Shown here in pieces: positions 1-64,000 of a stretch of 64,000 bases of DNA (positions are counted from its first letter, which is position 1; the number at the start of each line of letters is the position of its first letter). The DNA is taken from the NCBI GenBank assembly GCA_025360605.1, contig JANYBV010000022.1:1-64000 (forward strand). Direction: 5' to 3'. The position numbers were made by a program, and so were the translations under genes. The stretch is from Alphaproteobacteria bacterium (GTDB taxonomy: Bacteria; Pseudomonadota; Alphaproteobacteria; Rickettsiales; SXRF01). The notes under the pieces were generated by a model. It worked only from the letters and a program-made list of their open reading frames with translations. It was not told the origin of the DNA and made no database searches.

Positions 1-587
1 ACGACGCCGACGAAGTAGCGCACAAAAAAGAGCATCCCGAAAAGGAAATCACCTCGCTGTTGATTACCTATAATACACCGATGGCGGCGGTGGTGTTGCC
101 GCGCCTGATCAATAAAACCAGCTCCATGCAGGCAGCCAGCCCCGCTTTCGAAACAGTGCGGCTGATGAAAATGCTCGGTGTGGGAAGCGATGTGATTCAG
201 CTGTTTGGCGGCGTACTGATCGTGATTGCGGCGGCGGGATTTTTTGTCACGCTGTGGAATGCGGTGAACGAGCGCCGTTATGATATCGCCCTGATGCGTG
301 CCATCGGTGCGACGCGCTCAAAGGTTATGACGGTGGTACTGGCGGAGGGCCTTTTGCTCGGGGCTTCCGGCACATTGCTTGGTATTGTGCTGGGGCATGT
401 GTTTGCTTATAGCGTGCAGTGCTGGGTTGAAACTACGCGCCACATGAGCCTGAATCCGGTTGGCTTTCATCCCTATGAAATCTACGCCGTGATGATTGCT
501 CTTGCAATCAGCGTGATTGCCGCCATCATACCGTCCGTAATGGCGTACCGCGTCAACGTAGCGCAGATATTATCCAAAGGTTCATGA
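1..587 (+). CDS. ABC transporter permease, MacB/FtsX-like fold (5' truncated)
   Basis: C-terminal part of an inner-membrane ABC permease. The frame is open from base 3 at the window edge, so the start lies upstream. The visible part has a hydrophobic segment around VIQLFGGVLIVIAAAGFFV, the cytoplasmic stretch NERRYDIALMRAIGATR typical of MacB/YbbP permeases (RR-E-IAxxRAIGA), and two more hydrophobic segments near the end. It overlaps the next gene by 4 bases (ATGA), so the two are probably cotranscribed and translationally coupled. An ATP-binding partner should lie upstream, outside the window. The substrate cannot be told. The RAIGA motif favours a MacB-type permease over FtsX of the division complex. 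Confidence 0.85.
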   Translation, partial: DADEVAHKKEHPEKEITSLLITYNTPMAAVVLPRLINKTSSMQAASPAFETVRLMKMLGVGSDVIQLFGGVLIVIAAAGFFVTLWNAVNERRYDIALMRAIGATRSKVMTVVLAEGLLLGASGTLLGIVLGHVFAYSVQCWVETTRHMSLNPVGFHPYEIYAVMIALAISVIAAIIPSVMAYRVNVAQILSKGS

Positions 588-1063
588 ACAAAAAACTATT
601 GTTACTTCCGCTGTTGATCCTGACCCTGTGTGCTTTTTCCAAACAGCAGGCTGATGTCGGCCAACCGAAAGAAGAACGCAAGGCGCAGGATGCGCTGCCA
701 AAATCCAACGACCCGATGTGGAAAACACTCGCAACTACCAAAATCCATTCCGATTATGCCAAGGGGCTTTTCAGCGCTACCTATCCCGATGAGGTGAAAG
801 CGCTGGTGGGCAAGGAAATCACCATCAGCGGCTTTATGCTGCCTTTGGAAAGTTCGGAAAAATTTAAGCATTTTATTTTGTCCAAGCGCACACCCACCTG
901 TCCGTTCTGCCCCCCGGGGGAGCCAAACGAGATCGTTGATGTATGGATGGAAAAGGATGTGACGTGGGCAGAGGACACCATCAAGGTCAGCGGTACGTTC
1001 GAGCTGATGAATAATCCGGAACTGGGGCTGTTTTTTAAACTTAACAAAGCAAAAAAACTCTGA
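584..1063 (+). CDS. DUF3299 periplasmic protein, copy 1
   Basis: 159-residue exported protein of the DUF3299 family, function unknown. The N terminus is a short basic patch followed by a hydrophobic stretch ending in LTLC at residues 14-17. This is a possible but poor lipobox because Leu sits at -1. The core carries the family hallmarks: ISGFMLPLE, then TCPFCPPGEPNE with a CxxC pair, then a C-terminal FKL. It starts inside the stop of the upstream permease and is followed 13 bases later by a paralogue, so the three genes form one transcription unit. In this family the CxxC could bind metal or act in redox; that is inference. The pairing with a MacB-like permease suggests an envelope role. Confidence 0.85.
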   Translation: MNKKLLLLPLLILTLCAFSKQQADVGQPKEERKAQDALPKSNDPMWKTLATTKIHSDYAKGLFSATYPDEVKALVGKEITISGFMLPLESSEKFKHFILSKRTPTCPFCPPGEPNEIVDVWMEKDVTWAEDTIKVSGTFELMNNPELGLFFKLNKAKKL

Positions 1064-1076
1064 CACATCATATGAT

Positions 1077-1550
1077 ATGCCACCGATAAACCGCACATTG
1101 CTGATTCTGACGCTTGCACTCTTCAATCTTTCAGTGCTTGGTTATTTTATCCACGAAAGCCACCTATCCGAGACCGAAAAAGCCGAGTCTTCATTGTTTA
1201 TATGGCCGCAGCTGATGCATACCAAAATCCACACGGATTACGTTAGCGGTATTCACACCGCTGATATCGCCGACGATGTGAAAACTATGGCAGGCAAGCC
1301 GATGACGATTGGCGGGTTTATGGTGCCGCTGGACGTGTCGTCTGAAACCAGTCATTTTTTACTCTCGCGCAAATCGTCTACCTGTCCTTTTTGTTCGTCC
1401 GGCGAGCCGAATGAAATTATCGAGGTTTTTATGGAAAAACCTCTCGGATGGTCGGATGACAGAATTATTATCTCCGGTTTGTTCGAATTGACGAACAACA
1501 CCAAGGCGGGAATTTTTTACAAGCTCGGCAACGCCAAAAAACTGCCTTAG
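1077..1550 (+). CDS. DUF3299 periplasmic protein, copy 2
   Basis: 157-residue paralogue of the preceding gene. An N-terminal hydrophobic segment (about residues 8-24) acts as signal or anchor, with no cysteine for lipidation. The conserved core repeats that of copy 1: MTIGGFMVPLD, HFLLSRKSSTCPFC, GEPNEIIEVFMEK, and a closing KLGNAKKL. Copies 1 and 2 also share the lead-in TKIHxDYxxG, so this is a tandem duplication. The last 4 bases overlap the 3' end of the convergent HIT-family gene, which leaves no room for an intergenic terminator. Confidence 0.85.
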   Translation: MPPINRTLLILTLALFNLSVLGYFIHESHLSETEKAESSLFIWPQLMHTKIHTDYVSGIHTADIADDVKTMAGKPMTIGGFMVPLDVSSETSHFLLSRKSSTCPFCSSGEPNEIIEVFMEKPLGWSDDRIIISGLFELTNNTKAGIFYKLGNAKKLP

Positions 1551-1903
1551 GGCAGCAATGCACCAAGGCTGCGGCCCGCCAGAATATGCACATGGAAATG
1601 TGGCACGGACTGCGACGCATCCGCCCCGTGGTTGCTCACCAGACGGTATCCGTTCTGGTCAACGCCAAGCTTCATGGCAACGGCACGCACCGAGGCAAAA
1701 AACCCCTGAATCATGCCTGCGGGTGCTTGTGCGGTAAAATCGTGAAATGAGGTGTATTGCCCCTTGGGAATCACCAGCACATGCACAGGTGCGGCAGGGG
1801 TGATGTCGTGAAATGCAATGCAGTATTCGTCTTCATGCACTTTGTTGCAGGGGATTTCACCACGGAGTATTTTTGCAAAAATATTATTGGTATCGTAAGT
1901 CAT
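1547..1903 (-). CDS. hinT: HIT family purine nucleotide hydrolase (HinT-like)
   Basis: 118-residue histidine-triad protein, full length for the HinT branch. It contains the family start IFAKILRGEIPCNKVHED, the central HVLVIPKGQ strand, and the triad PHFHVHILAG with histidines at 102, 104 and 106; His104 is the expected nucleophile. HinT proteins hydrolyse nucleoside phosphoramidates such as AMP-lysine in the cytoplasm. It is the last gene of a minus-strand run hisE / phosphoethanolamine transferase / hinT and lies 8 bases after the transferase stop. hisE and HIT genes are neighbours in various proteobacteria, so the transferase between them looks like an insertion. Confidence 0.93.
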   Translation of the reverse strand: MTYDTNNIFAKILRGEIPCNKVHEDEYCIAFHDITPAAPVHVLVIPKGQYTSFHDFTAQAPAGMIQGFFASVRAVAMKLGVDQNGYRLVSNHGADASQSVPHFHVHILAGRSLGALLP

Positions 1904-1911
1904 CGGTTTTA

Positions 1912-3897
1912 CTATTTGGTTAGTTGCAGAAGAAGCCCTTCGTCAAAAGCATACGCACTATTCGTCCGGTGCCTTGCACTGAAAAATCTTGTTTTTAGGT
2001 AAGGCTCTGATTCATTGTGTACCTGTGGCTCCTTGGTTTCAACCGGTTCTTTCGCGGGCTCCGTTCTTTTGCTGTTTGCGTCTGGCCCATCCTCATCGTC
2101 GGTGGCCTGATCCTCGGAATTACCCGTATCGGTGGCGGCTTCCGGCTTGGAAACCGGTTCTTTCATTTTTTCATCGAGGACAGCAGCTGGGGCCGTCGAT
2201 GGGGCCGTTGTGTTTGCTGGTTCTGACGCTGGTGATTCGATCACCGGCATAGGAAACGGCGAGGCGGTTGCTTCTTGGGACGCTGGCGGCGCATCACGGC
2301 ACAGGCTTAAGCTTGGGTCGATAACGGGCGAGCTGATGCCAGCACAATCCAGCACGCTGTGGAAGATCACGTCGTGGGAGCTTGGGTCGATATTTTTCTT
2401 GGTCAGTGATTGCCAGCGCGCAGGATTATTTTTAATGAAATCGTCGGAGGCCCACCAGAACATGGGAACGATGTGATTTTCCGGTGCGGTTTCATAGCCA
2501 TGCAGGAAACGTCCGCCTTCGCCCAGCGACTCGCCGTGGTCAGACGTATACATCATCAGTGCGTTTTTGCCTTCAAGACGGTGCATGACCTGATCGAGAA
2601 TATAATCAGTATACAGTATGCTGTTATCATAGGAATTCACGAGCGCTTCGTTGTTAGACGAGCAGTCCTTGATTTCAGAAATCTGCGTGGCCGTGTCGTA
2701 ATGCCTTGAAAGCGTCATCGCGCAGGTGGGTTTGAATTTTTCGAAAGCTTCAGGATAGCGTGAGCTGTATTGCCAGTGGCTTCCGAACGTGTGCAGGATA
2801 ATGAGGGTAGGGCTGGACTGGTCTTCCAGTGCTTTGTCCATCAGCGGCAATAATTCCTCATCTTTTACTGTGTTGTCGAGAAATTGTTTGTTTTCGAGAA
2901 GATTAAATGTATCTGCTTCGTGAATGATGTCGATCAGCGGATGATCGATGGCATTTTGTGTTCCCAGCCAGAAGGTTTTAAAACCAAGGCTTCTAAACAG
3001 GCTTATCAGTGATGTTTCGGAATAAATGGCGCTCTTGTCACCCTCGGTGGCGCGCGTCAGGATGCACGGTACGGAAATGCGCGTCCACACACCGCACGAA
3101 GAGGTGTTTTTAAAATTCACCAGATTCTTACGTTGCTGGATAAATGGCGTGGTTTCTTTTTCATAACCGTTGATGGAAAAATGGTCGCCGCGTGCCGATT
3201 CACCGAGTACCAGCACTACCGTCAGCGGCATATTTCCTACGGTATGAATTTGTGAGGGGAATTCGCTGATATTTTTACGCGTGGTTGAGAGAAAACTCGT
3301 GCGCTCAAGCGCATATTGTGTGGCAGCTGTCAGGAAATTATAGGGTGGGAAGCGCGTACTCATGCTGCCGTCGTTGATGGTAATCACCCCGATGGTCAGC
3401 AGCATAATGATGGCGGCGACGCGGAAATTATGAGTTTCTTTTTTCTCCCTGCGGATCAGCAGCACACCCAATATGCCTAACGTTAATGCCGACAGAAGGC
3501 TGATAATAAGGTCAAGGTTGAGGAAGTTGGACATTTCCCGCGAGGTGGATTCCACCACCACCGCTACAGAGTCTTTCGAAACCTGCGCATGAAAGGTGGT
3601 CACCATATAGTTGCTGATGGCAGTGAATATAGTCAGCAGTGGCCAGAGGATAACCCAGACAATCCTAAGCACCGTAAGCCCGAACAGCAGGCAGAATATT
3701 TGCACAAATGTGGTGATGGCATCCAGCGATGCCTGCCCCAGTAGCACGTCCTTGGCGACATGCACTTCCTTAAATTGCTGGATAAAAATGGGCGCAACAA
3801 AAATCCCGCTATAGATAATTGTTAATAGCAGGATCAGGCTGCTGCGGCGGTACAGCTTCGGTTTACGCCTTCTATTTCTTCCTTTTCGCTTTCTCAT
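1912..3897 (-). CDS. Phosphoethanolamine transferase, EptA/MCR-like, with C-terminal extension
   Basis: 661-residue inner-membrane enzyme that should move phosphoethanolamine from phosphatidylethanolamine to lipid A or another envelope glycan. A very basic N terminus (residues 1-19) precedes five hydrophobic segments up to about residue 175. The catalytic sulfatase-fold domain follows. Visible landmarks are GESARGDH at 232-239 (metal-binding Glu233), SCGVWTRISVPC with the disulfide pair C268/C278 and the nucleophile Thr272 in the spacing known for EptA (Cys+4), and SDHGESLGE with a later HG for zinc. Family members end near 540 residues. This one adds about 120 residues rich in Pro, Ala, Glu and Thr. 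The start codon lies inside hisE (26-base overlap). The target lipid is inferred. Confidence 0.88.
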   Translation of the reverse strand: MRKRKGRNRRRKPKLYRRSSLILLLTIIYSGIFVAPIFIQQFKEVHVAKDVLLGQASLDAITTFVQIFCLLFGLTVLRIVWVILWPLLTIFTAISNYMVTTFHAQVSKDSVAVVVESTSREMSNFLNLDLIISLLSALTLGILGVLLIRREKKETHNFRVAAIIMLLTIGVITINDGSMSTRFPPYNFLTAATQYALERTSFLSTTRKNISEFPSQIHTVGNMPLTVVLVLGESARGDHFSINGYEKETTPFIQQRKNLVNFKNTSSCGVWTRISVPCILTRATEGDKSAIYSETSLISLFRSLGFKTFWLGTQNAIDHPLIDIIHEADTFNLLENKQFLDNTVKDEELLPLMDKALEDQSSPTLIILHTFGSHWQYSSRYPEAFEKFKPTCAMTLSRHYDTATQISEIKDCSSNNEALVNSYDNSILYTDYILDQVMHRLEGKNALMMYTSDHGESLGEGGRFLHGYETAPENHIVPMFWWASDDFIKNNPARWQSLTKKNIDPSSHDVIFHSVLDCAGISSPVIDPSLSLCRDAPPASQEATASPFPMPVIESPASEPANTTAPSTAPAAVLDEKMKEPVSKPEAATDTGNSEDQATDDEDGPDANSKRTEPAKEPVETKEPQVHNESEPYLKTRFFSARHRTNSAYAFDEGLLLQLTK

Positions 3898-4195
3898 CTA
3901 GCCCAGAAATACCTTCACGATGTTGCAACTCGGCTATGACATCAGCAATTGTTATGCCGCGATCGGCGAGCAGCAAAAGCCAATGGAAAATGAGGTCCGC
4001 ACTTTCACTGATAATGCCTTTTTTATCATTCTGCATCGCAGCGATGACAGTTTCCACGGCTTCCTCGCCAACCTTCTGGGCAATCTTTGCCGTTCCCTGT
4101 TTCATGCGCTTGGCAATGTAGGATTTTTCGGGGTCGCCGTTGCGGCGTTCCAGAATCACATTATAAAGTTGTTCGAGGGTTTCGGAGGCGGGCAT
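3872..4195 (-). CDS. hisE: Phosphoribosyl-ATP pyrophosphatase
   Basis: Second step of histidine biosynthesis: cleaves phosphoribosyl-ATP to phosphoribosyl-AMP. The all-alpha NTP-PPase core is complete: LEQLYNVILERR, SYIAKRMKQG, AQKVGEEAVETVIAA with the metal-binding E-E-x2-E pattern, and SADLIFHWLLLL. The frame stays open upstream to 4264, but those 23 extra codons are low-complexity and unlike the family. Starting at ATG 4195 gives 107 residues, the normal size. No good Shine-Dalgarno is visible. The 3' end overlaps the start of the downstream phosphoethanolamine transferase by 26 bases, which suggests coupled translation. Confidence 0.9.
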   Translation of the reverse strand: MPASETLEQLYNVILERRNGDPEKSYIAKRMKQGTAKIAQKVGEEAVETVIAAMQNDKKGIISESADLIFHWLLLLADRGITIADVIAELQHREGISGLDEKAKRKK

Positions 4196-4432
4196 CAGGG
4201 GTAAATTTATATTAATTATTAAAGAGGTTAGATGAATAGTGAACGAAGTTGAGGTCAATGTCAAAAATAATCGGCCATTACTTCGCCTTGTGCTTTCAAA
4301 TGCAATATGTTAGTGTGACTACGATTTTGCCTTACTTTGGCTATAGACTCTCTCATCAAGGATGCTTCAATGGAAGAACCTGAGAGTCTGAAGACGGTTC
4401 TTGCCAGTAAGGTGAGATCGGGATTCGCAACC

Positions 4433-4630
4433 ATGTTGGTCCTCACTCGGAAGTTGGAAGAGGGACTTTTCATCGGCGACGAGATCTACGTGCAGGTTGT
4501 TCGCCTCGAAGGTGGACAGGCCAGGCTCGGGATCATCGCCCCTCGGGACATCATCGTCCTGCGCAACGAGCTGCTTATGCCCAGCGACCCCAAGGTCAAG
4601 TGGCTTAGGCAGCAGATCAACAAGCGTTAA
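4433..4630 (+). CDS. csrA: CsrA-family translational regulator
   Basis: 65-residue RNA-binding regulator that binds GGA-containing loops near ribosome binding sites. The start is set at ATG 4433 because canonical CsrA begins MLVLxRK; the open frame upstream to 4337 has no family match. Visible are MLVLTRKLEEGLFIGDEI, LEGGQARLGIIAPRDI and the C-terminal LRNEL; the Arg of LRNEL is at the place of the RNA-contacting Arg44. His of the usual VHREE is replaced by Leu. Codon use differs from the neighbours: many CTC, GTC, ATC, CGG and AGG codons, with few A-ending ones. The gene stands alone with its own terminator, which suggests acquisition by transfer. Confidence 0.88.
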   Translation: MLVLTRKLEEGLFIGDEIYVQVVRLEGGQARLGIIAPRDIIVLRNELLMPSDPKVKWLRQQINKR

Positions 4631-4677
4631 ACGCTACAAGCAACACTAAGCAACATTCCAGTCCGATCATACGGACT

Positions 4678-4712
4678 AAAAAACGCAACCAGCAATGGCT
4701 GCGTTTTTTTTG
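4678..4712 (+). terminator. Rho-independent terminator of csrA
   Basis: Stem AAACGCAACCA / TGGCTGCGTTT (4681-4691 with 4696-4706) has one A-C mismatch and a GCAA tetraloop at 4692-4695, and runs straight into eight or more T. A smaller hairpin GTCCG / CGGAC lies at 4661-4676 just before it. It isolates csrA from the rimP block. Confidence 0.85.
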
Positions 4713-4789
4713 TTTTTTCAATAGAATAAAGAAAAATGAGGGGGGAGCTGGCGATGGCGTGCAGTATTGCATTTTTCTGAAATTATAGC

Positions 4790-4817
4790 TTGTATATCCG
4801 TAAAATATTACTATAGT
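4790..4817 (+). promoter_or_regulatory. Sigma-70-type promoter for rimP operon
   Basis: TTGTAT at 4790-4795, 16-base spacer, TATAGT at 4812-4817. Transcription would begin near 4824, only a few bases before the hairpin at 4829-4851. It is the best candidate driving rimP-nusA-infB and the rest of the block. Confidence 0.6.
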
Positions 4818-4823
4818 ACGCGC

Positions 4824-4862
4824 ATTCGAAGGTGGCCCGTTTGGCCGCCTTTTTATTTTTTT
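4824..4862 (+). promoter_or_regulatory. rimP leader: attenuator-like terminator hairpin
   Basis: A 9-bp stem (4829-4837 with 4843-4851, one G-T pair), a 5-base loop, and the T-run 4850-4862 form a complete intrinsic terminator. It lies between the likely promoter and the rimP start at 4886. Premature-terminator leaders upstream of rimP have been described in proteobacteria. Ribosome-biogenesis or NusA feedback through this leader is inference. It may instead only terminate read-through. Confidence 0.6.
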
Positions 4863-4885
4863 AAGCCCTGACTTGGCGCAAAACT

Positions 4886-5371
4886 GTGGATGTAATTACA
4901 AAAATTGTACAGGTGATTGAGCCGAGCCTTACCTCGATGGGGTATTCGCTCGTGCAGGTGAAGCTGGCTGATGGCCGCCGTAAAACCCTGTCTATTATGG
5001 CGGAACGCACTGATGAGGTGTCGATGAGCTTTGACGATTGTACGGAAATTACGCGTATGGTTTCGGCGTTGCTGGAAGTGGAAGACCCGATCACCAGTGC
5101 CTACGATCTGGAGGTCTGCTCGCCTGGTATAGACAGGCCGCTGACCAAGCTGGTGGATTTTATCCGCTTCAGTGGTCATGAAGCCAAGGTGGAAACCATG
5201 ATTCCGGTAGAAGGACGCAAGCGCTTTCGCGGCACTGTACAGGGAACCAAAGGGGATGTGGTGACACTGAAGATGCCGGAAGGCAACGACGTGTCATTTC
5301 CGTTTACGCATGTCAAAACTGCAAGACTGGTATTATCTGACACGCCGGTTAAAAATAAGTCGAATAAATAA
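4886..5371 (+). CDS. rimP: Ribosome maturation factor RimP
   Basis: 161-residue factor for 30S subunit maturation. The N-terminal domain shows LTSMGYSLVQVKLADGRRKTLSIMAER and a DDCTEITRMVSALLEVEDPI stretch. The family signature YDLEVCSPGIDRPLTK follows, and then an SH3-like C-terminal domain. The start is GTG 4886. The frame opens only at 4865, right after a stop, and no other start codon fits; a Shine-Dalgarno is not evident. It is the first gene of the classical rimP-nusA-infB-rbfA-truB-rpsO-pnp order and lies 23 bases after the attenuator T-run. Confidence 0.95.
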   Translation: MDVITKIVQVIEPSLTSMGYSLVQVKLADGRRKTLSIMAERTDEVSMSFDDCTEITRMVSALLEVEDPITSAYDLEVCSPGIDRPLTKLVDFIRFSGHEAKVETMIPVEGRKRFRGTVQGTKGDVVTLKMPEGNDVSFPFTHVKTARLVLSDTPVKNKSNK

Positions 5372-5410
5372 TTATAAACAATATATTAAACACTAAGAAG
5401 GAAGATTACA

Positions 5411-6931
5411 ATGGGTGCAAGCCAAGCGATATATGGTAGTACAGAATTGTTGCAGATTGCTGATGCTGTAGCGCGCGAAAAAGGATTGTCGAAAGACTCC
5501 GTTCTTGAAGCGATGGAGCAGGCGATTCAGGTCGCAGGACGCCGTAAATACGGTCATGAACATGATATCCGCGCTGAGATCGACAAAAAATCTGGCGAAA
5601 TTAAACTCTTCCGCGTCCGCACCGTGGTAGAAACTGTTGAAAACGAGATGACCGAACTGACGCTGAAAGACGCGCAGAAAATCGATGCCCAGCTCGCCAT
5701 CGGCGATGAAATTCGCGACCTGCTGCCACCGATTGATTTCGGCCGCGTAGCTGCACAGACTGCTAAGCAGGTGGTGTTGCAGAAGGTGCGTGATGCTGAA
5801 CGTGATAAACAGTTTGGCGAATTCAAAGATAAGGTGGGCGAAATCGTCAGCGGCACCGTGAAGCGCGTGGAATACGGCAACGTGATTGTCGATTTCGGCC
5901 GCACGGAAGCCATGATCCGCCGTGACGAACTGATCCCGAGGGAAGTGTTCCGTCCGGGTGACCGCATCCGCGCGTATATCCATGATGTGCGTCGTGAAAA
6001 AACCGGTCCACAGATATTCCTGTCGCGTACCCATGCTGATTTTATTGGCCGTCTTTTTGCTCAGGAAGTTCCTGAAATTTACGATGGAATCATTGAAATT
6101 AAATCGGCTGCCCGCGATCCTGGTTCACGCGCTAAAATCGCTGTGTACTCGAAAGATTCCAGCGTGAATCCTGTGCTGTCATGCGTGGGTGTGCGTGGTT
6201 CGCGCGTTCAGGCGGTGGTCAATGAATTACAGGGCGAAAAAATCGACATTATCGAATGGTCACAGGATCCTGCGACGTTCGTGGTCAACGCGCTGTCTTC
6301 GGCGGAAGTATCGAAAGTCGTTATCGATGAAAGCAAAAACCGCATCGAAGTGGTGGTTCCTGACGACCAGCTCAGCCTTGCGATTGGCCGCCGTGGCCAG
6401 AATGTACGTCTTGCGTCCCAGCTCACCGGCTGGAGCATCGACATCCTGACGGAAGCGGTGGAATCCGAACGCCGTGCCGAAGAATTCAGCAACCTGTCGC
6501 AGCTGTTTATCGATGCGCTGGATGTAGAAGAAGTAATCGCACATCTGCTCGTCACCGAAGGTTTTACCTCCATTGAAGAAGTGGCGTTTATTCCGGTAGG
6601 CGATCTGACCTCGATTGAAGGCTTTGACGATAACGTGGCGGAAGAACTCCATAACCGCGCCCGTAACTGGCTGGAAACCAAACAAAAAGAAAACCAGAAA
6701 AAGCTCAAGGACCTCGGTATGGACCAGACGCTTATCCAGTTTGCCGCCCAGAACCCTGTTATTAAACAGGAATGGCTGGAAAAATTTGGTGAAAGCAAGG
6801 TTCTCACGCTGGATGATTTTGCCGATCTTTCAACCGTTGAACTGCTTGAAATCCTTGGCAACTCTGGCCTGAACTCCGAAGAAGCCGGAAACCTGATTAT
6901 GGCGGCGCGTGCGTCGTGGGCTGAGGAGTAA
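5411..6931 (+). CDS. nusA: Transcription termination/antitermination factor NusA
   Basis: 506-residue RNA polymerase-binding factor for pausing, termination and antitermination. Domains in order: N-terminal RNAP-binding domain (about 1-130), S1 domain (about 138-200, GEIVSGTVKRVEYGNVIVDFG), two KH domains with GVRGSRVQAVVNEL and IGRRGQNVRLA (about 230-350), then two C-terminal acidic helix-hairpin repeats (about 365-430 and 450-506). Such C-terminal repeats occur in proteobacterial NusA. An AAGGAAG Shine-Dalgarno lies upstream of ATG 5411. The YlxR/DUF448 gene often found between nusA and infB is absent here; a perfect inverted repeat fills the 106-base gap. Confidence 0.97.
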   Translation: MGASQAIYGSTELLQIADAVAREKGLSKDSVLEAMEQAIQVAGRRKYGHEHDIRAEIDKKSGEIKLFRVRTVVETVENEMTELTLKDAQKIDAQLAIGDEIRDLLPPIDFGRVAAQTAKQVVLQKVRDAERDKQFGEFKDKVGEIVSGTVKRVEYGNVIVDFGRTEAMIRRDELIPREVFRPGDRIRAYIHDVRREKTGPQIFLSRTHADFIGRLFAQEVPEIYDGIIEIKSAARDPGSRAKIAVYSKDSSVNPVLSCVGVRGSRVQAVVNELQGEKIDIIEWSQDPATFVVNALSSAEVSKVVIDESKNRIEVVVPDDQLSLAIGRRGQNVRLASQLTGWSIDILTEAVESERRAEEFSNLSQLFIDALDVEEVIAHLLVTEGFTSIEEVAFIPVGDLTSIEGFDDNVAEELHNRARNWLETKQKENQKKLKDLGMDQTLIQFAAQNPVIKQEWLEKFGESKVLTLDDFADLSTVELLEILGNSGLNSEEAGNLIMAARASWAEE

Positions 6932-6947
6932 GAGTCCTAATTTGAGC

Positions 6948-6990
6948 GCTAGAGTCCAGTATTATAACTGTCTTTAATCTGGACTCTAGC
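6948..6990. repeat. Perfect 12-bp inverted repeat between nusA and infB
   Basis: GCTAGAGTCCAG at 6948-6959 and its exact complement CTGGACTCTAGC at 6979-6990, separated by 19 AT-rich bases. No T-run follows on either strand, so it is not a standard terminator. As RNA it would form a stable stem inside the operon transcript, possibly an RNase III site or an attenuation element. Confidence 0.8.
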
Positions 6991-7037
6991 CATCGGGTAC
7001 TCTATACAACACCATTAAAATTAATACATAGAAGCCA

Positions 7038-9542
7038 ATGACCGACCAGAACGATACAGCCAAGAAAGATACCCTCAAGGTAAATAATCCGGGGAAACTC
7101 TCGCTCACTAAAACCGTCGAAAGCGGCAAGGTGAAACAGAACTTTACCCATGGCCGTTCAAAAACTGTGACGGTAGAAGTCCGCAAGACCCGTACGTTTG
7201 CCCAAGGGGCTGGCGGTATGGTGGAAGTAAAGGCTAACGCTACGGGTGGCGGTTTTACAGCGCCGGCAGAGCCGATGTTCCACGATGACGAGTCGATGCG
7301 CCATCTGACCAATGAAGAAAAGCAATCGCGCATTAAAGCACTGAAAATCGCTGAAGAAGAAATGAAAAAGGCGACCGAGCGTGCTACGCTTCGCCGTGAA
7401 GAAGAGCTGAAAAATGCTCAGGCTGAAGCGGCGGCAGACCCGAAAGTAGTTGAAGCGGCACCCGTGGAAGACGCTACGCCCGATGCGATTGCGGCGGCTG
7501 AGGCGTTAGAAATCAATAAAAAACTCGGTATTGTCACTGCTCCCGTCAAACCGGTTGTGAAGCCGCACCATCCTGCGGAAGAAGAAGGTGAGCGCGCCGA
7601 CAAAAACAAGGTGGGCAAACTCAAGTTGCGTGCAGGCGAAGAACGCCGTTCATCGGGAAAAATTACCGTCCAAAACGCGCTTTCCAATATTGAAGACCAG
7701 CGCATGCGCTCACTGGCATCCATTCGCCGCCAGCGCGAAAAAGCCCTCAAAAAAGCCCAAGGCTTGGGTGATGCTTCGGAAAAAGTAATCCGCGACGTGG
7801 TGATTCCTGAAGCTATCACGGTGGCAGAACTTGCCAACCGTATGGCAGAACGCACCGTTGACGTCATCAAGTCACTTATGAAGCTTGGGATGATGGTGAC
7901 GGCAACCCAATCCATTGATGCTGACACCGCCGAACTGGTGGTGAGCGAATTCGGCCATAAGTTTAAGCGCGTGACCGAAGGTGACGTGGAAAATGTCTTG
8001 CGTGAAGACGAAGATGAAGATGCTGCAAACCTGAGGTCCCGTCCCCCTGTGGTTACCATCATGGGACACGTGGATCATGGTAAAACCTCGCTGCTGGATG
8101 CCCTGCGTAAAACGGACGTGGTAGCCAAAGAAGCAGGCGGCATTACCCAGCATATCGGTGCGTATCAGGTGGAACTGTCCGGTGGGCAGAAAGTTACCTT
8201 CCTTGATACCCCCGGTCATGAAGCTTTTACCGCCATGCGCGCACGCGGTGCTAAACTTACAGATATCGTTGTTCTGGTTGTCGCTGCCGATGACGGCATC
8301 ATGGAACAAACCAAAGAAGCGATTGCCCACGCCAAGGCGGCGGAAGTGCCGATCGTTGTGGCCGTTAATAAAATCGATAAACCAGGTGGCGATATCAACC
8401 GTGTGAAACAGGAACTGATGCAGTATGGCCTGATTCCGGAAGAATTCGGTGGTGAAACTATCGTTATCGGCGTGTCTGCTAAAACCGGTGAAAACCTTGA
8501 CCAGCTCGTTGAGTCATTATTATTGCAAGCCGAAGTCCTCGAACTCAAAGCCAATCCCGATCGCATTGCCAGCGGCATGGTGGTGGAAGCACGCCTTGAT
8601 CAGGGCAAGGGTGCAGTCACGACTATTCTCGTGCAAAAAGGCACGCTGCGCGTGGGTGAACTCGTGGTTGCCGGTCCGGCGTATGGCCGTGTGCGTATGA
8701 TGATGGACGACAAGGGGCAGGCCGTTAAAGAAGCCTTGCCGGGCACACCTGTGGTGATTTTAGGTTTAAGTCAGGCTCCGGAAGCTGGTGATACGTTCTC
8801 GGTGGTTGATAATGAAAAAACCGCGCGTGACATTGCGGAATACCGTGAACGCCGCACCCGCGAACAAAACGTTATTCTCTCCACCCGCACGATGGAATCA
8901 TTGTTTGGTTCTGCTGCCGGAACGAATGCCAAGGAACTCCCCGTCATCATTAAAGCTGACGTGCAGGGATCTGTGGAAGCTATCGCTGGGTCGCTCAACA
9001 AATATTCCGGTGATGAAGTGGCGGTTCGCATCCTGCATTCCGGCGTTGGCGGTATCACCGAATCCGATATTACGCTGGCAAAAGCTACGGGCGCGATGAT
9101 TATTGCGTTTAACGTGCGCGCTGCTCCGAAAGCAAAAGAAATGGCTGCGAAAGATAAAATCGCAATCCGTTATTACTCGATCATTTATAACGTAGTGGAC
9201 GATGTTAAGGCAGCGCTGTCGGGCATGTTGTCACCGACGTTGCAGGAAAACTTCCTTGGCTACGCGCAGATCCGCGAAATCTTCAACATCAGCAAAGCGG
9301 GCAAAGTCGCTGGCTGTATGGTCACCGACGGTGTTATCAAACGTGGGTGCAAAGTGCGCCTGCTGCGTGATAACGTGGTGATTCATGAAGGCACGCTCAA
9401 AACACTTAAGCGCTTCAAGGACGAAGTAAAGGAAGTGAAAGGCGGCGCGGAATGCGGCATGGCATTTGAAAACTACGATGACATTCGTCAGGGCGACCAG
9501 ATCGAGTGCTTCGAAGTTGAAGAATTGGCACGCACCGTATAG
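7038..9542 (+). CDS. infB: Translation initiation factor IF-2
   Basis: 834-residue GTPase that brings fMet-tRNA to the 30S subunit. A long charged N-terminal region (about 1-245, rich in Lys, Glu and Ala) leads to an IF2_N helical domain around 255-305. The G domain follows: GHVDHGKT at 343-350, DTPGHEAF, NKID and SAKTGENLD. The C-terminal beta-barrels and the IF2-specific GxVxGCMVTDG segment complete it. The first residues (PGKLSLTKTVESGKVKQNF) match the alphaproteobacterial type. The Shine-Dalgarno before ATG 7038 is weak (GAAG). It is followed by rbfA after 18 bases. Confidence 0.97.
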   Translation: MTDQNDTAKKDTLKVNNPGKLSLTKTVESGKVKQNFTHGRSKTVTVEVRKTRTFAQGAGGMVEVKANATGGGFTAPAEPMFHDDESMRHLTNEEKQSRIKALKIAEEEMKKATERATLRREEELKNAQAEAAADPKVVEAAPVEDATPDAIAAAEALEINKKLGIVTAPVKPVVKPHHPAEEEGERADKNKVGKLKLRAGEERRSSGKITVQNALSNIEDQRMRSLASIRRQREKALKKAQGLGDASEKVIRDVVIPEAITVAELANRMAERTVDVIKSLMKLGMMVTATQSIDADTAELVVSEFGHKFKRVTEGDVENVLREDEDEDAANLRSRPPVVTIMGHVDHGKTSLLDALRKTDVVAKEAGGITQHIGAYQVELSGGQKVTFLDTPGHEAFTAMRARGAKLTDIVVLVVAADDGIMEQTKEAIAHAKAAEVPIVVAVNKIDKPGGDINRVKQELMQYGLIPEEFGGETIVIGVSAKTGENLDQLVESLLLQAEVLELKANPDRIASGMVVEARLDQGKGAVTTILVQKGTLRVGELVVAGPAYGRVRMMMDDKGQAVKEALPGTPVVILGLSQAPEAGDTFSVVDNEKTARDIAEYRERRTREQNVILSTRTMESLFGSAAGTNAKELPVIIKADVQGSVEAIAGSLNKYSGDEVAVRILHSGVGGITESDITLAKATGAMIIAFNVRAAPKAKEMAAKDKIAIRYYSIIYNVVDDVKAALSGMLSPTLQENFLGYAQIREIFNISKAGKVAGCMVTDGVIKRGCKVRLLRDNVVIHEGTLKTLKRFKDEVKEVKGGAECGMAFENYDDIRQGDQIECFEVEELARTV

Positions 9543-9560
9543 TTTCCTTGAGTATTCCGC

Positions 9561-9980
9561 ATGGCAAAACTTCATGATCTCTTCTCCAAAAAAGGTAGCA
9601 CCAGCCAGCGTCCCTTACGCATAGGTGAAGAAATCCGTCATATTCTTGCCGATATTTTTATTCGCGGGGAATGCCGTTCGCCGGAATTGTTTGATATTAC
9701 GATTTCTATTTCGGAAGTGCGTGTTGCACCCGATATGAAAAATGCCACTGCCTTTTTTATGCCGCTGGCGGGCCAGAATAAGGAAAAAATCCTTGCTGCA
9801 CTCAAAGACTCCGCACCCGAAATACGCCACCATATTTCCAAACGCATCAAATTACGCCATACACCGAAAATTCATTTCAAACTGGATGAATCCTTCGATG
9901 TTGCCGAAAAAATAGAAACTCTGCTCAAAAGTCCTGAAGTGGCGCGTGATTTAGAGAAAGACATCAAAGAGAGTGAGTAA
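9561..9980 (+). CDS. rbfA: 30S ribosome-binding factor RbfA
   Basis: 139-residue KH-like factor for late 16S rRNA 5'-end maturation and cold adaptation. Features seen: RPLRIGEEIRHILADIFIRGE, the strand ITISEVRVAPDMKNATAFFMP, and the closing HISKRIKLRHTPKIHFKLDESFD that defines the family. A short lysine- and glutamate-rich tail ends the protein. Its stop overlaps the GTG start of truB by 8 bases, which implies coupled translation. Confidence 0.95.
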   Translation: MAKLHDLFSKKGSTSQRPLRIGEEIRHILADIFIRGECRSPELFDITISISEVRVAPDMKNATAFFMPLAGQNKEKILAALKDSAPEIRHHISKRIKLRHTPKIHFKLDESFDVAEKIETLLKSPEVARDLEKDIKESE

Positions 9981-10863
9981 GCAGTCTAACCCGTTCAACG
10001 GCTGGATCATCCTCGATAAACCTTCCGGCATTACTTCGGCGCATGCCGTGGCCAAGGTCAAGCGTCTCCTGAAATCGTCTAAAATCGGTCATGCAGGCAC
10101 CCTCGATCCTCTGGCCTCGGGCATCCTGCCTTTAGCCCTCGGAGAGGCCACCAAGACGGTTTCCTACATGATGGACGGGCGCAAGTCTTACGGCTTTACC
10201 GTAACGTGGGGTGAGGAGCGCGATACCGATGACGTTCAGGGGGCGGTTACGGCCACCTCGGATAAACGCCCGTCACAGGAAGAAATACATAATATATTAC
10301 AAGACTATATTGGAAAGATTCGGCAGATCCCGCCTGATTATTCCGCCATTAAAATCGATGGCCAGCGCTCCTATGACGCGGCGCGGCGCGGGGAAACGCT
10401 GGAGCTTGCGGCACGCGAGGTTGAGGTGCATGCACTGGCAATAACCGATTATCATACTGAAAAAACGTCTTTTATTTGTGATTGCGGCAAGGGAACCTAC
10501 ATCCGTTCGCTGGCACGCGACATGGGGCGGCAACTGGGCTGCCTGGGGACTATTTCCCAGTTAAGGCGTTTGCGGGTGGCAAGTTTCACTGAAACCCATG
10601 CGATTTCACTGGAATTACTCGAAAAAATGTTTCATAAAAGCGAACTTAGTTTTTTACGGCCTGTAGAATCTGCGCTGGACGACATCTTGGCGTGGGACAT
10701 AAGTCCCGATCAGGCGATAAGTATCAAACGCGGCCAATCCATTATTGCGACCGCAAGCGTTCCGGATAATACGGTGGTGCTTGTCAGATGCGATAATATT
10801 CCGGTCGCTATGTGTACCGTGTCGCAGGGTTCAGTGAAACCAGTCCGTGTTTTTAATCTATAA
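9973..10863 (+). CDS. truB: tRNA pseudouridine-55 synthase
   Basis: 296-residue enzyme forming pseudouridine 55 in the T-loop of tRNAs. It shows [21 protein letters not shown], then [23 protein letters not shown] with catalytic Asp45, the [19 protein letters not shown] stretch, and [12 protein letters not shown]. The GTG start at 9973 lies inside the end of rbfA. A compact C-terminal PUA-like region ends at 10863, 20 bases before rpsO. Confidence 0.96.
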
Positions 10864-10883
10864 TTGATAAAGGAGACGCTACG

Positions 10884-11156
10884 ATGTCGAGTAAAGCATT
10901 AAAGACCAAAGAAGAAGTTATCAAAGAATATGCAACTGGGGCCAATGACACCGGATCACCGGAAGTACAGGTAGCGTTGCTCACCGATCGTATCAATCAC
11001 CTGACCGGACATTTCGGCTCGCACAAGAATGACCATCATTCACGTCGCGGTTTGCTGATTCTTGTTGGTCGCCGCCGTCGCCTTCTTGATTACCTCAAGA
11101 AAGTTGATAGCAGCCGTTATGATGTATTGATCAAGAAATTAGGTATCAGGAAATAA
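10884..11156 (+). CDS. rpsO: 30S ribosomal protein S15
   Basis: 90-residue primary 16S rRNA-binding protein, full length. Diagnostic segments: [46 protein letters not shown] and the last helix with [12 protein letters not shown]. An AAGGAG Shine-Dalgarno precedes ATG 10884. The S15-pnp junction is conserved in bacteria, and the region after the stop holds a structured element. Confidence 0.98.
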
Positions 11157-11182
11157 TGAGCAGGGCTCAGGATTGACGGGCG

Positions 11183-11237
11183 GAATTTTCAGAACACAGT
11201 TCTGGATTTCCTCCCTGAAATTCTGGGTCCTTTTTTT
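11183..11237 (+). terminator. rpsO-pnp intergenic stem-loop with T-run
   Basis: An inner hairpin CAGAAC-ACA-GTTCTG (11190-11204) sits inside or competes with an outer pairing GAATTTTCAG / CTGAAATTC (11183-11192 with 11215-11223). Seven T follow at 11231-11237. It may terminate part of the rpsO transcript. By analogy with Escherichia coli, the stem could also be an RNase III site for pnp autoregulation; that part is inference. Confidence 0.6.
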
Positions 11238-11282
11238 ATAAGTAGGTTTTACACGTAGGTTTTAGGAAAGAGAGATATATAC

Positions 11283-13418
11283 ATGTTCACTATCACGAAA
11301 AAGACAATTGACTGGGCAGGCCGTCCATTAACTCTGGAATCCGGACGCATTGCGCGTCAGGCAGACGGTGCGGTACTTGCGACATATGGTAACACCGTTG
11401 TGCTTTGCACCGTGGTTGCTGCGAAAAAAGCGAAGGCCGATGTTGATTTCTTTCCTCTGACCGTAAACTATCAGGAAAAAGCATTCGCTGCCGGAAAAAT
11501 TCCGGGCGGTTTTTTCAAGCGCGAAGGCCGCGCTACTGAAAAAGAAACGCTGACCTCACGTCTGATCGACCGTCCGATCCGTCCGTTGTTCATCGATGGT
11601 TTCTACAATGAAACACAAGTCGTCTGCACCTTGTTGTCGCACGACATGCAGAACGATCCTGACATGGTTGCCTTGGTTGGCGCGTCGGCTGCACTGACCA
11701 TCTCCGGCATTCCTTTCATGGGCCCCATCGCAGGCGGTCGCGTTGCCTATGTGAACGGCGAATACCTGATGAACCCAACCAAGATGGAATTGCTGGATAG
11801 CCAGCTTGACCTCGTGGTGGCGGGAACCAAGAAATCCGTATTGATGGTGGAATCCGAAGCACACGAGCTGTCGGAAGAAATCATGCTCGGTGCCGTGATG
11901 TTCGGTCACCGCGAAATGCAACCTGTCATCGACATGATCATCGACTTCGCAGAAGCTTGTGCGAAAGAGCCATGGAATTTCAAAAAAGAAACCAATGCAG
12001 AACTGGAATCCAAAGTTCAGCAGATTGCTGAAACGGAATTGCGTGCGGCATACAAAATCATTGCCAAGCAGGAACGTTCAACCCGTCTTGATGAAATCAA
12101 AGCGAAAGTTAAAGAAGCTTTCGCTGATTCGGATCTCGGTGAAAAAACCATTGTCGGCCAGTTCAAAAAACTGGAACAGGATATCGTACGTACCGACTAC
12201 GTTACGAACAAAAAACGTATCGATGGCCGTGGCCCTGCGGACATCCGTCCGATCATCTGCGAAGTGGGCATTTTGCCAATGACGCACGGTTCGGCGCTGT
12301 TCACCCGTGGTGAAACACAGGCGATCGTGGTAGCCACTCTCGGCACTTCTCAGGACGAGCAACGCATTGACGCGCTGGAAGGCGAATACACCGAAGGCTT
12401 CATGCTGCATTATAACTTCCCTCCGTATTCAACGGGTGAAGTGGGCCGTATGGGTGGTCCGGGCCGCCGCGAAATCGGTCACGGCAAGCTGGCATGGCGC
12501 TCTGTGCATCCGCTCTTGCCGGAAAAAGATGAATTCCCATACACGCTGCGTTGCGTTTCGGAAATCACCGAGTCGAACGGTTCATCCTCGATGGCGACCG
12601 TATGCGGTAGCTCATTGGCGATGATGGATGCCGGTGTTCCCCTGAAAAGTCCGGTTGCGGGTATCGCGATGGGTCTGATCAAGGAAAAGTCCGGATTTAT
12701 CGTTCTGTCCGATATTCTGGGTGATGAAGATCATCTGGGCGATATGGATTTCAAAGTAGCCGGTACTACTAACGGTATCACTGCGTTGCAGATGGACATC
12801 AAGATTGATGGCATCACCGAAGAAATCATGAAGGTGGCACTCACACAGGCAAACGCAGGACGTAAACACATCCTCGGTGAAATGGCGAAAGCCCTTTCCG
12901 CACCGCGTGATTCTGTGGGCCGCACCGCGCCTCGCATCACCACGATGGTGATTCCTAAGGACAAGATCCGCGAAGTCATCGGTTCCGGTGGTAAAGTAAT
13001 CCGCGAAATCTGCGAAGTGACGGGAGCCAAGATTGATATTGATGATGATGGTACCGTCCGCATTGCCGCTACCAACGAAGAAGCCGGTAAAAAGGCCTAT
13101 GACTGGGTGCATAGCATCGTGGCGGAGGCTGAAATCGGCAAGGTCTATCAGGGTAAGGTCGTTCGTATCGTTGATTTCGGTGCGTTCGTAAACTTCTGTG
13201 GCCCGAAAGACGGTCTGGTGCATGTTAGCGAATTGGCTGACCACCGCGTTGCTAAGGTAGACGATGTGGTACAGGAAGGCGCAACCGTTTGGGTGAAGGT
13301 GCTTGAAATGGATAACCGTGGTAAAATACGCTTGTCTATGCGCGTCGTTAATCAGGAAACCGGCGAAGAAATCCCTGAAGCGGTAGCAAAAGAGAGAAAG
13401 CCTGTTTCGAATCAATAG
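11283..13418 (+). CDS. pnp: Polyribonucleotide nucleotidyltransferase (PNPase)
   Basis: 711-residue phosphorolytic 3'-5' exoribonuclease of the RNA degradosome. It has two RNase PH domains (about 10-215 and 320-540) joined by a helical linker. A KH domain with [15 protein letters not shown] lies near 555-610, and an S1 domain with [17 protein letters not shown] and DGLVHVSEL near 620-690. Catalytic-core stretches such as FFKREGR and [21 protein letters not shown] are intact. A purine-rich Shine-Dalgarno (GGAAAGAGAG) precedes ATG 11283. A strong terminator follows. It is the last gene of the rimP block. Confidence 0.98.
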
Positions 13419-13440
13419 TTTAGGTTGATAAACCCCTAAA

Positions 13441-13475
13441 AATCCCCCGTAATTAGGTTTGCGGGGGATTTTTTT
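13441..13475 (+). terminator. Rho-independent terminator after pnp
   Basis: Perfect 9-bp stem AATCCCCCG (13441-13449) / CGGGGGATT (13462-13470) with a 12-base loop and a T-run through 13475. Confidence 0.9.
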
Positions 13476-13494
13476 GCTGAAAATTTAGGCATAA

Positions 13495-13525
13495 AAAAGG
13501 GCCCCTCGAATGAGGAGCCCTATTT
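13495..13525 (-). terminator. Terminator of the histone-like gene
   Basis: 10-bp stem with one mismatch (13498-13507 with 13512-13521) and a 4-base loop. On the minus strand it ends in CCCTTTTTT. A short T-run on the plus side makes it potentially bidirectional. Confidence 0.85.
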
Positions 13526-13553
13526 TTAGGTCAAACTGACCCAATTTCCTCAA

Positions 13554-13814
13554 TTAGAGGCGGATTGGGGTCACTTTGCGAGCCGCAGCTGCTTTAGCCA
13601 TCAGGCTAAGACCAACTTTAGGCTTGGAAACTTTAGAAGGCTTTTTAGCAACTTTCTTTTTAGCAGGTGATTTCTTCACTGCTTTTTTAGCTGTTGCTTT
13701 TTTAGCAGTCTTTTTAACTGCCTTTTTTGCTACAACTTTCTTTTTAGCAACGGTTTTCTTAACTGCTTTCTTTGCAGCTGGTTTCTTTTTAGCTGCTGCT
13801 TTTTTCTTAACCAT
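13554..13814 (-). CDS. Histone H1-like Lys/Ala-rich DNA-binding protein
   Basis: 86-residue, extremely basic protein built almost entirely of Lys, Ala, Val and Thr in irregular KKAAAKK / AKKAVKKT repeats (residues 2-70), followed by a short less-charged tail (SLMAKAAAARKVTPIRL). It resembles histone H1 C-terminal-tail proteins of bacteria such as Hc1/AlgP types, which bind and compact DNA. The start is ATG 13814, because GGAG sits seven bases upstream; an in-frame ATG four codons earlier (13826) lacks a Shine-Dalgarno. It is a single gene with its own terminator. Low complexity makes homology assignment unsafe; nucleoid binding is inferred from composition. Confidence 0.8.
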   Translation of the reverse strand: MVKKKAAAKKKPAAKKAVKKTVAKKKVVAKKAVKKTAKKATAKKAVKKSPAKKKVAKKPSKVSKPKVGLSLMAKAAAARKVTPIRL

Positions 13815-13826
13815 GGTAGTCTCCAT

Positions 13827-14185
13827 CTTTTAGTTCGACAATATTCACTTGCACCACGCTAGCGAATACTGATTACAGTTATAACCGACAAATAATAAAT
13901 TTTTTATTAATGCAAAAAGCAAAACGATCGTTTATTCGTGGCTTGGCTGTGCCGATATGGAATGTCGTACCGTATCCGTTATAATAATGTTCAATTGGAA
14001 ACTGGCTCTCATTAATAGTTACAGCGTTTCGTATCAGGTATGATCGAATAATTTTTACGGGAAAAATTTTCTTGAAATTTTTTTCAAATAAAATTCACTC
14101 CAGTGTCTTCTGTGATATAAAAATCACAATAAAGTGCAGCTTCGAGGTTGCGATATATTGCATTTATCCTGTATTTTGTTTCCAT
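13827..14185. other. AT-rich intergenic region between divergent genes
   Basis: About 360 bases between the histone-like gene and the cysteine protease. I see TATAAT at 13980-13985 without a convincing -35 box, and a perfect inverted repeat TGTGAT / ATCACA at 14111-14128 with a 6-base spacer, a possible operator. The frame of the downstream gene is open from 14072, but the 38 extra residues are unlike a protease N terminus. Confidence 0.4.
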
Positions 14186-14842
14186 ATGAAAAACGCCGGA
14201 AACATTTTCTCATCTTTTATTGCGTGCGTTTTGGTATGCGCAATTTTCTACGCTCACCCTGCGTTTGCGGTCAATTCTTCTTACTTCAATATGGACGAAA
14301 AACGTTCTGATAACATCACCCCATTCCCGAAATGGACAGGAATGCTGACGCGTTTTGCCGAACAAAAACTCATTCCGGACTCGGCATGCGATAAAATCCG
14401 CTATCACCCATGCTCGATACTGGAATGGAAAAGAATGCTGGAATCGACGCGCAGCAAGCCTTTTTCCCAGCAGCTAGACATCGTCAATACATGGGGAAAC
14501 AGCCATCCCTATATTGAAGATCAGGTGAATTGGGGGGTAGAGGATTACTGGGAAACCCCCTACGAATTCATGGAAGTGAGTGGCGATTGTGAAGATTATG
14601 CCATTTCCAAATACTATACGATGAAAGCATTGGGGGTGCCGGTAGAACGCCTGCGTATCATCGTTTTGCAGGATTTGAACCTTGGCGGCATCATTCATGC
14701 TGTATTGGGCGTATATGACGGCGGAAAGCTCTATATTCTCGATAACCAGAGTTCTCAGGTGAAACCCGCGCTCAAAATTTATCATTACCGGCCCATTTTT
14801 GGTATCAACGAGACCTCTTGGTGGGCCTATTACCCTAAATAA
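14186..14842 (+). CDS. LapG-type transglutaminase-like cysteine protease (BTLCP)
   Basis: 218-residue periplasmic cysteine protease of the BTLCP family (peptidase C93). Starting at ATG 14186 gives a clean signal peptide (residues 1-28, ending HPAFA). The catalytic triad is visible: Cys135 in SGDCEDYAISKYY, His171 in GGIIHAVLG and Asp186 in YILDNQ. Known LapG enzymes cut large adhesins off the outer membrane when a c-di-GMP-sensing membrane partner (LapD) releases them. The next gene encodes a membrane sensor with a degenerate HD-GYP domain, which could be that partner here. No adhesin is seen in the window. Confidence 0.85.
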   Translation: MKNAGNIFSSFIACVLVCAIFYAHPAFAVNSSYFNMDEKRSDNITPFPKWTGMLTRFAEQKLIPDSACDKIRYHPCSILEWKRMLESTRSKPFSQQLDIVNTWGNSHPYIEDQVNWGVEDYWETPYEFMEVSGDCEDYAISKYYTMKALGVPVERLRIIVLQDLNLGGIIHAVLGVYDGGKLYILDNQSSQVKPALKIYHYRPIFGINETSWWAYYPK

Positions 14843-14923
14843 TACATTAAATAATAACTATAATGTTGGCTTAAGGCGTTTTTTTGCTACATAATTACGG
14901 ACTTTGAAATGGAGATTCAGGAC

Positions 14924-17071
14924 ATGACGATGACGGTACAGGCAGATTCGATTCAGGATTCACCCAATTTTACTCCGAAGCTTTACGGGATTGGCATTCT
15001 GGTCGTTACCATACTTTCCGTGGGTATCTATTTCGTTGGGCGTTTCAATGATACCGATCTGGCGCGCGATATGCAGACGTGGCAGGAGAAGCTGAACCTG
15101 ATTGCCGAAAGCCGCACCTCCGATGTGAATAACTGGGTGGCCGGCAATTTCAAGGAAATGCGTTCACTGGCAGACAACACTTCCCTACAACTATATATGA
15201 CGGAACTGCAGCTTGCTAAAAACGGTGACCATAAAGAATCCGATTCCACCGGAGAGGTGTCACAGAAAACCTATCTGCGTAATCTCCTTTTATATACAGC
15301 GCAGCGTCAGGGCTTCACCACCGCGACCAGCGCCTCATCCATTCCCGCTAATGTAGAAAAGGGAAGTAAAAGTGGCCTCGCGCTGATCGACAATAATAAT
15401 AACGTACTCATCTCCACGCTCATCGCTCCGTCAACGCGCGAAATTATGATCGAGCATGTGAAGCAATCGGTCGCCGGTCAGGAAGGGCTGATCGATATCC
15501 GTAAAAATAAAGAAGGCGCGGCCTATGTGGGCTTTGTTGTGCCGGTGTTTGCTGTGCAGGCGGACCACAATGCCGCCAGCCAGATTGGCCGCCTTATTGG
15601 CATTAAAGTATTGGATAGTAATTTATTCGGTTTGTTGAAACATCCCGGAACCACCGAAAAAACGCTGGAAACAATGCTGGTGCGCAGCAACGGTGACAAG
15701 CTTGAATATCTTTCGCCTCTGGAAGACGGCAGCGCGGTGCTGAGTAAAGTCCTGCCTTCGGATGGGACAAAACTCGCAGAAGCGAAACTGGCTCAGGCTA
15801 GCGGCAGCTTTTCTACTAATCTGAAAGATTACAGTGATCAGCCGGTGCTGGCAACTTCACGCCAGATTGAAGGCACCCCGTGGTCGCTGATCGTCAAGAT
15901 TGACCGTTCGGAAGCGTTGATGGATAGCAACGAAAGACGCGCAAGCCTTCAGGCCTTCTTCTTTATGATCATCGTATTCATTGTACTGATGGTGGTGTCC
16001 ATCTGGTGGTGGGCGAATTCAAAGCGCTCACTTGCCATGTCGGAACATTTCCAGAGGCTGGCCTCCAAGGCGCAGGCGCAGGAGCAGTTGTTGCGTCTGG
16101 TGGCAAACCATCAGCCTGAGCCTATCTATATTGTTGATAGTAACCAGATCGTCCAGTTCGCCAATGAGAAGGCGGCAAGCGAGGCAAACATGTCCGCCGA
16201 AAGCGTCACCGGAAAAGATTTGCGGGATATTCGTGGCAGCGCGCTTGCCAGCCAGATTTTTGAGCAATGTGAAAACGTCATGAAATCGGGACAGATCACC
16301 TATCATGAAGAACGCATTGTCCAGAATATGAAAGAAAAGGTCATTCGCAGCGCCTATGTGCCGCTGGCGCATATTCCTGTAGTGAACCTGCCCGAACGCA
16401 CCCCAGGGGTGCTGATTGTCGAACAGGACCTGTCAGATGCCGTGCATGAGCGCGAACAACGCCTGAACACCCAGCGACAGCTCATTGAGACGTTGGTGAC
16501 GCTGGTGGACAAGCGTGACCCGTTTGCTGCCAATCACTCGCAGCTGGTGTCCCAGATTGCCTATGAGGTGGCCGTAGAGATGGAGCTGGACAATACCACG
16601 CTCGAAACCACCCGCATCGCCGGTACGTTGATGAATATCGGTAAAATCGTGATTCCTACCGAACTGCTGACCAAAACGGCTATCTTGAGCCCTGAGGAAA
16701 AAAGAACTATCCACGAATCTATTAATGCTGCGGCTGATTTGCTCGATGGTATCAGTTTTGATGGCCCCGTAGCGGAAACGTTGCGTCAGTGGCAGGAAAA
16801 ATGGGACGGTACCGGTCCCCTCGGCCTGCAGGGCGAGGCGATTATGATTTCATCACGTATTATTGCGGTGGCGAATGCCTTTATCGGCATGATTTCCCCA
16901 CGTTCATGGCGCACGGCGATTCCGATGGAAGCGGCTAATAAATTCCTTTTAGATCAATCGGATACGCATTTTGACCGTCGTGTGGTGATCGCGCTCATCA
17001 ACTTTGTGGAAAACCACAGCGGCCGCGCATGGATTAACGAAATTCTGGACGGTCAGAAGAACGCGGCGTAA
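14924..17071 (+). CDS. Membrane sensor: Cache-like, PAS, degenerate HD-GYP
   Basis: About 715 residues. A transmembrane segment near 21-43 (YGIGILVVTILSVGIYFVG), a periplasmic sensor region of about 290 residues resembling Cache folds, a second transmembrane segment (AFFFMIIVFIVLMVVSIWWW), a PAS domain, and a C-terminal HD-GYP-like domain. That domain has lost its active site: the HD pair is Met-Asn within TLMNIGKI, the HHE motif reads QWQEKWDGTG, and GYP is replaced by GPL. It probably binds rather than cleaves c-di-GMP, or acts as a scaffold. ATG 14924 is chosen for its GGAG nine bases upstream; 14909 is an alternative. It lies 81 bases after the LapG-like protease. Confidence 0.72.
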   Translation: MTMTVQADSIQDSPNFTPKLYGIGILVVTILSVGIYFVGRFNDTDLARDMQTWQEKLNLIAESRTSDVNNWVAGNFKEMRSLADNTSLQLYMTELQLAKNGDHKESDSTGEVSQKTYLRNLLLYTAQRQGFTTATSASSIPANVEKGSKSGLALIDNNNNVLISTLIAPSTREIMIEHVKQSVAGQEGLIDIRKNKEGAAYVGFVVPVFAVQADHNAASQIGRLIGIKVLDSNLFGLLKHPGTTEKTLETMLVRSNGDKLEYLSPLEDGSAVLSKVLPSDGTKLAEAKLAQASGSFSTNLKDYSDQPVLATSRQIEGTPWSLIVKIDRSEALMDSNERRASLQAFFFMIIVFIVLMVVSIWWWANSKRSLAMSEHFQRLASKAQAQEQLLRLVANHQPEPIYIVDSNQIVQFANEKAASEANMSAESVTGKDLRDIRGSALASQIFEQCENVMKSGQITYHEERIVQNMKEKVIRSAYVPLAHIPVVNLPERTPGVLIVEQDLSDAVHEREQRLNTQRQLIETLVTLVDKRDPFAANHSQLVSQIAYEVAVEMELDNTTLETTRIAGTLMNIGKIVIPTELLTKTAILSPEEKRTIHESINAAADLLDGISFDGPVAETLRQWQEKWDGTGPLGLQGEAIMISSRIIAVANAFIGMISPRSWRTAIPMEAANKFLLDQSDTHFDRRVVIALINFVENHSGRAWINEILDGQKNAA

Positions 17072-17073
17072 TC

Positions 17074-17087
17074 CCCGCGAAAGCGGG
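17074..17087. repeat. Short palindromic repeat CCCGC-GAAA-GCGGG
   Basis: Hairpin with a GAAA loop directly after the sensor gene stop, in the sequence context CCCCGCGAAAGCGGGAATCCA. The half GCGGGAAT recurs at 17415-17422. It looks like a dispersed intergenic palindrome family. Confidence 0.65.
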
Positions 17088-17132
17088 AATCCACGTTGAA
17101 TTGTATCTGTTATAATAAAAATAGGAGATCTT

Positions 17133-17399
17133 ATGACTAGGACGGCTCAAAGAAAACAAGTCAATATTCATATCCAAGACCTTTGTGAAGATAAGGCTCG
17201 TGCAGGAGATGCTGGTTATGCTATCGCTTATGCACTTCTTGAATTAGCTGATGCTCAACAGAAAACCGCAATAGCAATTACACGCCTTGGTCTCAATGAC
17301 GCTGCAACTCCTATGGGAGCAATTGAAATGCTCTCTCTTGAGACAAAACGTATTGCTGAGGCATTAAATGCGATTTCAGAGAAGTTTCCTGAAGAATAA
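17133..17399 (+). CDS. Small orphan protein bracketed by repeats
   Basis: 88-residue protein with no family I recognise. It is largely helical by composition: an N-terminal basic start (MTRTAQRKQVNIHIQDL), then alanine-rich helices (AIAYALLELADAQQKTAIAITRLGL and EMLSLETKRIAEALNAISEKF). No signal peptide or membrane segment. A strong AGGAGAT Shine-Dalgarno precedes ATG 17133. Base use is more A/T-rich than in the genes on either side. Palindromic repeats lie immediately before (17074) and after (17403, 17443), so it may have arrived as a repeat-flanked cassette. Confidence 0.65.
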   Translation: MTRTAQRKQVNIHIQDLCEDKARAGDAGYAIAYALLELADAQQKTAIAITRLGLNDAATPMGAIEMLSLETKRIAEALNAISEKFPEE

Positions 17400-17402
17400 T
17401 GG

Positions 17403-17422
17403 ATTCCCGCCTACGCGGGAAT
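17403..17422. repeat. Palindromic repeat ATTCCCGC-CTAC-GCGGGAAT
   Basis: Perfect 8-bp arms (17403-17410 / 17415-17422) with a 4-base loop, starting three bases after the stop of the small orphan gene. Sequences of this form, often followed by GACG, recur many times in intergenic DNA of various proteobacteria. Confidence 0.75.
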
Positions 17423-17442
17423 GACGGCATTATAAAACAAAC

Positions 17443-17524
17443 GTCATTGCGAGGAGGCTTAAGCCAACGAAGCAATCCAGTATAATCAGGAACAAATGGA
17501 TTGCTACGCTACGCTCGCAATGAC
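17443..17524. repeat. 82-bp nested palindromic repeat element
   Basis: Outer arms GTCATTGCGAG (17443-17453) and CTCGCAATGAC (17514-17524) match exactly. Inner arms GCAATCCA (17472-17479) and TGGATTGC (17497-17504) also match. Elements with the ends GTCATTGCGAG...GCAATGAC are a familiar dispersed repeat type in bacterial genomes; they are non-coding and may be mobilised in trans. Confidence 0.8.
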
Positions 17525-17559
17525 ATGGACACCGGCCTTCTTCGAAATAGCGCACCAGA

Positions 17560-17577
17560 CCCCGCCATGCGGCGGGG
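17560..17577. repeat. GC-rich hairpin downstream of parC
   Basis: CCCCGCC / GGCGGGG (17560-17566 with 17571-17577), 7-bp stem and ATGC loop, 11 bases beyond the parC stop. No T-run follows on the minus strand, so it is either a Rho-dependent 3' end stabiliser or another short repeat. Confidence 0.5.
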
Positions 17578-17588
17578 ATGGTGACTCA

Positions 17589-19823
17589 TCAGAACTTATT
17601 CGTCCTTGGGAATCCGGTTGGCGGCAGGCGGCCTGCGTCCGCGCGGTTGCCGACCCATGGTTTCAGGTCGGTTTCTACGCGCATTTTCCCACCTAGTGCC
17701 CAGCTTAAGCCCTCTTTCAACGTGAAGGTTTTAATGTCGGACAGGCCACCGTCTTTATATTTCTGTAAGGCAACGCCTTGGCCTTTTTTCATTGGTGGAA
17801 TCTGTGATTGCGGGAAGATAAGCAGCTTGCGGTTGTCACCGATCACGGCCACGTAATCACCTACTACCGGCACACACGCGACTGCTTTCTGGCCTTCGGT
17901 AAGGTTGAGTACCTGTTTGCCGTTGCGGGTTTGTGCCAGCACTTCGCTGGCTTCCACGATGAAGCCTTTGCCGTTAGACGATGCCACTAGCCAGTTGGCG
18001 TTCTCGCTGTAAATACCTATTTCAACGATGTCGGCGTCATTTTCCATATCGATCATCAGGCGCACCGGCTCGCCTTGGCCACTGGATTTTACATTTACGC
18101 GCGGGATTTTGTCACATGGGATGGTGTAAAAACGCCCATCGGAAGCGAACATTAACAGCTTGTCGGTGGTAGAGGCGTGGAGCTGGAATTTTTCCTCGTC
18201 GCCTTCCTTGTATTTCATATCGGACAAATCAACGGCATGTCCTTTGACGGCGCGGATCCAGCCCATCTTGGAACACAGAATCGTAATCGGTTCTTTTTCG
18301 ATAAAAGCTTCAATGTCGATGATCTTGCCCACCGGCGCGTCGGCAAATTGCGTGCGGCGCCGCCCCGCGGGGGTTTTTCCGCCGAAGCGGGTTTTGATGT
18401 CGTTGATTTCGTCGGAAATTTTCAGCCACATTTTTTCCGGTGACTTCAGCAGGGATTGCAGTTCTTTTTGTTCTTTTGACAGCGCATCATGTTCGCCGCG
18501 TATTTCGAATTCTTCGAGTTTACGCAAACTGCGCAGGCGCATATTGAGGATGGATTCCACCTGAATGTCGGTGAGCTTCCATTTTTTCATCATCACCGGT
18601 TTTGGCTCGTCTTCCTCGCGGATGATGCGGATAACCTCATCAATATTAAGGTACGCGATCAGCAACCCACCCAGCACTTCCAAACGGTGGGCGATTTTAC
18701 CGAGGCGGAAATTGGTGCGGCGCACCAGCACGTCAAGGCGATGTTCAAGGAACGCCAGCAAAATTTCCTTGATGTTCATCACGCGCGGCGACCCTTTGGC
18801 GTCCAGCACGTTCAGGTTCATGTTGAAGCGTGTTTCAAGATCCGTAATTTTGAACAGCGATTCCATCAGCATTTCAGGGTCGATCGAGCGGTTTTTTGGC
18901 TCAAGCACCATGCGAATTTCTTCTGCTGATTCGTCACGGATATTGCCCAGCAGCAGTAATTTCTTTTCCTTGAACAGCTCGGCGATTTTTTCGATTAGGC
19001 GCGACTTCTGCACCTGATACGGAATTTCCGTAATAACGATCTGGTACATGCCGTGGCTTAATTCTTCTTTTTCCCACTTCGCACGTACGCGGATGGAACC
19101 ACGGCCCGTTTCGTAAGCGGAAAGGATGTTCGCTTCCGGTTCAATGATCGTACCACCCGTCGGGAAATCCGGCCCCGGCACGCGCTTGATTATTTTGTCA
19201 ACGCTGCAATCGGGATGCTGGATGAGATATTGCAGTGCATCGCACAATTCGCCCACGTTATGCGGCGGAATCGAAGTTGCCATGCCCACAGCAATACCTT
19301 CCGAGCCATTCGCCAGCAGGTTAGGGAATGCAGAAGGCAGAACCAAAGGCTCTTCATCCAGCCCGTCATAGGTGGGGCGGAAACCAACGGTGTCTTCGTC
19401 AATGCCATCGAGCAGCGACATCGCCACTTCGGTCAGGCGTGCTTCGGTGTATCGCATCGCAGCGGCGTTATCGCCGTCCACGGAACCGAAATTGCCTTGT
19501 CCATCGACCAGTGTGTAGCGCACGGCAAAGGTCTGGGCGAGACGCACCATCGCTTCATAAATCGATGAGTCGCCATGTGGGTGGAATTTACCCATGACGT
19601 CACCGACCACGCGGGCGCATTTTTTATAGCCCGATTTCGGGTCGAGTTTCAGTTGCAGCATGGCAAACAGTAAACGGCGGTGGACAGGTTTCAGACCGTC
19701 GCGCACATCGGGCAGGCTGCGCGAGGTGATGGTGGAGAGCGCATACGCGAGGTATTTTTCCTCAAGCGTAGTACGGAATGAGACGAGATTGATAGTGTCT
19801 TCGCGTTTAGGCTTCTGCGCCAT
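17589..19823 (-). CDS. parC: DNA topoisomerase IV subunit A
   Basis: 744-residue type IIA topoisomerase subunit that cuts and rejoins DNA during chromosome decatenation. N-terminal features: YLAYALSTITSRSLPDVRDGLKPVHRR, the quinolone pocket HPHGDSSIYEA (Ser86 and Glu90 carry the susceptible-type residues), and catalytic Tyr125 in AAMRYTEARL. The C-terminal beta-pinwheel ends in a short basic tail. The length and the lack of the gyrase GQRGGKG-type box favour ParC over GyrA. Its partner parE is at 26773-28755. The start overlaps the end of recO by 17 bases. Confidence 0.93.
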   Translation of the reverse strand: MAQKPKREDTINLVSFRTTLEEKYLAYALSTITSRSLPDVRDGLKPVHRRLLFAMLQLKLDPKSGYKKCARVVGDVMGKFHPHGDSSIYEAMVRLAQTFAVRYTLVDGQGNFGSVDGDNAAAMRYTEARLTEVAMSLLDGIDEDTVGFRPTYDGLDEEPLVLPSAFPNLLANGSEGIAVGMATSIPPHNVGELCDALQYLIQHPDCSVDKIIKRVPGPDFPTGGTIIEPEANILSAYETGRGSIRVRAKWEKEELSHGMYQIVITEIPYQVQKSRLIEKIAELFKEKKLLLLGNIRDESAEEIRMVLEPKNRSIDPEMLMESLFKITDLETRFNMNLNVLDAKGSPRVMNIKEILLAFLEHRLDVLVRRTNFRLGKIAHRLEVLGGLLIAYLNIDEVIRIIREEDEPKPVMMKKWKLTDIQVESILNMRLRSLRKLEEFEIRGEHDALSKEQKELQSLLKSPEKMWLKISDEINDIKTRFGGKTPAGRRRTQFADAPVGKIIDIEAFIEKEPITILCSKMGWIRAVKGHAVDLSDMKYKEGDEEKFQLHASTTDKLLMFASDGRFYTIPCDKIPRVNVKSSGQGEPVRLMIDMENDADIVEIGIYSENANWLVASSNGKGFIVEASEVLAQTRNGKQVLNLTEGQKAVACVPVVGDYVAVIGDNRKLLIFPQSQIPPMKKGQGVALQKYKDGGLSDIKTFTLKEGLSWALGGKMRVETDLKPWVGNRADAGRLPPTGFPRTNKF

Positions 19824-20550
19824 AGTGTTCTTTCATTGTGTTCATCAGTCGTGCCCGCGCGGCGGGAAGTTTTTTGTTATGCGGGGCAAAGAGCCATTGG
19901 TCGAGAAAATAGCCTGTTAATTGCATTCCATCAAGGATTTCCGCGCTTTGGACGCGATTTTTTTTATACACACCTAAAAGGAATGGAGGCAGCACCAGCA
20001 GCTTGTTTTTATAGGGTTCACCCGCTTGCGCACACACAGCGCGTCCGGATTTGGGCGATACGTAGATCAGGTTTTCGGTTGTTCCGGTGGCGGCGCAGGT
20101 GCGTAAATCCAGCCCAAAACCGCATTCGGACAACAGCTCCATCTCCAGCTTTACATAGCTTTCATACCACACTTCGGTATCGCGCAGTGTCTGCAGAAAG
20201 GCCTGAAATACCGTATATAAACGCGGGTAGGGGTGCCGTTCGGGTAGCGCTGATTCAATGATGCAGCAGGCGGATGACAGGGCGTTCAGGCGTTCACCGT
20301 CATGCATCAGGTGTGCGGTATTGGCTTCCAGCAGTTCGGTTTTAAACGTGCCGAGCTGCTCGGAAAGGCGTGCTTGCCATGTGGCGGTTACGGCATTTCC
20401 GGCCTGTAAAATACCACGGTTAGTTTTGGAATGGATGCCGCGCACCACCCCACCATACACGCCCTGCTGATGGGTGAGCAGGCGGACGAGCGCGCTGTTT
20501 TCGCCGTATTTTCGGGTGGATAATATAATTGCCGGTTCGGTCCAGTTCAT
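19807..20550 (-). CDS. recO: DNA repair protein RecO
   Basis: 247-residue RecFOR-pathway protein that helps load RecA on SSB-coated DNA. The OB-fold N terminus is clear: EPAIILSTRKYGENSALVRLLT, then GVVRGIHSKTNRG. A helical middle follows, and a C-terminal part with ELLSECGFGLDLRTCAATG and the lone Cys pattern of alphaproteobacterial RecO. It is upstream of and overlapping with parC. The start ATG 20550 abuts the heat-shock promoter region of the divergent hsp20 gene: the CTTGAAA box begins three bases away. Confidence 0.92.
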   Translation of the reverse strand: MNWTEPAIILSTRKYGENSALVRLLTHQQGVYGGVVRGIHSKTNRGILQAGNAVTATWQARLSEQLGTFKTELLEANTAHLMHDGERLNALSSACCIIESALPERHPYPRLYTVFQAFLQTLRDTEVWYESYVKLEMELLSECGFGLDLRTCAATGTTENLIYVSPKSGRAVCAQAGEPYKNKLLVLPPFLLGVYKKNRVQSAEILDGMQLTGYFLDQWLFAPHNKKLPAARARLMNTMKEHYGAEA

Positions 20551-20552
20551 CT

Positions 20553-20581
20553 CTTGAAATCCAAAAACCCTTTAACCATAT
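20553..20581 (+). promoter_or_regulatory. Sigma-32 (RpoH)-type heat-shock promoter
   Basis: CTTGAAA at 20553-20559 matches the RpoH -35 consensus exactly. After 14 bases, AACCATAT at 20574-20581 matches six of eight positions of CCCCATNT. Correct orientation and position for hsp20, giving a 5' leader of about 60 bases. Confidence 0.7.
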
Positions 20582-20588
20582 CTAGTAT

Positions 20589-20649
20589 TACCGGAGGCCA
20601 TAACGGGTCCGGTATCATTGAAAACCTAGCTTATTTAGGAGGTTATACT
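20589..20649 (+). promoter_or_regulatory. Candidate RNA thermometer in the hsp20 leader
   Basis: Hairpin 1: ACCGGA (20590-20595) / TCCGGT (20608-20613), plus one outer T-A pair. Hairpin 2: AACCT (20623-20627) pairs with AGGTT (20640-20644), masking the Shine-Dalgarno AGGAGG at 20637-20642; an alternative pairing CCTA / TAGG (20625-20628 with 20636-20639) also masks it. This layout resembles ROSE-type thermometers of alphaproteobacterial small heat-shock genes, but the canonical ROSE motif was not verified. Confidence 0.5.
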
Positions 20650-21150
20650 ATGAATACCAATCTTAAAACATTTAGTTATGATTTGTCCCCATTATTCCGT
20701 TCCACCGTTGGTTTTGACCATCTGTCGCAGATGATTGACAGTGCCTTTAAAATGGACGAACGCGCGGTGAGTTTCCCACCGTACAATATAGCCAAACTAT
20801 CGGAAGATGAATATGAAATAACCATGGCGGTCGCCGGTTTCAAATTGCCGGAACTCAATATTATCGTTGAGCGCAACATGCTGACCGTCACTGGTGCTGC
20901 TGCCGAAAAACAGGAAGACGTGGCAAAAGCCTACCTGCACCGTGGCATCGCCACCCGTAGTTTCGAGCGTAAATTCTCGCTGGCTGACCATGTTAAAGTG
21001 ATGGATGCGAGCTTGAATGACGGCTTGCTGTCACTGAAGCTGATGCGTGAGATTCCGGAAGAAAGTAAGCCCAAGAAGATCGCCATCAATGATATTTCGC
21101 AAGCGATTGAAGGAAAAACACCTGCGAAGAAAATGGCGTGCTGTAACTAA
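20650..21150 (+). CDS. Small heat-shock protein, Hsp20 family
   Basis: 166-residue ATP-independent chaperone. The N-terminal arm contains DLSPLFRSTVGFDHLSQMID, as in IbpA-like proteins. The alpha-crystallin core follows: PPYNIAKLSEDEYEITMAVAGF, LTVTGAAAEKQ and RGIATRSFERKFSLADHVKV. The last part SLKLMREIPEESKPKKIAI holds the I-P-I-like anchoring region and the protein ends ACCN. ATG 20650 is chosen because TTAGGAGGT lies six bases upstream; an in-frame ATG at 20554 would place the promoter inside the gene. Regulation is probably by RpoH and by leader structure. Confidence 0.95.
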   Translation: MNTNLKTFSYDLSPLFRSTVGFDHLSQMIDSAFKMDERAVSFPPYNIAKLSEDEYEITMAVAGFKLPELNIIVERNMLTVTGAAAEKQEDVAKAYLHRGIATRSFERKFSLADHVKVMDASLNDGLLSLKLMREIPEESKPKKIAINDISQAIEGKTPAKKMACCN

Positions 21151-21158
21151 TCCGGATG

Positions 21159-21190
21159 AAAAGCCCCCTGATTTTTCAGGGGGCTTTTTT
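21159..21190. terminator. Bidirectional terminator between hsp20 and GNAT gene
   Basis: Perfect 11-bp stem AAGCCCCCTGA (21161-21171) / TCAGGGGGCTT (21176-21186) with a TTTT loop. A T-run follows on the plus strand and A-rich DNA precedes it, so it also serves the convergent gene. Confidence 0.88.
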
Positions 21191-21644
21191 ATGCCGCCAC
21201 CTGCGTCACCATTTTGACATGCGGGATGCCGCCCCAGTCATAAATATCGGACACAATGACGAAGCCGAGCGACTCGTAGAATTTATGGAGATGGTGTTGC
21301 GCTTCAATGCGGATGGGGGCGCCTGCGAAGTGGCGGCGCACTTCGTCGATGCTGCGTTGCAGGAGTTCCCGCCCCAATCCATGCCCACGATGCTGAGCGT
21401 CCAGCACGAGGCGCCCAACGGAGGCTTCCTCGAACTTTACCTGCGGACCGAACAGGCGTGAATAACCGATGAGCGTTTCACCGTTAAAGACACAGTGGTG
21501 GAGGGCATATTCGTCCATGCCGTCAATGTCCTGATACGGGGAGGTCTGTTCCACCACAAATACCTCCGAACGCAGGGCTAAAATAGCGTAGAGAAGGGAG
21601 GTTCCCAGCTCATCGAAGCGATATACGTGATAGTGGTATGGCAT
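21189..21644 (-). CDS. GNAT N-acetyltransferase, ElaA family
   Basis: About 151 residues. The ElaA hallmark LYAILALRSEVFVVEQTSPYQDIDGMDEYALHH is near the N terminus, followed by VGRLVLDAQHRGHGLGRELL (acetyl-CoA binding RGxGxG) and the end FYESLGFVIVSDIYDWGGIPHVKM. ATG 21644 aligns with the family start; an in-frame GTG at 21653 adds three residues. The acetyl acceptor is unknown. It is the last gene of the long minus-strand run and shares the bidirectional terminator with hsp20. Confidence 0.88.
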   Translation of the reverse strand: MPYHYHVYRFDELGTSLLYAILALRSEVFVVEQTSPYQDIDGMDEYALHHCVFNGETLIGYSRLFGPQVKFEEASVGRLVLDAQHRGHGLGRELLQRSIDEVRRHFAGAPIRIEAQHHLHKFYESLGFVIVSDIYDWGGIPHVKMVTQVAA

Positions 21645-21704
21645 AGGCAGCACAACTCAGTGTGAGTGAAAACTGCGGGAGTATAGAGCGGGATTTGGGT
21701 TAGA

Positions 21705-22523
21705 TCAACCGACCAGCTTAAGCAAAGCGGGGCTTAGATTGTTGCCCTGAGCCACAAGCGCGATGGCGGCATTGCGCTGCACTTCGTCCTGCGTTTTTTG
21801 CGTCGAGGCGGCGGCGATATCGGTTTCAGAGAGAGTGGCACTGGCCGCTTCCTGATTGTTGATAGCCGAGTCAAGGTTGCCGGAAGCAAAGTTGAGTGTC
21901 TGCTGGAATGCACCGATGCCTGCGCGTGTGCTGGTCACCTGATTGATGGCGTTACCAATGACGCTCAGCGCCTGTCCGGCGGTGTCTGCGGAAAGTACGT
22001 TGCCCACACCTGCTAAAAGGTTGCTGGTGTCAAGGCTGCCGATGGATAGTGGATCGTTACCCGTGGCTCCGGTACCGAGCAGGTTATCAACAGATAAGGC
22101 GCTGTTGCCGCTCAGTGTACCATCGAGCAAATTCTGGCCGTCAAAGGTCGTGCCGGTGGCAATCTGGTTGATCGAGCTGAGGATCTGGGTGAACTGCTGG
22201 TTCAGGTCGGCGCGGTTGGCAGCATTAGACGTTGGCGATTGTGCCTGTTGCGCGAGTGACTGTAATTGCGAAAGCGCATTCTGGACTTGTTGGACAGCAC
22301 CGTCAGCTACCTGTGTCAGGCTGGAAGCCTGTGCGATATTGTTCGATGCCTGACGAAGGGCGGAGGTACGTGCCTGTAACTGGCTGGCGATGGATACGTT
22401 GGCTGAGTCGGAGGATTGTCCGCTTACGATACTGGAAATAGCTGCTTGAAGCTTAGCGCTGGCGTTGCTCACGTTCTGTGAACGTTGAAGACCACCAACT
22501 CCAGATAATGAAGTTATAGACAT
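21705..22523 (-). CDS. Flagellin
   Basis: 272-residue secreted filament protein, short for the family. The N-terminal D0/D1 helices (about 1-100) include SNASAKLQAAISSIVSGQ and ALRQASNNIAQASSLTQVADGAVQQVQNALSQL. A minimal variable centre (about 130-190) is rich in Ser, Gly, Leu and Asn. The C-terminal D1/D0 contains GIGAFQQTLNFASGNLD, SLSETDIA-type ASATLSETDIAAASTQ, and the hydrophobic end ALLKLVG. AGGAGG lies just upstream of ATG 22523. No other flagellar gene is in the window. Its promoter looks like sigma-70 rather than sigma-28. Confidence 0.92.
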   Translation of the reverse strand: MSITSLSGVGGLQRSQNVSNASAKLQAAISSIVSGQSSDSANVSIASQLQARTSALRQASNNIAQASSLTQVADGAVQQVQNALSQLQSLAQQAQSPTSNAANRADLNQQFTQILSSINQIATGTTFDGQNLLDGTLSGNSALSVDNLLGTGATGNDPLSIGSLDTSNLLAGVGNVLSADTAGQALSVIGNAINQVTSTRAGIGAFQQTLNFASGNLDSAINNQEAASATLSETDIAAASTQKTQDEVQRNAAIALVAQGNNLSPALLKLVG

Positions 22524-22604
22524 TGCATCCTCCTGATAACGACCAAAAACAAGGTCGGGCTATACATAGCACCGTGTTAACATATTTATGCCAACATAGG
22601 ATAA

Positions 22605-22633
22605 ATTATATTCCTTACCTTTTAGTTAAGCAA
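22605..22633 (-). promoter_or_regulatory. Sigma-70-type promoter of flagellin
   Basis: On the minus strand: TTGCTT (22633-22628), 17-base spacer, TATAAT (22610-22605). It predicts a leader of about 75 bases containing a CGACC / GGTCG hairpin shortly before the Shine-Dalgarno. A sigma-28 or sigma-54 site was not found. Confidence 0.6.
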
Positions 22634-22642
22634 TAGGTTTTT

Positions 22643-23605
22643 CTACAATTCCAGAAGATTCTTTGCGAAATCAACTGCTTCAAAGGAATTAATGTCGGAA
22701 ATGCCTTCCCCGATGCCTATATAATGTATAGGAAGTTTAAACTGTTTGGCCAGCGCCACGACGATTCCGCCTTTGGCCGTTCCGTCCAGTTTGGTGATAA
22801 TCAGGCCGGATACGTTCACAATTTCCTTGAATGCCTGCACCTGACTCAGGGCGTTCTGGCCGGTGGTGGCATCCAGCACCAACAGCACGTGGTGTGGGGC
22901 AGATTCGTCAATTTTTTTCAGCACCTTGGCAATTTTTTGCAATTCGGACATCAGGTTGGCTTTATTTTGCAGCCTTCCGGCGGTGTCAATGAGCAGCACA
23001 TCGGCCTTTTGTGTCTTCGCCGTTTCATAGGCGCGATAGGCGACGCTCCCCGGATCGGACTGGTCTTCACCCGTTATCACGGGGATGCCGGAACGCTGGC
23101 CCCATACTTCCAGCTGCTGGGTGGCGGCCGCGCGAAACGTATCCGCCCCTGCCAGCATAACGCTCAAACCCTGTTCTTTGAACTGGGCGGCGAGTTTGCC
23201 GATGGTCGTGGTTTTACCGTTGCCGTTCACACCGACCATCATGATGACCGATGGTTTGCGCGTTGCGTCCATCACCAGCGGCGTGGCGTAAGGAGCCAGC
23301 ACTGCGGCAATTTCATCGGCAAGGAACTGGCGCACTTCTTCCGGTTCAATGCTTTTTTCAAAGCGTTTTTTTTGCAGTGCGGCGGTGAGTTCAGCGGCAA
23401 CGCTGGCACCGAGGTCGGCTTCAATTAGCAATTCTTCCAGCTCTTCGACAGAAGCGTTGTCGAGGCGGCGTTTGGTAAAAATACCGGCAATGCCGCCGGT
23501 GAGTTTGCCCGAGCTTTTGGATAATCCGGATTTCAGCCGTTTGAGCCATCCCGCTTTCGTTTGCGGTTCGGTTGGCAGGCTGGCTGCCGCGCTTACTTCG
23601 TTCAT
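22643..23605 (-). CDS. ftsY: Signal recognition particle receptor FtsY
   Basis: 320-residue SRP GTPase that docks ribosome-SRP complexes at the membrane. A short N-terminal region replaces the acidic A domain of enteric FtsY, as is usual in alphaproteobacteria. The N domain (about 35-110) is followed by the G domain: GVNGNGKTTTIGKLA, DTFRAAATQQL, LIDTAGRLQNK, ITKLDGTAKGG and the closing YIGIGEGISDINSFEAVDF. The start ATG 23605 overlaps the stop of mtaB by 4 bases, last of the dapF-mtaB-ftsY unit. Confidence 0.97.
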   Translation of the reverse strand: MNEVSAAASLPTEPQTKAGWLKRLKSGLSKSSGKLTGGIAGIFTKRRLDNASVEELEELLIEADLGASVAAELTAALQKKRFEKSIEPEEVRQFLADEIAAVLAPYATPLVMDATRKPSVIMMVGVNGNGKTTTIGKLAAQFKEQGLSVMLAGADTFRAAATQQLEVWGQRSGIPVITGEDQSDPGSVAYRAYETAKTQKADVLLIDTAGRLQNKANLMSELQKIAKVLKKIDESAPHHVLLVLDATTGQNALSQVQAFKEIVNVSGLIITKLDGTAKGGIVVALAKQFKLPIHYIGIGEGISDINSFEAVDFAKNLLEL

Positions 23606-24921
23606 TGTATCACTGACCCATAAAGCTTGTGTTCGTCTGCGTGGGTTACAACGGATTGAACCATCGTGCCAGCCATTTGTGGGGTGTCCAGCGTAACGGC
23701 AGCGAAATGTTCGGTGCGGCCATCGTTACCGTTTTCCACAATCACCTGTACGGTTTTTCCAACCTGTGATTGTAAAAAAGCAGCGAGTTGCCGTTGTCCC
23801 GCCTCACGCAGTTGTGCGGCGCGTTGCTTGCGGATCTCTTTTGCAACTTGCGGCATTTTGGCGGCGGGTGTGCCGCTGCGGGCGGAATAGGGGAACACAT
23901 GCAGGTAGGTGAGTTGCACCTCGTCGACCAGTGCGAGCGTATTGGCGAACATCTCGTCGGTTTCTGTCGGGAATCCGGCGATGATATCCGCACCGAATAC
24001 CACGTCGGGACGTAGCTTGCGCACTTTTTTGCAGAACTCGACAATGTCGCTGCGCGAGTGGCGGCGTTTCATACGCTTTAAAATCATATCATCACCCGCC
24101 TGCAGGCTGATATGCATGTGCGGCATCAGGCGCGGCTCATTCGCCAGCAATTCGTATAAATCATCATCCACCTCCACCGCATCAATGGACGAAAGCCGCA
24201 GGCGCGGCAATTCCGGAACCAGCGCCAGCAATCGGCGCGTCATTTGTCCGAGCGTCGGGGAGGAGGGCAGGTCTTTGCCGTAGTCGCTGATGTCCACGCC
24301 TGTCAGCACCACTTCCTTGAATCCGGCTTCCACCAGCCCGCGCACTTCTTTGACAACATCACCCATCGGTACCGAGCGGCTGTTGCCGCGGCCGAACGGA
24401 ATGATGCAGAAGGTGCAGCGGTGGTCGCAGCCATTTTGCACCTGCACGAACGCACGCGCCCTGCCGTCGAACGACATCACCATGTGCGATGCGGTTTCCT
24501 TCACCGACATGATATCGTTGACCTGCACTTTTTCGCTCTCGCCGATGCCGAACATGTAGCTGCTTTTTTCCAACTTTTCCTGATTGCCAAGCACTTTGTC
24601 CACTTCCTGCATCGTGTTGTACATGTCAGGATGGGTTTGTGCCGAGCAGCCGGTGACAATGATTTTGACATCAGGATTTTCTTTGCGTGCCCTGCGGATG
24701 GCTTGGCGTACTTGTCTTTCTGCTTCCGAGGTAACGGCACAGCTATTAAATATGATGGCGCTTTTGAGGCCCGCTTCCTGCGCCTGTTTCTTTATCACTT
24801 CGCCTTCGTAGATATTCAGGCGGCAACCGAAATTGACAATCTGGATAGAGCCGCTATTGGGGGATTGCAGAGCCTCGGCAGCTATATCAGAAGCTGGCGT
24901 TTCGCATTTATGTAAACTCAT
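23602..24921 (-). CDS. mtaB: tRNA t6A37 methylthiotransferase
   Basis: 439-residue radical-SAM enzyme that converts t6A to ms2t6A at position 37 of ANN-decoding tRNAs. The N-terminal UPF0004 domain carries cysteines at 33 (NFGCRLN), 61 (NSCAVT) and 92 (TGCSAQ) for the auxiliary iron-sulfur cluster. The radical-SAM motif is C165-x3-C169-x2-C172 (GCDHRCTFCIIP). A TRAM-like tail completes it. The NFGCRLNIYEGE form favours MtaB over MiaB or RimO. It overlaps dapF upstream and ftsY downstream by 4 bases each. Confidence 0.94.
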   Translation of the reverse strand: MSLHKCETPASDIAAEALQSPNSGSIQIVNFGCRLNIYEGEVIKKQAQEAGLKSAIIFNSCAVTSEAERQVRQAIRRARKENPDVKIIVTGCSAQTHPDMYNTMQEVDKVLGNQEKLEKSSYMFGIGESEKVQVNDIMSVKETASHMVMSFDGRARAFVQVQNGCDHRCTFCIIPFGRGNSRSVPMGDVVKEVRGLVEAGFKEVVLTGVDISDYGKDLPSSPTLGQMTRRLLALVPELPRLRLSSIDAVEVDDDLYELLANEPRLMPHMHISLQAGDDMILKRMKRRHSRSDIVEFCKKVRKLRPDVVFGADIIAGFPTETDEMFANTLALVDEVQLTYLHVFPYSARSGTPAAKMPQVAKEIRKQRAAQLREAGQRQLAAFLQSQVGKTVQVIVENGNDGRTEHFAAVTLDTPQMAGTMVQSVVTHADEHKLYGSVIQ

Positions 24922-25799
24922 ATCTCCACCGTGCCTTCAAATTCCACCTGCACGGGGCCATGCAGGAACACATAGCCGTCTTTATCAACGCGCGACATCA
25001 GCGTTTGTCCGGCGGGCGGATTTTGCAGCGTCAGCGTATGGTATTTATCGCCGCTGAGCAGTTCGCGTTTCACCGCGCCCACTTTCACCGCACACGCAGC
25101 GGTTCCGCACGATGCCGTCAGGCCCACGCCACGCTCCCACACACGCATGAATATCTGGCCGGATAATGAATTGCCGGTGACATAGGCGATGCTGACATTC
25201 ACGCCTTTAGGAAACAGAGGATGGCGTTGCAGTTGTGCGCCCACTTTTTCAATGCGGTGGATCAGGTTTATTTCAGGAACAAAAAATACCACATGCGGAT
25301 TGCCCATGCTCACGCAAATGGGATCATTCAATCCCTCGGTTTCAAGAGGCACATGCAGCGTATCGACGGGGTGCGAAAGCGGAATATCCTGCCAGCTGAA
25401 TTTAGGAATGCCCATGTTGGCCGTTACCAGTCCGGTGGCATCTTTCCATCCGGCGAGGCCTGCGCCCCAGAGATTGATTTCGCATTGCAGCGTGTCGGCA
25501 TTGGTTTTGACTTTGGCGTTGCCTACTTTTTTCTTGTCCATCATAATCCAGCCGACACAACGCGTCGCGTTGCCGCAGGCATTCACCTCGCCGCCATCGG
25601 CATTATAGATGCGCATGAAAACATCGGCTTCCGGTGTAGGCTCCATCACGATAAGCTGATCACATCCGCGTGTTACCGGATGGTCGCGTGCAGACAACGC
25701 CCGCACCTGCGACAAATTCAGGTGAACAGGATTCTGGCGTGCGTCAAAGATGATAAAATCATTCCCCGCGCCGTTCATTTTGATGAAGGGTGTGTTCAT
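24918..25799 (-). CDS. dapF: Diaminopimelate epimerase
   Basis: 293-residue cofactor-independent epimerase making meso-diaminopimelate for peptidoglycan and lysine. Both catalytic cysteines are present: Cys75 in NACGNATRC and Cys231 in TASCGTAAC. Other family marks: FIKMNGAGNDFIIFD at the start, VSMGNPHVVFFV, and MRVWERGVGLT. Stop and start overlap by 4 bases with mtaB. With lysA at 47398 and asd at 60348, three enzymes of the diaminopimelate/lysine route lie in the window. Confidence 0.97.
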   Translation of the reverse strand: MNTPFIKMNGAGNDFIIFDARQNPVHLNLSQVRALSARDHPVTRGCDQLIVMEPTPEADVFMRIYNADGGEVNACGNATRCVGWIMMDKKKVGNAKVKTNADTLQCEINLWGAGLAGWKDATGLVTANMGIPKFSWQDIPLSHPVDTLHVPLETEGLNDPICVSMGNPHVVFFVPEINLIHRIEKVGAQLQRHPLFPKGVNVSIAYVTGNSLSGQIFMRVWERGVGLTASCGTAACAVKVGAVKRELLSGDKYHTLTLQNPPAGQTLMSRVDKDGYVFLHGPVQVEFEGTVEI

Positions 25800-25838
25800 G
25801 CCCTTATTTATACAGGGATATTGTGCCAGTGCAATAGG

Positions 25839-26267
25839 TCAGGCGTGTTCTGCTGATGGGCCTTTGTCTTTGTAAGAGTCTGATTTGGTTGCAATTTTAG
25901 ACCATTGCGTGGCTTGTACATTTTCGTTCATGGCTTGAAGCTGTTGGGTAACCATTATGAATGAATGTCGCGCATCTTCATCCTCTATAATGATACGGGG
26001 GCCAAGCTCGGGGTCTTCATGGATCTGGTTGACGGCCAGTGCAATCAGGCTGTCCTGCCGGATTTTTCGTTGCGCAGGCGTTTCATTGGGAATATCTGGC
26101 ATAAGGTTGGTCATCGCATTCATCTCTTTGCGAAGCGTGTCCATCAGGGGGTCGTATTCATCACAGTGCAATATGGCCAGAACGAACTTGGTCGACAAAT
26201 CCAACCGTTTTTCGCGTTCAATGGGAGTGGTTACCTTACGTTTCAGGAAGTAATCAATGAGCCGCAT
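25839..26267 (-). CDS. Unknown protein, tandem paralogue B
   Basis: 142-residue soluble protein of no family I know. After a basic N terminus (MRLIDYFLKRKVTT) it is mainly helical. It shares with the upstream gene product the pattern VLAIL...D..., LMDTL, MTNLMPDIPNET, RQDSLIALAVNQIHEDP, and a closing VTQQLQAMNE. No signal peptide or membrane segment. It lies 82 bases after its paralogue and 39 bases before dapF. It has no visible strong Shine-Dalgarno. Function is unknown. Confidence 0.7.
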   Translation of the reverse strand: MRLIDYFLKRKVTTPIEREKRLDLSTKFVLAILHCDEYDPLMDTLRKEMNAMTNLMPDIPNETPAQRKIRQDSLIALAVNQIHEDPELGPRIIIEDEDARHSFIMVTQQLQAMNENVQATQWSKIATKSDSYKDKGPSAEHA

Positions 26268-26349
26268 ATAGCTATACCGGTTAGAGTTTTTACCTCAAAT
26301 ATATTAGCATATAGATTCTTAAGTATCCCTAAACGGGTGTTTATTGCGC

Positions 26350-26751
26350 CTAAAAGGCTCGTGGATTTGCTTTGGTTTCCGTGGTTTTTTTCGCCAGCGC
26401 CGCCCATTTTGAAGCGGATCGCGCCCGATTCATACGTTCCAGTTCATCAGTAACTGCATGAAACATAAAATTAATATCAGGAGATTCATTGGTAATTAAA
26501 TGCTCAAGCCCGCGATGAGGGTCTTCATGGATATTATTCACCGCAAGCGTAATCAGGCTATCGTGTCTGAGCAAGCGGTCTTCGGCAGTTTCATCAGGGA
26601 TGGCGGGCAGGATTTTAGTCATTCCGTCGAGCTTGTCGTGCAATCTTTCCATCAAAAAACTATGGTCATCATTATCTAAGATTGCCACTACCTGCCCCGT
26701 GAGCATGTCGGTATCATTGTCGTACTCGGGGCGCTCCGGATGATGAGCCAT
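26350..26751 (-). CDS. Unknown protein, tandem paralogue A
   Basis: 133-residue soluble protein, paralogue of the next gene. The aligned centre (from VVAIL to IHEDPHRG) has 31 identical residues in about 61 positions by eye. Conserved features are LMERL, MTKILPAIPDET, RHDSLITLAVNNIHEDP, then VTDELERMN and a Trp near the end (SKWAAL). It begins 21 bases after parE stops and is probably cotranscribed with it. The conserved DSL-x3-AVN-IHEDP core is likely the functional part. Confidence 0.7.
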   Translation of the reverse strand: MAHHPERPEYDNDTDMLTGQVVAILDNDDHSFLMERLHDKLDGMTKILPAIPDETAEDRLLRHDSLITLAVNNIHEDPHRGLEHLITNESPDINFMFHAVTDELERMNRARSASKWAALAKKTTETKANPRAF

Positions 26752-26772
26752 GGTGAAAACCGATGTTAGAGC

Positions 26773-28755
26773 TTAAACGTCCAGCTGTTCGATAATGTCC
26801 GTACCGCGGTTGGCGGTTTGTTCCTGAATAAAATTGAAGCGGTGTTCTGGTTTGCGGCCCATCAGCTGTTCAACACGTTCCTTGGTGGGTTCGATATCGC
26901 CGTCCTGAATTTTCACCTGCAAGAGGATACGTGTGCCCACATTCATGGTGGTTTCTTTCAGCTGCGGCGGTGTCATTTCACCTAGACCTTTAAAGCGGCC
27001 CATTTCCACCTTGCTGTTATGCCTTGAATGCTTGGCGATGATGTCCTCGCGCTCTTTTTCGTCCTGCGCGTAGTAGGTCGTGGTGCCGATGGTGATGCGG
27101 TATAGCGGCGGGCGGGCGAGGTAGAGATGGCCGTTGGTGATGAGGTCGGGCATTTCCTGATAGAAAAAGGTCATGAGCAAGGAGGCGATGTGTGCGCCGT
27201 CCACGTCGGCATCAGTCATGATGATGACTTTTTCATAACGCAAATTTTCGTCGTTGTAATGGTTGCCGTAGCCACAACCGAGCGCAAGAATCAGATCGGC
27301 GAGTTCTTGATTGGCTTTGATTTTATCTACCGTTGCGCTGGCAACGTTCAGGATTTTACCGCGCAATGGCAGCACCGCTTGAGTCTGGCGGTCACGTGCC
27401 TGCTTGGCGGAGCCACCGGCCGAATCACCCTCAACGATGAAAAGCTCGGTGCCGATATTGGCCGAGCTGGTGCAATCCGCCAGCTTTCCGGGTAAGCGCA
27501 AACGCTGCGTTACCGACTTGCGGCTGGTTTCTTTATCGGCTTTACGGCGCAGGCGGTCTTCAAAACGCTCCACCACATGAGCCAGCAGTTTATTGCTGTT
27601 TTCTGGGTCACCGCTTAAGTAATGGTCGAAATGGTCGCGCACGGCGTTTTCCACCAGTCGCGCCGCTTCCTGACTCACTAGCTTGTTTTTGGTCTGCCCT
27701 TGGAATTGTGGGTCTTTCATAAACAGCGAGAGAATAATCACCGCGCCACCGAGCATGTCTTCGCCCATGGCCTGCGCAATTTTCTTATTCCCCACTAATT
27801 CACCGTAAGATTTGATGCCTCTGGTGATGGCGCTGCGCAAACCGGATTCGTGCGTTCCGCCGTCGGGCGTGGGGATGGTATTGCAATAGGTGCTTTCATA
27901 GGGTTCTTCATCGGCAGGCCAATGGATAGCCCATTCCACGCGGCCCATTTTTCCGGATAATTCCGCGTCACCAAAAAATGGTTGCGACACCACGGTTGGC
28001 CGGTCGCCTAAATGCTGGGCGAGAAAGTCACTTAACCCACCCGGAAAATGGATGGTTTCTTTGGCAGGTACATCCGAGCCTTCCGAAAGCAATGATTCAT
28101 CGCAGATCCAGCGGATTTCAACGCCGCGATAAAGGTACGCTTTCGAGCGGGCAAGCTTGTAGAGTTTCTCGGGGCGGAATTTGGCTTTACCAAAAATTTC
28201 ACTGTCAGGACGGAATGCAACGGTGGTACCGCGCCCTTTAGCATCGGTGCCGACGCTGCTTAGTTTACTGGTTGGCTCGCCGCGGCTGTAAGATTGGCGG
28301 TATACATTTTTATCGCGCACAACTTCCACTTCAAGATAATCGGCAAGCGCGTTCACCACCGAAATACCCACACCATGCAACCCGCCGGAGGTTTCATACA
28401 CTTTGCCACCGAATTTGCCGCCGGAATGCAGCGTGGTGAGGATGACCTCAAGGGCAGATTTTTTAGGGAATTTAGGATGCGGGTCAATAGGGATACCGCG
28501 GCCATTGTCGCGCACGACAATCACGTTGTCTTCACGCATTTCCAGCTCAATCCTATTGGCGAATCCCGCCACCGCTTCGTCCATCGCGTTGTCGAACACT
28601 TCGTTGACAAGGTGGTGCATGGCGACTTCATCGGTGCCGCCGATATACATGCCAGGGCGGCGGCGAACAGGCTCAAGGCCTTCGAGGACTTCAATATCCT
28701 CGGCCGTATACGACTGATTTTTAAGTTGTTGCTTGTTGGTGAATAGATCGCTCAT
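26773..28755 (-). CDS. parE: DNA topoisomerase IV subunit B
   Basis: 660-residue ATPase subunit of topoisomerase IV. GHKL ATPase domain: VFDNAMDEA, DNGRGIP and GGLHGVGISVVNAL. The transducer follows, then the TOPRIM domain with LFIVEGDSAGGSAKQARDR and MTDADVDGAHI, and the C-terminal GRFKGLGEM / VEQLMGRKPEHRFNFI end. A GyrB-type insertion is missing and the sequence HYNDENLRYEKVII after the EGDSAGG region is typical of alphaproteobacterial ParE. It partners with parC at 17589-19823; the two are about 7 kb apart, not in one operon. Confidence 0.94.
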   Translation of the reverse strand: MSDLFTNKQQLKNQSYTAEDIEVLEGLEPVRRRPGMYIGGTDEVAMHHLVNEVFDNAMDEAVAGFANRIELEMREDNVIVVRDNGRGIPIDPHPKFPKKSALEVILTTLHSGGKFGGKVYETSGGLHGVGISVVNALADYLEVEVVRDKNVYRQSYSRGEPTSKLSSVGTDAKGRGTTVAFRPDSEIFGKAKFRPEKLYKLARSKAYLYRGVEIRWICDESLLSEGSDVPAKETIHFPGGLSDFLAQHLGDRPTVVSQPFFGDAELSGKMGRVEWAIHWPADEEPYESTYCNTIPTPDGGTHESGLRSAITRGIKSYGELVGNKKIAQAMGEDMLGGAVIILSLFMKDPQFQGQTKNKLVSQEAARLVENAVRDHFDHYLSGDPENSNKLLAHVVERFEDRLRRKADKETSRKSVTQRLRLPGKLADCTSSANIGTELFIVEGDSAGGSAKQARDRQTQAVLPLRGKILNVASATVDKIKANQELADLILALGCGYGNHYNDENLRYEKVIIMTDADVDGAHIASLLMTFFYQEMPDLITNGHLYLARPPLYRITIGTTTYYAQDEKEREDIIAKHSRHNSKVEMGRFKGLGEMTPPQLKETTMNVGTRILLQVKIQDGDIEPTKERVEQLMGRKPEHRFNFIQEQTANRGTDIIEQLDV

Positions 28756-28786
28756 GCAACAGGTAATAGCAGGAAAACAGCGGATT

Positions 28787-29908
28787 TCAAGATTTTTGCG
28801 GTTCCGGCAGCAAATAATTTTTGCGCAACCTCAGGAAGGGTTTTTCGATCAGGCCGTAAGTAGCGGCGCTGAAAAGCGTAAGTAACGGAAAAATAATCAG
28901 CGTCGCAATGGCTAACTTGTTGTAAAAACCCGCCCCCATCAAAAAGCGTGTATTGGCATATATAATAAGAAAGGGAAGTAGCTGAAAGTGGTTGAGATAG
29001 ATGGAATAAGACCATCTTCCCAGTGCTGACAGCGGTTGGTCGAGGCGTTTGGGGATACGCAATTGCAGGTAGGCGATAATCATCAGCGAATAGCATGCCG
29101 CCTCAATGGTCGGCAGTACCACCCAAAAGAAATCCGTTGAAGGATGGTCACCATATTCATACAGCCCGCCTTGAAACTGGACATACTCATACAGTAGCAT
29201 AATACCTGCAAAGCCGGAAATACCGAGGCGTTTAAGTATCTGTGTATGATCGGGGCGGGATATTTTAAGCCACTGTTCAAGGTGGAAGGCTGCCGCCCCT
29301 AATATGAATTGGTCGGCGTGTCCCCAGATTGTCCAGTAGGAAAGGTATTGCACCGAACCGGTGAGATACCATTGCAGAAAACGATGGCCTATCAGGGCAA
29401 TTAAAAACCATAGCAGGACTTTAGCACCATATTTGCGCACGCCAAACAGGATAACGGGTAATGCGAGGTAGTATTGCAGTTCGATATATATCGTCCACGA
29501 GCCTTGCGGGTGGAGTATTTTCGTCACTAGCTGGGTGAAGAGTTCCATGGAATTTTCTTTAGCCGCCATGAACTGGTCAATGAGTGCCAGCGATTCGGAG
29601 ACGCCCCAGAAAATCACTAGCGGCAATAGCCTGAGTATACGGTTAAACCAGAATTTGACGATGTGGATGCGCTTGCCATGAGTGAGATAGGTAAAGATGT
29701 AGCCACTGATACACATGAAAAGTGCTACGCCCGAGTATCCCTGTTCCAGCAACGAAAAAAACGGTGTGTAGATATGATAAAGTCCCTGACACTGCATATT
29801 GGGGCAGGCGGTGGAATAGTGGGTGAAATGCCAGATAAAAACCATAAAGGCGGCGAACGCCCGTAAGTGGTCGAGATTAGAAAGGTATGTCTGACTGCTT
29901 GATCGCAT
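28787..29908 (-). CDS. Membrane acyltransferase 3 family (OafA/YrhL-like)
   Basis: 373-residue integral membrane O-acyltransferase. The N terminus has the family signature LDHLRAFAAFMVFIWHF with the catalytic-type His near residue 27. It continues with GYSGVALFMCISGYIFTYL and FWFNRILRLLPLVIFW, then many hydrophobic segments and the closing FLRLRKN. Such enzymes acylate lipopolysaccharide O-chains, capsules or other surface glycans. It lies between mfd (15 bases upstream) and parE (31 bases downstream), both minus, so it is probably read through from mfd. Confidence 0.88.
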   Translation of the reverse strand: MRSSSQTYLSNLDHLRAFAAFMVFIWHFTHYSTACPNMQCQGLYHIYTPFFSLLEQGYSGVALFMCISGYIFTYLTHGKRIHIVKFWFNRILRLLPLVIFWGVSESLALIDQFMAAKENSMELFTQLVTKILHPQGSWTIYIELQYYLALPVILFGVRKYGAKVLLWFLIALIGHRFLQWYLTGSVQYLSYWTIWGHADQFILGAAAFHLEQWLKISRPDHTQILKRLGISGFAGIMLLYEYVQFQGGLYEYGDHPSTDFFWVVLPTIEAACYSLMIIAYLQLRIPKRLDQPLSALGRWSYSIYLNHFQLLPFLIIYANTRFLMGAGFYNKLAIATLIIFPLLTLFSAATYGLIEKPFLRLRKNYLLPEPQKS

Positions 29909-29923
29909 GCTGCCTGAAGGTTA

Positions 29924-32900
29924 TTAAATTGACTTCAGGCTACCAATATCACTAACCAGCTTCTTTATCACCGTAATTTTATCGGCCGTATTTTTCCATT
30001 CATGGGTGAAGACCAGTTTCTGGTCGGGGCGCACTTTGAGCGTGCGTGCATTGCGTTCCACGAAGTTCAGTAGCGCATCAGGATGCGAAAATATATTATT
30101 GTGGAAGGTGATGACGGCACCCTTCGGCCCGACATCTATGCGCCCGATGCTGGCGCGGCGGCACAGCAGCTTGATGCTGAGAGTATCGACCAGATGCTGC
30201 ACTTCTTCCGGCATCTCGCCAAAACGGTCGACCAACTCGGCAGCAAAACTGTTGATGTCGGCTTCTTCATTCATGTCGGCGATACGGCGGTATAACCCCA
30301 AACGCAATGTCAGATCACCGACATAGGTTTCGGGAATCATGACCGAAATGCCCAGCATAATTTGTGGGGAGTAATCTTCCGATTGTGCTTCTTCCTCTGC
30401 TTGCCGCGCCTTTTTGTCTTTTCTCAGTGCCGCCACTGCATCTTCCAGCATTTGCTGGTACAACTCCACGCCTACCTCGCGGATGTGGCCGGACTGTTCC
30501 TCTCCGACCAGATTACCAAAACCGCGGATGTCCATATCATGCGAGGCAAGGGTGAAGCCTGCACCGAGCGTGTCCAGCGTCTGCATCACTTCCAGCCTGC
30601 GTGTCGCGTTTTTGGAAAGCTGCTTGCGGTTTGGCAGCAGGAAATAGGCATAGGCGCGGATTTTACCACGGCCCACGCGCCCACGCATCTGGTAGAGCTG
30701 CGATAGTCCGAACAGGTGCGAGTTGTGGATGATCATGGTGTTGGCGGTTGGGATATCTAACCCCGATTCGATAATGGCGGTGGACAGCAGGATATCGTAT
30801 TTTCCGTCGTAGAAATCATTCATGATGCTATCAAGGTCGGCAGGTGGCATCTGGCCATGCGCCACGCAGATGCGTGCTTCGGGCACGAGGTCATTCAGTT
30901 GCAATTTCAGATCGGCGATATCCTTGATGCGCGGGGTGACGACAAAGCATTTACCGCTGCGCAGCATTTCGCGCATGATCGCCTCACGCAGTACCACGGG
31001 GTCAAACGGCATCACGAAGCTGCGAACCGCCAGCCTGTCCACCGGAGGTGTGGTAATCAGGCTCAGGTCGCGCACACCGGTGAGTGCCATTTGCAAGGTG
31101 CGTGGAATCGGCGTGGCGGAGAGTGTCAGTACATGCACATCCGAGCGCATTTCTTTTAGCTTTTCTTTTTGCACCACGCCGAAATGTTGTTCCTCGTCGA
31201 CAATCAGTAGCCCGAGATTGTTGAATTGCACCTGTTTGGATAATAGCGCGTGCGTGCCGATGACGATATTAACGGTGCCGTCAGCCAGACCCTCGCGCGT
31301 TTCTTTTTGTTCTTTGGTGGTGACCATGCGCGAAAGCTGGCGAACCACCACCGGAAATCCTTCAAAGCGCGCGCGGAAATTGCGGTAATGCTGGCGGGCG
31401 AGGAGGGTGGTGGGTGCTACTATCGCTACTTGTTTTTTATCATCAGTATTGCAGGCGGCGACAAACGCAGCGCGCAACGCCACTTCCGTTTTTCCAAAGC
31501 CCACATCACCGCAGATGAGGCGGTCAGTGGGTTTTCCGGAATTGAGGTCTTCGAGCGTTTCGGTGATGGCGCGGGCCTGATCTTCGGTTTCAACGAAGGG
31601 GAAACGCGCACAAAAATCATCGTAGGTTCCTACGGGAATATCGAATACCGCACCTTTTTTAACCAGACGTTCGGCGGCAATTTTCAGCAGTGCTTCGGCG
31701 GCGATTTTAATGCGCTGCTTGAGCTTCGCCTTGCGCGCCTGCCACGATGCGCCACCGAGTTTATCCAGTTTAACGCCTTCTTCTTCCATACCAAAGCGCG
31801 ATACCATGTCGATATTTTCGACAGGCAGGAACAGCTTGTCGTCGTCGGCGTAAATAATTTTCAGGCAATCATGCGATGCGCCGGACACGGTGAGGGTAAT
31901 TAGCCCTTCAAAGCGGCCAATACCATGTTCCTTGTGAACGACTAGCTCACCTTCGTTGAAGTTGGCGGATTCAGCGAGGAAGATGTCGGATTTTTTCTTT
32001 TTGGGTTTGGCGCGGCTGATGCGCTCACCGAGGATATCCTGTTCGCTTAAAATAACATGTCTGTCGGTTTCAAAACCGTTCTCCAGCGGCAGCAACGCAA
32101 GGCCGATGGTTTTGCCTTTAATGTCCTTATTTTTATTCCAGTGCTCAAGCGTCATGCAGTGGAAATGGCGTTCCATCAACAGGGTTTGTAAACGCTCACG
32201 CGAGCCGGATGTGAAGCAGGCGATGATGATGCCTTTGCCTTTGATGGCGGCACCTTCCATCCTGCTTTTGAGCTGGTCGAAGGGAGTACGGTCGGACTGT
32301 CCTTGCGTGAAGCGGATGCAGGGGCGGTAGCCGAGTTGGATGACATTCAGCGTATCGGAGGTTTCCGTGAAGGTGGAAAACAACACGCTGGTGCGGGCGG
32401 CCAGCATGTCGTTCCATGGTTTTTCCATGATAAACGCCTGATCGGGCGGGACGGGATTGTAGATACTGCCGGAGGCGAAACTGTTTTTCGTGCTGGTTGT
32501 TTTAAGCGCATTGGTGCGCGCTTCAAAATAATCAAGGATGCTTTCAAAGCGTTCGTCGATAGCGGTTTGCGATTCGCTGTCGAGCGTTACCAGCGTATTG
32601 TTGCAATAATCGAACAGGGTGTCCATGTGCGGGTAAAACAGCGGCAGCCAGTGTTCCATGCCGGTGTAGCTGTGTTGGACGGAGATCGCTTCATAGAGCG
32701 GATCGTCTTTGTGCACCGCACCAAATAAATCGCGGTAGCGCTCGCGGAAATGTTCGATAGTGGTATCGTTCAGTAACACCTCGCTCATCGGGTAGAGTAT
32801 GAGTTTGGTCTGGGTGCCCTGCGTCAGCTGCGTCATCGGGTCATATTGCCGGATGCTTTCGATCTCGTTGCCGAACAGGTCAATACGCACACCTGCGCTC

Positions 32901-33472
32901 GCGTCACCCACCGTCAGGCCTGCGGGCATGATGTCGATGATGCCGCCGCGCACCGCAAATTCCCCTGGTTCCATGGCTTTGCCGTTGCGGTGGTATCCTT
33001 GCGCCGCGAGATAGTGCATCAGCTTGTCGACATTCAGCGGTTTGCCTTTTTCAATGGCGAATACCACGTCCTTCATCACCGATTTGGGCGGTAATTTTTG
33101 TAGCACAGCATTGGCGGTGGTGAGGATAATGCGTGGTTTGGCGGGATTGGGATTCGAGGCAAGCGTCGCCAGCACCCGCATACGCTTGGCCATGATGGAT
33201 GGTAGCGGCGATGTGCGGTCATAAGGCATGCAGTCCCACGCCGGAAAACGTAATACTTCTATATCAGGGGCAAAAAACGCCAGTGCCTCGGCGGTCATCT
33301 CAAGGCTGCGGTCATGGATGGCGATGTGCAGGATGCTTTCATGCTTTGTCCCGATGGCCGAGCGTCCATGCACCAGATCGCTGAGTACAAGCGCCTCCGA
33401 TCCGATGGGTACACCGGCCAGTGTCCATAGTTTTTTGGAGGGTTCAGGCGTTGTTGCCTTAATGGTGCTCAT
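29924..33472 (-). CDS. mfd: Transcription-repair coupling factor
   Basis: 1182-residue ATP-dependent translocase that removes stalled RNA polymerase and recruits UvrA. The UvrB-like N-terminal region is about 1-450. The RNAP-interacting domain shows GELVVHKEHGIGRFEGLITL near 520. The SF2 motor has CGDVGFGKTEVALRAAF (Walker A), VDEEQHFGV (DEEQ box), TLSATPIPRTLQM and the translocation-type motif QMRGRVGR. The C-terminal regulatory domain includes LRLGLYRRIADM. Full length. sdhE lies 4 bases upstream. Confidence 0.97.
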   Translation of the reverse strand: MSTIKATTPEPSKKLWTLAGVPIGSEALVLSDLVHGRSAIGTKHESILHIAIHDRSLEMTAEALAFFAPDIEVLRFPAWDCMPYDRTSPLPSIMAKRMRVLATLASNPNPAKPRIILTTANAVLQKLPPKSVMKDVVFAIEKGKPLNVDKLMHYLAAQGYHRNGKAMEPGEFAVRGGIIDIMPAGLTVGDASAGVRIDLFGNEIESIRQYDPMTQLTQGTQTKLILYPMSEVLLNDTTIEHFRERYRDLFGAVHKDDPLYEAISVQHSYTGMEHWLPLFYPHMDTLFDYCNNTLVTLDSESQTAIDERFESILDYFEARTNALKTTSTKNSFASGSIYNPVPPDQAFIMEKPWNDMLAARTSVLFSTFTETSDTLNVIQLGYRPCIRFTQGQSDRTPFDQLKSRMEGAAIKGKGIIIACFTSGSRERLQTLLMERHFHCMTLEHWNKNKDIKGKTIGLALLPLENGFETDRHVILSEQDILGERISRAKPKKKKSDIFLAESANFNEGELVVHKEHGIGRFEGLITLTVSGASHDCLKIIYADDDKLFLPVENIDMVSRFGMEEEGVKLDKLGGASWQARKAKLKQRIKIAAEALLKIAAERLVKKGAVFDIPVGTYDDFCARFPFVETEDQARAITETLEDLNSGKPTDRLICGDVGFGKTEVALRAAFVAACNTDDKKQVAIVAPTTLLARQHYRNFRARFEGFPVVVRQLSRMVTTKEQKETREGLADGTVNIVIGTHALLSKQVQFNNLGLLIVDEEQHFGVVQKEKLKEMRSDVHVLTLSATPIPRTLQMALTGVRDLSLITTPPVDRLAVRSFVMPFDPVVLREAIMREMLRSGKCFVVTPRIKDIADLKLQLNDLVPEARICVAHGQMPPADLDSIMNDFYDGKYDILLSTAIIESGLDIPTANTMIIHNSHLFGLSQLYQMRGRVGRGKIRAYAYFLLPNRKQLSKNATRRLEVMQTLDTLGAGFTLASHDMDIRGFGNLVGEEQSGHIREVGVELYQQMLEDAVAALRKDKKARQAEEEAQSEDYSPQIMLGISVMIPETYVGDLTLRLGLYRRIADMNEEADINSFAAELVDRFGEMPEEVQHLVDTLSIKLLCRRASIGRIDVGPKGAVITFHNNIFSHPDALLNFVERNARTLKVRPDQKLVFTHEWKNTADKITVIKKLVSDIGSLKSI

Positions 33473-33476
33473 AGGG

Positions 33477-33731
33477 TTATGTGGGCTTATAGCCTTTTAA
33501 CAGGTCGATCAGATCGGTATATTCGCCGGATTCAGGTGCGGTTTTTCCGATCAGCCAACTCCAGATGTCGGCATCGTCTTCGTCCAGCAGCTTTTCATAG
33601 GCTGCAAGCAGGGCAGGGCTAAGCGTGGGAAGCATCCGTTCGGAGAACTGCCCGAAGATCAGATCGGTTTCCTTGCAGCCTCTATGCCCACTGCGGTACT
33701 GGAGCCTTTTTAGGAGCAATTCCTTACTCAT
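33477..33731 (-). CDS. sdhE: FAD assembly factor SdhE (succinate dehydrogenase assembly factor 2)
   Basis: 84-residue small helical protein that promotes covalent FAD attachment to the succinate dehydrogenase flavoprotein. The signature RLQYRSGHRGCKETDLIFGQF contains the essential RGxxE. The end WSWLIGKTAPES matches the family W-x-W pattern. sdhE next to mfd is common in alphaproteobacteria. First gene of the minus-strand run that extends to the GNAT gene. Confidence 0.93.
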   Translation of the reverse strand: MSKELLLKRLQYRSGHRGCKETDLIFGQFSERMLPTLSPALLAAYEKLLDEDDADIWSWLIGKTAPESGEYTDLIDLLKGYKPT

Positions 33732-33775
33732 AATCCTGTTGTTATTGCTTGGGAATTAATGATTTATTCACTTTG

Positions 33776-33803
33776 TTGTTCTAAATTATGGCTATAGCAT
33801 AAT
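33776..33803 (+). promoter_or_regulatory. Possible promoter of the PAS/GGDEF-like gene
   Basis: TTGTTC (33776-33781), 16 bases, CATAAT (33798-33803). Only a moderate match. It lies in the 96-base gap shared with the divergent sdhE gene. Confidence 0.35.
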
Positions 33804-33827
33804 CTAATGTAGAAGGTTACCCAATTT

Positions 33828-34766
33828 ATGATGCTAGGCCATCGCAGCAACGACGCTGTTATAACCATTTGCCAGAATAATGTCGCAAAGTCGATAGAAA
33901 TTACCGATGTCAATAAGGCTGGTGAAGACCTTCTGGGCTATTCTGCCAAAGAAATTAAGGGCAAGCCGTTGCTGCAAATCCTGCCGCCGCGTATCGCCGA
34001 TATGCTGAAAGAATACGTTGAATATGAATCCGATGCCAACAACGTGGGGCATGTCCTGTCGAAAGTTCAGAGTTTTAGCACGATTGGCCACGATGGTAAG
34101 GAATATGGCTATCGCCTGAAGGTGGTGCGTACGGAGTCCAACGGCAGCAGCATCATATTCAACCTTGTGTTGCAGGATAAAACCGGCCTGCGCAAGAACG
34201 AAGCGTTGCGTAAAGCGATTCAGGACAATTTCAGGGGCCACGAAGTTATCGATACCGATACCGGCCTGCCAGACCGTTACTCACTAGGCAAAGATATCGA
34301 ATTAATGGGTTATTACAGCAACAAGGGTGATCTACGCTCCTGCTTTGCCATTATGCAGCTTGATCATTACGACGAATTGCTGTCGCAATATGGCCGCACC
34401 ACCTGCCAGAGCATCATAAAACATGTAGCCACCCTGTCGAGCAATACCTTGCGCCCTGATGACGTGGTCGGGCTTATCAACTATAAGCGCCTTGGTATTT
34501 TGCTACTGGATACGTCCATTGAATCCGCACGTATGGCGGTTAACCGTCTGCGCTGGCAGATTGCTGCTAATCCTTACGTTTTACCGGATAGAACCAATGT
34601 TGGCATGAGTGTCAGCATCAGCTTCAGCCGCATCGGCGGGCGTGTCAGTGATAAAACTGTGCTGGAATATTGTGAGAATACGCTGGAGTCCATGGGTGCA
34701 TCTGCTGTTAACGTACTGACCGAAGTGGATGATGCCGAGCGCTCCAAATCGGAAGATAAAAAATAA
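33828..34766 (+). CDS. PAS domain protein with degenerate GGDEF domain
   Basis: 312-residue cytoplasmic protein. A PAS domain (about 10-125) has ITDVNKAGEDLLGYSAKEIKGKPL. A GGDEF-like domain (about 145-300) starts with the characteristic DTDTGLPDRYSL and contains a LDHYDELLSQYG half, but the GGDEF active-site loop reads VVGLINYKRLGILL, so the catalytic residues are gone. It cannot be a diguanylate cyclase; it may be a c-di-GMP or GTP sensor or a signalling scaffold. No membrane segments. It is flanked by genes of opposite strand, so it is monocistronic. Confidence 0.72.
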   Translation: MMLGHRSNDAVITICQNNVAKSIEITDVNKAGEDLLGYSAKEIKGKPLLQILPPRIADMLKEYVEYESDANNVGHVLSKVQSFSTIGHDGKEYGYRLKVVRTESNGSSIIFNLVLQDKTGLRKNEALRKAIQDNFRGHEVIDTDTGLPDRYSLGKDIELMGYYSNKGDLRSCFAIMQLDHYDELLSQYGRTTCQSIIKHVATLSSNTLRPDDVVGLINYKRLGILLLDTSIESARMAVNRLRWQIAANPYVLPDRTNVGMSVSISFSRIGGRVSDKTVLEYCENTLESMGASAVNVLTEVDDAERSKSEDKK

Positions 34767-34773
34767 AGCGGCG

Positions 34774-35631
34774 CTAGATTCTTTTTCCCATTTTCCCAGC
34801 TAAATCCTGAATGAATTGCCATGCCACGCGACCCGAGCGGTTTCCGCGTGCGGCGGCCCATTGAAGCGCCTGCTGGTGTAACGCGGCCGGATCGGCAGCG
34901 AGGTGGTAGTGCCGGATGTAACTGTCAACGATCTCTAGGTAAGTCTGCTGGGTGCAACTATGGAAGCCAAGCCATAGGCCGAAACGGTCAGACAGCGATA
35001 TTTTTTCTTCTACCGCCTCGGAAGGGTTGATGGCGGTTGAACGCTCGTTTTCAATCATATCGCGTGGCATTAAATGGCGGCGGTTGGAGGTGGCGTAAAA
35101 CAACACGTGGTCGGGGCGGCCTTCGATGCCGCCTTCAAGCACGGCTTTCAGCGATTTATAGGTGCTGTCGCTCTCGTCAAACGAAAGGTCGTCGCAAAAC
35201 AGGATAAAGCGGCGTATCACCCACCCGCGCAGGAGATGCAGCAACTGCGGCATGGTTTTGATGTCTTCGCGGTGAATCTCCACCAGCACCAGACTGTTGG
35301 GAATCTGCTTGTTCACGTGGGCATGGATGGATTTCACCAGCGAGCTTTTACCCATGCCGCGTGCGCCCCAAAGCAAGGCGTTATTGGCGGAATAGCCCTT
35401 GGCAAACTGCAGGGTATTGGCCAGCAATGTATCGCTGACATCCTCCAGCCCGACCAGCAATTTCAGGTCAACCGAGTGAGGCTCCGGCACCGGAATCAGG
35501 TCCTTGGTTTCAGCATTCCATGTGTAGGCATTGGCACTTTTGATATCGATTTTGGCTTCAGGGGCAGGGCCAAGGCGTTCAATCGCCTGAGCGATGCGCT
35601 GAAAAATCCTGAGTTCGTCCTGAGTGGTCAT
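34774..35631 (-). CDS. DUF815 family AAA+ ATPase
   Basis: 285-residue predicted ATPase. Walker A is GARGMGKSSL after LLWGA, Walker B is FILFCDDLSF, and sensor-type ATSNRRHLMPRDM follows. The DUF815 trademarks SLSDRFGLWLGFH and GNRSGRVAWQFIQDL are present near the C terminus. Function is unknown; the family is widespread in proteobacteria. It starts 9 bases after the sulfotransferase gene. Confidence 0.9.
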   Translation of the reverse strand: MTTQDELRIFQRIAQAIERLGPAPEAKIDIKSANAYTWNAETKDLIPVPEPHSVDLKLLVGLEDVSDTLLANTLQFAKGYSANNALLWGARGMGKSSLVKSIHAHVNKQIPNSLVLVEIHREDIKTMPQLLHLLRGWVIRRFILFCDDLSFDESDSTYKSLKAVLEGGIEGRPDHVLFYATSNRRHLMPRDMIENERSTAINPSEAVEEKISLSDRFGLWLGFHSCTQQTYLEIVDSYIRHYHLAADPAALHQQALQWAAARGNRSGRVAWQFIQDLAGKMGKRI

Positions 35632-35640
35632 ATCGCGTAC

Positions 35641-36387
35641 TTATCCTTGTTGGGAAAAGGGAATAATGCCTGCCAGCCTATCGGCCAGACCCTGCTGTTC
35701 TGCGCTTAGGCTTAGCGTGTGGGCGGTGGGTTTGGAGCGGTAAAGCTTGGGGTCGATGAATGCGGTGATTTCTTTTTCGGTCGGTAGTGCCAAACGCCGC
35801 GCCCCGTAATCCACAAGTTGTTGGTAGAGATTATGGCAGGTTTGGGCGGGGTGTTTTAGCACGTCTTCGTGCCGGATGTGTATTCTGGGCAGATCGTGGG
35901 AATGACGGACGATACCGCGGGCATAGCGTTCCCAGAGCTGCAGGCCATTTTCGAGGGGAAAACCGTCCCGTTTCTGAAGCGATAGTGCTATTTCTACAGG
36001 ATCACGGTGTACAATAACGATGATCGGGACTTCCAGAAAACGCCGCCACAACGGTAAAAGCAGGCAAAGGCGCGGGTCTTTCAGCACCCACGGGCGGAAA
36101 GCATCCATTCCAAGGATAATTTTATTCATTGTTTTCAATTGGCTGTCATGTGCCATGGGTGGGGCGTTTATGTTCCAGCGGGCGAGGTCGTGCCATGAAC
36201 AACCTTGCGCCGCCAGAATGGATTCATTGAGCTTGAACACTTCGGGACGTTCCCAAAAACCTTTTGGATTATCGATGGTTATCTCGCCAACGCTGCTTTC
36301 GGGGCCAAAATAGGCCCCCATCATATTGATCAGGCGCGTCGTGATCGACGTGCCGGAGCGGTGCATCCCTAATACGATAATCTGCAT
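35641..36387 (-). CDS. Sulfotransferase family protein
   Basis: 248-residue predicted cytoplasmic sulfotransferase using PAPS. The 5'-phosphosulfate loop is LGMHRSGTSI at the extreme N terminus. The 3'-phosphate site IVHRDPVEIALSL lies in the middle, and VLKDPRLCLLLPLW precedes it. No signal peptide. The gene is divergent from the giant glycosyltransferase/hydroxylase gene with 109 bases between the starts, so the two may share control and act on the same glycan or protein. The acceptor is unknown. Confidence 0.85.
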   Translation of the reverse strand: MQIIVLGMHRSGTSITTRLINMMGAYFGPESSVGEITIDNPKGFWERPEVFKLNESILAAQGCSWHDLARWNINAPPMAHDSQLKTMNKIILGMDAFRPWVLKDPRLCLLLPLWRRFLEVPIIVIVHRDPVEIALSLQKRDGFPLENGLQLWERYARGIVRHSHDLPRIHIRHEDVLKHPAQTCHNLYQQLVDYGARRLALPTEKEITAFIDPKLYRSKPTAHTLSLSAEQQGLADRLAGIIPFSQQG

Positions 36388-36496
36388 AATCTGTGATTCG
36401 GCTATTTTTATTATTTATCAATAGTACTGTAATACCCTATAGTCCTCCTGTTAAACAACTGTAAACATAACGTGTTTTCTTACCAAGCTGCTCTCC

Positions 36497-39400
36497 ATGA
36501 CGAATGACTACACAGTATGGATCGTCTCTCCGCCGGAGCTGATATGGTCGCATGTCTTTGACGAGCTGGCGCTTGGCCTGCAATCGGCGTTCCGCTCGCT
36601 GGGTTATGGCGTGGAGATTGTTACGGATCCGAAAGCGATTGAAGGCGTGCCAATTGTGCTGGGTGCGAATTTATGCCCGATGTATCACATTGCGCTGCCT
36701 GACAATGCTATCATTTATAATTTCGAGCAGGTGCATCCTGCATCGAGCTGGTTTGATCTCGGCTATGGTTATATCGAATTACTGAAAAAATATCCGGTCT
36801 GGGATTTCAGTAAAGTAAATATTCAGGCGCTCAAGGCATTTGGTATTGAAGACGTGGTACATTGCGCGGTGGGATATGTACCGGAGCTGACACGCATCCG
36901 CCGATCGAAAGAAGATATCGACGTGGTGTTTGTGGGCGGCGGACATCCGCGCCGCCAAAAAATTCTCGACCTTATTGCCAAAAGCGGTGCAAGGCTGCAC
37001 ACGGTATATAAGGTGTTTGGCAAGGAACGCGACGACTGGATTGCGCGCGGTAAAATCCATCTCAACCTGCACAAGGAACCCGCCGGACTGTTCGAGATTG
37101 TCCGCGTGTCGTACCTGCTGGCAAATCGCTGTTTTGTTATTTCGGAAAACTGCACCGACACCGACATCACCGATGAATTTAAAGAAGGCGTGGTGTTCTG
37201 TGACTATGATCAGCTGGTCGAGCGCACACTGCATTATCTTGTCACCCCTAAAGAACGCAAGCGCATTGCCGAGGCGGGATTCGAACTTTTCCGTAAACGC
37301 TCGCAATCGGATTATCTGGCGCAGGCGCTGGAAGATCACCGTCGCACACAGGCATTAAAGCGCGAGGCGCTTAGCGCGACATACAGCAATAGCGGAAAAG
37401 CTGTGTTGCCCCTGCCACGTATTTTTGTAGCCATCGCCAGCTACCGCGATACCGAAATTCAACCCACCTTACAGGACCTGTTTTCAAAAGCTTCGTATCC
37501 AAGCCGCATCAATGTAGGTGTTTGTTTGCAGATTGATCCCGATGAAGATAAAGGCTGCACTATCCATCCGGATCTGCGCCCAGCGCAGGTGCGTGTTGCA
37601 CAGTTCCATTACAGCGAAAGCAAAGGAGCCAACTGGGCACGGGTGAAAGCGATCGAGCTGAAGCAGGATGAGGAGTATGTGCTGATGATCGACAGCCATA
37701 TGCGTTTTGCCCATGGTTGGGATGAGGCGATGTTGGAAATGCTGTCGCAATGCGTTGCAGAAAAGCCCGTCCTTTCGGGGTATGTGCCGGATTATAACCC
37801 GCCCAACCGGCTGATTCAGCATCAAGGCGTGTTGTTACGCACGCGCCTGCGCCGTCCCAAACATCCCTCTGACCCGCGCCTGATTCATATCAGCGGCGAG
37901 ATGGTGCCGTTGTCGGATGAACGTACGAAGACGCTGTATCCATCACCGTTTTGCATTGCGAACTTCATTTTTATGCGCTCGTCGGTGCTGGATGAGGTGC
38001 CGATTGACCCGCACATTCACTTCTGGGGTGATGAAATTAACTTTGCCGCTCGACTGTGGACGCATGGCTATGATATTTTCCAGCCCAACCGCATCATCAT
38101 TTACCATTACTGGGTGCGTAAGGAGCATTTCCACCTGCATGATTACCGTGAATATTTCACGGATGAAAATAAGCGCTCGCTGGCGCGGATCCGGCATCTT
38201 CTGGGATTAAAAAAAACCGATGATGCACAGGCGCTGGTGGATATTAAAAAATATGGCCTTGGCAATGCACGCTCACTGAAAGATTTATGGGCGTTTGCCG
38301 GAATAGACTGGAAAAAATACGACATCACCGCAGATGCGGAAGAGGGAATATGGAATATGACGGCGCGTGAGAAAGGACGTGGAAAACAATCGGCTGCGTC
38401 CGGCCAGTCACTGCAATTGTTTGCACCTGACCCGCCACCGACCATTTTTCGCATGGATAAACCAAGGATATTTGTCCAGATCGCCAGCTACCGCGACCCT
38501 GACTGTCAATTGACGGTTAAAGATTTGTTTGAAAAAGCTACCCATCCCGAGCGCATCACCGTGGGTATTTGCTGGCAGTTTATCCGCGAGGAAGACCAGA
38601 GCTGCTTTGTTGTTCCATATCCATACCCCGATCAGGTGCGCGTCCACGAGGTGGATGCAAGGCAAAGCAAGGGCGTATGCTGGGCGCGTGGGTTTACACA
38701 AAAGTTGTGGCAGGGGGAAGAATTTACCTTCCAGATCGATAGCCATATGCGGTTTGAGCAAGGCTGGGACGAGATGCTGCTGTCGATGTGGAAAGATTGC
38801 GGCAGCGAAAAAGCGGTGCTTACCTGTTATCCGCCTGCATTCACGCCGCCGGACAAGATGGAGGGTAAGTGGATTTTTGGCATGAGCGCCAAAGAATTTG
38901 ATGTATACGGTATTTTTCTGATGCTTGGTGCGCCTGCATTTGAGGTGGGGGTGAACGAACCTTCCCGCCCACTGCTCGGCGCATTTGCCAGCGCCAATAC
39001 GTTGTTTGGCCCATCCAGCATGATCAGGGATGTGCCTTATGATCCGGACCTCTATTTCTTTGGCGAGGAAATTTCAATGGCGGTGCGTTTATGGACGCAT
39101 GGCTACGATTTGTACCATCCCAACCGCCTGTTTATTTATCACGACTGGTACCGGTGGAAACGCCCTACACATTTTGGTGACAACAAGGAGTGGCAAAAAG
39201 CCAATGAGATTTCCTTCGGCCGCGTGAAACACCTGCTGAATATTGAACGCAGCAATGACCCTGTGGTTTTGCATAATCTTGACAAGTATGGGCTTGGAAA
39301 CGTCCGTACACTTGAGCAATATCAGGAGTATTCGGGAGTTGATTTCGCTCAAAGACAGATTCAGCCGCATTCCTATAAAGGAATTTTTTCGTTTGCGAAA

Positions 39401-42400
39401 GCAAGGCCTGAACTGACGCATGACATCATTGTTAATTTAACTCACACTACTAAAAACACAAAGAGCAGCCCTATGACCACACAGAGTGCAGGCAAAATGC
39501 CTAAAATATTTATCAATATCGCCAGCTACCGCGACCCCGAGTGTCAGTGGACGGTAAAGGATTTATTTGAGAAAGCCACATACCCTGACCGTATCAATGT
39601 GGGTATTTGCTGGCAGTTCGATCCGGCAGAGGACAAGCATTGCTTTGAAATCAGCACACGTCCCGAACAGGTGCGTATGCTGCCGGTGGATTGGCGTGAA
39701 GCTCAGGGCGTATGCTGGGCGCGTCATGAAACGCAGAAGCTGTGGGAGGGGGAAGAATACACCCTTATGACCGACAGCCATATGCGTTTTGTCCCCGGCT
39801 GGGATGAGCTGATGATTAAGGAGCTGGATGCCTGCGAATCCAGCAAGCCCGTGTTGTCATGTTCTCCGGTGCCTTATACTCCACCTAATAATCTGGGTAC
39901 GCGCATGTACCCCACCATCCGTCGTGTGAAGCCTTTTCAGCCAGATGGTAACATCCGTTGTCAGGGAGAAATGCTGGACCGTTCGCCTCCCAAGCCGCTG
40001 AAGGGTGCATTCCTTGTCGCTAATTTTATTTTTTCGCGTTCGGAAATCACGTCCGAAGTGCCTTATGATCCGTTCCTGTATTTCGATCAGGAAGAAATCA
40101 GCTATGCCGCGCGCGTCTACACCTATGGATGGGATGTGTTCAGTGCGAGAAACCAGTTCCTTTACCATTTTTACAATGATGCCAAAGTGCCCACCGGTTC
40201 GGTGAGGCCCTTGCACTGGCGCGATCTTCATAAGGAAAACGAACAGCATATCCGCTTTCTGCGTGAGCGCGGCCTTAAGCGCTTTAATCACCTGACCAAA
40301 TATAATGTTTCAACCGATCCGGAGGTAATCCAACAGCTCGATCTCTATGGATTTGGCCCTGTGCGTACACTGGAACAATATGAGCAGTTTTCAGGTGTCG
40401 ATTTCAAAAACAAGGTTGCAACAGAAAGGGCGCTACGCTGTCAATTCATCGAGAATTTACACCTGTACCGTGATCGTCCCATCCATGTGCCTGAGGTCGA
40501 TGACAATAAACCTAAAGCGGCTCAGGCCGCCGTTCCGGTTCAGCCTGTTATTCCGGCTCGGACGGTGGCTCCGGTGCAACTTACCAATAGTCTTGCTAAC
40601 GACCGGACGGTTCCGTTAATGCCAAAACCTGCTGCCGTTGTAACCCATGCACCTCTTGCCATAGCTAAAAATACAGAGAAAAATACTATCCTTCCCGCAT
40701 TTCCACAGATGCTGGAGGCGGGTGATTTTTTTCCGTTAATCGAACTGGATGATACCAGTAAAAAAGTGCGGGCTATTGAGGTTTTTGCCGGTAAATTATG
40801 CATAGTGACCTATTTGCCATCGGATCAGCCTGAATTTCTGGCAAAATTTTTCCATGAACAAGGGCAGCGAACAACGGCGGCAAGGATTCAGGATACATGG
40901 CAAATTTTTATCCTCGATGATACCGCCGAGAGGCTCATTGAATTGCGACAGAGAATGAATATAGCCTCCACGTTGCATGCAGATCCAAACCGTATCTTCG
41001 CGCGTGCTGCGGGCATCGCGCGCAGGGGTGAAAATTTTACACCGGTGGGGTTTGTGCTTAATACGAACCTCAAAATACTGCATCGCCATAGCAGCCATGA
41101 CCCATTGCAGCTATCGTCAGGTTTGGTGCATTATTGTGCTGTCGAAATGGAAAAAAGGAAAGAAAAAGATGCCAAAAGGCAAATCATTTCGCAGATGGCT
41201 CCTGCTTTAATCGTGCCGGATGTGCTGTCGCCTGAATTATGCGCCAAATGCCTCCACGCTTTTAACACCGGTAATACGTTTGACGGAACGGTTGGGGCGC
41301 TGGAAGGCAAAGCCTATCGCGCGGATATTAAAGTTCGCACCGACTATGTGGTTCACGGTGAATTACTGGCAGAACTTGATGATAAGCTATCGCGGAGCTT
41401 CTATCCCGAGATCAAAAAAATCTTTGGTTTTGAGGTGACTCACCGCGAACTTTTTAAAATTGGCATGTATTCGGGTGAAAAAAATGGCTTTTTTAAGCAG
41501 CACCGTGATAATTTTGATGCCCCGCTCGGTTATCGTCGCGTTGCGGCTACGATTCAGTTGAATGATGATTATGAAGGCGGCGGCTTACGCTTTCCTGAAT
41601 ATGATGACCATGTTTATCGTCCGTCAATGGGTGCGGCGATTGCGTTTTCTTGCTCTACTCTGCATGAGGCACGACCTGTTACCAAAGGCGCGCGTTATAT
41701 AGTGGTGGGATTCTTCCATGGCCAGCAAGATGAGGCTTTCCGTCATTATTTTGTTAAATCGAAGAACGGTCCGACCAACCAGAAAGATTTTAATCCGGTT
41801 TTAAGACGCTATCCTGACGTCCGCCAGAGTCGTGGATTCTATGAAAAATGGCAAAAGGAAAACGTCAGTTTTACCCCTGAAAACAAAGTGGCTGCGCCTT
41901 CGGAATCAGGACTTGTAACGCCAGCGAAAACATCATTGGGTGTAATGATCAAAACGGCAGGCGATCATCAGGCCAGAAAAATGATGGAAACAAGACAGGC
42001 CATCGTTATTGATGATTTTCTGCCTGAGAATGTCTATAAATCTATCAGTGATTATATGCTCACCGCAGACTATGAGCGCATCAATACCACCGGAAAATCG
42101 GTGCGTGCATGGCATGTCCATGACGGATTTCCTCTGCGAAGTACCGTAAACATGTTTTATAATGCCCACGGCAGTCATTCGCACAGTGGCGAGCATGTCT
42201 ACCCGACAAAGCTCCCGCTTGACCGGCTTATCGAACATATCATTGCTGCGCAGCCATCTATAGAACACATCGTTGGTAAGCAAAGCGTTGACTGGGAACA
42301 TTTTTCAGCTACCGGATGGATGTATCCGCATGGCACCGCCCTTTCAATGCATGACGATGGTTCAGGGGTTTATACGGGGGCGTATGTCTATTTCCTGAAC

Positions 42401-42700
42401 CCCATCTGGCGGCCACATTGGGGAGGGTTACTGGTAGTGGCAGATGAAGAAGCTAACCGTAATGTTCATGAATACCGCAAGAATGTGGACCAGATTGACT
42501 ATTACAAGCGCAAATGGTTACATGCTAACCCTCTGGACGAAATGATGGTACAACATGGTTTCGGGCAGGTGATATTCCCTAAACGTAACCGTATCGTATT
42601 TATCGCTAATGATGCGTACCATATGGTAACGAGAGTAAACGAGCAGTCGGGCGATAATCTGCGGATGTCGCTGGCTGGATTTTTTAATAAAAAGAAATGA
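36497..42700 (+). CDS. Giant fusion: GT-B-like region, three GT60-like domains, redoxin-like domain, two 2OG-Fe(II) oxygenases
   Basis: 2067 residues without signal peptide or membrane segment. Residues 1-290: GT-B-like (CgeB-type) glycosyltransferase region with DVVFVGGGHPRR. Then three homologous GT60-type units at about 308-607, 657-952 and 1003-1305. Each has IASYRD near the start, the metal/nucleotide motif DSHMRF (Asp399, 748, 1093), an LWTHGYD-like late motif (YTYGWD in unit 3) and a closing YGLG-x2-R(S/T)L repeat. A Pro/Ala-rich linker leads to a redoxin-like domain (1405-1550) lacking the catalytic Cys. A prolyl-4-hydroxylase-like domain follows with His1669, Asp1671, His1723 and Arg1733. 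A second oxygenase has His1952, Asp1954, His2042 and Arg2056. GT60 enzymes put GlcNAc on hydroxyproline of eukaryotic Skp1; the target here is unknown. Confidence 0.85.
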   Translation: MTNDYTVWIVSPPELIWSHVFDELALGLQSAFRSLGYGVEIVTDPKAIEGVPIVLGANLCPMYHIALPDNAIIYNFEQVHPASSWFDLGYGYIELLKKYPVWDFSKVNIQALKAFGIEDVVHCAVGYVPELTRIRRSKEDIDVVFVGGGHPRRQKILDLIAKSGARLHTVYKVFGKERDDWIARGKIHLNLHKEPAGLFEIVRVSYLLANRCFVISENCTDTDITDEFKEGVVFCDYDQLVERTLHYLVTPKERKRIAEAGFELFRKRSQSDYLAQALEDHRRTQALKREALSATYSNSGKAVLPLPRIFVAIASYRDTEIQPTLQDLFSKASYPSRINVGVCLQIDPDEDKGCTIHPDLRPAQVRVAQFHYSESKGANWARVKAIELKQDEEYVLMIDSHMRFAHGWDEAMLEMLSQCVAEKPVLSGYVPDYNPPNRLIQHQGVLLRTRLRRPKHPSDPRLIHISGEMVPLSDERTKTLYPSPFCIANFIFMRSSVLDEVPIDPHIHFWGDEINFAARLWTHGYDIFQPNRIIIYHYWVRKEHFHLHDYREYFTDENKRSLARIRHLLGLKKTDDAQALVDIKKYGLGNARSLKDLWAFAGIDWKKYDITADAEEGIWNMTAREKGRGKQSAASGQSLQLFAPDPPPTIFRMDKPRIFVQIASYRDPDCQLTVKDLFEKATHPERITVGICWQFIREEDQSCFVVPYPYPDQVRVHEVDARQSKGVCWARGFTQKLWQGEEFTFQIDSHMRFEQGWDEMLLSMWKDCGSEKAVLTCYPPAFTPPDKMEGKWIFGMSAKEFDVYGIFLMLGAPAFEVGVNEPSRPLLGAFASANTLFGPSSMIRDVPYDPDLYFFGEEISMAVRLWTHGYDLYHPNRLFIYHDWYRWKRPTHFGDNKEWQKANEISFGRVKHLLNIERSNDPVVLHNLDKYGLGNVRTLEQYQEYSGVDFAQRQIQPHSYKGIFSFAKARPELTHDIIVNLTHTTKNTKSSPMTTQSAGKMPKIFINIASYRDPECQWTVKDLFEKATYPDRINVGICWQFDPAEDKHCFEISTRPEQVRMLPVDWREAQGVCWARHETQKLWEGEEYTLMTDSHMRFVPGWDELMIKELDACESSKPVLSCSPVPYTPPNNLGTRMYPTIRRVKPFQPDGNIRCQGEMLDRSPPKPLKGAFLVANFIFSRSEITSEVPYDPFLYFDQEEISYAARVYTYGWDVFSARNQFLYHFYNDAKVPTGSVRPLHWRDLHKENEQHIRFLRERGLKRFNHLTKYNVSTDPEVIQQLDLYGFGPVRTLEQYEQFSGVDFKNKVATERALRCQFIENLHLYRDRPIHVPEVDDNKPKAAQAAVPVQPVIPARTVAPVQLTNSLANDRTVPLMPKPAAVVTHAPLAIAKNTEKNTILPAFPQMLEAGDFFPLIELDDTSKKVRAIEVFAGKLCIVTYLPSDQPEFLAKFFHEQGQRTTAARIQDTWQIFILDDTAERLIELRQRMNIASTLHADPNRIFARAAGIARRGENFTPVGFVLNTNLKILHRHSSHDPLQLSSGLVHYCAVEMEKRKEKDAKRQIISQMAPALIVPDVLSPELCAKCLHAFNTGNTFDGTVGALEGKAYRADIKVRTDYVVHGELLAELDDKLSRSFYPEIKKIFGFEVTHRELFKIGMYSGEKNGFFKQHRDNFDAPLGYRRVAATIQLNDDYEGGGLRFPEYDDHVYRPSMGAAIAFSCSTLHEARPVTKGARYIVVGFFHGQQDEAFRHYFVKSKNGPTNQKDFNPVLRRYPDVRQSRGFYEKWQKENVSFTPENKVAAPSESGLVTPAKTSLGVMIKTAGDHQARKMMETRQAIVIDDFLPENVYKSISDYMLTADYERINTTGKSVRAWHVHDGFPLRSTVNMFYNAHGSHSHSGEHVYPTKLPLDRLIEHIIAAQPSIEHIVGKQSVDWEHFSATGWMYPHGTALSMHDDGSGVYTGAYVYFLNPIWRPHWGGLLVVADEEANRNVHEYRKNVDQIDYYKRKWLHANPLDEMMVQHGFGQVIFPKRNRIVFIANDAYHMVTRVNEQSGDNLRMSLAGFFNKKK

Positions 42701-42707
42701 GTACCCG

Positions 42708-44291
42708 ATGACATCGTTAAAAGAACTTGCCGCTGGATCCAGCGCATGGCCGTTTCAGGAAGCCTTAAGCATTGCGGAGCGCTATAAAGACGCGCCTCCT
42801 GCGAAGGGCTATGTGTTATTTGAAACCGGTTATGGCCCGTCGGGTTTGCCGCATATCGGCACGTTTGGCGAAGTGGCGCGCACCACCATGGTGCGTCGCG
42901 CATTCGAGGTAATCAGCGACATTCCCACCAAGCTGATCTGCTTTTCCGACGATATGGACGGGTTGCGTAAAGTACCCGATAACCTGCCCAACAAGGACAT
43001 GATTGCCGCTAATATAGGTAAGCCGCTCACCGCTATTCCTGATCCGTTTGGTACGCATGAAAGCTTCGGCGCACACATGAACGCCAAGCTTCGCGAGTTT
43101 CTTGACCATTTCGGGTTTCAGTATGAATTCAAAAGCTCCACCAAAACCTACAAGTCAGGTGAATTCGATAAGACGTTGTTGACGTTGCTGGATCGCTACC
43201 AGCAGGTGATGGACGTGATGTTGCCAACGCTTGGCGAAGAACGTCAGCAGACCTACAGTCCGTTTCTGCCTGTAAGCCCGCGCTCGGGTAAAGTGTTGCT
43301 GGCGAAGGTGTTTGAAACAAACGTCAGCAAAGGCACCATTGTATACGAAGAAGAGGACGGTACGAAAGAAGAAGTGCCCGTCACAGGCGGTCATTGCAAA
43401 CTGCAATGGAAGCCTGACATGGGCATGCGCTGGGCAGCGCTCGGTGTGGATTATGAAATGTACGGCAAAGACCATTTAAGCTCTGCCGAGTTATATAGCG
43501 CCATTTGCAGCATTGCCGGTGGTAAGCCGCCGCAGCAGATGATGTATGAATTGTTTCTCGATGACAAAGGGCAGAAGATTTCCAAATCCAAAGGCAATGG
43601 CCTGACGATTGATGAATGGTTGCGTTACGCGCCGCCGGAATCGCTGAGCCTGTATATGTTCCAGTCGCCGCGCAAGGCAAAGCGTCTTTATTTTGATGTG
43701 ATTCCGCGCGCCGTGGATGATTATCAGACCTACATCGAAAAATTCCCGAAGGAAGAACCACTCGCACAGCTCAATAACCCTGTGTACCACATCCATTCCG
43801 GCAACCCGCCGAAACCCGAAGGCACCCCCGGATTTAACCTGTTGCTGAACCTTGCCGGTGTGGCGCAGGCGGAAGACCCGAAAGTGCTGTGGGGCTACAT
43901 CAGCAACTATATGCCGGATGTATCGGCCAAGACGCATCCGTTCCTCGACCAGCTGGTGAAAGGCGCGGTGAACTACTACCACGACTTCATCAAGCCGACG
44001 AAGAAATACCGTCTGCCGACCGACGTGGAAGAGAAGGGGTTACACGACCTTGCCATCTATCTCGAAAAAGTTCCGGAAAACGCCACTGCTGAAGAAATCC
44101 AGACGGAGATCTACGAGATTGGCAAAAAATACTTTGCCGAAAATCTGAAAGCATGGTTTTCGACGTTGTATGAAACGCTGCTCGGCCAGCCGCAGGGGCC
44201 GCGTATGGGGTCGTTTGTGAAGCTGTATGGCCGTACGGAATCCATTGCCCTGATCCGCCGCGTGATAGCTAAAGAAAATCTGGCAGCCTGA
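42708..44291 (+). CDS. lysS: Lysyl-tRNA synthetase, class I (archaeal type)
   Basis: 527-residue class I LysRS, the form used by Archaea and many alphaproteobacteria instead of the class II enzyme. Rossmann-fold signatures are present: GPSGLPHIGTFGE (HIGH box) and QKISKSKGNGL (KMSKS box). The alpha-helix-cage C-terminal region is complete, ending with YGRTESIALIRRV. ATG 42708 begins seven bases after the giant gene stops, so it may be read through from it. The HAD gene follows after nine bases. Confidence 0.96.
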   Translation: MTSLKELAAGSSAWPFQEALSIAERYKDAPPAKGYVLFETGYGPSGLPHIGTFGEVARTTMVRRAFEVISDIPTKLICFSDDMDGLRKVPDNLPNKDMIAANIGKPLTAIPDPFGTHESFGAHMNAKLREFLDHFGFQYEFKSSTKTYKSGEFDKTLLTLLDRYQQVMDVMLPTLGEERQQTYSPFLPVSPRSGKVLLAKVFETNVSKGTIVYEEEDGTKEEVPVTGGHCKLQWKPDMGMRWAALGVDYEMYGKDHLSSAELYSAICSIAGGKPPQQMMYELFLDDKGQKISKSKGNGLTIDEWLRYAPPESLSLYMFQSPRKAKRLYFDVIPRAVDDYQTYIEKFPKEEPLAQLNNPVYHIHSGNPPKPEGTPGFNLLLNLAGVAQAEDPKVLWGYISNYMPDVSAKTHPFLDQLVKGAVNYYHDFIKPTKKYRLPTDVEEKGLHDLAIYLEKVPENATAEEIQTEIYEIGKKYFAENLKAWFSTLYETLLGQPQGPRMGSFVKLYGRTESIALIRRVIAKENLAA

Positions 44292-44300
44292 TTACCGTCA

Positions 44301-45134
44301 ATGCAATCCATTACAGGGCTATCTTCGGTTATTGATCGCTATGACGCGCTTTTGCTCGATTTGTGGGGCGTGATCCATGACGGCACGCACCTGTATCCCG
44401 ATGTGCAGGAAACGCTGGTAGCGCTGCGCAGCGCAGGCAAGAAAATCATATTTATCTCCAATGCGCCGCGTCGTGCGGCTAAAGCTGCGGTGGTTCTCAA
44501 CCAACTGGGGGTAAAACGCGAATGGTATGACGACATCATCACATCGGGCGAGATGGGATACCGCTGGCTGGCTTCGGATACCGCGCAATGGGGAAAACGC
44601 TATTTCTACATTGGCCCTTCCAAGGACCTCGATATTCTGGATGGGCTGGACTATCAGCGGGTGGATGATATCCGCCAGTCTGATTTCCTTCTTAATGTTG
44701 GGTTTGGCAGCGATGAGCAGTCCTCCAATGACTGGCATGACTTGCTCGGTGATGCGAGCAAGCTGGCATTACCCATGCTGTGCCTGAATCCTGATTTTGA
44801 AGTGGTCAAAATCAGTGGCGAGATTTTTCCTTGTGCGGGTGTACTGGCACTGGATTACGAAAGATTTGGCGGCAAGGTGACCTATTTTGGCAAACCGTTC
44901 CCTGATATTTATGACCATTGCATGGAATGGTTGAAACCTGTTTCCAAAGCCCGCCTGCTTGCGGTGGGGGACGGTCTTGCTACGGATATTTCCGGTGCAG
45001 CGCGGTATGGCATCGACAGCGTGTTAGTGACGGGTGGTATTCTGAAGAACAAGGATAAAAACATTGAAGCGCTTTGCCAGAAGCAGGACGTCACCCCGAC
45101 CTATGTTATTCCATCCTTCCGCTGGCCTGCATAA
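44301..45134 (+). CDS. HAD-superfamily class IIA hydrolase (TIGR01459 type)
   Basis: 277-residue phosphatase-like protein. HAD motif I is DALLLDLWGVIHDG, motif II is FISNAPRR, and the C-terminal motifs are KPFPDIYDHC and LAVGDGLATDISGAARYGIDSVLV. The cap is of C2A type. The WGVIHDG variant is typical of the alphaproteobacterial TIGR01459 group, whose substrate is unknown. It is convergent with tlpA; the stops are four bases apart. Confidence 0.9.
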   Translation: MQSITGLSSVIDRYDALLLDLWGVIHDGTHLYPDVQETLVALRSAGKKIIFISNAPRRAAKAAVVLNQLGVKREWYDDIITSGEMGYRWLASDTAQWGKRYFYIGPSKDLDILDGLDYQRVDDIRQSDFLLNVGFGSDEQSSNDWHDLLGDASKLALPMLCLNPDFEVVKISGEIFPCAGVLALDYERFGGKVTYFGKPFPDIYDHCMEWLKPVSKARLLAVGDGLATDISGAARYGIDSVLVTGGILKNKDKNIEALCQKQDVTPTYVIPSFRWPA

Positions 45135-45138
45135 GACC

Positions 45139-45696
45139 CTATTGGTTTGCTTTCAGGTGCAGTTTCAGGAAGGCAGTTGCCGTTTCACCATCCCATTCCA
45201 CAGGGCCTTCGGCCACCGCGATTTTCTGGCCGTTTGAATCGACAAAATAGGTGGTGGGAAGGCCACGGGTCTTGGTTTCATTGAAGGCATTGTTGTTGAT
45301 ATCGAGGTAAGGAATCAGCGTCTGGATGCTGTTTTTTTTGAAAAACTCCTTCACTGCGCTCATTTTCTTTTCGCCGTCTTCCGAAATGCTGATAACCTTA
45401 AGGCCTTGATTCTCATATTTTTTCTGGAAGGCGTCGAGCTTTGGAAGTTCGGCTACGCACGGCACGCACCATGTTGCCCAGAAATGGACAAGGGTTAGTT
45501 TTCCGAGGTCTGCCCTCAGTTTATGGGACTTATTCTGGTCGTCATTATAGTTCAGGTCGCGAAAAGGGATAGCGTCTGTTACCTCGATAACGCCATTTTC
45601 CTCGGAAATGGCGGGTGTGGCGTACAAAGCAGTCATACATAAAATAATGATTCTACAGCTTGCCAAAACACCTGATAACCTTGTATTAGATGACAT
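45139..45696 (-). CDS. TlpA-family thiol:disulfide oxidoreductase
   Basis: 185-residue periplasmic thioredoxin-fold protein. A signal peptide or anchor (about 8-31, ending TPAISEE) is followed by a Trx domain with the active site WATWCVPCVAELP (Cys77 and Cys80) and the cis-Pro loop RGLPTTYFVD. TlpA-type reductants keep periplasmic thiols reduced, for example for cytochrome oxidase assembly or cytochrome c maturation. The gene is divergent from argH with 11 bases between starts; tlpA-argH-lysA is a conserved alphaproteobacterial arrangement. Confidence 0.9.
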   Translation of the reverse strand: MSSNTRLSGVLASCRIIILCMTALYATPAISEENGVIEVTDAIPFRDLNYNDDQNKSHKLRADLGKLTLVHFWATWCVPCVAELPKLDAFQKKYENQGLKVISISEDGEKKMSAVKEFFKKNSIQTLIPYLDINNNAFNETKTRGLPTTYFVDSNGQKIAVAEGPVEWDGETATAFLKLHLKANQ

Positions 45697-45707
45697 AAAG
45701 AATTCCT

Positions 45708-47150
45708 ATGGTACTTATGAAAAACGACACGAAAAAGCCCAAAACGTCTGCTACGCCCAAAAGCCCGTCCATCAATCAGATGTGGGGTGGCCAGTTTTCG
45801 AGTGCGCCTGCTGATTTGCTGGCCAAGATTAACGTATCTGTTGGTTTTGACAAGCAGCTTTACAGACAGGACATACGAGGCTCCATCGCGCATGCCAAAA
45901 TGCTTGCACGTCAGAAAATTATCACCGAGGCGGATGCCAAGGCGATTATTGATGGTTTAAAATCCATTCTTTCCGATATCGAATCGGGAGATTTTACTTT
46001 TCAGGATGCGCTCGAAGACGTGCATATGAATATCGAATCCGCGCTGAAAGAACGCATCGGCGAAGCGGCGGGACGTTTGCATACGGCGCGTTCACGCAAC
46101 GATCAGGTGGCCACGGATTTACGGCTGTATGTGCGCGATGCGCTGGATGCGTTTGACGGCGCGTTCATGGCGTTGCAGCGTGCGCTCATCAAACGTGCGG
46201 AAGAACATGTCGGCACATTGATGCCTGGATTTACCCATTTACAGGTGGCGCAACCTGTAACACTCGGTCATCACCTGATGGCGTATGTGGAGATGGCGGG
46301 GCGTGACCGCCACCGTATCCGCGATGCGCGCAAGCGCCTCAATGAATCCCCTCTTGGGGCGGCGGCACTGGCGGGAACCTCCTTTCCGCTCGACCGTGAA
46401 TTTACCGCTGATGAACTGGGTTTCGATGCGCCGATGAGCAATTCGCTGGATGCTGTCGCCTCGCGTGATTTTGCCTTGGAATTCCTGTCTTTTGCGGCAA
46501 TTGCGGCGGTGCATTTATCGCGCCTTGCCGAAGAAATGGTCAACTGGTCGAGCGTGCAGTTTGGGTTTATCCGCTTTTCCGACGCATGGTCGACGGGAAG
46601 CTCCATCATGCCGCAAAAACGCAATCCCGATGCGGCCGAGTTGGTGCGCGGAAAATCTGGCCGTATGTTTGGTAACCTCATGAGCTTACTGACCACCATG
46701 AAAGCGCTGCCGCTGGCCTATAACAAAGACATGCAAGAAGACAAGGAACCGGTGTTCGACAGTGTTGAAAACCTGATGGTGTGCGTACAGGCGATGACGG
46801 GCATGGTGCTGGATTTCTCAGTCAACAAAGATAAAATGGAAGAGTCCGCATCCGAGGCCTACGCCAATGCCACCGATCTTGCCGACTGGCTGGTGCGCGA
46901 GCTGAAATTACCTTTCCGCGATGCCCATCATGTGACCGCGAAGCTGGTGAAGCTTGCTACCGGTAAAGGTAAAAAGCTGGAAGAACTTTCGCTCAAGGAA
47001 ATGCAGGCGGTGGAAAGCAAAATACGCAAGGATGTGTTCTCTGTGCTTGCCACCATTGATTCGGTGAAAAGCCGTACCAGCTTTGGCGGTACTGCTCCTG
47101 CCAATGTGCGCTCGGCCATTGCCGAAGCTAAAAAACTCTATCTGAAGTAG
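45708..47150 (+). CDS. argH: Argininosuccinate lyase
   Basis: 480-residue enzyme splitting argininosuccinate into arginine and fumarate. A Lys/Pro-rich N-terminal extension of about 25 residues precedes the core, which starts at [21 protein letters not shown]. The catalytic loop is [18 protein letters not shown], and [19 protein letters not shown] and [18 protein letters not shown] are intact. The start is taken at 45708 but ATG 45717 is equally possible, as neither has a Shine-Dalgarno. A small lipoprotein gene follows after four bases. Confidence 0.97.
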
Positions 47151-47154
47151 CCCT

Positions 47155-47397
47155 ATGATAATCGTTTTACGTTTTTTGATATTAGGTTTGGTGGTTCTGG
47201 GGCTTTCGGCCTGCGGCACGAAGGGCAAACTCAAATCGCCCTCGCAGATCGAAGTGATGGAAGCGAAGAAAAAAGCGCAGGCCGAAAAGAAAGCCCGCTC
47301 GGAAGAGGATATCGAGGATGTCACGCTTCCGCAGACGGATACTGATACGTTAAAAAAGCCGGCAGAAACGGCTGAAACACCCAAAGAGCCAAAATAA
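47155..47397 (+). CDS. Small LptM-like lipoprotein
   Basis: 80-residue lipoprotein. The signal has a lipobox GLSAC at about residues 17-21, followed by GTKGKLKSP, the C-G-x-K-G-x-L-x2-P pattern of the LptM (YifL) family, which assists the LptD lipopolysaccharide translocon. The rest is a charged Lys/Glu-rich tail. The position between argH and lysA is conserved in alphaproteobacteria. Its stop abuts the lysA start codon with no gap. The LptM assignment rests on the short motif only. Confidence 0.82.
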   Translation: MIIVLRFLILGLVVLGLSACGTKGKLKSPSQIEVMEAKKKAQAEKKARSEEDIEDVTLPQTDTDTLKKPAETAETPKEPK

Positions 47398-48657
47398 ATG
47401 GATCATTTTCACTATGTAAATGGCGTGTACCACGCCGAAGATGTGGCGCTTGACGCGCTGGCCGCGCAGGTGGGAACCCCGTTCTACTGCTATTCAACGG
47501 CCACGCTCACGCGCCATTACAAGGTATTCTCTGGCCATTTTTCGGATATGGACGCAAAGATATGTTTTGCCGTAAAAGCCAACAGCAACCTTGGCGTGCT
47601 GAATACGCTGAGCAAGTTGGGGTGTGGGGCCGATGTGGTGTCCGAAGGCGAAATCCGCCTTGCCATGGCGGCAGGAATAAAGCCATCCGACATTGTGTTT
47701 TCCGGTGTAGGAAAAACCGCTTCTGAAATGGCCTATGCCCTCGATCATAACATTTTCCAGTTCAATGTGGAATCTGAGCCTGAACTGGAATTGCTTAATG
47801 ATGTGGCGTTGTCGAAAAATACTAAGGCGCGGATTGCCGTACGCGTGAACCCCGATGTGGACCCGCGCACGCATGCGAAAATTTCCACCGGACAAAAAGA
47901 AAGCAAATTCGGTATTGCCATGCCGAACGCGCTGCCGGTGTACCGTTATGCGTCATCCTTGCGCGGTATTGATGTGCAGGGCGTGTCGGTGCATATCGGT
48001 TCGCAGTTGACTAACCTTGAGCCCTTCGCGCAGGCGTTTGCACGCGTGCGGGCATTTGTCGGCGAATTGCGTGCCGAAGGCTGTACCATCAAAACACTCG
48101 ATCTTGGCGGCGGTCTTGGTATTCCTTACGGGCAGGAAGAACCGCCGATGCCGGATGTGTACGCTGAAATTGCAAAGCGCGAAATGAAAGATCTCGGCTG
48201 TACTCTAATGTTTGAACCGGGCCGCGTGCTGGTGGGTAATGCCGGTATTCTGGTGTCACGCGTGGTGTATGTGAAAAAAAGCACTAATCGCCTTTTCGTT
48301 ATTGTGGATGCAGCGATGAACGACCTGATCCGCCCGACGCTGTACGGCGCATACCACGATATAGTGCCGGTGATTGCACCGTCAGGTAATGCTTCAACCG
48401 AGCTGGTGGACGTGGTGGGTCCGGTGTGCGAAACCGGTGATATTTTTGCCGAACAACGTTTATTGAAAGTGCCTGCGGCTGGCGACCTTATGGTGTTCCG
48501 CTCGGCGGGTGCGTATGGCGCGGTGATGTCGGGCACCTATAATGCAAGGCCTCTGATTGCCGAGGTGATGGTCAATGGCGGTAAGTCGGCGATTGTGCGC
48601 CCACGGCAAACCTACGAGGATCTGGTTGGCCGCGATGTTATTCCGCAGTGGGATTAG
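47398..48657 (+). CDS. lysA: Diaminopimelate decarboxylase
   Basis: 419-residue PLP enzyme converting meso-diaminopimelate to lysine. The PLP lysine is Lys60 in CFAVKANSN. GVSVHIGSQLTNL and the glycine loop DLGGGLGIPYG bind phosphate. The C-terminal active-site Cys344 lies in GPVCETGDIFA, and the end contains RSAGAYGAVMSGTYNARP. Its last 4 bases overlap the 3' end of the convergent hpt gene. Confidence 0.97.
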   Translation: MDHFHYVNGVYHAEDVALDALAAQVGTPFYCYSTATLTRHYKVFSGHFSDMDAKICFAVKANSNLGVLNTLSKLGCGADVVSEGEIRLAMAAGIKPSDIVFSGVGKTASEMAYALDHNIFQFNVESEPELELLNDVALSKNTKARIAVRVNPDVDPRTHAKISTGQKESKFGIAMPNALPVYRYASSLRGIDVQGVSVHIGSQLTNLEPFAQAFARVRAFVGELRAEGCTIKTLDLGGGLGIPYGQEEPPMPDVYAEIAKREMKDLGCTLMFEPGRVLVGNAGILVSRVVYVKKSTNRLFVIVDAAMNDLIRPTLYGAYHDIVPVIAPSGNASTELVDVVGPVCETGDIFAEQRLLKVPAAGDLMVFRSAGAYGAVMSGTYNARPLIAEVMVNGGKSAIVRPRQTYEDLVGRDVIPQWD

Positions 48658-49202
48658 TTGATCGTGATGACGCCGATATAGGGTAGCTCGCGGTAATAAT
48701 TCGCGTAGTCCAGCCCGTAGCCGATCACGAATTTATCGGGAATCACAAAGCCGACAAAATCTGCGGAAATATTATCGACTTTGCGTTTTCCAGGCTTTTC
48801 CAGCAATACGGCGATCTTCACCGAACGTGCCTTGCGCGCGATAATGATTTCCTTGGCATAGGTGAGGGTGCGTCCTGATTCTAAAATATCATCCACGATC
48901 AGTACATCGCGCCCCTCTACATCATCTTTCAGGTCACGTGCTACCTGAATGTCACCGCTTGATGTGGTGCCGCTGCCATAGCTGGCGAGAGTCATGAAAT
49001 CGACCTGCGGACGCATATTGCCGCCACCTGCGGTATGCAAGGCACGAATCAGATCGGCTGTGAATACGAAGCTGCCGCGCAGCAGCGATACGATCATTAG
49101 GTCGTTAGGTAGCTTTTGTATAATTTCTTCTGCCAGAGTGGTCACTCGCAGGGCAATTTCGTCAGCGGCAATGAGGCGTTCAATGTTGTCAGTGATGATC
49201 AT
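48654..49202 (-). CDS. hpt: Hypoxanthine phosphoribosyltransferase
   Basis: 182-residue purine salvage enzyme. The PRPP-binding loop is VLIVDDILESGRTLTYA. The N-terminal substrate loop contains LRGSFVFTADLIRAL, and VDFMTLASYGSGTTSSGD gives the flexible loop. The C-terminal purine-binding strand ADFVGFVIPDKFVIGYGLDYANYYRELPYIG is complete. Xanthine/guanine versus hypoxanthine specificity is not certain from sequence. It overlaps the upstream MJ0042 gene by 4 bases. Confidence 0.93.
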   Translation of the reverse strand: MIITDNIERLIAADEIALRVTTLAEEIIQKLPNDLMIVSLLRGSFVFTADLIRALHTAGGGNMRPQVDFMTLASYGSGTTSSGDIQVARDLKDDVEGRDVLIVDDILESGRTLTYAKEIIIARKARSVKIAVLLEKPGKRKVDNISADFVGFVIPDKFVIGYGLDYANYYRELPYIGVITIN

Positions 49203-49861
49203 GGTGCGGGTTTCCTTCGTAATGCCAGTTCAAGCGGGCTACCGATTTCGGCGACAAATTTATGCGCTTTGGTGAAATGTATATCAAGGTCACCGGTAGC
49301 AAAAGGTACGTCCTTGTGGGATTCGATGTCGGTGATGTCGCCCGAAAAATCCCAGAATTGTAATGAGTTTCCTTCCGCATCCACCAGTGTGATGCGAAGG
49401 GTAGGCACTTTCATGGACTTGGCCGAGGTATTGGCAATTTTGCCGTTAATCTGGAAGCTGACATGCTTATCCTTATCCGCCATACGCACAATCCCCACGT
49501 CAGCAAGTACAAGGCCGCGTGTGGAGGGAATACCGAGTGCCCACGGTGCGCTCACCAGCAATGTAATGCCCAACGTAATGAGCAGGAGGATAGCCAGCGA
49601 GAGTTTATGGATAAGAGGCAAGCCGCTCTTTGTAATCGCCGGAAGGTTGGAGCCTTTGGGGATGGGGCGTTGTTTCGGGCGGGCGTTGATCTCTTCAATC
49701 ATGGTATTGAGATCGGGCAGATCCTGCGCAGCCATTTCGGGCGTGGGATCCTGAAACCATGTATAGCTGCACTTTCCACAGCGCACACTGCGGCCTTTAG
49801 CCCCGATGGCCTGATCGGGTACAAGAAAGCGCGAGGAACATTTTGAACACTGAATTATCAC
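49199..49861 (-). CDS. MJ0042-type zinc-ribbon membrane protein (DUF3426-like)
   Basis: 220-residue protein. The N-terminal zinc ribbon has Cys5-x2-Cys8 and Cys28-x2-Cys31 (IIQCSKCSSRFLVP, SVRCGKCSYTWFQ). A Pro/Lys-rich linker leads to one transmembrane segment (LSLAILLLITLGITLLVSAPWALG) and a periplasmic domain with FQINGKIANTSAKSMKVPTLRITLVD, as in DUF3426. In alphaproteobacteria this gene is commonly divergent from ftsEX, as here with ftsE. Function unknown. Confidence 0.88.
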   Translation of the reverse strand: MIIQCSKCSSRFLVPDQAIGAKGRSVRCGKCSYTWFQDPTPEMAAQDLPDLNTMIEEINARPKQRPIPKGSNLPAITKSGLPLIHKLSLAILLLITLGITLLVSAPWALGIPSTRGLVLADVGIVRMADKDKHVSFQINGKIANTSAKSMKVPTLRITLVDAEGNSLQFWDFSGDITDIESHKDVPFATGDLDIHFTKAHKFVAEIGSPLELALRRKPAP

Positions 49862-49939
49862 AATTTAACATGATATGGTTGCAAGTTATCAATGTCTGTA
49901 GCATATCTGGTTTGAGATTACAAAAAACTAAAATTAAAA

Positions 49940-50593
49940 ATGTTATCATTAGAACATATAGCGATGGAGTACCTGCCCGGTCAGGAGATATTGAAAGATG
50001 TCTCCATGGAGCTGAAGCGCGGGTCATTCCATTTTATCACCGGCGCGAGCGGTACGGGCAAGAGTACGCTTTTGTCGCTTTTATCCCTGCAATACCGCGC
50101 TACCAAGGGGCGTATCCGCATGTTCGGGGAGGATATAACCCATCTCCCGCGTGAGGAAATGCCAAGGTTGCGCAGGCGTGTGGGCATTGTGCTTCAGGAT
50201 TACCGCCTGCTCGATCATCTTACCGTTGCTGAAAATGTTGCGCTGCCTCTGAAAGTGGCGGGTGAGTCGCAGCAGTTGATTGATGACAAGGTCAAGGAAT
50301 TACTGGAATGGGTGGGCTTGCCGGAATACCATAATGCAAGGCCCGCCACTCTCTCCGGTGGACAAAAACAACGGGCGGCGATTGCCCGTGCCGTTATCAC
50401 CAAACCGGATTTGCTTCTTGCCGATGAACCGACCGGTAATCTGGATTCAGAACTGGCACTGCGTTTTATGTATTTATTCGAGGCATTAAACCAGAGTGGC
50501 ACCACTGTGTTGCTTGCCACGCATGATGAACACCTGATTTCGTTATTCAGCTATCCGGTGTTGCGCCTGAAAGACGGCAAGCTCGGCAAATAA
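49940..50593 (+). CDS. ftsE: Cell division ATP-binding protein FtsE
   Basis: 217-residue ABC ATPase that with FtsX controls peptidoglycan hydrolases at the septum. Walker [10 protein letters not shown] with Lys41, Q-loop [21 protein letters not shown] (FtsE-type), signature LSGGQKQR, Walker [13 protein letters not shown], and H-loop ATHDEHLI. The start at ATG 49940 has no clear Shine-Dalgarno. The expected ftsX is not downstream: the next gene is on the other strand and begins (3' end) at the next base. Either ftsX is elsewhere or the membrane partner has been lost. Confidence 0.93.
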
Positions 50594-50869
50594 TCAATGA
50601 ATCGTATAGCCGTAATTGTGGCTCAACAGGTCTTTGATGGCCTGTGACGGTTCTTTGCCGAATCCGCTGGCGATAATGGTACCGCATTGCGCCAGATTGA
50701 TGGTGTTGATGCCGTCATTGGTGTTGATTCTTTTGTGTAACAGTCTGATTTTCTGATGAGAACACATCAGGAAAAAATAGCAGTCGAGATTGTTCTTATC
50801 CTTGCAGCGAATGAAATGGATAGGTAGGCGGTGGCGTTTGGTGAATGATGAGGGGAGCATCGATACCAT
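50594..50869 (-). CDS. Unknown 91-residue protein
   Basis: No family recognised. Starting at ATG 50869, one base after the upstream stop (TGAAATG) and preceded by AGAGGG, gives 91 residues. Longer versions of the frame would run inside the upstream gene. Contains HFIRCKDKNNLDCYFFLMCSHQ, then a basic LLHKRI stretch and NLAQCGTIIASGFGKEPS; four Cys in all (C30, C38, C45, C70 approximately). No signal peptide. Tight coupling suggests that it works with the receiver-like protein upstream. Confidence 0.65.
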   Translation of the reverse strand: MVSMLPSSFTKRHRLPIHFIRCKDKNNLDCYFFLMCSHQKIRLLHKRINTNDGINTINLAQCGTIIASGFGKEPSQAIKDLLSHNYGYTIH

Positions 50870-50870
50870 T

Positions 50871-51719
50871 TCAATCCCTCTTGGTTTCCTGAGTTTTTTC
50901 AGGCTCTGATTGGATGTCAATGCCATGTTTAGTAACTTCTGCATCAGGCTTTTTTCCCGCCTGTTCAGCAAGGTGCTCCAAACGTTTGGGCCCCATTTCC
51001 CTGATGAATGTAAATCCCGCTGAATTGCCCGCACCTTTACGAAGAGCGATGGTTTGTTTATCATCAAAGCGGTGGCTGGATGTGGCTGTTGGGTCTTCAT
51101 CAAACAACCTTGGGTTGTCCTGCTCCAGAAGTTTGCCGGCAATAGCCTGTTCTATGGAGTATATTTTGGCGTTGCTTGAGGTGGCCGTATTCCACACTAC
51201 CGGCATATCGGCAAAGCGGTCGGCGATATAGTCCTTAAGCTCACCACGCTCCTGCTTTTCAAGAAGTTCTTTCACTATCGGATTGTCGCCAAGCTCGGTT
51301 TTTGATTTGTCTGACTCAAGGCTTAACTGGCCGCCTTTAATAAGGCGCAGCAGCATAATACCGGCCGCACCTTCTTTCATCTTGTGTAGCTGTTCTTCGG
51401 AATGTGTACCTGCGCTGAAATTGTCGATACGCGTAGTGCTTTTTTCTTCACAATCAGGTGCCAGCTGGAAATTATTATCCGTGATAAGGCCCGCCACTTT
51501 AAGCTGGGGATGAAACAGGAAGTCCAGCGCACCCGCTTTGTATTCTCCTTGCGATTCACCGCCTGCAATCGAGTCGACGACAACTGTTTGCGTACCCGGA
51601 AAATTTTTTACATTCGACATTTCCCATAATACCTTACTGACAAGGCTATCATCGACGATAACGACCACCGGCTTGTCGGGATCCAGACCAAAAAGTGGTG
51701 GGTTTTTTGTATCGTGCAT
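50871..51719 (-). CDS. Unknown protein with receiver-like N-terminal region
   Basis: 282 residues, no confident family. The first part looks like a response-regulator receiver: a strand ending in paired Asp23-Asp24 (VVVIVDDS), a second strand TVVVDS, a third strand ending in Asp81 (VAGLITDNN) at the phosphoacceptor place, and a later strand MPVVWNTATSS with the Thr/Ser switch position. An unusually long insertion of about 75 residues separates the last two. The C-terminal region (about 195-282) is charged and ends in a Glu/Lys-rich tail. It is followed with one-base spacing by the 91-residue gene. The receiver assignment is inference. Confidence 0.6.
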   Translation of the reverse strand: MHDTKNPPLFGLDPDKPVVVIVDDSLVSKVLWEMSNVKNFPGTQTVVVDSIAGGESQGEYKAGALDFLFHPQLKVAGLITDNNFQLAPDCEEKSTTRIDNFSAGTHSEEQLHKMKEGAAGIMLLRLIKGGQLSLESDKSKTELGDNPIVKELLEKQERGELKDYIADRFADMPVVWNTATSSNAKIYSIEQAIAGKLLEQDNPRLFDEDPTATSSHRFDDKQTIALRKGAGNSAGFTFIREMGPKRLEHLAEQAGKKPDAEVTKHGIDIQSEPEKTQETKRD

Positions 51720-51900
51720 GGTGGCTAATATTCTATTAATTTATTGTTTTTTATAAATAATATTATTTATTTACCCCATCATGATAGCAGAAAATCATCA
51801 TTATAGTGTTAAGAAATAGTTACAAATTCTGGTAATCATTTGATAACGCCTTTGTGCGATAATTCACTGAAATAGAATAAATAAAAACGAATTATCGCAG

Positions 51901-52980
51901 ATGACAAGAATACTATCTGGTGACATTTTAATTGCTGATGTGATTGCGCCGCTGGACGGAAACCAGCCGCTGTGGGATCTTGTCGAAAAATACCACATGG
52001 GTCCGGGGAATAAGCAATCGCTGGATGAAATTCAGCTCAACGAATTCTCTTCTGCGCTGAAAGGCGTTTCTGTTACGGTCACTCCGGGTGGTTCGTCTGC
52101 CAATATGCTGACCACCTTGAGCAAGTTATTAGGTAAGGATGTCGAGGTGCGTTTTCTCGGCATGCCAGGTAACGGAACGTACGGCGAGACGATACGCAGT
52201 TCATTGAATGAATCCGGTATCGCGCTGGTGCCCGAACGTTTTCCGCAATGCTGCTCGCATATGGAATCAGCGGTATCCTTCGTATTTACCTATCCGGACG
52301 GTCAGTGTACCATCGCTACCTATTCGGGGAATGCCAAGGAAGTGCTGAAGCCGGCCATGATCGCCGAGCATTTGGTAAAAAACAGTGAAATATTACTGGT
52401 GCAAGGATCGCTGTGGCATAAATTCCATCCGGAATTTTCTGATCGTTTACTGAAGCTTTGTGAAAGGCATCATCGTCAGCTTTGGCTGACATTACCCACG
52501 CAGGCGAATCTGACGCAGGACGAATCGGATAAATTCATGCATGCGTTGTCATCTGCCAACATGGTGTTTGGCAATCATGCAGAATTGGAACGACTGTATA
52601 GTTTGCCGCTGGAGCAGGCGTTGCAGCATATGCAGAAAACTTTCCGCGACCGCGAAAGAGCAGGAGGCGAGGGGCGCACCGTTGGTTTTATTACCCAAGG
52701 CGAGAATGGTGCGGCGATTGTCGGCGCGCATGGCGTGGATTATGTCCAGCCGCTACACCTCGAAATTTCTGAAATTCAAAATACATTGGGTGCTGGCGAC
52801 ACTGCATACGCCGGTTTTGCTGCTGGTTACCTGAAAAAACTCCCTGATGCGGTAAGCGCACACATCGCGATGACGCTAGCGGGAGAAAAATTGCGCATAA
52901 ACGGTTCACGTTTGCCGGACCCGAAAACAACGTTGAATACCGTCGCTCCGGATCTCGCGCAAATGCTCAGGAACGGCTGA
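51901..52980 (+). CDS. PfkB-family carbohydrate/nucleoside kinase
   Basis: 359-residue ribokinase-fold kinase. N-terminal GGSSANML with the di-Gly sugar-binding motif, middle FLGMPGNGTYGE, and the C-terminal ATP/anion-hole motif NTLGAGDTAYAGFAAGYLK with catalytic Asp300. The substrate is not clear; the layout is nearest to the adenosine-kinase-like branch common in alphaproteobacteria. No clear Shine-Dalgarno precedes ATG 51901. It is flanked by non-coding stretches of 181 bases (upstream) and a small opposite-strand gene (downstream). Confidence 0.88.
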   Translation: MTRILSGDILIADVIAPLDGNQPLWDLVEKYHMGPGNKQSLDEIQLNEFSSALKGVSVTVTPGGSSANMLTTLSKLLGKDVEVRFLGMPGNGTYGETIRSSLNESGIALVPERFPQCCSHMESAVSFVFTYPDGQCTIATYSGNAKEVLKPAMIAEHLVKNSEILLVQGSLWHKFHPEFSDRLLKLCERHHRQLWLTLPTQANLTQDESDKFMHALSSANMVFGNHAELERLYSLPLEQALQHMQKTFRDRERAGGEGRTVGFITQGENGAAIVGAHGVDYVQPLHLEISEIQNTLGAGDTAYAGFAAGYLKKLPDAVSAHIAMTLAGEKLRINGSRLPDPKTTLNTVAPDLAQMLRNG

Positions 52981-52993
52981 TTAATAGCCAGCC

Positions 52994-53116
52994 TTAGGTA
53001 TTGATAATCATATAAAGTGTTGCAACGCTGCTCAGGACTATCGTCATAATCATCAGATTGATAGTGTGACGCGTGTGAAAAGAAAGATCCTTAGACGGAG
53101 ACTGACGCTGTTCCAT
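52994..53116 (-). CDS. Predicted 40-residue single-span membrane protein
   Basis: Short frame with ATG at 53116 and TAA at 52994-52996. GGGAGTAATTT just upstream gives a good Shine-Dalgarno at seven-base distance. The product begins MEQRQSPSKDLSFHTRH and then has one hydrophobic span (about 19-38, INLMIMTIVLSSVATLYMII). Topology would be N-in. Such small proteins often are subunits of respiratory or transport complexes; nothing here identifies one. No homology check was possible. Confidence 0.5.
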   Translation of the reverse strand: MEQRQSPSKDLSFHTRHTINLMIMTIVLSSVATLYMIINT

Positions 53117-53475
53117 AAATTACTCCCGCAAATAATTCGTTACTAAATAACGTGGATCACTTTGTGATTTGCGGCGCTTGTTGTCAGCGCTTTGGTAATA
53201 GGCAGACCTTAGCAGACAAATGTTAAAAAATTACAAACTGTCTCAATCTGAGACTGAGCGCTTCCTCACCAAATGTCAAGTGTTACGGAAGGCTGTTTTC
53301 AAAAAAGCCCCGCCTGTTTTGCAGTGCAACATCTGTACTGAGAAACCCGCAGAATTGCTTCATGAATGCGCCATGTTCCCGTGTTAACCCTATCCAACTT
53401 GTATTTACCGGATAATGGTGTAGAACGTCACAGCCTGTAAAAAAGTTAGAATATCCGCAACAGTTGGGGGAAACC
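53117..53475. other. Intergenic region upstream of the APC permease
   Basis: About 360 bases. A perfect inverted repeat GTCTCA-ATC-TGAGAC lies at 53240-53254, a possible operator. An opposite-strand open frame at 53283-53498 exists but runs into the permease start and has no recognisable protein features. No clear promoter boxes were identified. Confidence 0.45.
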
Positions 53476-54984
53476 GTGAAATCTAGTATTTTCGTCAAGA
53501 AGCCCGTATCGCAAATTCAGCAAGAATGTGAAAAAGCAGAGCTGAAACGCTCGCTATCTGCCACTAACCTTATCAGCCTTGGTATCGGTTGTATCATCGG
53601 AACCGGTATCTTCGTGATGACCGGACAGGCGGCGGCTCTGTATGCTGGCCCTGCTATTATTATATCGTTCCTGCTTACCGGCCTGTGCTGCGCCTTCTGC
53701 GCTATGTGTTATGCCGAGTTGGCCTCCATGTTACCGGTGTCGGGCAGTGCTTACTCTTACGCATATGCCTCGCTCGGCGAACTATTCGCGTGGGTGATGG
53801 GTTGGCTGATGCTGCTTGAATATGGCATTGCCGGTTCTACGGTGGCTGTGGGCTGGTCGGGCTATCTGGTCAGTTTCCTTAAAGATTTCGGCGTTATCAT
53901 TCCACCGGAATGGGCGGCGGCAACGGGTACACATCTGGTGCAGATTCCCGGACAGGGCTGGAAAGAACTGACCGACGCGCTCACCAAGGATCTCGGTGGC
54001 AAGGGCATCATTGCTTCCACCCTTCCTGCGGTGACAGCAATATTCAACCTGCCTGCCTTTCTTGGGCTGATGGGTGTGACCTTATTGCTGGTTCGCGGCG
54101 TGAAAGAGTCTGCCACTGTCAACAACGTCATCGTCTGCATTAAGCTCACGGTGATCTTGTTGTTCATCGGTTTTGGCTTTTTCTATATAACTCCTGCCAA
54201 CTGGCATCCGTTCATCCCTGCTAACACCGGCGAATACGGCCATTTCGGCTGGAGTGGTATCATGCGTGGCGCGGGCTATATTTTCTTTGCCTATGTCGGC
54301 TTTGAAGCCGTGTCTACAGCAGCTCAGGAAGCAAAAAATCCACAGCGCGACGTACCTATCGGTATTCTTGGCTCGCTGATTGTATGCACCATTCTCTATA
54401 TTCTGGTGTCGCTGGTGCTGACCGGCATCGTCAAATACGACACACTGAACGTACCAGACCCGATTGCGGTGGCGGTGGATGCTATCCATCTTCCATGGTT
54501 GGCGTTCGTGGTGAAGGTAGGGGCAATCTGCGGTTTGTCATCGGTGATGTTGGTGCTGATGTATGGCCAGACCCGTATTTTCTACACCATGGCTAAAGAT
54601 GGTCTTCTGCCCAAAGTATTCAGCACTATTCACCCTAAATTCCAAACTCCGTGGATCAATACCATTGTGGTGGGAATTGTGTCGGGAATCGTGGCGGGTA
54701 TGACCCCAATCGACGATCTCGGCGATCTGGTAAACCTTGGAACGCTGATGGCCTTTACCATCATTTGCTTCACTGTGCTTTATCTGCGTATTAAGGAACC
54801 ATCTCTTCCGCGTCCTTTCAAGGTTCCTTACCCAAAACTGGTTCCGGTGCTGGGAATGCTGACCTGTGCGGCCCTAATTTCAACGCTCTGGGAGACTTTT
54901 GTCGCCCTGATTCCGTATTTCATTTTGGGGTTTGTGATCTATTTCGGTTATGGCAGCCGAAACAGCAAGCTCAGGAATTCCTAA
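53476..54984 (+). CDS. APC-superfamily amino acid permease
   Basis: 502-residue cationic-amino-acid-transporter-like permease with about 12 hydrophobic segments. The first helix motif is LISLGIGCIIGTGIFVMTG, followed by YAELASMLPVSGSAYSYAYASLGE, and later FFAYVGFEAVSTAAQEAKNPQRDVP, all typical of the YfnA/CAT group. GTG 53476 is chosen because GGGGGA lies about six bases upstream; a TTG at 53464 would place the Shine-Dalgarno within the frame. The substrate is probably an amino acid, but which is unknown. Confidence 0.93.
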   Translation: MKSSIFVKKPVSQIQQECEKAELKRSLSATNLISLGIGCIIGTGIFVMTGQAAALYAGPAIIISFLLTGLCCAFCAMCYAELASMLPVSGSAYSYAYASLGELFAWVMGWLMLLEYGIAGSTVAVGWSGYLVSFLKDFGVIIPPEWAAATGTHLVQIPGQGWKELTDALTKDLGGKGIIASTLPAVTAIFNLPAFLGLMGVTLLLVRGVKESATVNNVIVCIKLTVILLFIGFGFFYITPANWHPFIPANTGEYGHFGWSGIMRGAGYIFFAYVGFEAVSTAAQEAKNPQRDVPIGILGSLIVCTILYILVSLVLTGIVKYDTLNVPDPIAVAVDAIHLPWLAFVVKVGAICGLSSVMLVLMYGQTRIFYTMAKDGLLPKVFSTIHPKFQTPWINTIVVGIVSGIVAGMTPIDDLGDLVNLGTLMAFTIICFTVLYLRIKEPSLPRPFKVPYPKLVPVLGMLTCAALISTLWETFVALIPYFILGFVIYFGYGSRNSKLRNS

Positions 54985-55048
54985 GGTAAAACACAGGTAA
55001 CCTGCTGTTATATAATATTTAAGAATAAAGTTCGGTATTTTATACCTC

Positions 55049-55091
55049 CTTGATGTTAATTGACATCAAGCCGTAACAATTATGGTATAAT
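55049..55091 (+). promoter_or_regulatory. Extended -10 promoter with overlapping palindrome
   Basis: CTTGATGT / ACATCAAG (55049-55056 with 55063-55070) forms an 8-bp palindrome whose right half contains TTGACA (55060-55065). An extended -10 TGGTATAAT lies at 55083-55091. The spacer from TTGACA is 20 bases, too long for a classical pair, so the TGn extension probably matters and the palindrome may be an operator. It drives the gene starting at 55129. Confidence 0.55.
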
Positions 55092-55128
55092 CTAAGCCGT
55101 GGAGTAGTCTAAGTATTATAGGGCATTA

Positions 55129-56631
55129 GTGAGCATATACACCTATTCAGATTCAAAAATTATCGATCAGATCACGTTCAATAAAACGGCGAACGGGTCG
55201 ATGCGTGCGTATATCCATTCCCCCAGCGACGATATCGAAACCATTAAAACCGTTCTCGATACTCTCAAAAATAACGAATTTGACCTGATACCCTACACGC
55301 TGGGTGGCAAGCCTTGTATCGAGGTTCGCGGGTTCCAGAGAGAGTCCAAGCTCATCACCTTGCTCTACAAAAATAAATGGATTACCGATAACCCTGTCAT
55401 ACAACCTGACAAGGAAGACACAGCGAGCTGGGTTGATAAATTTAAAAACCGCTCCTTGCAGGTGGCGGGTGGGTTATATGCGTTCGGAGATGTGAACTTC
55501 ATTGCGTATGGCTGGAAAGATTCCAGCGCGCTTGATATGGCGGCGGGGATATTATACGGACTGCCTACGCCGATTTTGCTGGCGTATGGGCGCAACGACC
55601 AGTCGCAATTGCAGATTAAAGATTTTGCTAAAATGATGGCAAAGGAATTTAAAAAAGAAGTGCAGACGCTGCCCGATGGGTGTTCACTCCAGACTTTAAC
55701 TGCTGATCATAAAAAGGGCGTGCTGCAAAATGCCAGCGATTTGCTGCAGCGTTATCCGTCCGAATTTATGAATCTGTGCTATGCCGGTGCTGGGGCGTGT
55801 ATTTTAATGGCAGCGGTGAAACACCTTAAAGGGTTCTCCGCGCACGGTGTGCCGGAAAAAACGCTGGAAGGCTGGATGGAGCATCTGGTGAAGTCGAAGC
55901 CGGATATTACCAAAGCAATGGCGTCGGAGCTTGCCCTTAAAAATATTCGTACGGAAAACTACATGAACGCAGGGGTGGGCATAACCACGATTACTTCAGG
56001 GCTATTCGGGGCACTCGTGAAAGAAAAAGCCCACGATCCTGATGAACCGGAGAAAACCGGACTGAGTGCGGCGTGGAATTATGCGCGTGAGCACCCGCTT
56101 ACTATTGCTGCTGCGGGTTTTATGGTGAGTACCATGTTACATGCAGGTGCCACATGGGTGGCAACGAAAGGGCAAGACCCCAAACACAAGCAGGCGGTTC
56201 CGTTCCGAATTGCGTTTGTGGTGTCGGCCCTTATGGCTGAGCTGATGGTGGCTATTTCTTCCAAAGGGCACGGAGAAGGCGTTGTCAGCGATAAGAGCGT
56301 TGATGAAAGCGCACTGGCTATTGCTGCGGATCTTATCGTGAAACAACCTAAAGGCCTGCAAAACCACCTCATCGAAGAAATGGGAAAATTCCTTGGGCGC
56401 AATGATGTGCTTGCGATGAAAGATGAACTTGCGGTGGATTCCCTGCGTAAACAGGTAGAGGCACTGCGGAATAACCCATGGGTGAAAGCAGAAGGGCTGC
56501 ATCATGATGAGCATCCGGTTCCTATCCCTGTAGCGGTTGCGCCTGCAATCGATAAAGCGGCAGTTTCTGCATGGCAAGCGAAAGTTGCCACCGGCGAACA
56601 GAACAACGCCAACATGCAACCGCAGGTGTAA
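55129..56631 (+). CDS. Unknown 500-residue membrane-associated protein
   Basis: GTG start. No recognised domain. Residues 1-95 form a soluble alpha/beta region. Hydrophobic stretches follow at about 137-155, 212-231, 279-296, 323-345 and 357-377, several of them rich in Ala and Gly (CYAGAGACILMAAV, IAAAGFMVSTMLHAGATWVA). The C-terminal 110 residues are soluble and end in a Pro/Val/Ala-rich part (PVPIPVAVAPAID) and NNANMQPQV. The hydrophobic pieces could be real spans or amphipathic helices. Monocistronic, with a promoter at 55083 and a weak terminator at 56629. Lineage-specific, as far as I can tell. Confidence 0.7.
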   Translation: MSIYTYSDSKIIDQITFNKTANGSMRAYIHSPSDDIETIKTVLDTLKNNEFDLIPYTLGGKPCIEVRGFQRESKLITLLYKNKWITDNPVIQPDKEDTASWVDKFKNRSLQVAGGLYAFGDVNFIAYGWKDSSALDMAAGILYGLPTPILLAYGRNDQSQLQIKDFAKMMAKEFKKEVQTLPDGCSLQTLTADHKKGVLQNASDLLQRYPSEFMNLCYAGAGACILMAAVKHLKGFSAHGVPEKTLEGWMEHLVKSKPDITKAMASELALKNIRTENYMNAGVGITTITSGLFGALVKEKAHDPDEPEKTGLSAAWNYAREHPLTIAAAGFMVSTMLHAGATWVATKGQDPKHKQAVPFRIAFVVSALMAELMVAISSKGHGEGVVSDKSVDESALAIAADLIVKQPKGLQNHLIEEMGKFLGRNDVLAMKDELAVDSLRKQVEALRNNPWVKAEGLHHDEHPVPIPVAVAPAIDKAAVSAWQAKVATGEQNNANMQPQV

Positions 56632-56657
56632 AACTCCTAGAAAATAGTTTTATTTTT
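56629..56657 (+). terminator. Weak AT-rich terminator
   Basis: TAAAACT / AGTTTTA (56629-56635 with 56646-56652) with a 10-base loop, then TTTTT. The stem is all A/T except one pair and overlaps the stop codon of the upstream gene. Confidence 0.4.
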
Positions 56658-56711
56658 GTCGTTTATCAGTATGCTCGTTACAATAAAAAAAGATAACGGG
56701 TTGATCAGGGC

Positions 56712-56888
56712 GTGTTACAAAAACTGGCGGCATTTTTTTATCGATCTGTAAATAGTGATACTGCGTGGATGCTTTTCTTTCGCACACGGACGGCGCTTTT
56801 CCTGTCCTTTTTGGTGTTTGCCGTCATTATTAGATTGCCATTTTTCTTTCTACAGATCTCAGTGGATTCCCTTTTGCGCTTACTGTGA
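56712..56888 (+). pseudogene. Detached N-terminal segment of the following membrane protein
   Basis: A 58-codon frame from GTG 56712 to TGA 56886-56888. It encodes a basic start, one transmembrane span (ALFLSFLVFAVIIRLPFFFLQISVD) and a short end. GT-C glycosyltransferases of the ArnT/PMT type begin exactly this way (hydrophobic span, R-L-P, then an acidic loop), and the following gene starts just after where that loop should be. The frame ends with GTGA, overlapping the GTG start of the next gene. A one-base loss in the CCC/TTTT run at 56868-56875 would explain the break. Confidence 0.5.
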
Positions 56889-58387
56889 ACAAAGAAGCGC
56901 TGATGATGTTGCAAGGGCAGGATGTGCTTGATGGCCACCTTCCTTATAACCATTACTGGGACGGAACCCTTCCTTTAGGTTGGTTTGTTTACGCATTACT
57001 CATGCTGGTTTCACATGGGAGTCTTACGGTAGTTCGTGTTATCGGAGCCATATTAGTCGGGTGCGCTGGTTACATTACTTTCAAGACGGCAGCACGCTGC
57101 AATAGTAAAGGAGCGGCCATACTGGCAGGGTGCTTTTATATCTTATTTGTGAGTCATCTGCCTGCTGGGCAATCCGTTACCTATGAAACATTCACCGGAC
57201 TAGCCTTTGCGTTGATATTGTATTTTCTTTTTGAGATGCATCCCCAAAAAATACACATTCTTTGGATTGCATTGCTATACACTCTGTGCGTATTGCTTTC
57301 TCCGAGTTTCCTTTTTCTTTTGCCCGTGCTTGCGGTTGGGCTTACGCTGCAGTTTCCTATTCATGTCAGTTTTGCTCCCCTGACCAGAAGCGCATTATAT
57401 AACGTCGTTATCTCTCGCGTAGGCGTTTACATTTTTAATGCTACCATTTACAGCATAACACTACTGGCGGGGTGTGTGTTCATATATGCAATGTTTTATG
57501 GATTATATGCGTTGCAGTCGAAGCAGGATTTATTTCTGCGTTCGTATACGATTGCCACTTTTGGGTTCGAACACCTGCTTACAACTACGCCGCAATTACT
57601 GCATTTTTCGGTAAGTAGCTTCTTCATTCTATGTAGGGAATTGTTTTTATATTGGATGAGTACGGCCTACTGGCTGGTACCATTTCTTATTGCGTGCTTC
57701 GTGGTTCGTATGGTGTGGCAAATGGTAGCTATCAGGCAGGAGCTGACTAAAACAAACATGATGCTTTTTGCGTTGCTATGCTTCGCTTTGCTTGGTTTGT
57801 ACTACAAGTCATTCATGATTATAGCGAATACGAACTACATTAAACAGCTCATGCCATTATTCTCCCTGATTATGGTGGGAGTCTTTCGTTTTAAATGGCG
57901 CGATGCGTTACTGGTTCTGATGCTATCGACAGTAGTTGGTATCTGGGATGTGGCTAAACCCACGCCATGGTTCTACGGCAAGTTGTTTGATTCTGCGCGG
58001 AACAATATAAAAAACCGTGCTTTCTATAACGATGATCTGTATCGCATACGTCGAGTGCTGAATACCGTTCCCCTACATTCGCGGGATCTGTTTGTATGTG
58101 GGGAGGCCGATATGCTGTACCTGCTTACTAATACCATGCCTGCTTATTATTATCTCGCTATGGATGTAAACCTCCATAATAATTTGCAGGATATGATAGG
58201 CCATAGAGTGGCCCATCTAAGGTTGGTGGTGCAGCGATTGTCACCTGTGTTTATTGTTCAGAAACAAACAGAGTATTGCAAAGTGGCGGTCGATGATCTC
58301 TTCTTGTTGCAGTATCAGCCGGTATCGCGTATTGGCGGCTATGAGATATTTATGCGCAATGACCAGTATAAAAATTTCAAAAAATAA
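56885..58387 (+). CDS. GT-C-type membrane glycosyltransferase (ArnT/PMT-like), 5' end probably shifted
   Basis: 500 residues with about 10 hydrophobic segments. The start EALMMLQGQDVLDGHLPYNHYWDGTLPLGW is the periplasmic loop that normally follows the first membrane span of lipid-linked-sugar glycosyltransferases (compare the family pattern GQ-x-LL-x-G-x-LPY-x2-x-W-D-x-x-P). The frame opens only at 56834, without a standard start before GTG 56885, and the missing first span is found one frame over at 56712-56888. The C-terminal soluble portion (about 370-500) has RNNIKNRAFYNDDLYRIRRVL. Donor is probably a polyprenyl-phosphate sugar. It is convergent with a second GT-C-like gene. Confidence 0.75.
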   Translation: MNKEALMMLQGQDVLDGHLPYNHYWDGTLPLGWFVYALLMLVSHGSLTVVRVIGAILVGCAGYITFKTAARCNSKGAAILAGCFYILFVSHLPAGQSVTYETFTGLAFALILYFLFEMHPQKIHILWIALLYTLCVLLSPSFLFLLPVLAVGLTLQFPIHVSFAPLTRSALYNVVISRVGVYIFNATIYSITLLAGCVFIYAMFYGLYALQSKQDLFLRSYTIATFGFEHLLTTTPQLLHFSVSSFFILCRELFLYWMSTAYWLVPFLIACFVVRMVWQMVAIRQELTKTNMMLFALLCFALLGLYYKSFMIIANTNYIKQLMPLFSLIMVGVFRFKWRDALLVLMLSTVVGIWDVAKPTPWFYGKLFDSARNNIKNRAFYNDDLYRIRRVLNTVPLHSRDLFVCGEADMLYLLTNTMPAYYYLAMDVNLHNNLQDMIGHRVAHLRLVVQRLSPVFIVQKQTEYCKVAVDDLFLLQYQPVSRIGGYEIFMRNDQYKNFKK

Positions 58388-58388
58388 T

Positions 58389-60218
58389 TTATAGCATAAA
58401 AAATATAGCGGAACTCAGGCCAAACGCCAGACACAACGCCCCGCCAATGGCTAGCCGGAATGGTCGCCAGTCATTAGCGTGTTGTTCACATACGAGGCCA
58501 TATAGTCCGCAAAAACTAACGATTGCGGGATAGATGTAGCGAAAATCCTCGGAGCAGGCGTAAGGGTATAACACACGGTTTTTCATGAGTGCGGCAATAG
58601 GAATTGCAAGGGTAGCCAGACACATCCACCATTCTTTCTTTTGACGCAAATTGTGACGGTGCAGGATATATCCCTCGGTGGTGAAGGCGATAAGAACCAA
58701 TAATAAATCACTCATGATGGTTGCCAGTTTTTTCCAGTCCCAGATAAACTCCCCGAACATCGATGATTTCAGCATCGAGTTCCAGAAATACTGCCTGCCA
58801 TTAACATCTATCCACACGTTCCATAGAGGATTGTCGTGGTATATTTTTATATTGGGAATAAATAATTTATTATAATCGAGAGGCTCCAGCCTGAGCTGGC
58901 GCGACATTAAACCGATATTTCCGACAATCAGCGGCTCATGGCGGTGTTCGCTCAGGTGGTAATATTCTGACCGGCCAAGGCTGGCCAGTGCGCCAAGACA
59001 AAGTATAAGAATTCCCAACCGTATGTAGTGGCTGTCCATGAGGCCTTTGGTTTTCCCCCATGCGATCCGGTGATAGGTCAAGGCAAGGACAATGATGGGT
59101 AACAGGATGAGGGAGTTAGTGCGGGTTGCCAGTGCCAGTCCAAGCATCATGAGCGCGATGCCGAGATGGCGTATGTTATTTTGATTAAGCCAACGCAGCA
59201 TGAAGTAAAGGCAGGCGCTATAAAAACTATAAAACAGAATATTGCTATCAAGGCGGGCGGCAAACATGATGCCCGACGGATAGAAAACAAGCAGTATCAA
59301 TGCAATATAATATGCAATCCTGTTCCTTATCAGCATATGGAGTGTCAGTGCCGAAAAAATAATAAACATCATAAAACAGCCAAGCGAGAAAAGGCGTGCA
59401 AAGGTGAGCGCGTCAAAACTCCGCAAGGCGCTGGCGATGGTTACTACTATCGCCTGAAGCACATAATAAAGTGGAGCATGATAGGACGACCAGCCAAGGA
59501 AAGGCTTGGGAATTTGCCAGTGTTGGGCGATAAAAGCGAAATAGATAACATGTCCGGGTAAATCCATCGAAAAATGGTTCGCACCGAGATAACTCATGCG
59601 TGCCAGATAGACGCAGAATCCGCAGGCAATGATGTAACCGGTTATCCAGCTAGACGTGAGTCGCTCCATAAACACCACGATTGCAAGAGATGTGACCAGA
59701 ATCATGGCCAGCCCGATCCATTGCGCGGGTTTGGTATTGTCAAAGAGTATAACGGGGCCAATATCGAATTCCGGTTTGGGGGTTACCACTTCAATGGTGT
59801 TCCTGCCATTATGCAGGAACTTGGCCAGATCCATATAAACGGGCGGATCATAGGGATTCCAGTACGATCCGGCTTTGGGATCACAGCCGCCAAATTTCTT
59901 AAACGGAATTTCCTTGTGGTTGATGCGTATGAGCTTGATACATGCGCCAGGGGTAATGCTGTATGCGGTCTGCTCAATATCAATGTCGCTGTAGTAGACG
60001 CTTAAGCTGTAGGTAAAATCACCGGTTCCTTTCATGGTGATGATGTCCATGTCAGGAAGAAATTGGGCTATTCGTTGGTTGCCCCGTTTTTCAACACGTA
60101 CTACGCTTTGTGAGGGTAGTGCAAAAAGCTGCATCGCCATGACCAGCACCAGCATTACAAGTACATAGCTGGAAAGGCTTTTTGAGCGGAGTTTATCGGC
60201 AGCAGCGTTCAGGTTCAT
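58389..60218 (-). CDS. GT-C-like membrane protein with periplasmic N-terminal domain
   Basis: 609 residues. One membrane span (about 17-35) is followed by a periplasmic beta-rich domain (about 40-165) and then some ten hydrophobic segments. The loop MDLPGHVIYFAFIAQHWQIPKPFLGWSSYHAPLYYVL resembles the catalytic first loop of ArnT/PMT-like enzymes (acidic residue, then P-x-Y-x3). Further down is ALATRTNSLILLPII. The fold suggests transfer of a sugar from polyprenyl phosphate. Its stop lies one base from that of the convergent GT-C gene. No close family is recognised. Confidence 0.7.
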   Translation of the reverse strand: MNLNAAADKLRSKSLSSYVLVMLVLVMAMQLFALPSQSVVRVEKRGNQRIAQFLPDMDIITMKGTGDFTYSLSVYYSDIDIEQTAYSITPGACIKLIRINHKEIPFKKFGGCDPKAGSYWNPYDPPVYMDLAKFLHNGRNTIEVVTPKPEFDIGPVILFDNTKPAQWIGLAMILVTSLAIVVFMERLTSSWITGYIIACGFCVYLARMSYLGANHFSMDLPGHVIYFAFIAQHWQIPKPFLGWSSYHAPLYYVLQAIVVTIASALRSFDALTFARLFSLGCFMMFIIFSALTLHMLIRNRIAYYIALILLVFYPSGIMFAARLDSNILFYSFYSACLYFMLRWLNQNNIRHLGIALMMLGLALATRTNSLILLPIIVLALTYHRIAWGKTKGLMDSHYIRLGILILCLGALASLGRSEYYHLSEHRHEPLIVGNIGLMSRQLRLEPLDYNKLFIPNIKIYHDNPLWNVWIDVNGRQYFWNSMLKSSMFGEFIWDWKKLATIMSDLLLVLIAFTTEGYILHRHNLRQKKEWWMCLATLAIPIAALMKNRVLYPYACSEDFRYIYPAIVSFCGLYGLVCEQHANDWRPFRLAIGGALCLAFGLSSAIFFML

Positions 60219-60347
60219 CAGGTTATGGTGCGGGTGATCGGAAGCGTTTTATCACCGACAATTACATCAGGAAATACAGAATAAATCCAGTGCAATAGGA
60301 GCTGCACCAGCAGTTCCCTTCAGCCTTCACTAAAAGAGAGTGTTAAG

Positions 60348-61382
60348 CTAGTGCGCCTTTTTGGGTGCAAGCCCGTAATTCTGGATCAACTCTTCAGCAA
60401 TCTGCACAGCATTGAGTGCCGCACCTTTACGGAGGTTGTCAGATACCAGCCACATGGACAGGCCATGTTTTACGGTGGGGTCAACGCGCAGGCGCGAGAC
60501 GTATACACCGTCTTCACCGGCACATTCCAGTGGTGTGCAGTAACCGGCATCCTTGCGTTCATCATACATTACGATGCCTTCGGCCTCGGAGAGAATTTCG
60601 CGTGCTTCATCCACTGAAATTGGACGCTCAAATTCAACATTAACCGATTCCGAATGGCCTACAAATACCGGAACGCGCACGCAGGTTGCCGCCACTTCGA
60701 TATTCGGATCGAGAATTTTTTTGGTCTCGTTCACCATTTTCCACTCTTCTTTGGTTGAGCCGTCTTCCATGAACACGTCAATGTGCGGGATCACGTTGAA
60801 AGCGATGCGCTTGGTAAATTTCTTCGGGTCTTTTGTCGCGTTCATGAACAGCGCCTTGGTTTGGTCGAACAGTTCGTCCATGCCCTGCTTGCCGGCACCG
60901 CTGACGGACTGGTACGTGGAAACGACGATGCGTTTAATTTTGGCGGCATCGTGCAACGGCTTCAGTGCCACCAGCATCTGCATGGTGGAGCAGTTAGGGT
61001 TGGCGATGATATTGGTGTTGCGGAAATCCTTCAGCGCATAGGCATTCACTTCCGGAATCACCAGCGGGATCGTCGGGTCCATACGGAACTGCGAGGTATT
61101 ATCAATCACTACACAACCGGCGGCGGCGGCCTTGGGAGCAAAAATCTTGGATACGGAAGAACCCGCCGAGGACAGCGCAATGTCGGTATCGGTGAAGTCA
61201 TAACTGTCGAGAGATTTAACTTTCAGGATATCGATTTCACCAAAACTAACATCCTTGCCAGCCGAGCTGGAGGAGGCGAGGGCGACTACTTCGCTCACGG
61301 GAAAACGGCGTTCAGACAGAATTTCCAGAATTTCACGCCCCACATTTCCGGTGGCGCCGACGACAGCAACTTTATAAGACAT
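60348..61382 (-). CDS. asd: Aspartate-semialdehyde dehydrogenase
   Basis: 344-residue enzyme making aspartate semialdehyde for lysine, diaminopimelate, threonine and methionine. NADP-binding VVGATGNVGREILEIL at the N terminus, active-site Cys131 in NPNCSTMQM, STYQSVSGAGK, and the catalytic-His segment RVPVFVGHSESVNVEF. Full length. In many alphaproteobacteria asd lies close to leuB on the same strand; here both are minus but separated by three plus-strand genes. Confidence 0.97.
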   Translation of the reverse strand: MSYKVAVVGATGNVGREILEILSERRFPVSEVVALASSSSAGKDVSFGEIDILKVKSLDSYDFTDTDIALSSAGSSVSKIFAPKAAAAGCVVIDNTSQFRMDPTIPLVIPEVNAYALKDFRNTNIIANPNCSTMQMLVALKPLHDAAKIKRIVVSTYQSVSGAGKQGMDELFDQTKALFMNATKDPKKFTKRIAFNVIPHIDVFMEDGSTKEEWKMVNETKKILDPNIEVAATCVRVPVFVGHSESVNVEFERPISVDEAREILSEAEGIVMYDERKDAGYCTPLECAGEDGVYVSRLRVDPTVKHGLSMWLVSDNLRKGAALNAVQIAEELIQNYGLAPKKAH

Positions 61383-61555
61383 TGTTTTTTCTCTTTTTTA
61401 TTACAATAATGTTTAGAGGGCTACAATCTAAGCATAAGCTGCGGTTTATGCAATGGGAGAAATGCAGGGAATTGTCATATAAGTTTAATAGAAAAAAATG
61501 TCATAATATGGCATGTTAGTGAGATAAAATTTACAGATTAGGCAGGAGCAACGTT

Positions 61556-61960
61556 ATGGCTACGATGCAAGATGATGGTGGAAACCCGACCGAAAGACGT
61601 TTGGAACGTCTGGTGGATGCAGACGCAGCGGCGAGGGATGCAGCAGCGGTGACCAAAGCGCGGCAGGCACTGATTCGTGAACTGGATAAAAAAACACCGG
61701 ACATTGTAGTAGTCACTGAAAACATCGCCGTTGTACTTGACCGCGAGGGCTATGACGGTGTTTTCAAAAAAGACCCTTTGCTCGACACATCTATTGGCAA
61801 CCAGTTGACCGCGCGAAAAGGCGACCCGTTGGCAAAACAGGCGCTGGACCATATTACGGGAGAATTGTTAGCGAAGACCAAAAGTGAAAGTGCAACCCAC
61901 CGCGCCAATGCGGGGCGTTCCCGCCAGATGTTTTCCGGCCCTGATGAGGGACGTTCCTAG
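61556..61960 (+). CDS. Unknown 134-residue protein
   Basis: No family recognised. Hydrophilic, helix-prone and Ala/Arg/Asp-rich: TERRLERLVDADAAARDAAAV at the N terminus, a central strand IVVVTENIAVVLDREGYDGVF, and a tail with HRANAGRSRQMF. No signal peptide or membrane segment. AGGAG precedes ATG 61556 at a suitable distance. It is followed by the Rieske gene after 63 bases. Soluble cytoplasmic location is expected. Confidence 0.65.
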   Translation: MATMQDDGGNPTERRLERLVDADAAARDAAAVTKARQALIRELDKKTPDIVVVTENIAVVLDREGYDGVFKKDPLLDTSIGNQLTARKGDPLAKQALDHITGELLAKTKSESATHRANAGRSRQMFSGPDEGRS

Positions 61961-62023
61961 AGTTACTGCCGACGTTACCCTGAAATACTTGCACAGCTCG
62001 CATGAATCCCTTATGAACTTCGC

Positions 62024-63070
62024 ATGAGCGATTCAAGTTTTCTTTACAATCTCTGGTATGTTGCTGCTGCGGGCACGCAGGTGGAGCGTGGTAAAACGCT
62101 GGCCAAGACCATTCTCGGGCAGGACGTATTGCTGGGGCGTGACAAAAACGGGATGGTATTTGCACTGCGCGATTTTTGCCCGCACCGTGGTATTCCGCTT
62201 CGCTATGGCAAGTTTGACGGCGAGAACGTTGAGTGTTGCTATCATGGCTGGTGTTTTAACACCGCCGGTCAATGCACTAAAATTCCCAGCCTGCTGCCCG
62301 ATGACACGACCGATATTTCACGAATTAAAACCCCATCGTATCCTTGCCATGAGGTGGACGGGAACATCTGGGTGTTCATTCCCCCGCCCAAAACCAAACC
62401 TCCCGAGCAGTTACCGGATGTGCCATCGGCTCCCGTGGCCATGCGTGCAGGGTATTTTCATGTTGATTCGGTAGTTTTCCCTTGTGCGCTCGACCACGCG
62501 GTGATTGGTTTGATGGATCCATCGCACGGGCCGTTTGTCCATGCCTCATGGTGGTGGCGTTCCCGCCGCTCTATGCATGTGAAGCAGAAGCAATTCGCCC
62601 CGTACGGGTTAGGGTTTCAAATGGTGCGCCACGCGCCTTCGTCCAATTCGCGGGCCTATAAAATTTTGGGCGGCCAGCGTTCCACGGAAATCACCTTCCA
62701 GCTTCCGGGTTTGCGCACCGAACATATTATGATTGGGGATCGTCATGTGGTGCTTTTGACGGCACTTACCCCCATAGATGAGCAACGTACCGAATTACAT
62801 CAATTTATGTATACTGATATCGGTTTTATCAACGCATTGCGGCCACTTCTCACTAGATTCGGAAAAGCATTTATCCGTCAGGATCTTGATATCGTTATCA
62901 AGCAGCAGGAAGGCCTTAAGGGCGGCAACCCCACCCTGATGCTGCTGGGGGATAGCGACGCGCAGGCGCTATGGTATTATAAATTAAAGAAAGATTATCT
63001 TGAATCGCAAGCTAACGGCGTGCCTTTTGTCAACCGTATCCCTGAAAAGCTCCTGCGCTGGCAGAGTTAG
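62024..63070 (+). CDS. Rieske non-heme iron oxygenase, large subunit type
   Basis: 348-residue oxygenase. The Rieske 2Fe-2S motif is Cys52-x-His54 (FCPHRG) and Cys71-x2-His74 (CCYHGW). The catalytic mononuclear-iron region is FPCALDHAVIGLMDPSHGPFVH with His168 and His173 of the D-x2-H-x4-H type motif. A third ligand is probably an Asp in the RQDLDIVIKQQ segment. Members act on aromatic rings, sterols, choline and similar compounds. No reductase or ferredoxin partner is adjacent, so the substrate is unknown. Confidence 0.9.
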   Translation: MSDSSFLYNLWYVAAAGTQVERGKTLAKTILGQDVLLGRDKNGMVFALRDFCPHRGIPLRYGKFDGENVECCYHGWCFNTAGQCTKIPSLLPDDTTDISRIKTPSYPCHEVDGNIWVFIPPPKTKPPEQLPDVPSAPVAMRAGYFHVDSVVFPCALDHAVIGLMDPSHGPFVHASWWWRSRRSMHVKQKQFAPYGLGFQMVRHAPSSNSRAYKILGGQRSTEITFQLPGLRTEHIMIGDRHVVLLTALTPIDEQRTELHQFMYTDIGFINALRPLLTRFGKAFIRQDLDIVIKQQEGLKGGNPTLMLLGDSDAQALWYYKLKKDYLESQANGVPFVNRIPEKLLRWQS

Positions 63071-63150
63071 TTAAAAAATTAATACTCTTTCAATGCTATT
63101 TGTGCTATAAGGATGGGGTGTTTTGTAATCACAAATGAGGGAGTTAGGTT

Positions 63151-64000
<850 letters not shown>

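Follow-up and report, generated by a model that had tools for sequence, protein, structure and literature searches.

A 2067-residue alphaproteobacterial protein with three GT60 units and two 2OG oxygenase domains: a candidate hydroxylate-then-glycosylate enzyme

The mega-ORF and its surroundings

The window analysed here is a stretch of 64,000 nucleotides (positions 1 to 64,000 of contig JANYBV010000022.1, assembly GCA_025360605.1) from an Alphaproteobacteria bacterium (GTDB lineage Rickettsiales, SXRF01). A single uninterrupted reading frame, the mega-ORF, encodes a polypeptide that carries, from N- to C-terminus, a GT-B-like region, three GT60 units, a redoxin fold, a prolyl-4-hydroxylase (P4H)-type 2OG oxygenase and a second 2OG oxygenase, OX2 (Table 1). 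Comparison with a same-genus orthologue gives dN well below dS in every domain, with 60 to 83% identity, against only 37 and 47% in two linkers; since the domains are conserved and the linkers divergent, the domain set is not the product of chance. In a hydropathy scan the 19-residue mean peaks at 1.45, and that scan finds no membrane-type hydrophobic segment.

The mega-ORF locus is present in 10 of 16 genomes of one alphaproteobacterial family, its own included, and the other six have no GT60 match. A divergent sulfotransferase gene adjoins the mega-ORF at all ten loci and was not found in any of the six genomes lacking it. A comparable GT-B N-terminus is present in L025, L027, L028, L031, L035 and L036, and is not seen in L029, L032 and L033. 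The class I lysyl-tRNA synthetase gene downstream probably lies outside the mega-ORF system; ORFs of its size class, judged by size and place only, follow the mega-ORF in L025, L029, L031, L032 and L034. Promoter-like sites across the divergent intergenic region are no more frequent overall than in shuffled sequences. Most of the neighbours scanned by Pfam, a part of the window's ORFs, are housekeeping genes, and neither a peptide exporter nor a polysaccharide gene cluster is among them.

Table 1. Features of the mega-ORF locus in window coordinates
Feature	Position	Strand	Basis or remark
Acyltransferase-3 gene	28787-29908		~6.6 kb from the locus
Sulfotransferase gene (PF13469), divergent	35641..36387	-	Pfam; co-occurs with mega-ORF
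Divergent intergenic region, 109 nt	36388..36496	.	one promoter-like hexamer pair per strand
Mega-ORF, 2067-aa multidomain	36497..42700	+	ATG start, uninterrupted; Pfam domains; orthologues
GT-B-like N-terminal glycosyltransferase region	36497..37396	+	PF13524, residues 139-278, 31.2 bits (cut-off 25)
GT60 unit 1, lineage A	37421..38311	+	DSHMRF (DxH) at residue 399; PF11397; tree
GT60 unit 2, lineage B	38468..39349	+	DSHMRF (DxH) at residue 748; PF11397; tree
GT60 unit 3, lineage C	39506..40408	+	DSHMRF (DxH) at residue 1093; PF11397; tree; structure model
Proline/alanine-rich linker, residues 1333-1402	40493..40702	+	37.5% identity, 32 aligned codons (same-genus orthologue)
Redoxin (AhpC/TSA) fold domain, residues ~1403-1530	40703..41086	+	profile matches, mainly via homologues
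P4H-type 2OG oxygenase	41174..41752	+	PF13640; iron ligands H1669, D1671, H1723; 2OG-binding R1733
Second 2OG oxygenase OX2, residues 1826-2067	41972..42697	+	PF13661; iron/2OG ligands H1952, D1954, H2042, R2056
Class I lysyl-tRNA synthetase	42708..44291	+	same strand, 7 nt 3' of mega-ORF

Glycosyltransferase, redoxin-fold and oxygenase domains

An earlier note made from the DNA letters had described one polypeptide with three GT60-like units, a P4H-like and a second oxygenase, and a GT-B-like region, and each of these is recovered, with the three DSHMRF motifs and the four ligands of the first oxygenase at the positions it gave. PF11397 (GT60) scores 661 bits over six stretches that form three units, against a cut-off of 21, and all three retain the D-S-H (DxH) motif and the C-terminal His. 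The DxH metal motif is described as common to GT27 and GT60, and the C-terminal His as present in GT27 (PMC7185993). The notion of one repeated unit fell, in that a recent duplication of the three was rejected (AU p = 1.6e-6); by sequence they are old, distinct lineages. In our trees unit 2 clusters with L062, a GT60-OX2 fusion, and unit 3 with GT60s of which several bear redoxin and/or P4H domains. Not every unit need be active, since in each of two family homologues one unit has Gln in place of the leading Asp of DxH, and one unit of L028 has lost both DxH and the C-terminal His.

The model of unit 3, the one of the three that was modelled, has a GT-A, GT27-like fold (pLDDT 93.5). Polypeptide GalNAc-transferases fill its top 29 structural matches (Z 22.9 to 19.3), after which Z falls to 16.6 and glycan polymerases lie clearly behind; because of this run of protein-directed enzymes, the acceptor is likely a protein. 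The likeness to GT27 thus extends over fold, DxH, C-terminal His and best structural matches, whereas identity in the structural rows is only 9 to 14%, the 2067-aa protein has no Pfam match to a ricin-type lectin domain, and a hydroxylase fusion is present here. Ser and Thr are also reported as GT60 acceptors (PMC7185993, PMC8724618), where hydroxylation would not be needed.

The redoxin-fold domain had been overlooked in the earlier note. Its AhpC/TSA match in the window protein is just 12.2 bits (cut-off 26), and the assignment rests on homologues: 26.7 to 45.4 bits in five from the family (L026, L029, L032, L033 and L034) and 39 bits in L120 from outside it, while L025, L031 and the truncated L036 stay under the cut-off. 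The peroxidatic Cys of peroxiredoxins sits in a PxxxTxxC region; since none of eight aligned sequences has a Cys at the expected place, the domain is not classed as a peroxiredoxin despite the profile match.

The P4H-type oxygenase matches PF13640 with 79.3 bits (cut-off 27; strongest stretch 1657-1741), and its HxD...H iron ligands and 2OG-binding Arg are invariant in the eight aligned sequences, its own included. A profile of the domain (residues 1560-1752) retrieves Bacillus anthracis P4H (3.4e-10) and LH3 (1.2e-8), and the structural comparison, on a model of pLDDT 59.7, gives PKHD (Z 14.9), L230 (14.7), LH3 (14.4) and B. anthracis P4H (13.8). Lysyl hydroxylases match nearly as well as prolyl ones in both comparisons, and by sequence the domain appears nearest to bacterial P4H, lysyl hydroxylase and PKHD enzymes. 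It is OX2, and not this domain (the one called P4H-like in the earlier note), that has Dictyostelium PhyA as its single significant PDB match by sequence.

OX2 matches PF13661 with 36.8 bits at residues 1942-1988 (cut-off 27), and all 10 aligned sequences keep its ligands. Dictyostelium PhyA is its sole significant PDB match by sequence (3.4e-4, 23.7 bits), up to position 173 of 242; by structure, where rows differing by Z < 1 count as ties, the Pseudomonas EF-Tu prolyl hydroxylase PPHD (Z 14.9), OGFOD1 (13.9), PHD2 and PhyA are nearly tied. The expected jelly-roll fold is upheld in part: the ligands are in place and both segments align with double-stranded beta-helix prolyl or lysyl hydroxylases, but the tandem two-oxygenase model is weak (pLDDT 59.7). 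Its top Foldseek rows are OGFOD1/Tpa1, with rmsd values of ~19 to 23 Å, and so these rows do not establish a common arrangement. OGFOD1/Tpa1 likewise carry a tandem pair of jelly-roll domains; in OGFOD1 the second of them lacks activity, whereas both domains here keep their metal and 2OG ligands. Free-standing OX2 relatives also occur, in Streptomyces adjoining an ABC-transporter gene and with a DUF692 gene two genes away, and in Serratia at most 2 kb from a peptidase-containing ABC-transporter gene.

Recurrence of the GT60-oxygenase pairing

Smaller versions of the pairing turn up in unrelated bacteria, as judged from profiles and trees: GT60-redoxin-P4H in L120, GT60-P4H in L052, GT60-OX2 in L062 and L145, and P4H-like-GT60 in L146 (by our own profiles and tree). 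The OX2 profile scores 281 bits in L062, where the Pfam 2OG match exceeds its cut-off, and 252 bits in L145, where the Pfam 2OG matches of 24.6 and 23.8 bits fall just below the cut-off of 27. In L046 a 2OG-oxygenase gene stops a few nt 5' of a GT60 gene and shares its strand, and one adjoins GT60 in L048, L105 and L119. Given this recurrence of smaller pairings, the mega-ORF product has the appearance of a protein-marking machine in one piece.

Within the family, lineage C and redoxin(-P4H) are both present or both absent at 10 of 10 loci, counting L036, whose redoxin domain is only partly visible where the contig ends; the same holds for lineage B and OX2 at all nine testable loci. Since only L028 and L032 differ in module content, this co-presence amounts to about two events. 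Outside the family the pairing of lineage with oxygenase type is not strict on sequence grounds: lineages B and C also hold GT60s without a fused oxygenase (L107; L037, L047 and L049), lineage B includes L105 and L146, both with a P4H-like oxygenase, and the L145 GT60 falls outside lineage B despite its OX2, although grouping with B is not rejected (AU p = 0.41). With our own profiles, no 2OG oxygenase lies within ~1.5 kb of GT60 at 14 of 18 loci in a cyanobacterial survey and 17 of 19 fetched loci in a Pseudomonadota sample, both as raw counts; methyltransferases recur in the oxygenase's place as fusion partners of GT60. The coupling of hydroxylation to glycosylation proposed in the earlier note gains from the fusions, gene neighbours and lineage co-presence, and loses from the majority of GT60 loci elsewhere, which show no 2OG oxygenase nearby.

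A model for the mega-ORF product

We propose, with somewhat better than even confidence and from sequence and structure comparisons, that the mega-ORF encodes a cytoplasmic, self-contained hydroxylate-then-glycosylate enzyme that combines two hydroxylase/GT60 modules, one (GT60-C, redoxin and P4H) nested inside the other (GT60-B and OX2). The P4H-type domain and OX2 would hydroxylate side chains of a protein target, most likely prolines, and GT60 units would then add HexNAc, most likely GlcNAc, onto the new hydroxyls. Roles in lengthening the glycan or at another site are possible for the third GT60 and the GT-B domain. The Cys-less redoxin fold probably serves for docking or as a spacer, and capping of the product may fall to the linked sulfotransferase.

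Four other readings, all improbable, were weighed against this model. The one that survives best, though we consider it unlikely, is natural-product tailoring, in which a RiPP-like peptide is hydroxylated and glycosylated, with sulfation as an extra decoration. PqqD-type domains bind RiPP leader peptides, and the GT60 protein L057 carries one, together with a sub-cut-off HPr-kinase-C match; the DUF692 and transporter genes near free-standing OX2 relatives point the same way. The 109-nt upstream and 7-nt downstream gaps are, however, too small for a precursor gene, and the mostly housekeeping neighbours scanned include no peptide exporter. We give a lower probability to surface-glycan or lipid assembly, with the glycosyltransferases building a polysaccharide, the oxygenases hydroxylating sugar or acyl chain, the sulfotransferase sulfating and no protein being modified. 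A multi-glycosyltransferase chain with GT-B and sulfotransferase partners fits glycan building, GT60 has the general GT-A fold and an acyltransferase-3 gene is not far off; against this, protein-directed GalNAc-transferases match clearly before glycan polymerases, the two oxygenases resemble hydroxylases of prolines or lysines in proteins, and neither a membrane-type segment nor, among scanned neighbours, a polysaccharide cluster was found.

Lower again we place a loose fusion, with hydroxylases and glycosyltransferases sharing one chain for expression while acting on separate, uncoupled substrates. The unrelated GT60 fusion partners, notably methyltransferases, and the L028 unit without its motifs would suit it, but GT60 is recurrently fused or adjacent to the same oxygenase superfamily in distant bacteria and its lineages travel with their oxygenase inside the family. 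The least probable reading, that the oxygenases hit EF-Tu or a ribosomal protein and GT60 glycosylates the same site, draws on the OX2 alignments with PPHD and OGFOD1 and on the adjacent synthetase gene, but structural rows less than 1 apart in Z are ties, the synthetase link may be mere genome order, and six family genomes lack a GT60 match although EF-Tu is, to our knowledge, universal. EF-Tu is described as a hydroxylation substrate of PPHD (PMC7864055).

The proposed hydroxylate-then-glycosylate enzyme has its closest parallel in the Skp1 pathway of Dictyostelium, Toxoplasma and Pythium, reported to proceed by prolyl hydroxylation and then glycosylation through PhyA and Gnt1 (PMC6939170, PMC7864055, PMC8724618). 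Like that pathway, with its PHD-type prolyl hydroxylase and GT60 (CAZy) GlcNAc-transferase, the present system is predicted to pair these two activities and to be soluble, and the OX2-PhyA match links the two; it differs in being bacterial and in holding three GT60s, two oxygenases, a redoxin fold and a GT-B region in one chain. The earlier note took the protist enzymes to be separate proteins; a review describes them as often fused too. Skp1 (PF01466) has no match in the genome itself, and control genomes gave no match either. LH3/PLOD3 and mimivirus L230, matched by the P4H domain, hydroxylate and glycosylate the new hydroxyl with one chain, as is predicted here, and L230 is reported to combine lysyl hydroxylase and glycosyltransferase activities in one polypeptide (PMC9546862); they act on collagen lysines, while the glycosyltransferase here is GT60/GT27-like and the oxygenases are two.

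Plants, green algae and protists are reported to link glycans to hydroxyproline (PMC8724618). We tentatively entertain, though we doubt it, a bacterial counterpart made of mobile hydroxylase/GT60 modules, two of them nested here as an assembly-line enzyme that equips a protein of the bacterium or of a host with a Hyp-linked, possibly sulfated glycan; the protist PhyA-Gnt1 oxygen-sensing pair would then derive from free-standing prokaryotic modules of this type (GT60-OX2, GT60-redoxin-P4H). Were the model correct, a bacterial enzyme for both steps and its minimal relatives (L062, L145, L052 and L120) would make the origin of protist Skp1 oxygen sensing testable, bacteria would possess an O2- and 2OG-dependent glycosylation switch, and ready-made fused catalysts would be at hand to install glycosylated hydroxy-amino acids. 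Since a GT60 profile matches no PDB chain at all by sequence (E up to 1), and hence no solved GT60 structure, these GT60 proteins are structural targets too.

Architecture and catalytic features of the fusion protein

An earlier note, made from sequence alone, had read the stretch as coding for one bacterial polypeptide that unites a GT-B-like region, three GT60 units and two 2OG oxygenases (here P4H, the first, and OX2, the second and C-terminal one). Our analysis bears this out: the protein is a single reading frame of 2067 aa, all of these domains score above curated Pfam cut-offs, and the three DSHMRF motifs and four P4H ligands (H1669, D1671, H1723 and R1733) lie where the note had placed them. 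It had overlooked a redoxin (AhpC/TSA) domain, which gives a weak 12.2 bits in the window protein against a Pfam cut-off of 26. The domain exceeds that cut-off at the related loci L026 (39.1 bits), L029 (45.4), L032 (27.3), L033 (26.7) and L034 (39.9), and does not reach it in L025, L031 or L036, which is truncated. The peroxidatic-site Cys is absent from all eight redoxin sequences, so the domain is present as a fold only, and an active peroxiredoxin is ruled out. The ligand set of OX2 is complete (H1952, D1954, H2042 and R2056) and invariant in ten of ten aligned sequences, which take in free-standing enzymes from Serratia, Cupriavidus and Streptomyces plasmids. For the window protein, NCBIfam returned only PKHD-type matches, all below cut-off.

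Coordinates of the window protein, its domains and other features discussed in the text
Feature	Location	Position	Evidence
Fusion protein	window	36497-42700 (+)	
GT-B-like region	window protein	residues 139-278	PF13524; Pfam, over cut-off
GT60 units, three	window protein	DxH at residues 399, 748, 1093	PF11397, 661 bits; Pfam, over cut-off
Redoxin (AhpC/TSA) domain	window protein	residues ~1403-1530	
P4H oxygenase	window protein	residues 1657-1741 (best stretch)	PF13640; Pfam, over cut-off
OX2	window protein	residues 1942-1988	PF13661; Pfam, over cut-off
PMT_2-type candidate	window	58389-60218 (-)	27.1 bits, cut-off 26.1
Two-unit GT60 gene	L030	4642-6591	
Single GT60 gene	L073	5992-7344	
Single GT60 gene	L074	5995-7218	
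GT60-PqqD fusion, 734 aa	L057	9992-12196	
OX2-type oxygenases	L078	2251-7520	
OX2-type oxygenase	L076	5013-9123	
Lipoprotein-like protein	L082	1462-1833	
Lipoprotein-like protein	L081	1468-1857	

A model of the last GT60 unit reached a pLDDT of 93.5, and polypeptide GalNAc-transferases ranked first by both Foldseek and a second structure aligner, the latter giving 29 GalNAc-transferase rows at Z 22.9 to 19.3, followed by other GTs at 16.6 or lower. The DxH motif is described as common to GT27 and GT60, the C-terminal His of GT27 binding metal (PMC7185993), and both features are kept in all three window units. Among the tabulated units only the third of L028 (residues ~933-1223) has lost both; it is probably a dead copy; in the first unit of L029 and L033, Q replaces the first Asp of the motif. 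The P4H part of a two-oxygenase sequence profile matched the B. anthracis P4H (3.4e-10) and LH3 (1.2e-8). The corresponding structural model was poor (pLDDT 59.7); its halves nonetheless align with known hydroxylases, the P4H half with PKHD, L230, LH3 and P4H (Z 14.9 to 13.8) and the OX2 half with PPHD, PHD2, OGFOD1 and PhyA (Z 14.9 to 13.4). By sequence, the only significant match of OX2 in the PDB was Dictyostelium PhyA (3.4e-4, 23.7 bits), in an alignment that spans the HxD pair and stops short of the distal His. The window protein has no membrane-type hydrophobic stretch (best 19-residue mean 1.45) and is thus probably cytoplasmic. Compared with its same-genus orthologue, dN is well below dS in every domain; two linkers (37 and 47% identity) evolve faster, with dN still below dS.

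Three GT60 lineages and their oxygenase partners

The GT60 tree resolves the three window units as three old lineages, A, B and C in order along the chain. It was built with 55 rows (tree 1), 56 rows (tree 2, five additions; fragments L034_u1, L035_u2 and L027_u1 and a duplicate L037 row left out) and 59 rows (tree 3, six additions; L028_u3, L064 and L066 left out). A recent tandem triplication of one GT60, represented by constraining together all units of the family's fusion proteins in that tree, was rejected (AU p = 1.61e-06, log-likelihood 120.6 lower). Lineage C clusters with the GT60s of L046, L047, L048, L049 and L052 (99/95, tree 1) and with L120, a free-standing GT60-redoxin-P4H protein of 751 aa (98/93 over 16 rows including L037 and 90/68 without it in tree 2; 92/95 and 90/66 in tree 3). 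L052 is itself a GT60-P4H fusion; L046 and L048 each have GT60 joined to redoxin and a P4H-type gene no more than ~1 kb away; the members without a fused oxygenase are L037, L049 and L047, the last with a 2OG/cupin gene ~7 kb away that we excluded from the adjacent count. Lineage B clusters with L062, a GT60-OX2 fusion from a Synechococcus record that bears no MAG label (95/97, 11 rows including L028_u4 and L107, tree 2); L107 has no adjoining oxygenase.

Within the family, lineage C and the redoxin(-P4H) segment occur together in all ten loci, L036 showing only part of the redoxin domain, and lineage B and OX2 in all nine testable loci. L036 was excluded from the latter test, its contig stopping within the redoxin domain, and contig ends leave only the first 101 residues of OX2 visible in L028 and the first 26 in L033. 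In L028 both the lineage-C unit and redoxin-P4H are missing and the lineage-B unit stands directly before OX2; L032, a complete ORF, lacks both the lineage-B unit and OX2. From this co-presence and these two loci, the protein appears to be built as a GT60-B/OX2 module that encloses a GT60-C/redoxin/P4H cassette, with the GT-B region and lineage-A GT60 in front. A strict rule of one oxygenase class per lineage everywhere was not upheld, because L145 lies outside lineage B in the best tree and L105 and L146 lie inside it with P4H-like partners. L145, a GT60-OX2 protein from the same class, falls elsewhere in the best tree with modest support (93/77, tree 3), and forcing it into lineage B is not rejected (p = 0.41). 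L105 has a P4H gene next door, and L146 (genome G1217) has a P4H-like domain fused ahead of GT60 in an 875-aa frame, the C-terminal part of which appears ATP-grasp-like by eye.

Distribution and genomic settings

GT60 is rare. A search of 90 genomes found PF11397 in 11, counting the own one: in the family it occurred in 10 of 16 genomes, always in a multi-unit protein (split across two contigs in G002 and G011), and outside it in one of 74, as a single-unit protein. Named copies of the family loci are MAGs labelled Alphaproteobacteria, Pseudomonadota or Rickettsiales. No other GT60 was seen in the own genome, G000 (2.68 Mb, 57 contigs, estimated 100% complete), and one family genome, G004, carries a second gene with two GT60 units (L030) adjoining a RecG-like helicase gene. 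More widely, GT60 was found in 6 of 385 genomes of the same class, own included; a survey of 386 genomes from the cyanobacterial phylum found it in 19, above cut-off in 17 of these. In the 18 cyanobacterial places above cut-off, a 2OG oxygenase was fused in two (L100, the same protein as L062, and L120), adjoining in two (L105 and L119) and not detected by profiles within ~1.5 kb in 14; in the Pseudomonadota sample one accompanied GT60 at 2 of 19 loci fetched (L145 and L146). The 2OG profile is narrow (32 bits for the L119 neighbour vs 65 by Pfam), so these counts may be low. Among the matches listed, GT60, redoxin and P4H shared one match only in the own genome of 398 Pseudomonadota, a sample without the family's other carriers, and a redoxin-P4H match that did not take in GT60 occurred in a few Alphaproteobacteria (G126, G117); in the order of G690 the three shared a match in one of 63 genomes, G690 itself.

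The divergent neighbour of the fusion gene is a PF13469 sulfotransferase (38 bits, cut-off 27), and one lies beside it above cut-off in the other nine carrier genomes (9/9 loci, 28.5 to 41.9 bits). With the window copy as query, it was found in both carrier genomes used as controls and in none of six family genomes without the fusion gene; four of these share a genus and one is only 55% complete, so its co-absence represents few independent events. After the fusion gene, as in the window, follows an ORF of lysyl-tRNA synthetase size in L025, L029, L031, L032 and L034, identified by Pfam in the window copy and by size in the other five.

GT60-methyltransferase fusions (L050, L051, L054, L056, of the FkbM kind, and L059) show that GT60 has partners other than 2OG oxygenases. 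In phages and viral contigs, profiles found OX2 and GT60 relatives that were not fused; a weak 2OG match adjoins GT60 on viral contig L097, and a viral scan with L052 gave no match. Single GT60 genes lie amid type VI secretion genes on Burkholderia ambifaria pBMC401 (L073) and near contractile-tail genes in Azospirillum thermophilum (L074); their products may add sugars to components or cargo of these machines. At L057, GT60 is fused to PqqD, with a sub-cut-off HPr-kinase-C match, which hints at glycosylation of peptide natural products. Possible peptide-modification clusters were noticed in Streptomyces (L078), where OX2-type oxygenases lie near genes for DUF692 and ABC-transporter proteins, and in Serratia (L076), where such an oxygenase lies close to the gene of a peptidase-containing ABC transporter.

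Proposed activity and candidate targets

The simplest account of the window protein is an enzyme that hydroxylates and then glycosylates a protein. We favour proline as the hydroxylated residue, with lysine as the alternative, since the match of the first oxygenase to LH3 is nearly as good. The product seems to go beyond a single GlcNAc, to judge from the additional GT60, the GT-B region and the sulfotransferase.

GT60 is known from prokaryotes and protists (PMC7185993), and in Toxoplasma and Dictyostelium Skp1 is modified by PhyA and then Gnt1 (PMC6939170, PMC7864055). According to a review, odd-even pairs of the Skp1 pathway are often fusions in protists; it also cites work on a Skp1-pathway GlcNAc-transferase of a plant pathogen (PMC8724618). 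Hydroxylation and glycosylation are already combined in LH3 and mimivirus L230 (PMC9546862). Three points are new here: the occurrence in bacteria, the double module that includes a redoxin fold, and the collection of stand-alone modules from bacteria; we recognised no description of a bacterial hydroxylase-GT60 fusion in the open-access literature, and one may exist in print beyond it.

For the target, a RiPP-like peptide and EF-Tu are both live alternatives. Searches for Skp1 and for the TLC transporter, a sign of host dependence, gave no match, but neither did their controls. Collagen-like proteins, the obvious candidate, show no association with the fusion gene: among 15 family genomes tested, three gave matches (G000, G001 and G005), of which G005 lacks the gene, and eight of ten carriers have no match. 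G001 (L082) and G005 (L081) each encode a small lipoprotein-like protein with G-x-y repeats of collagen type. Elsewhere in the window lies a candidate PMT_2-type gene, of the protein mannosyltransferase family.
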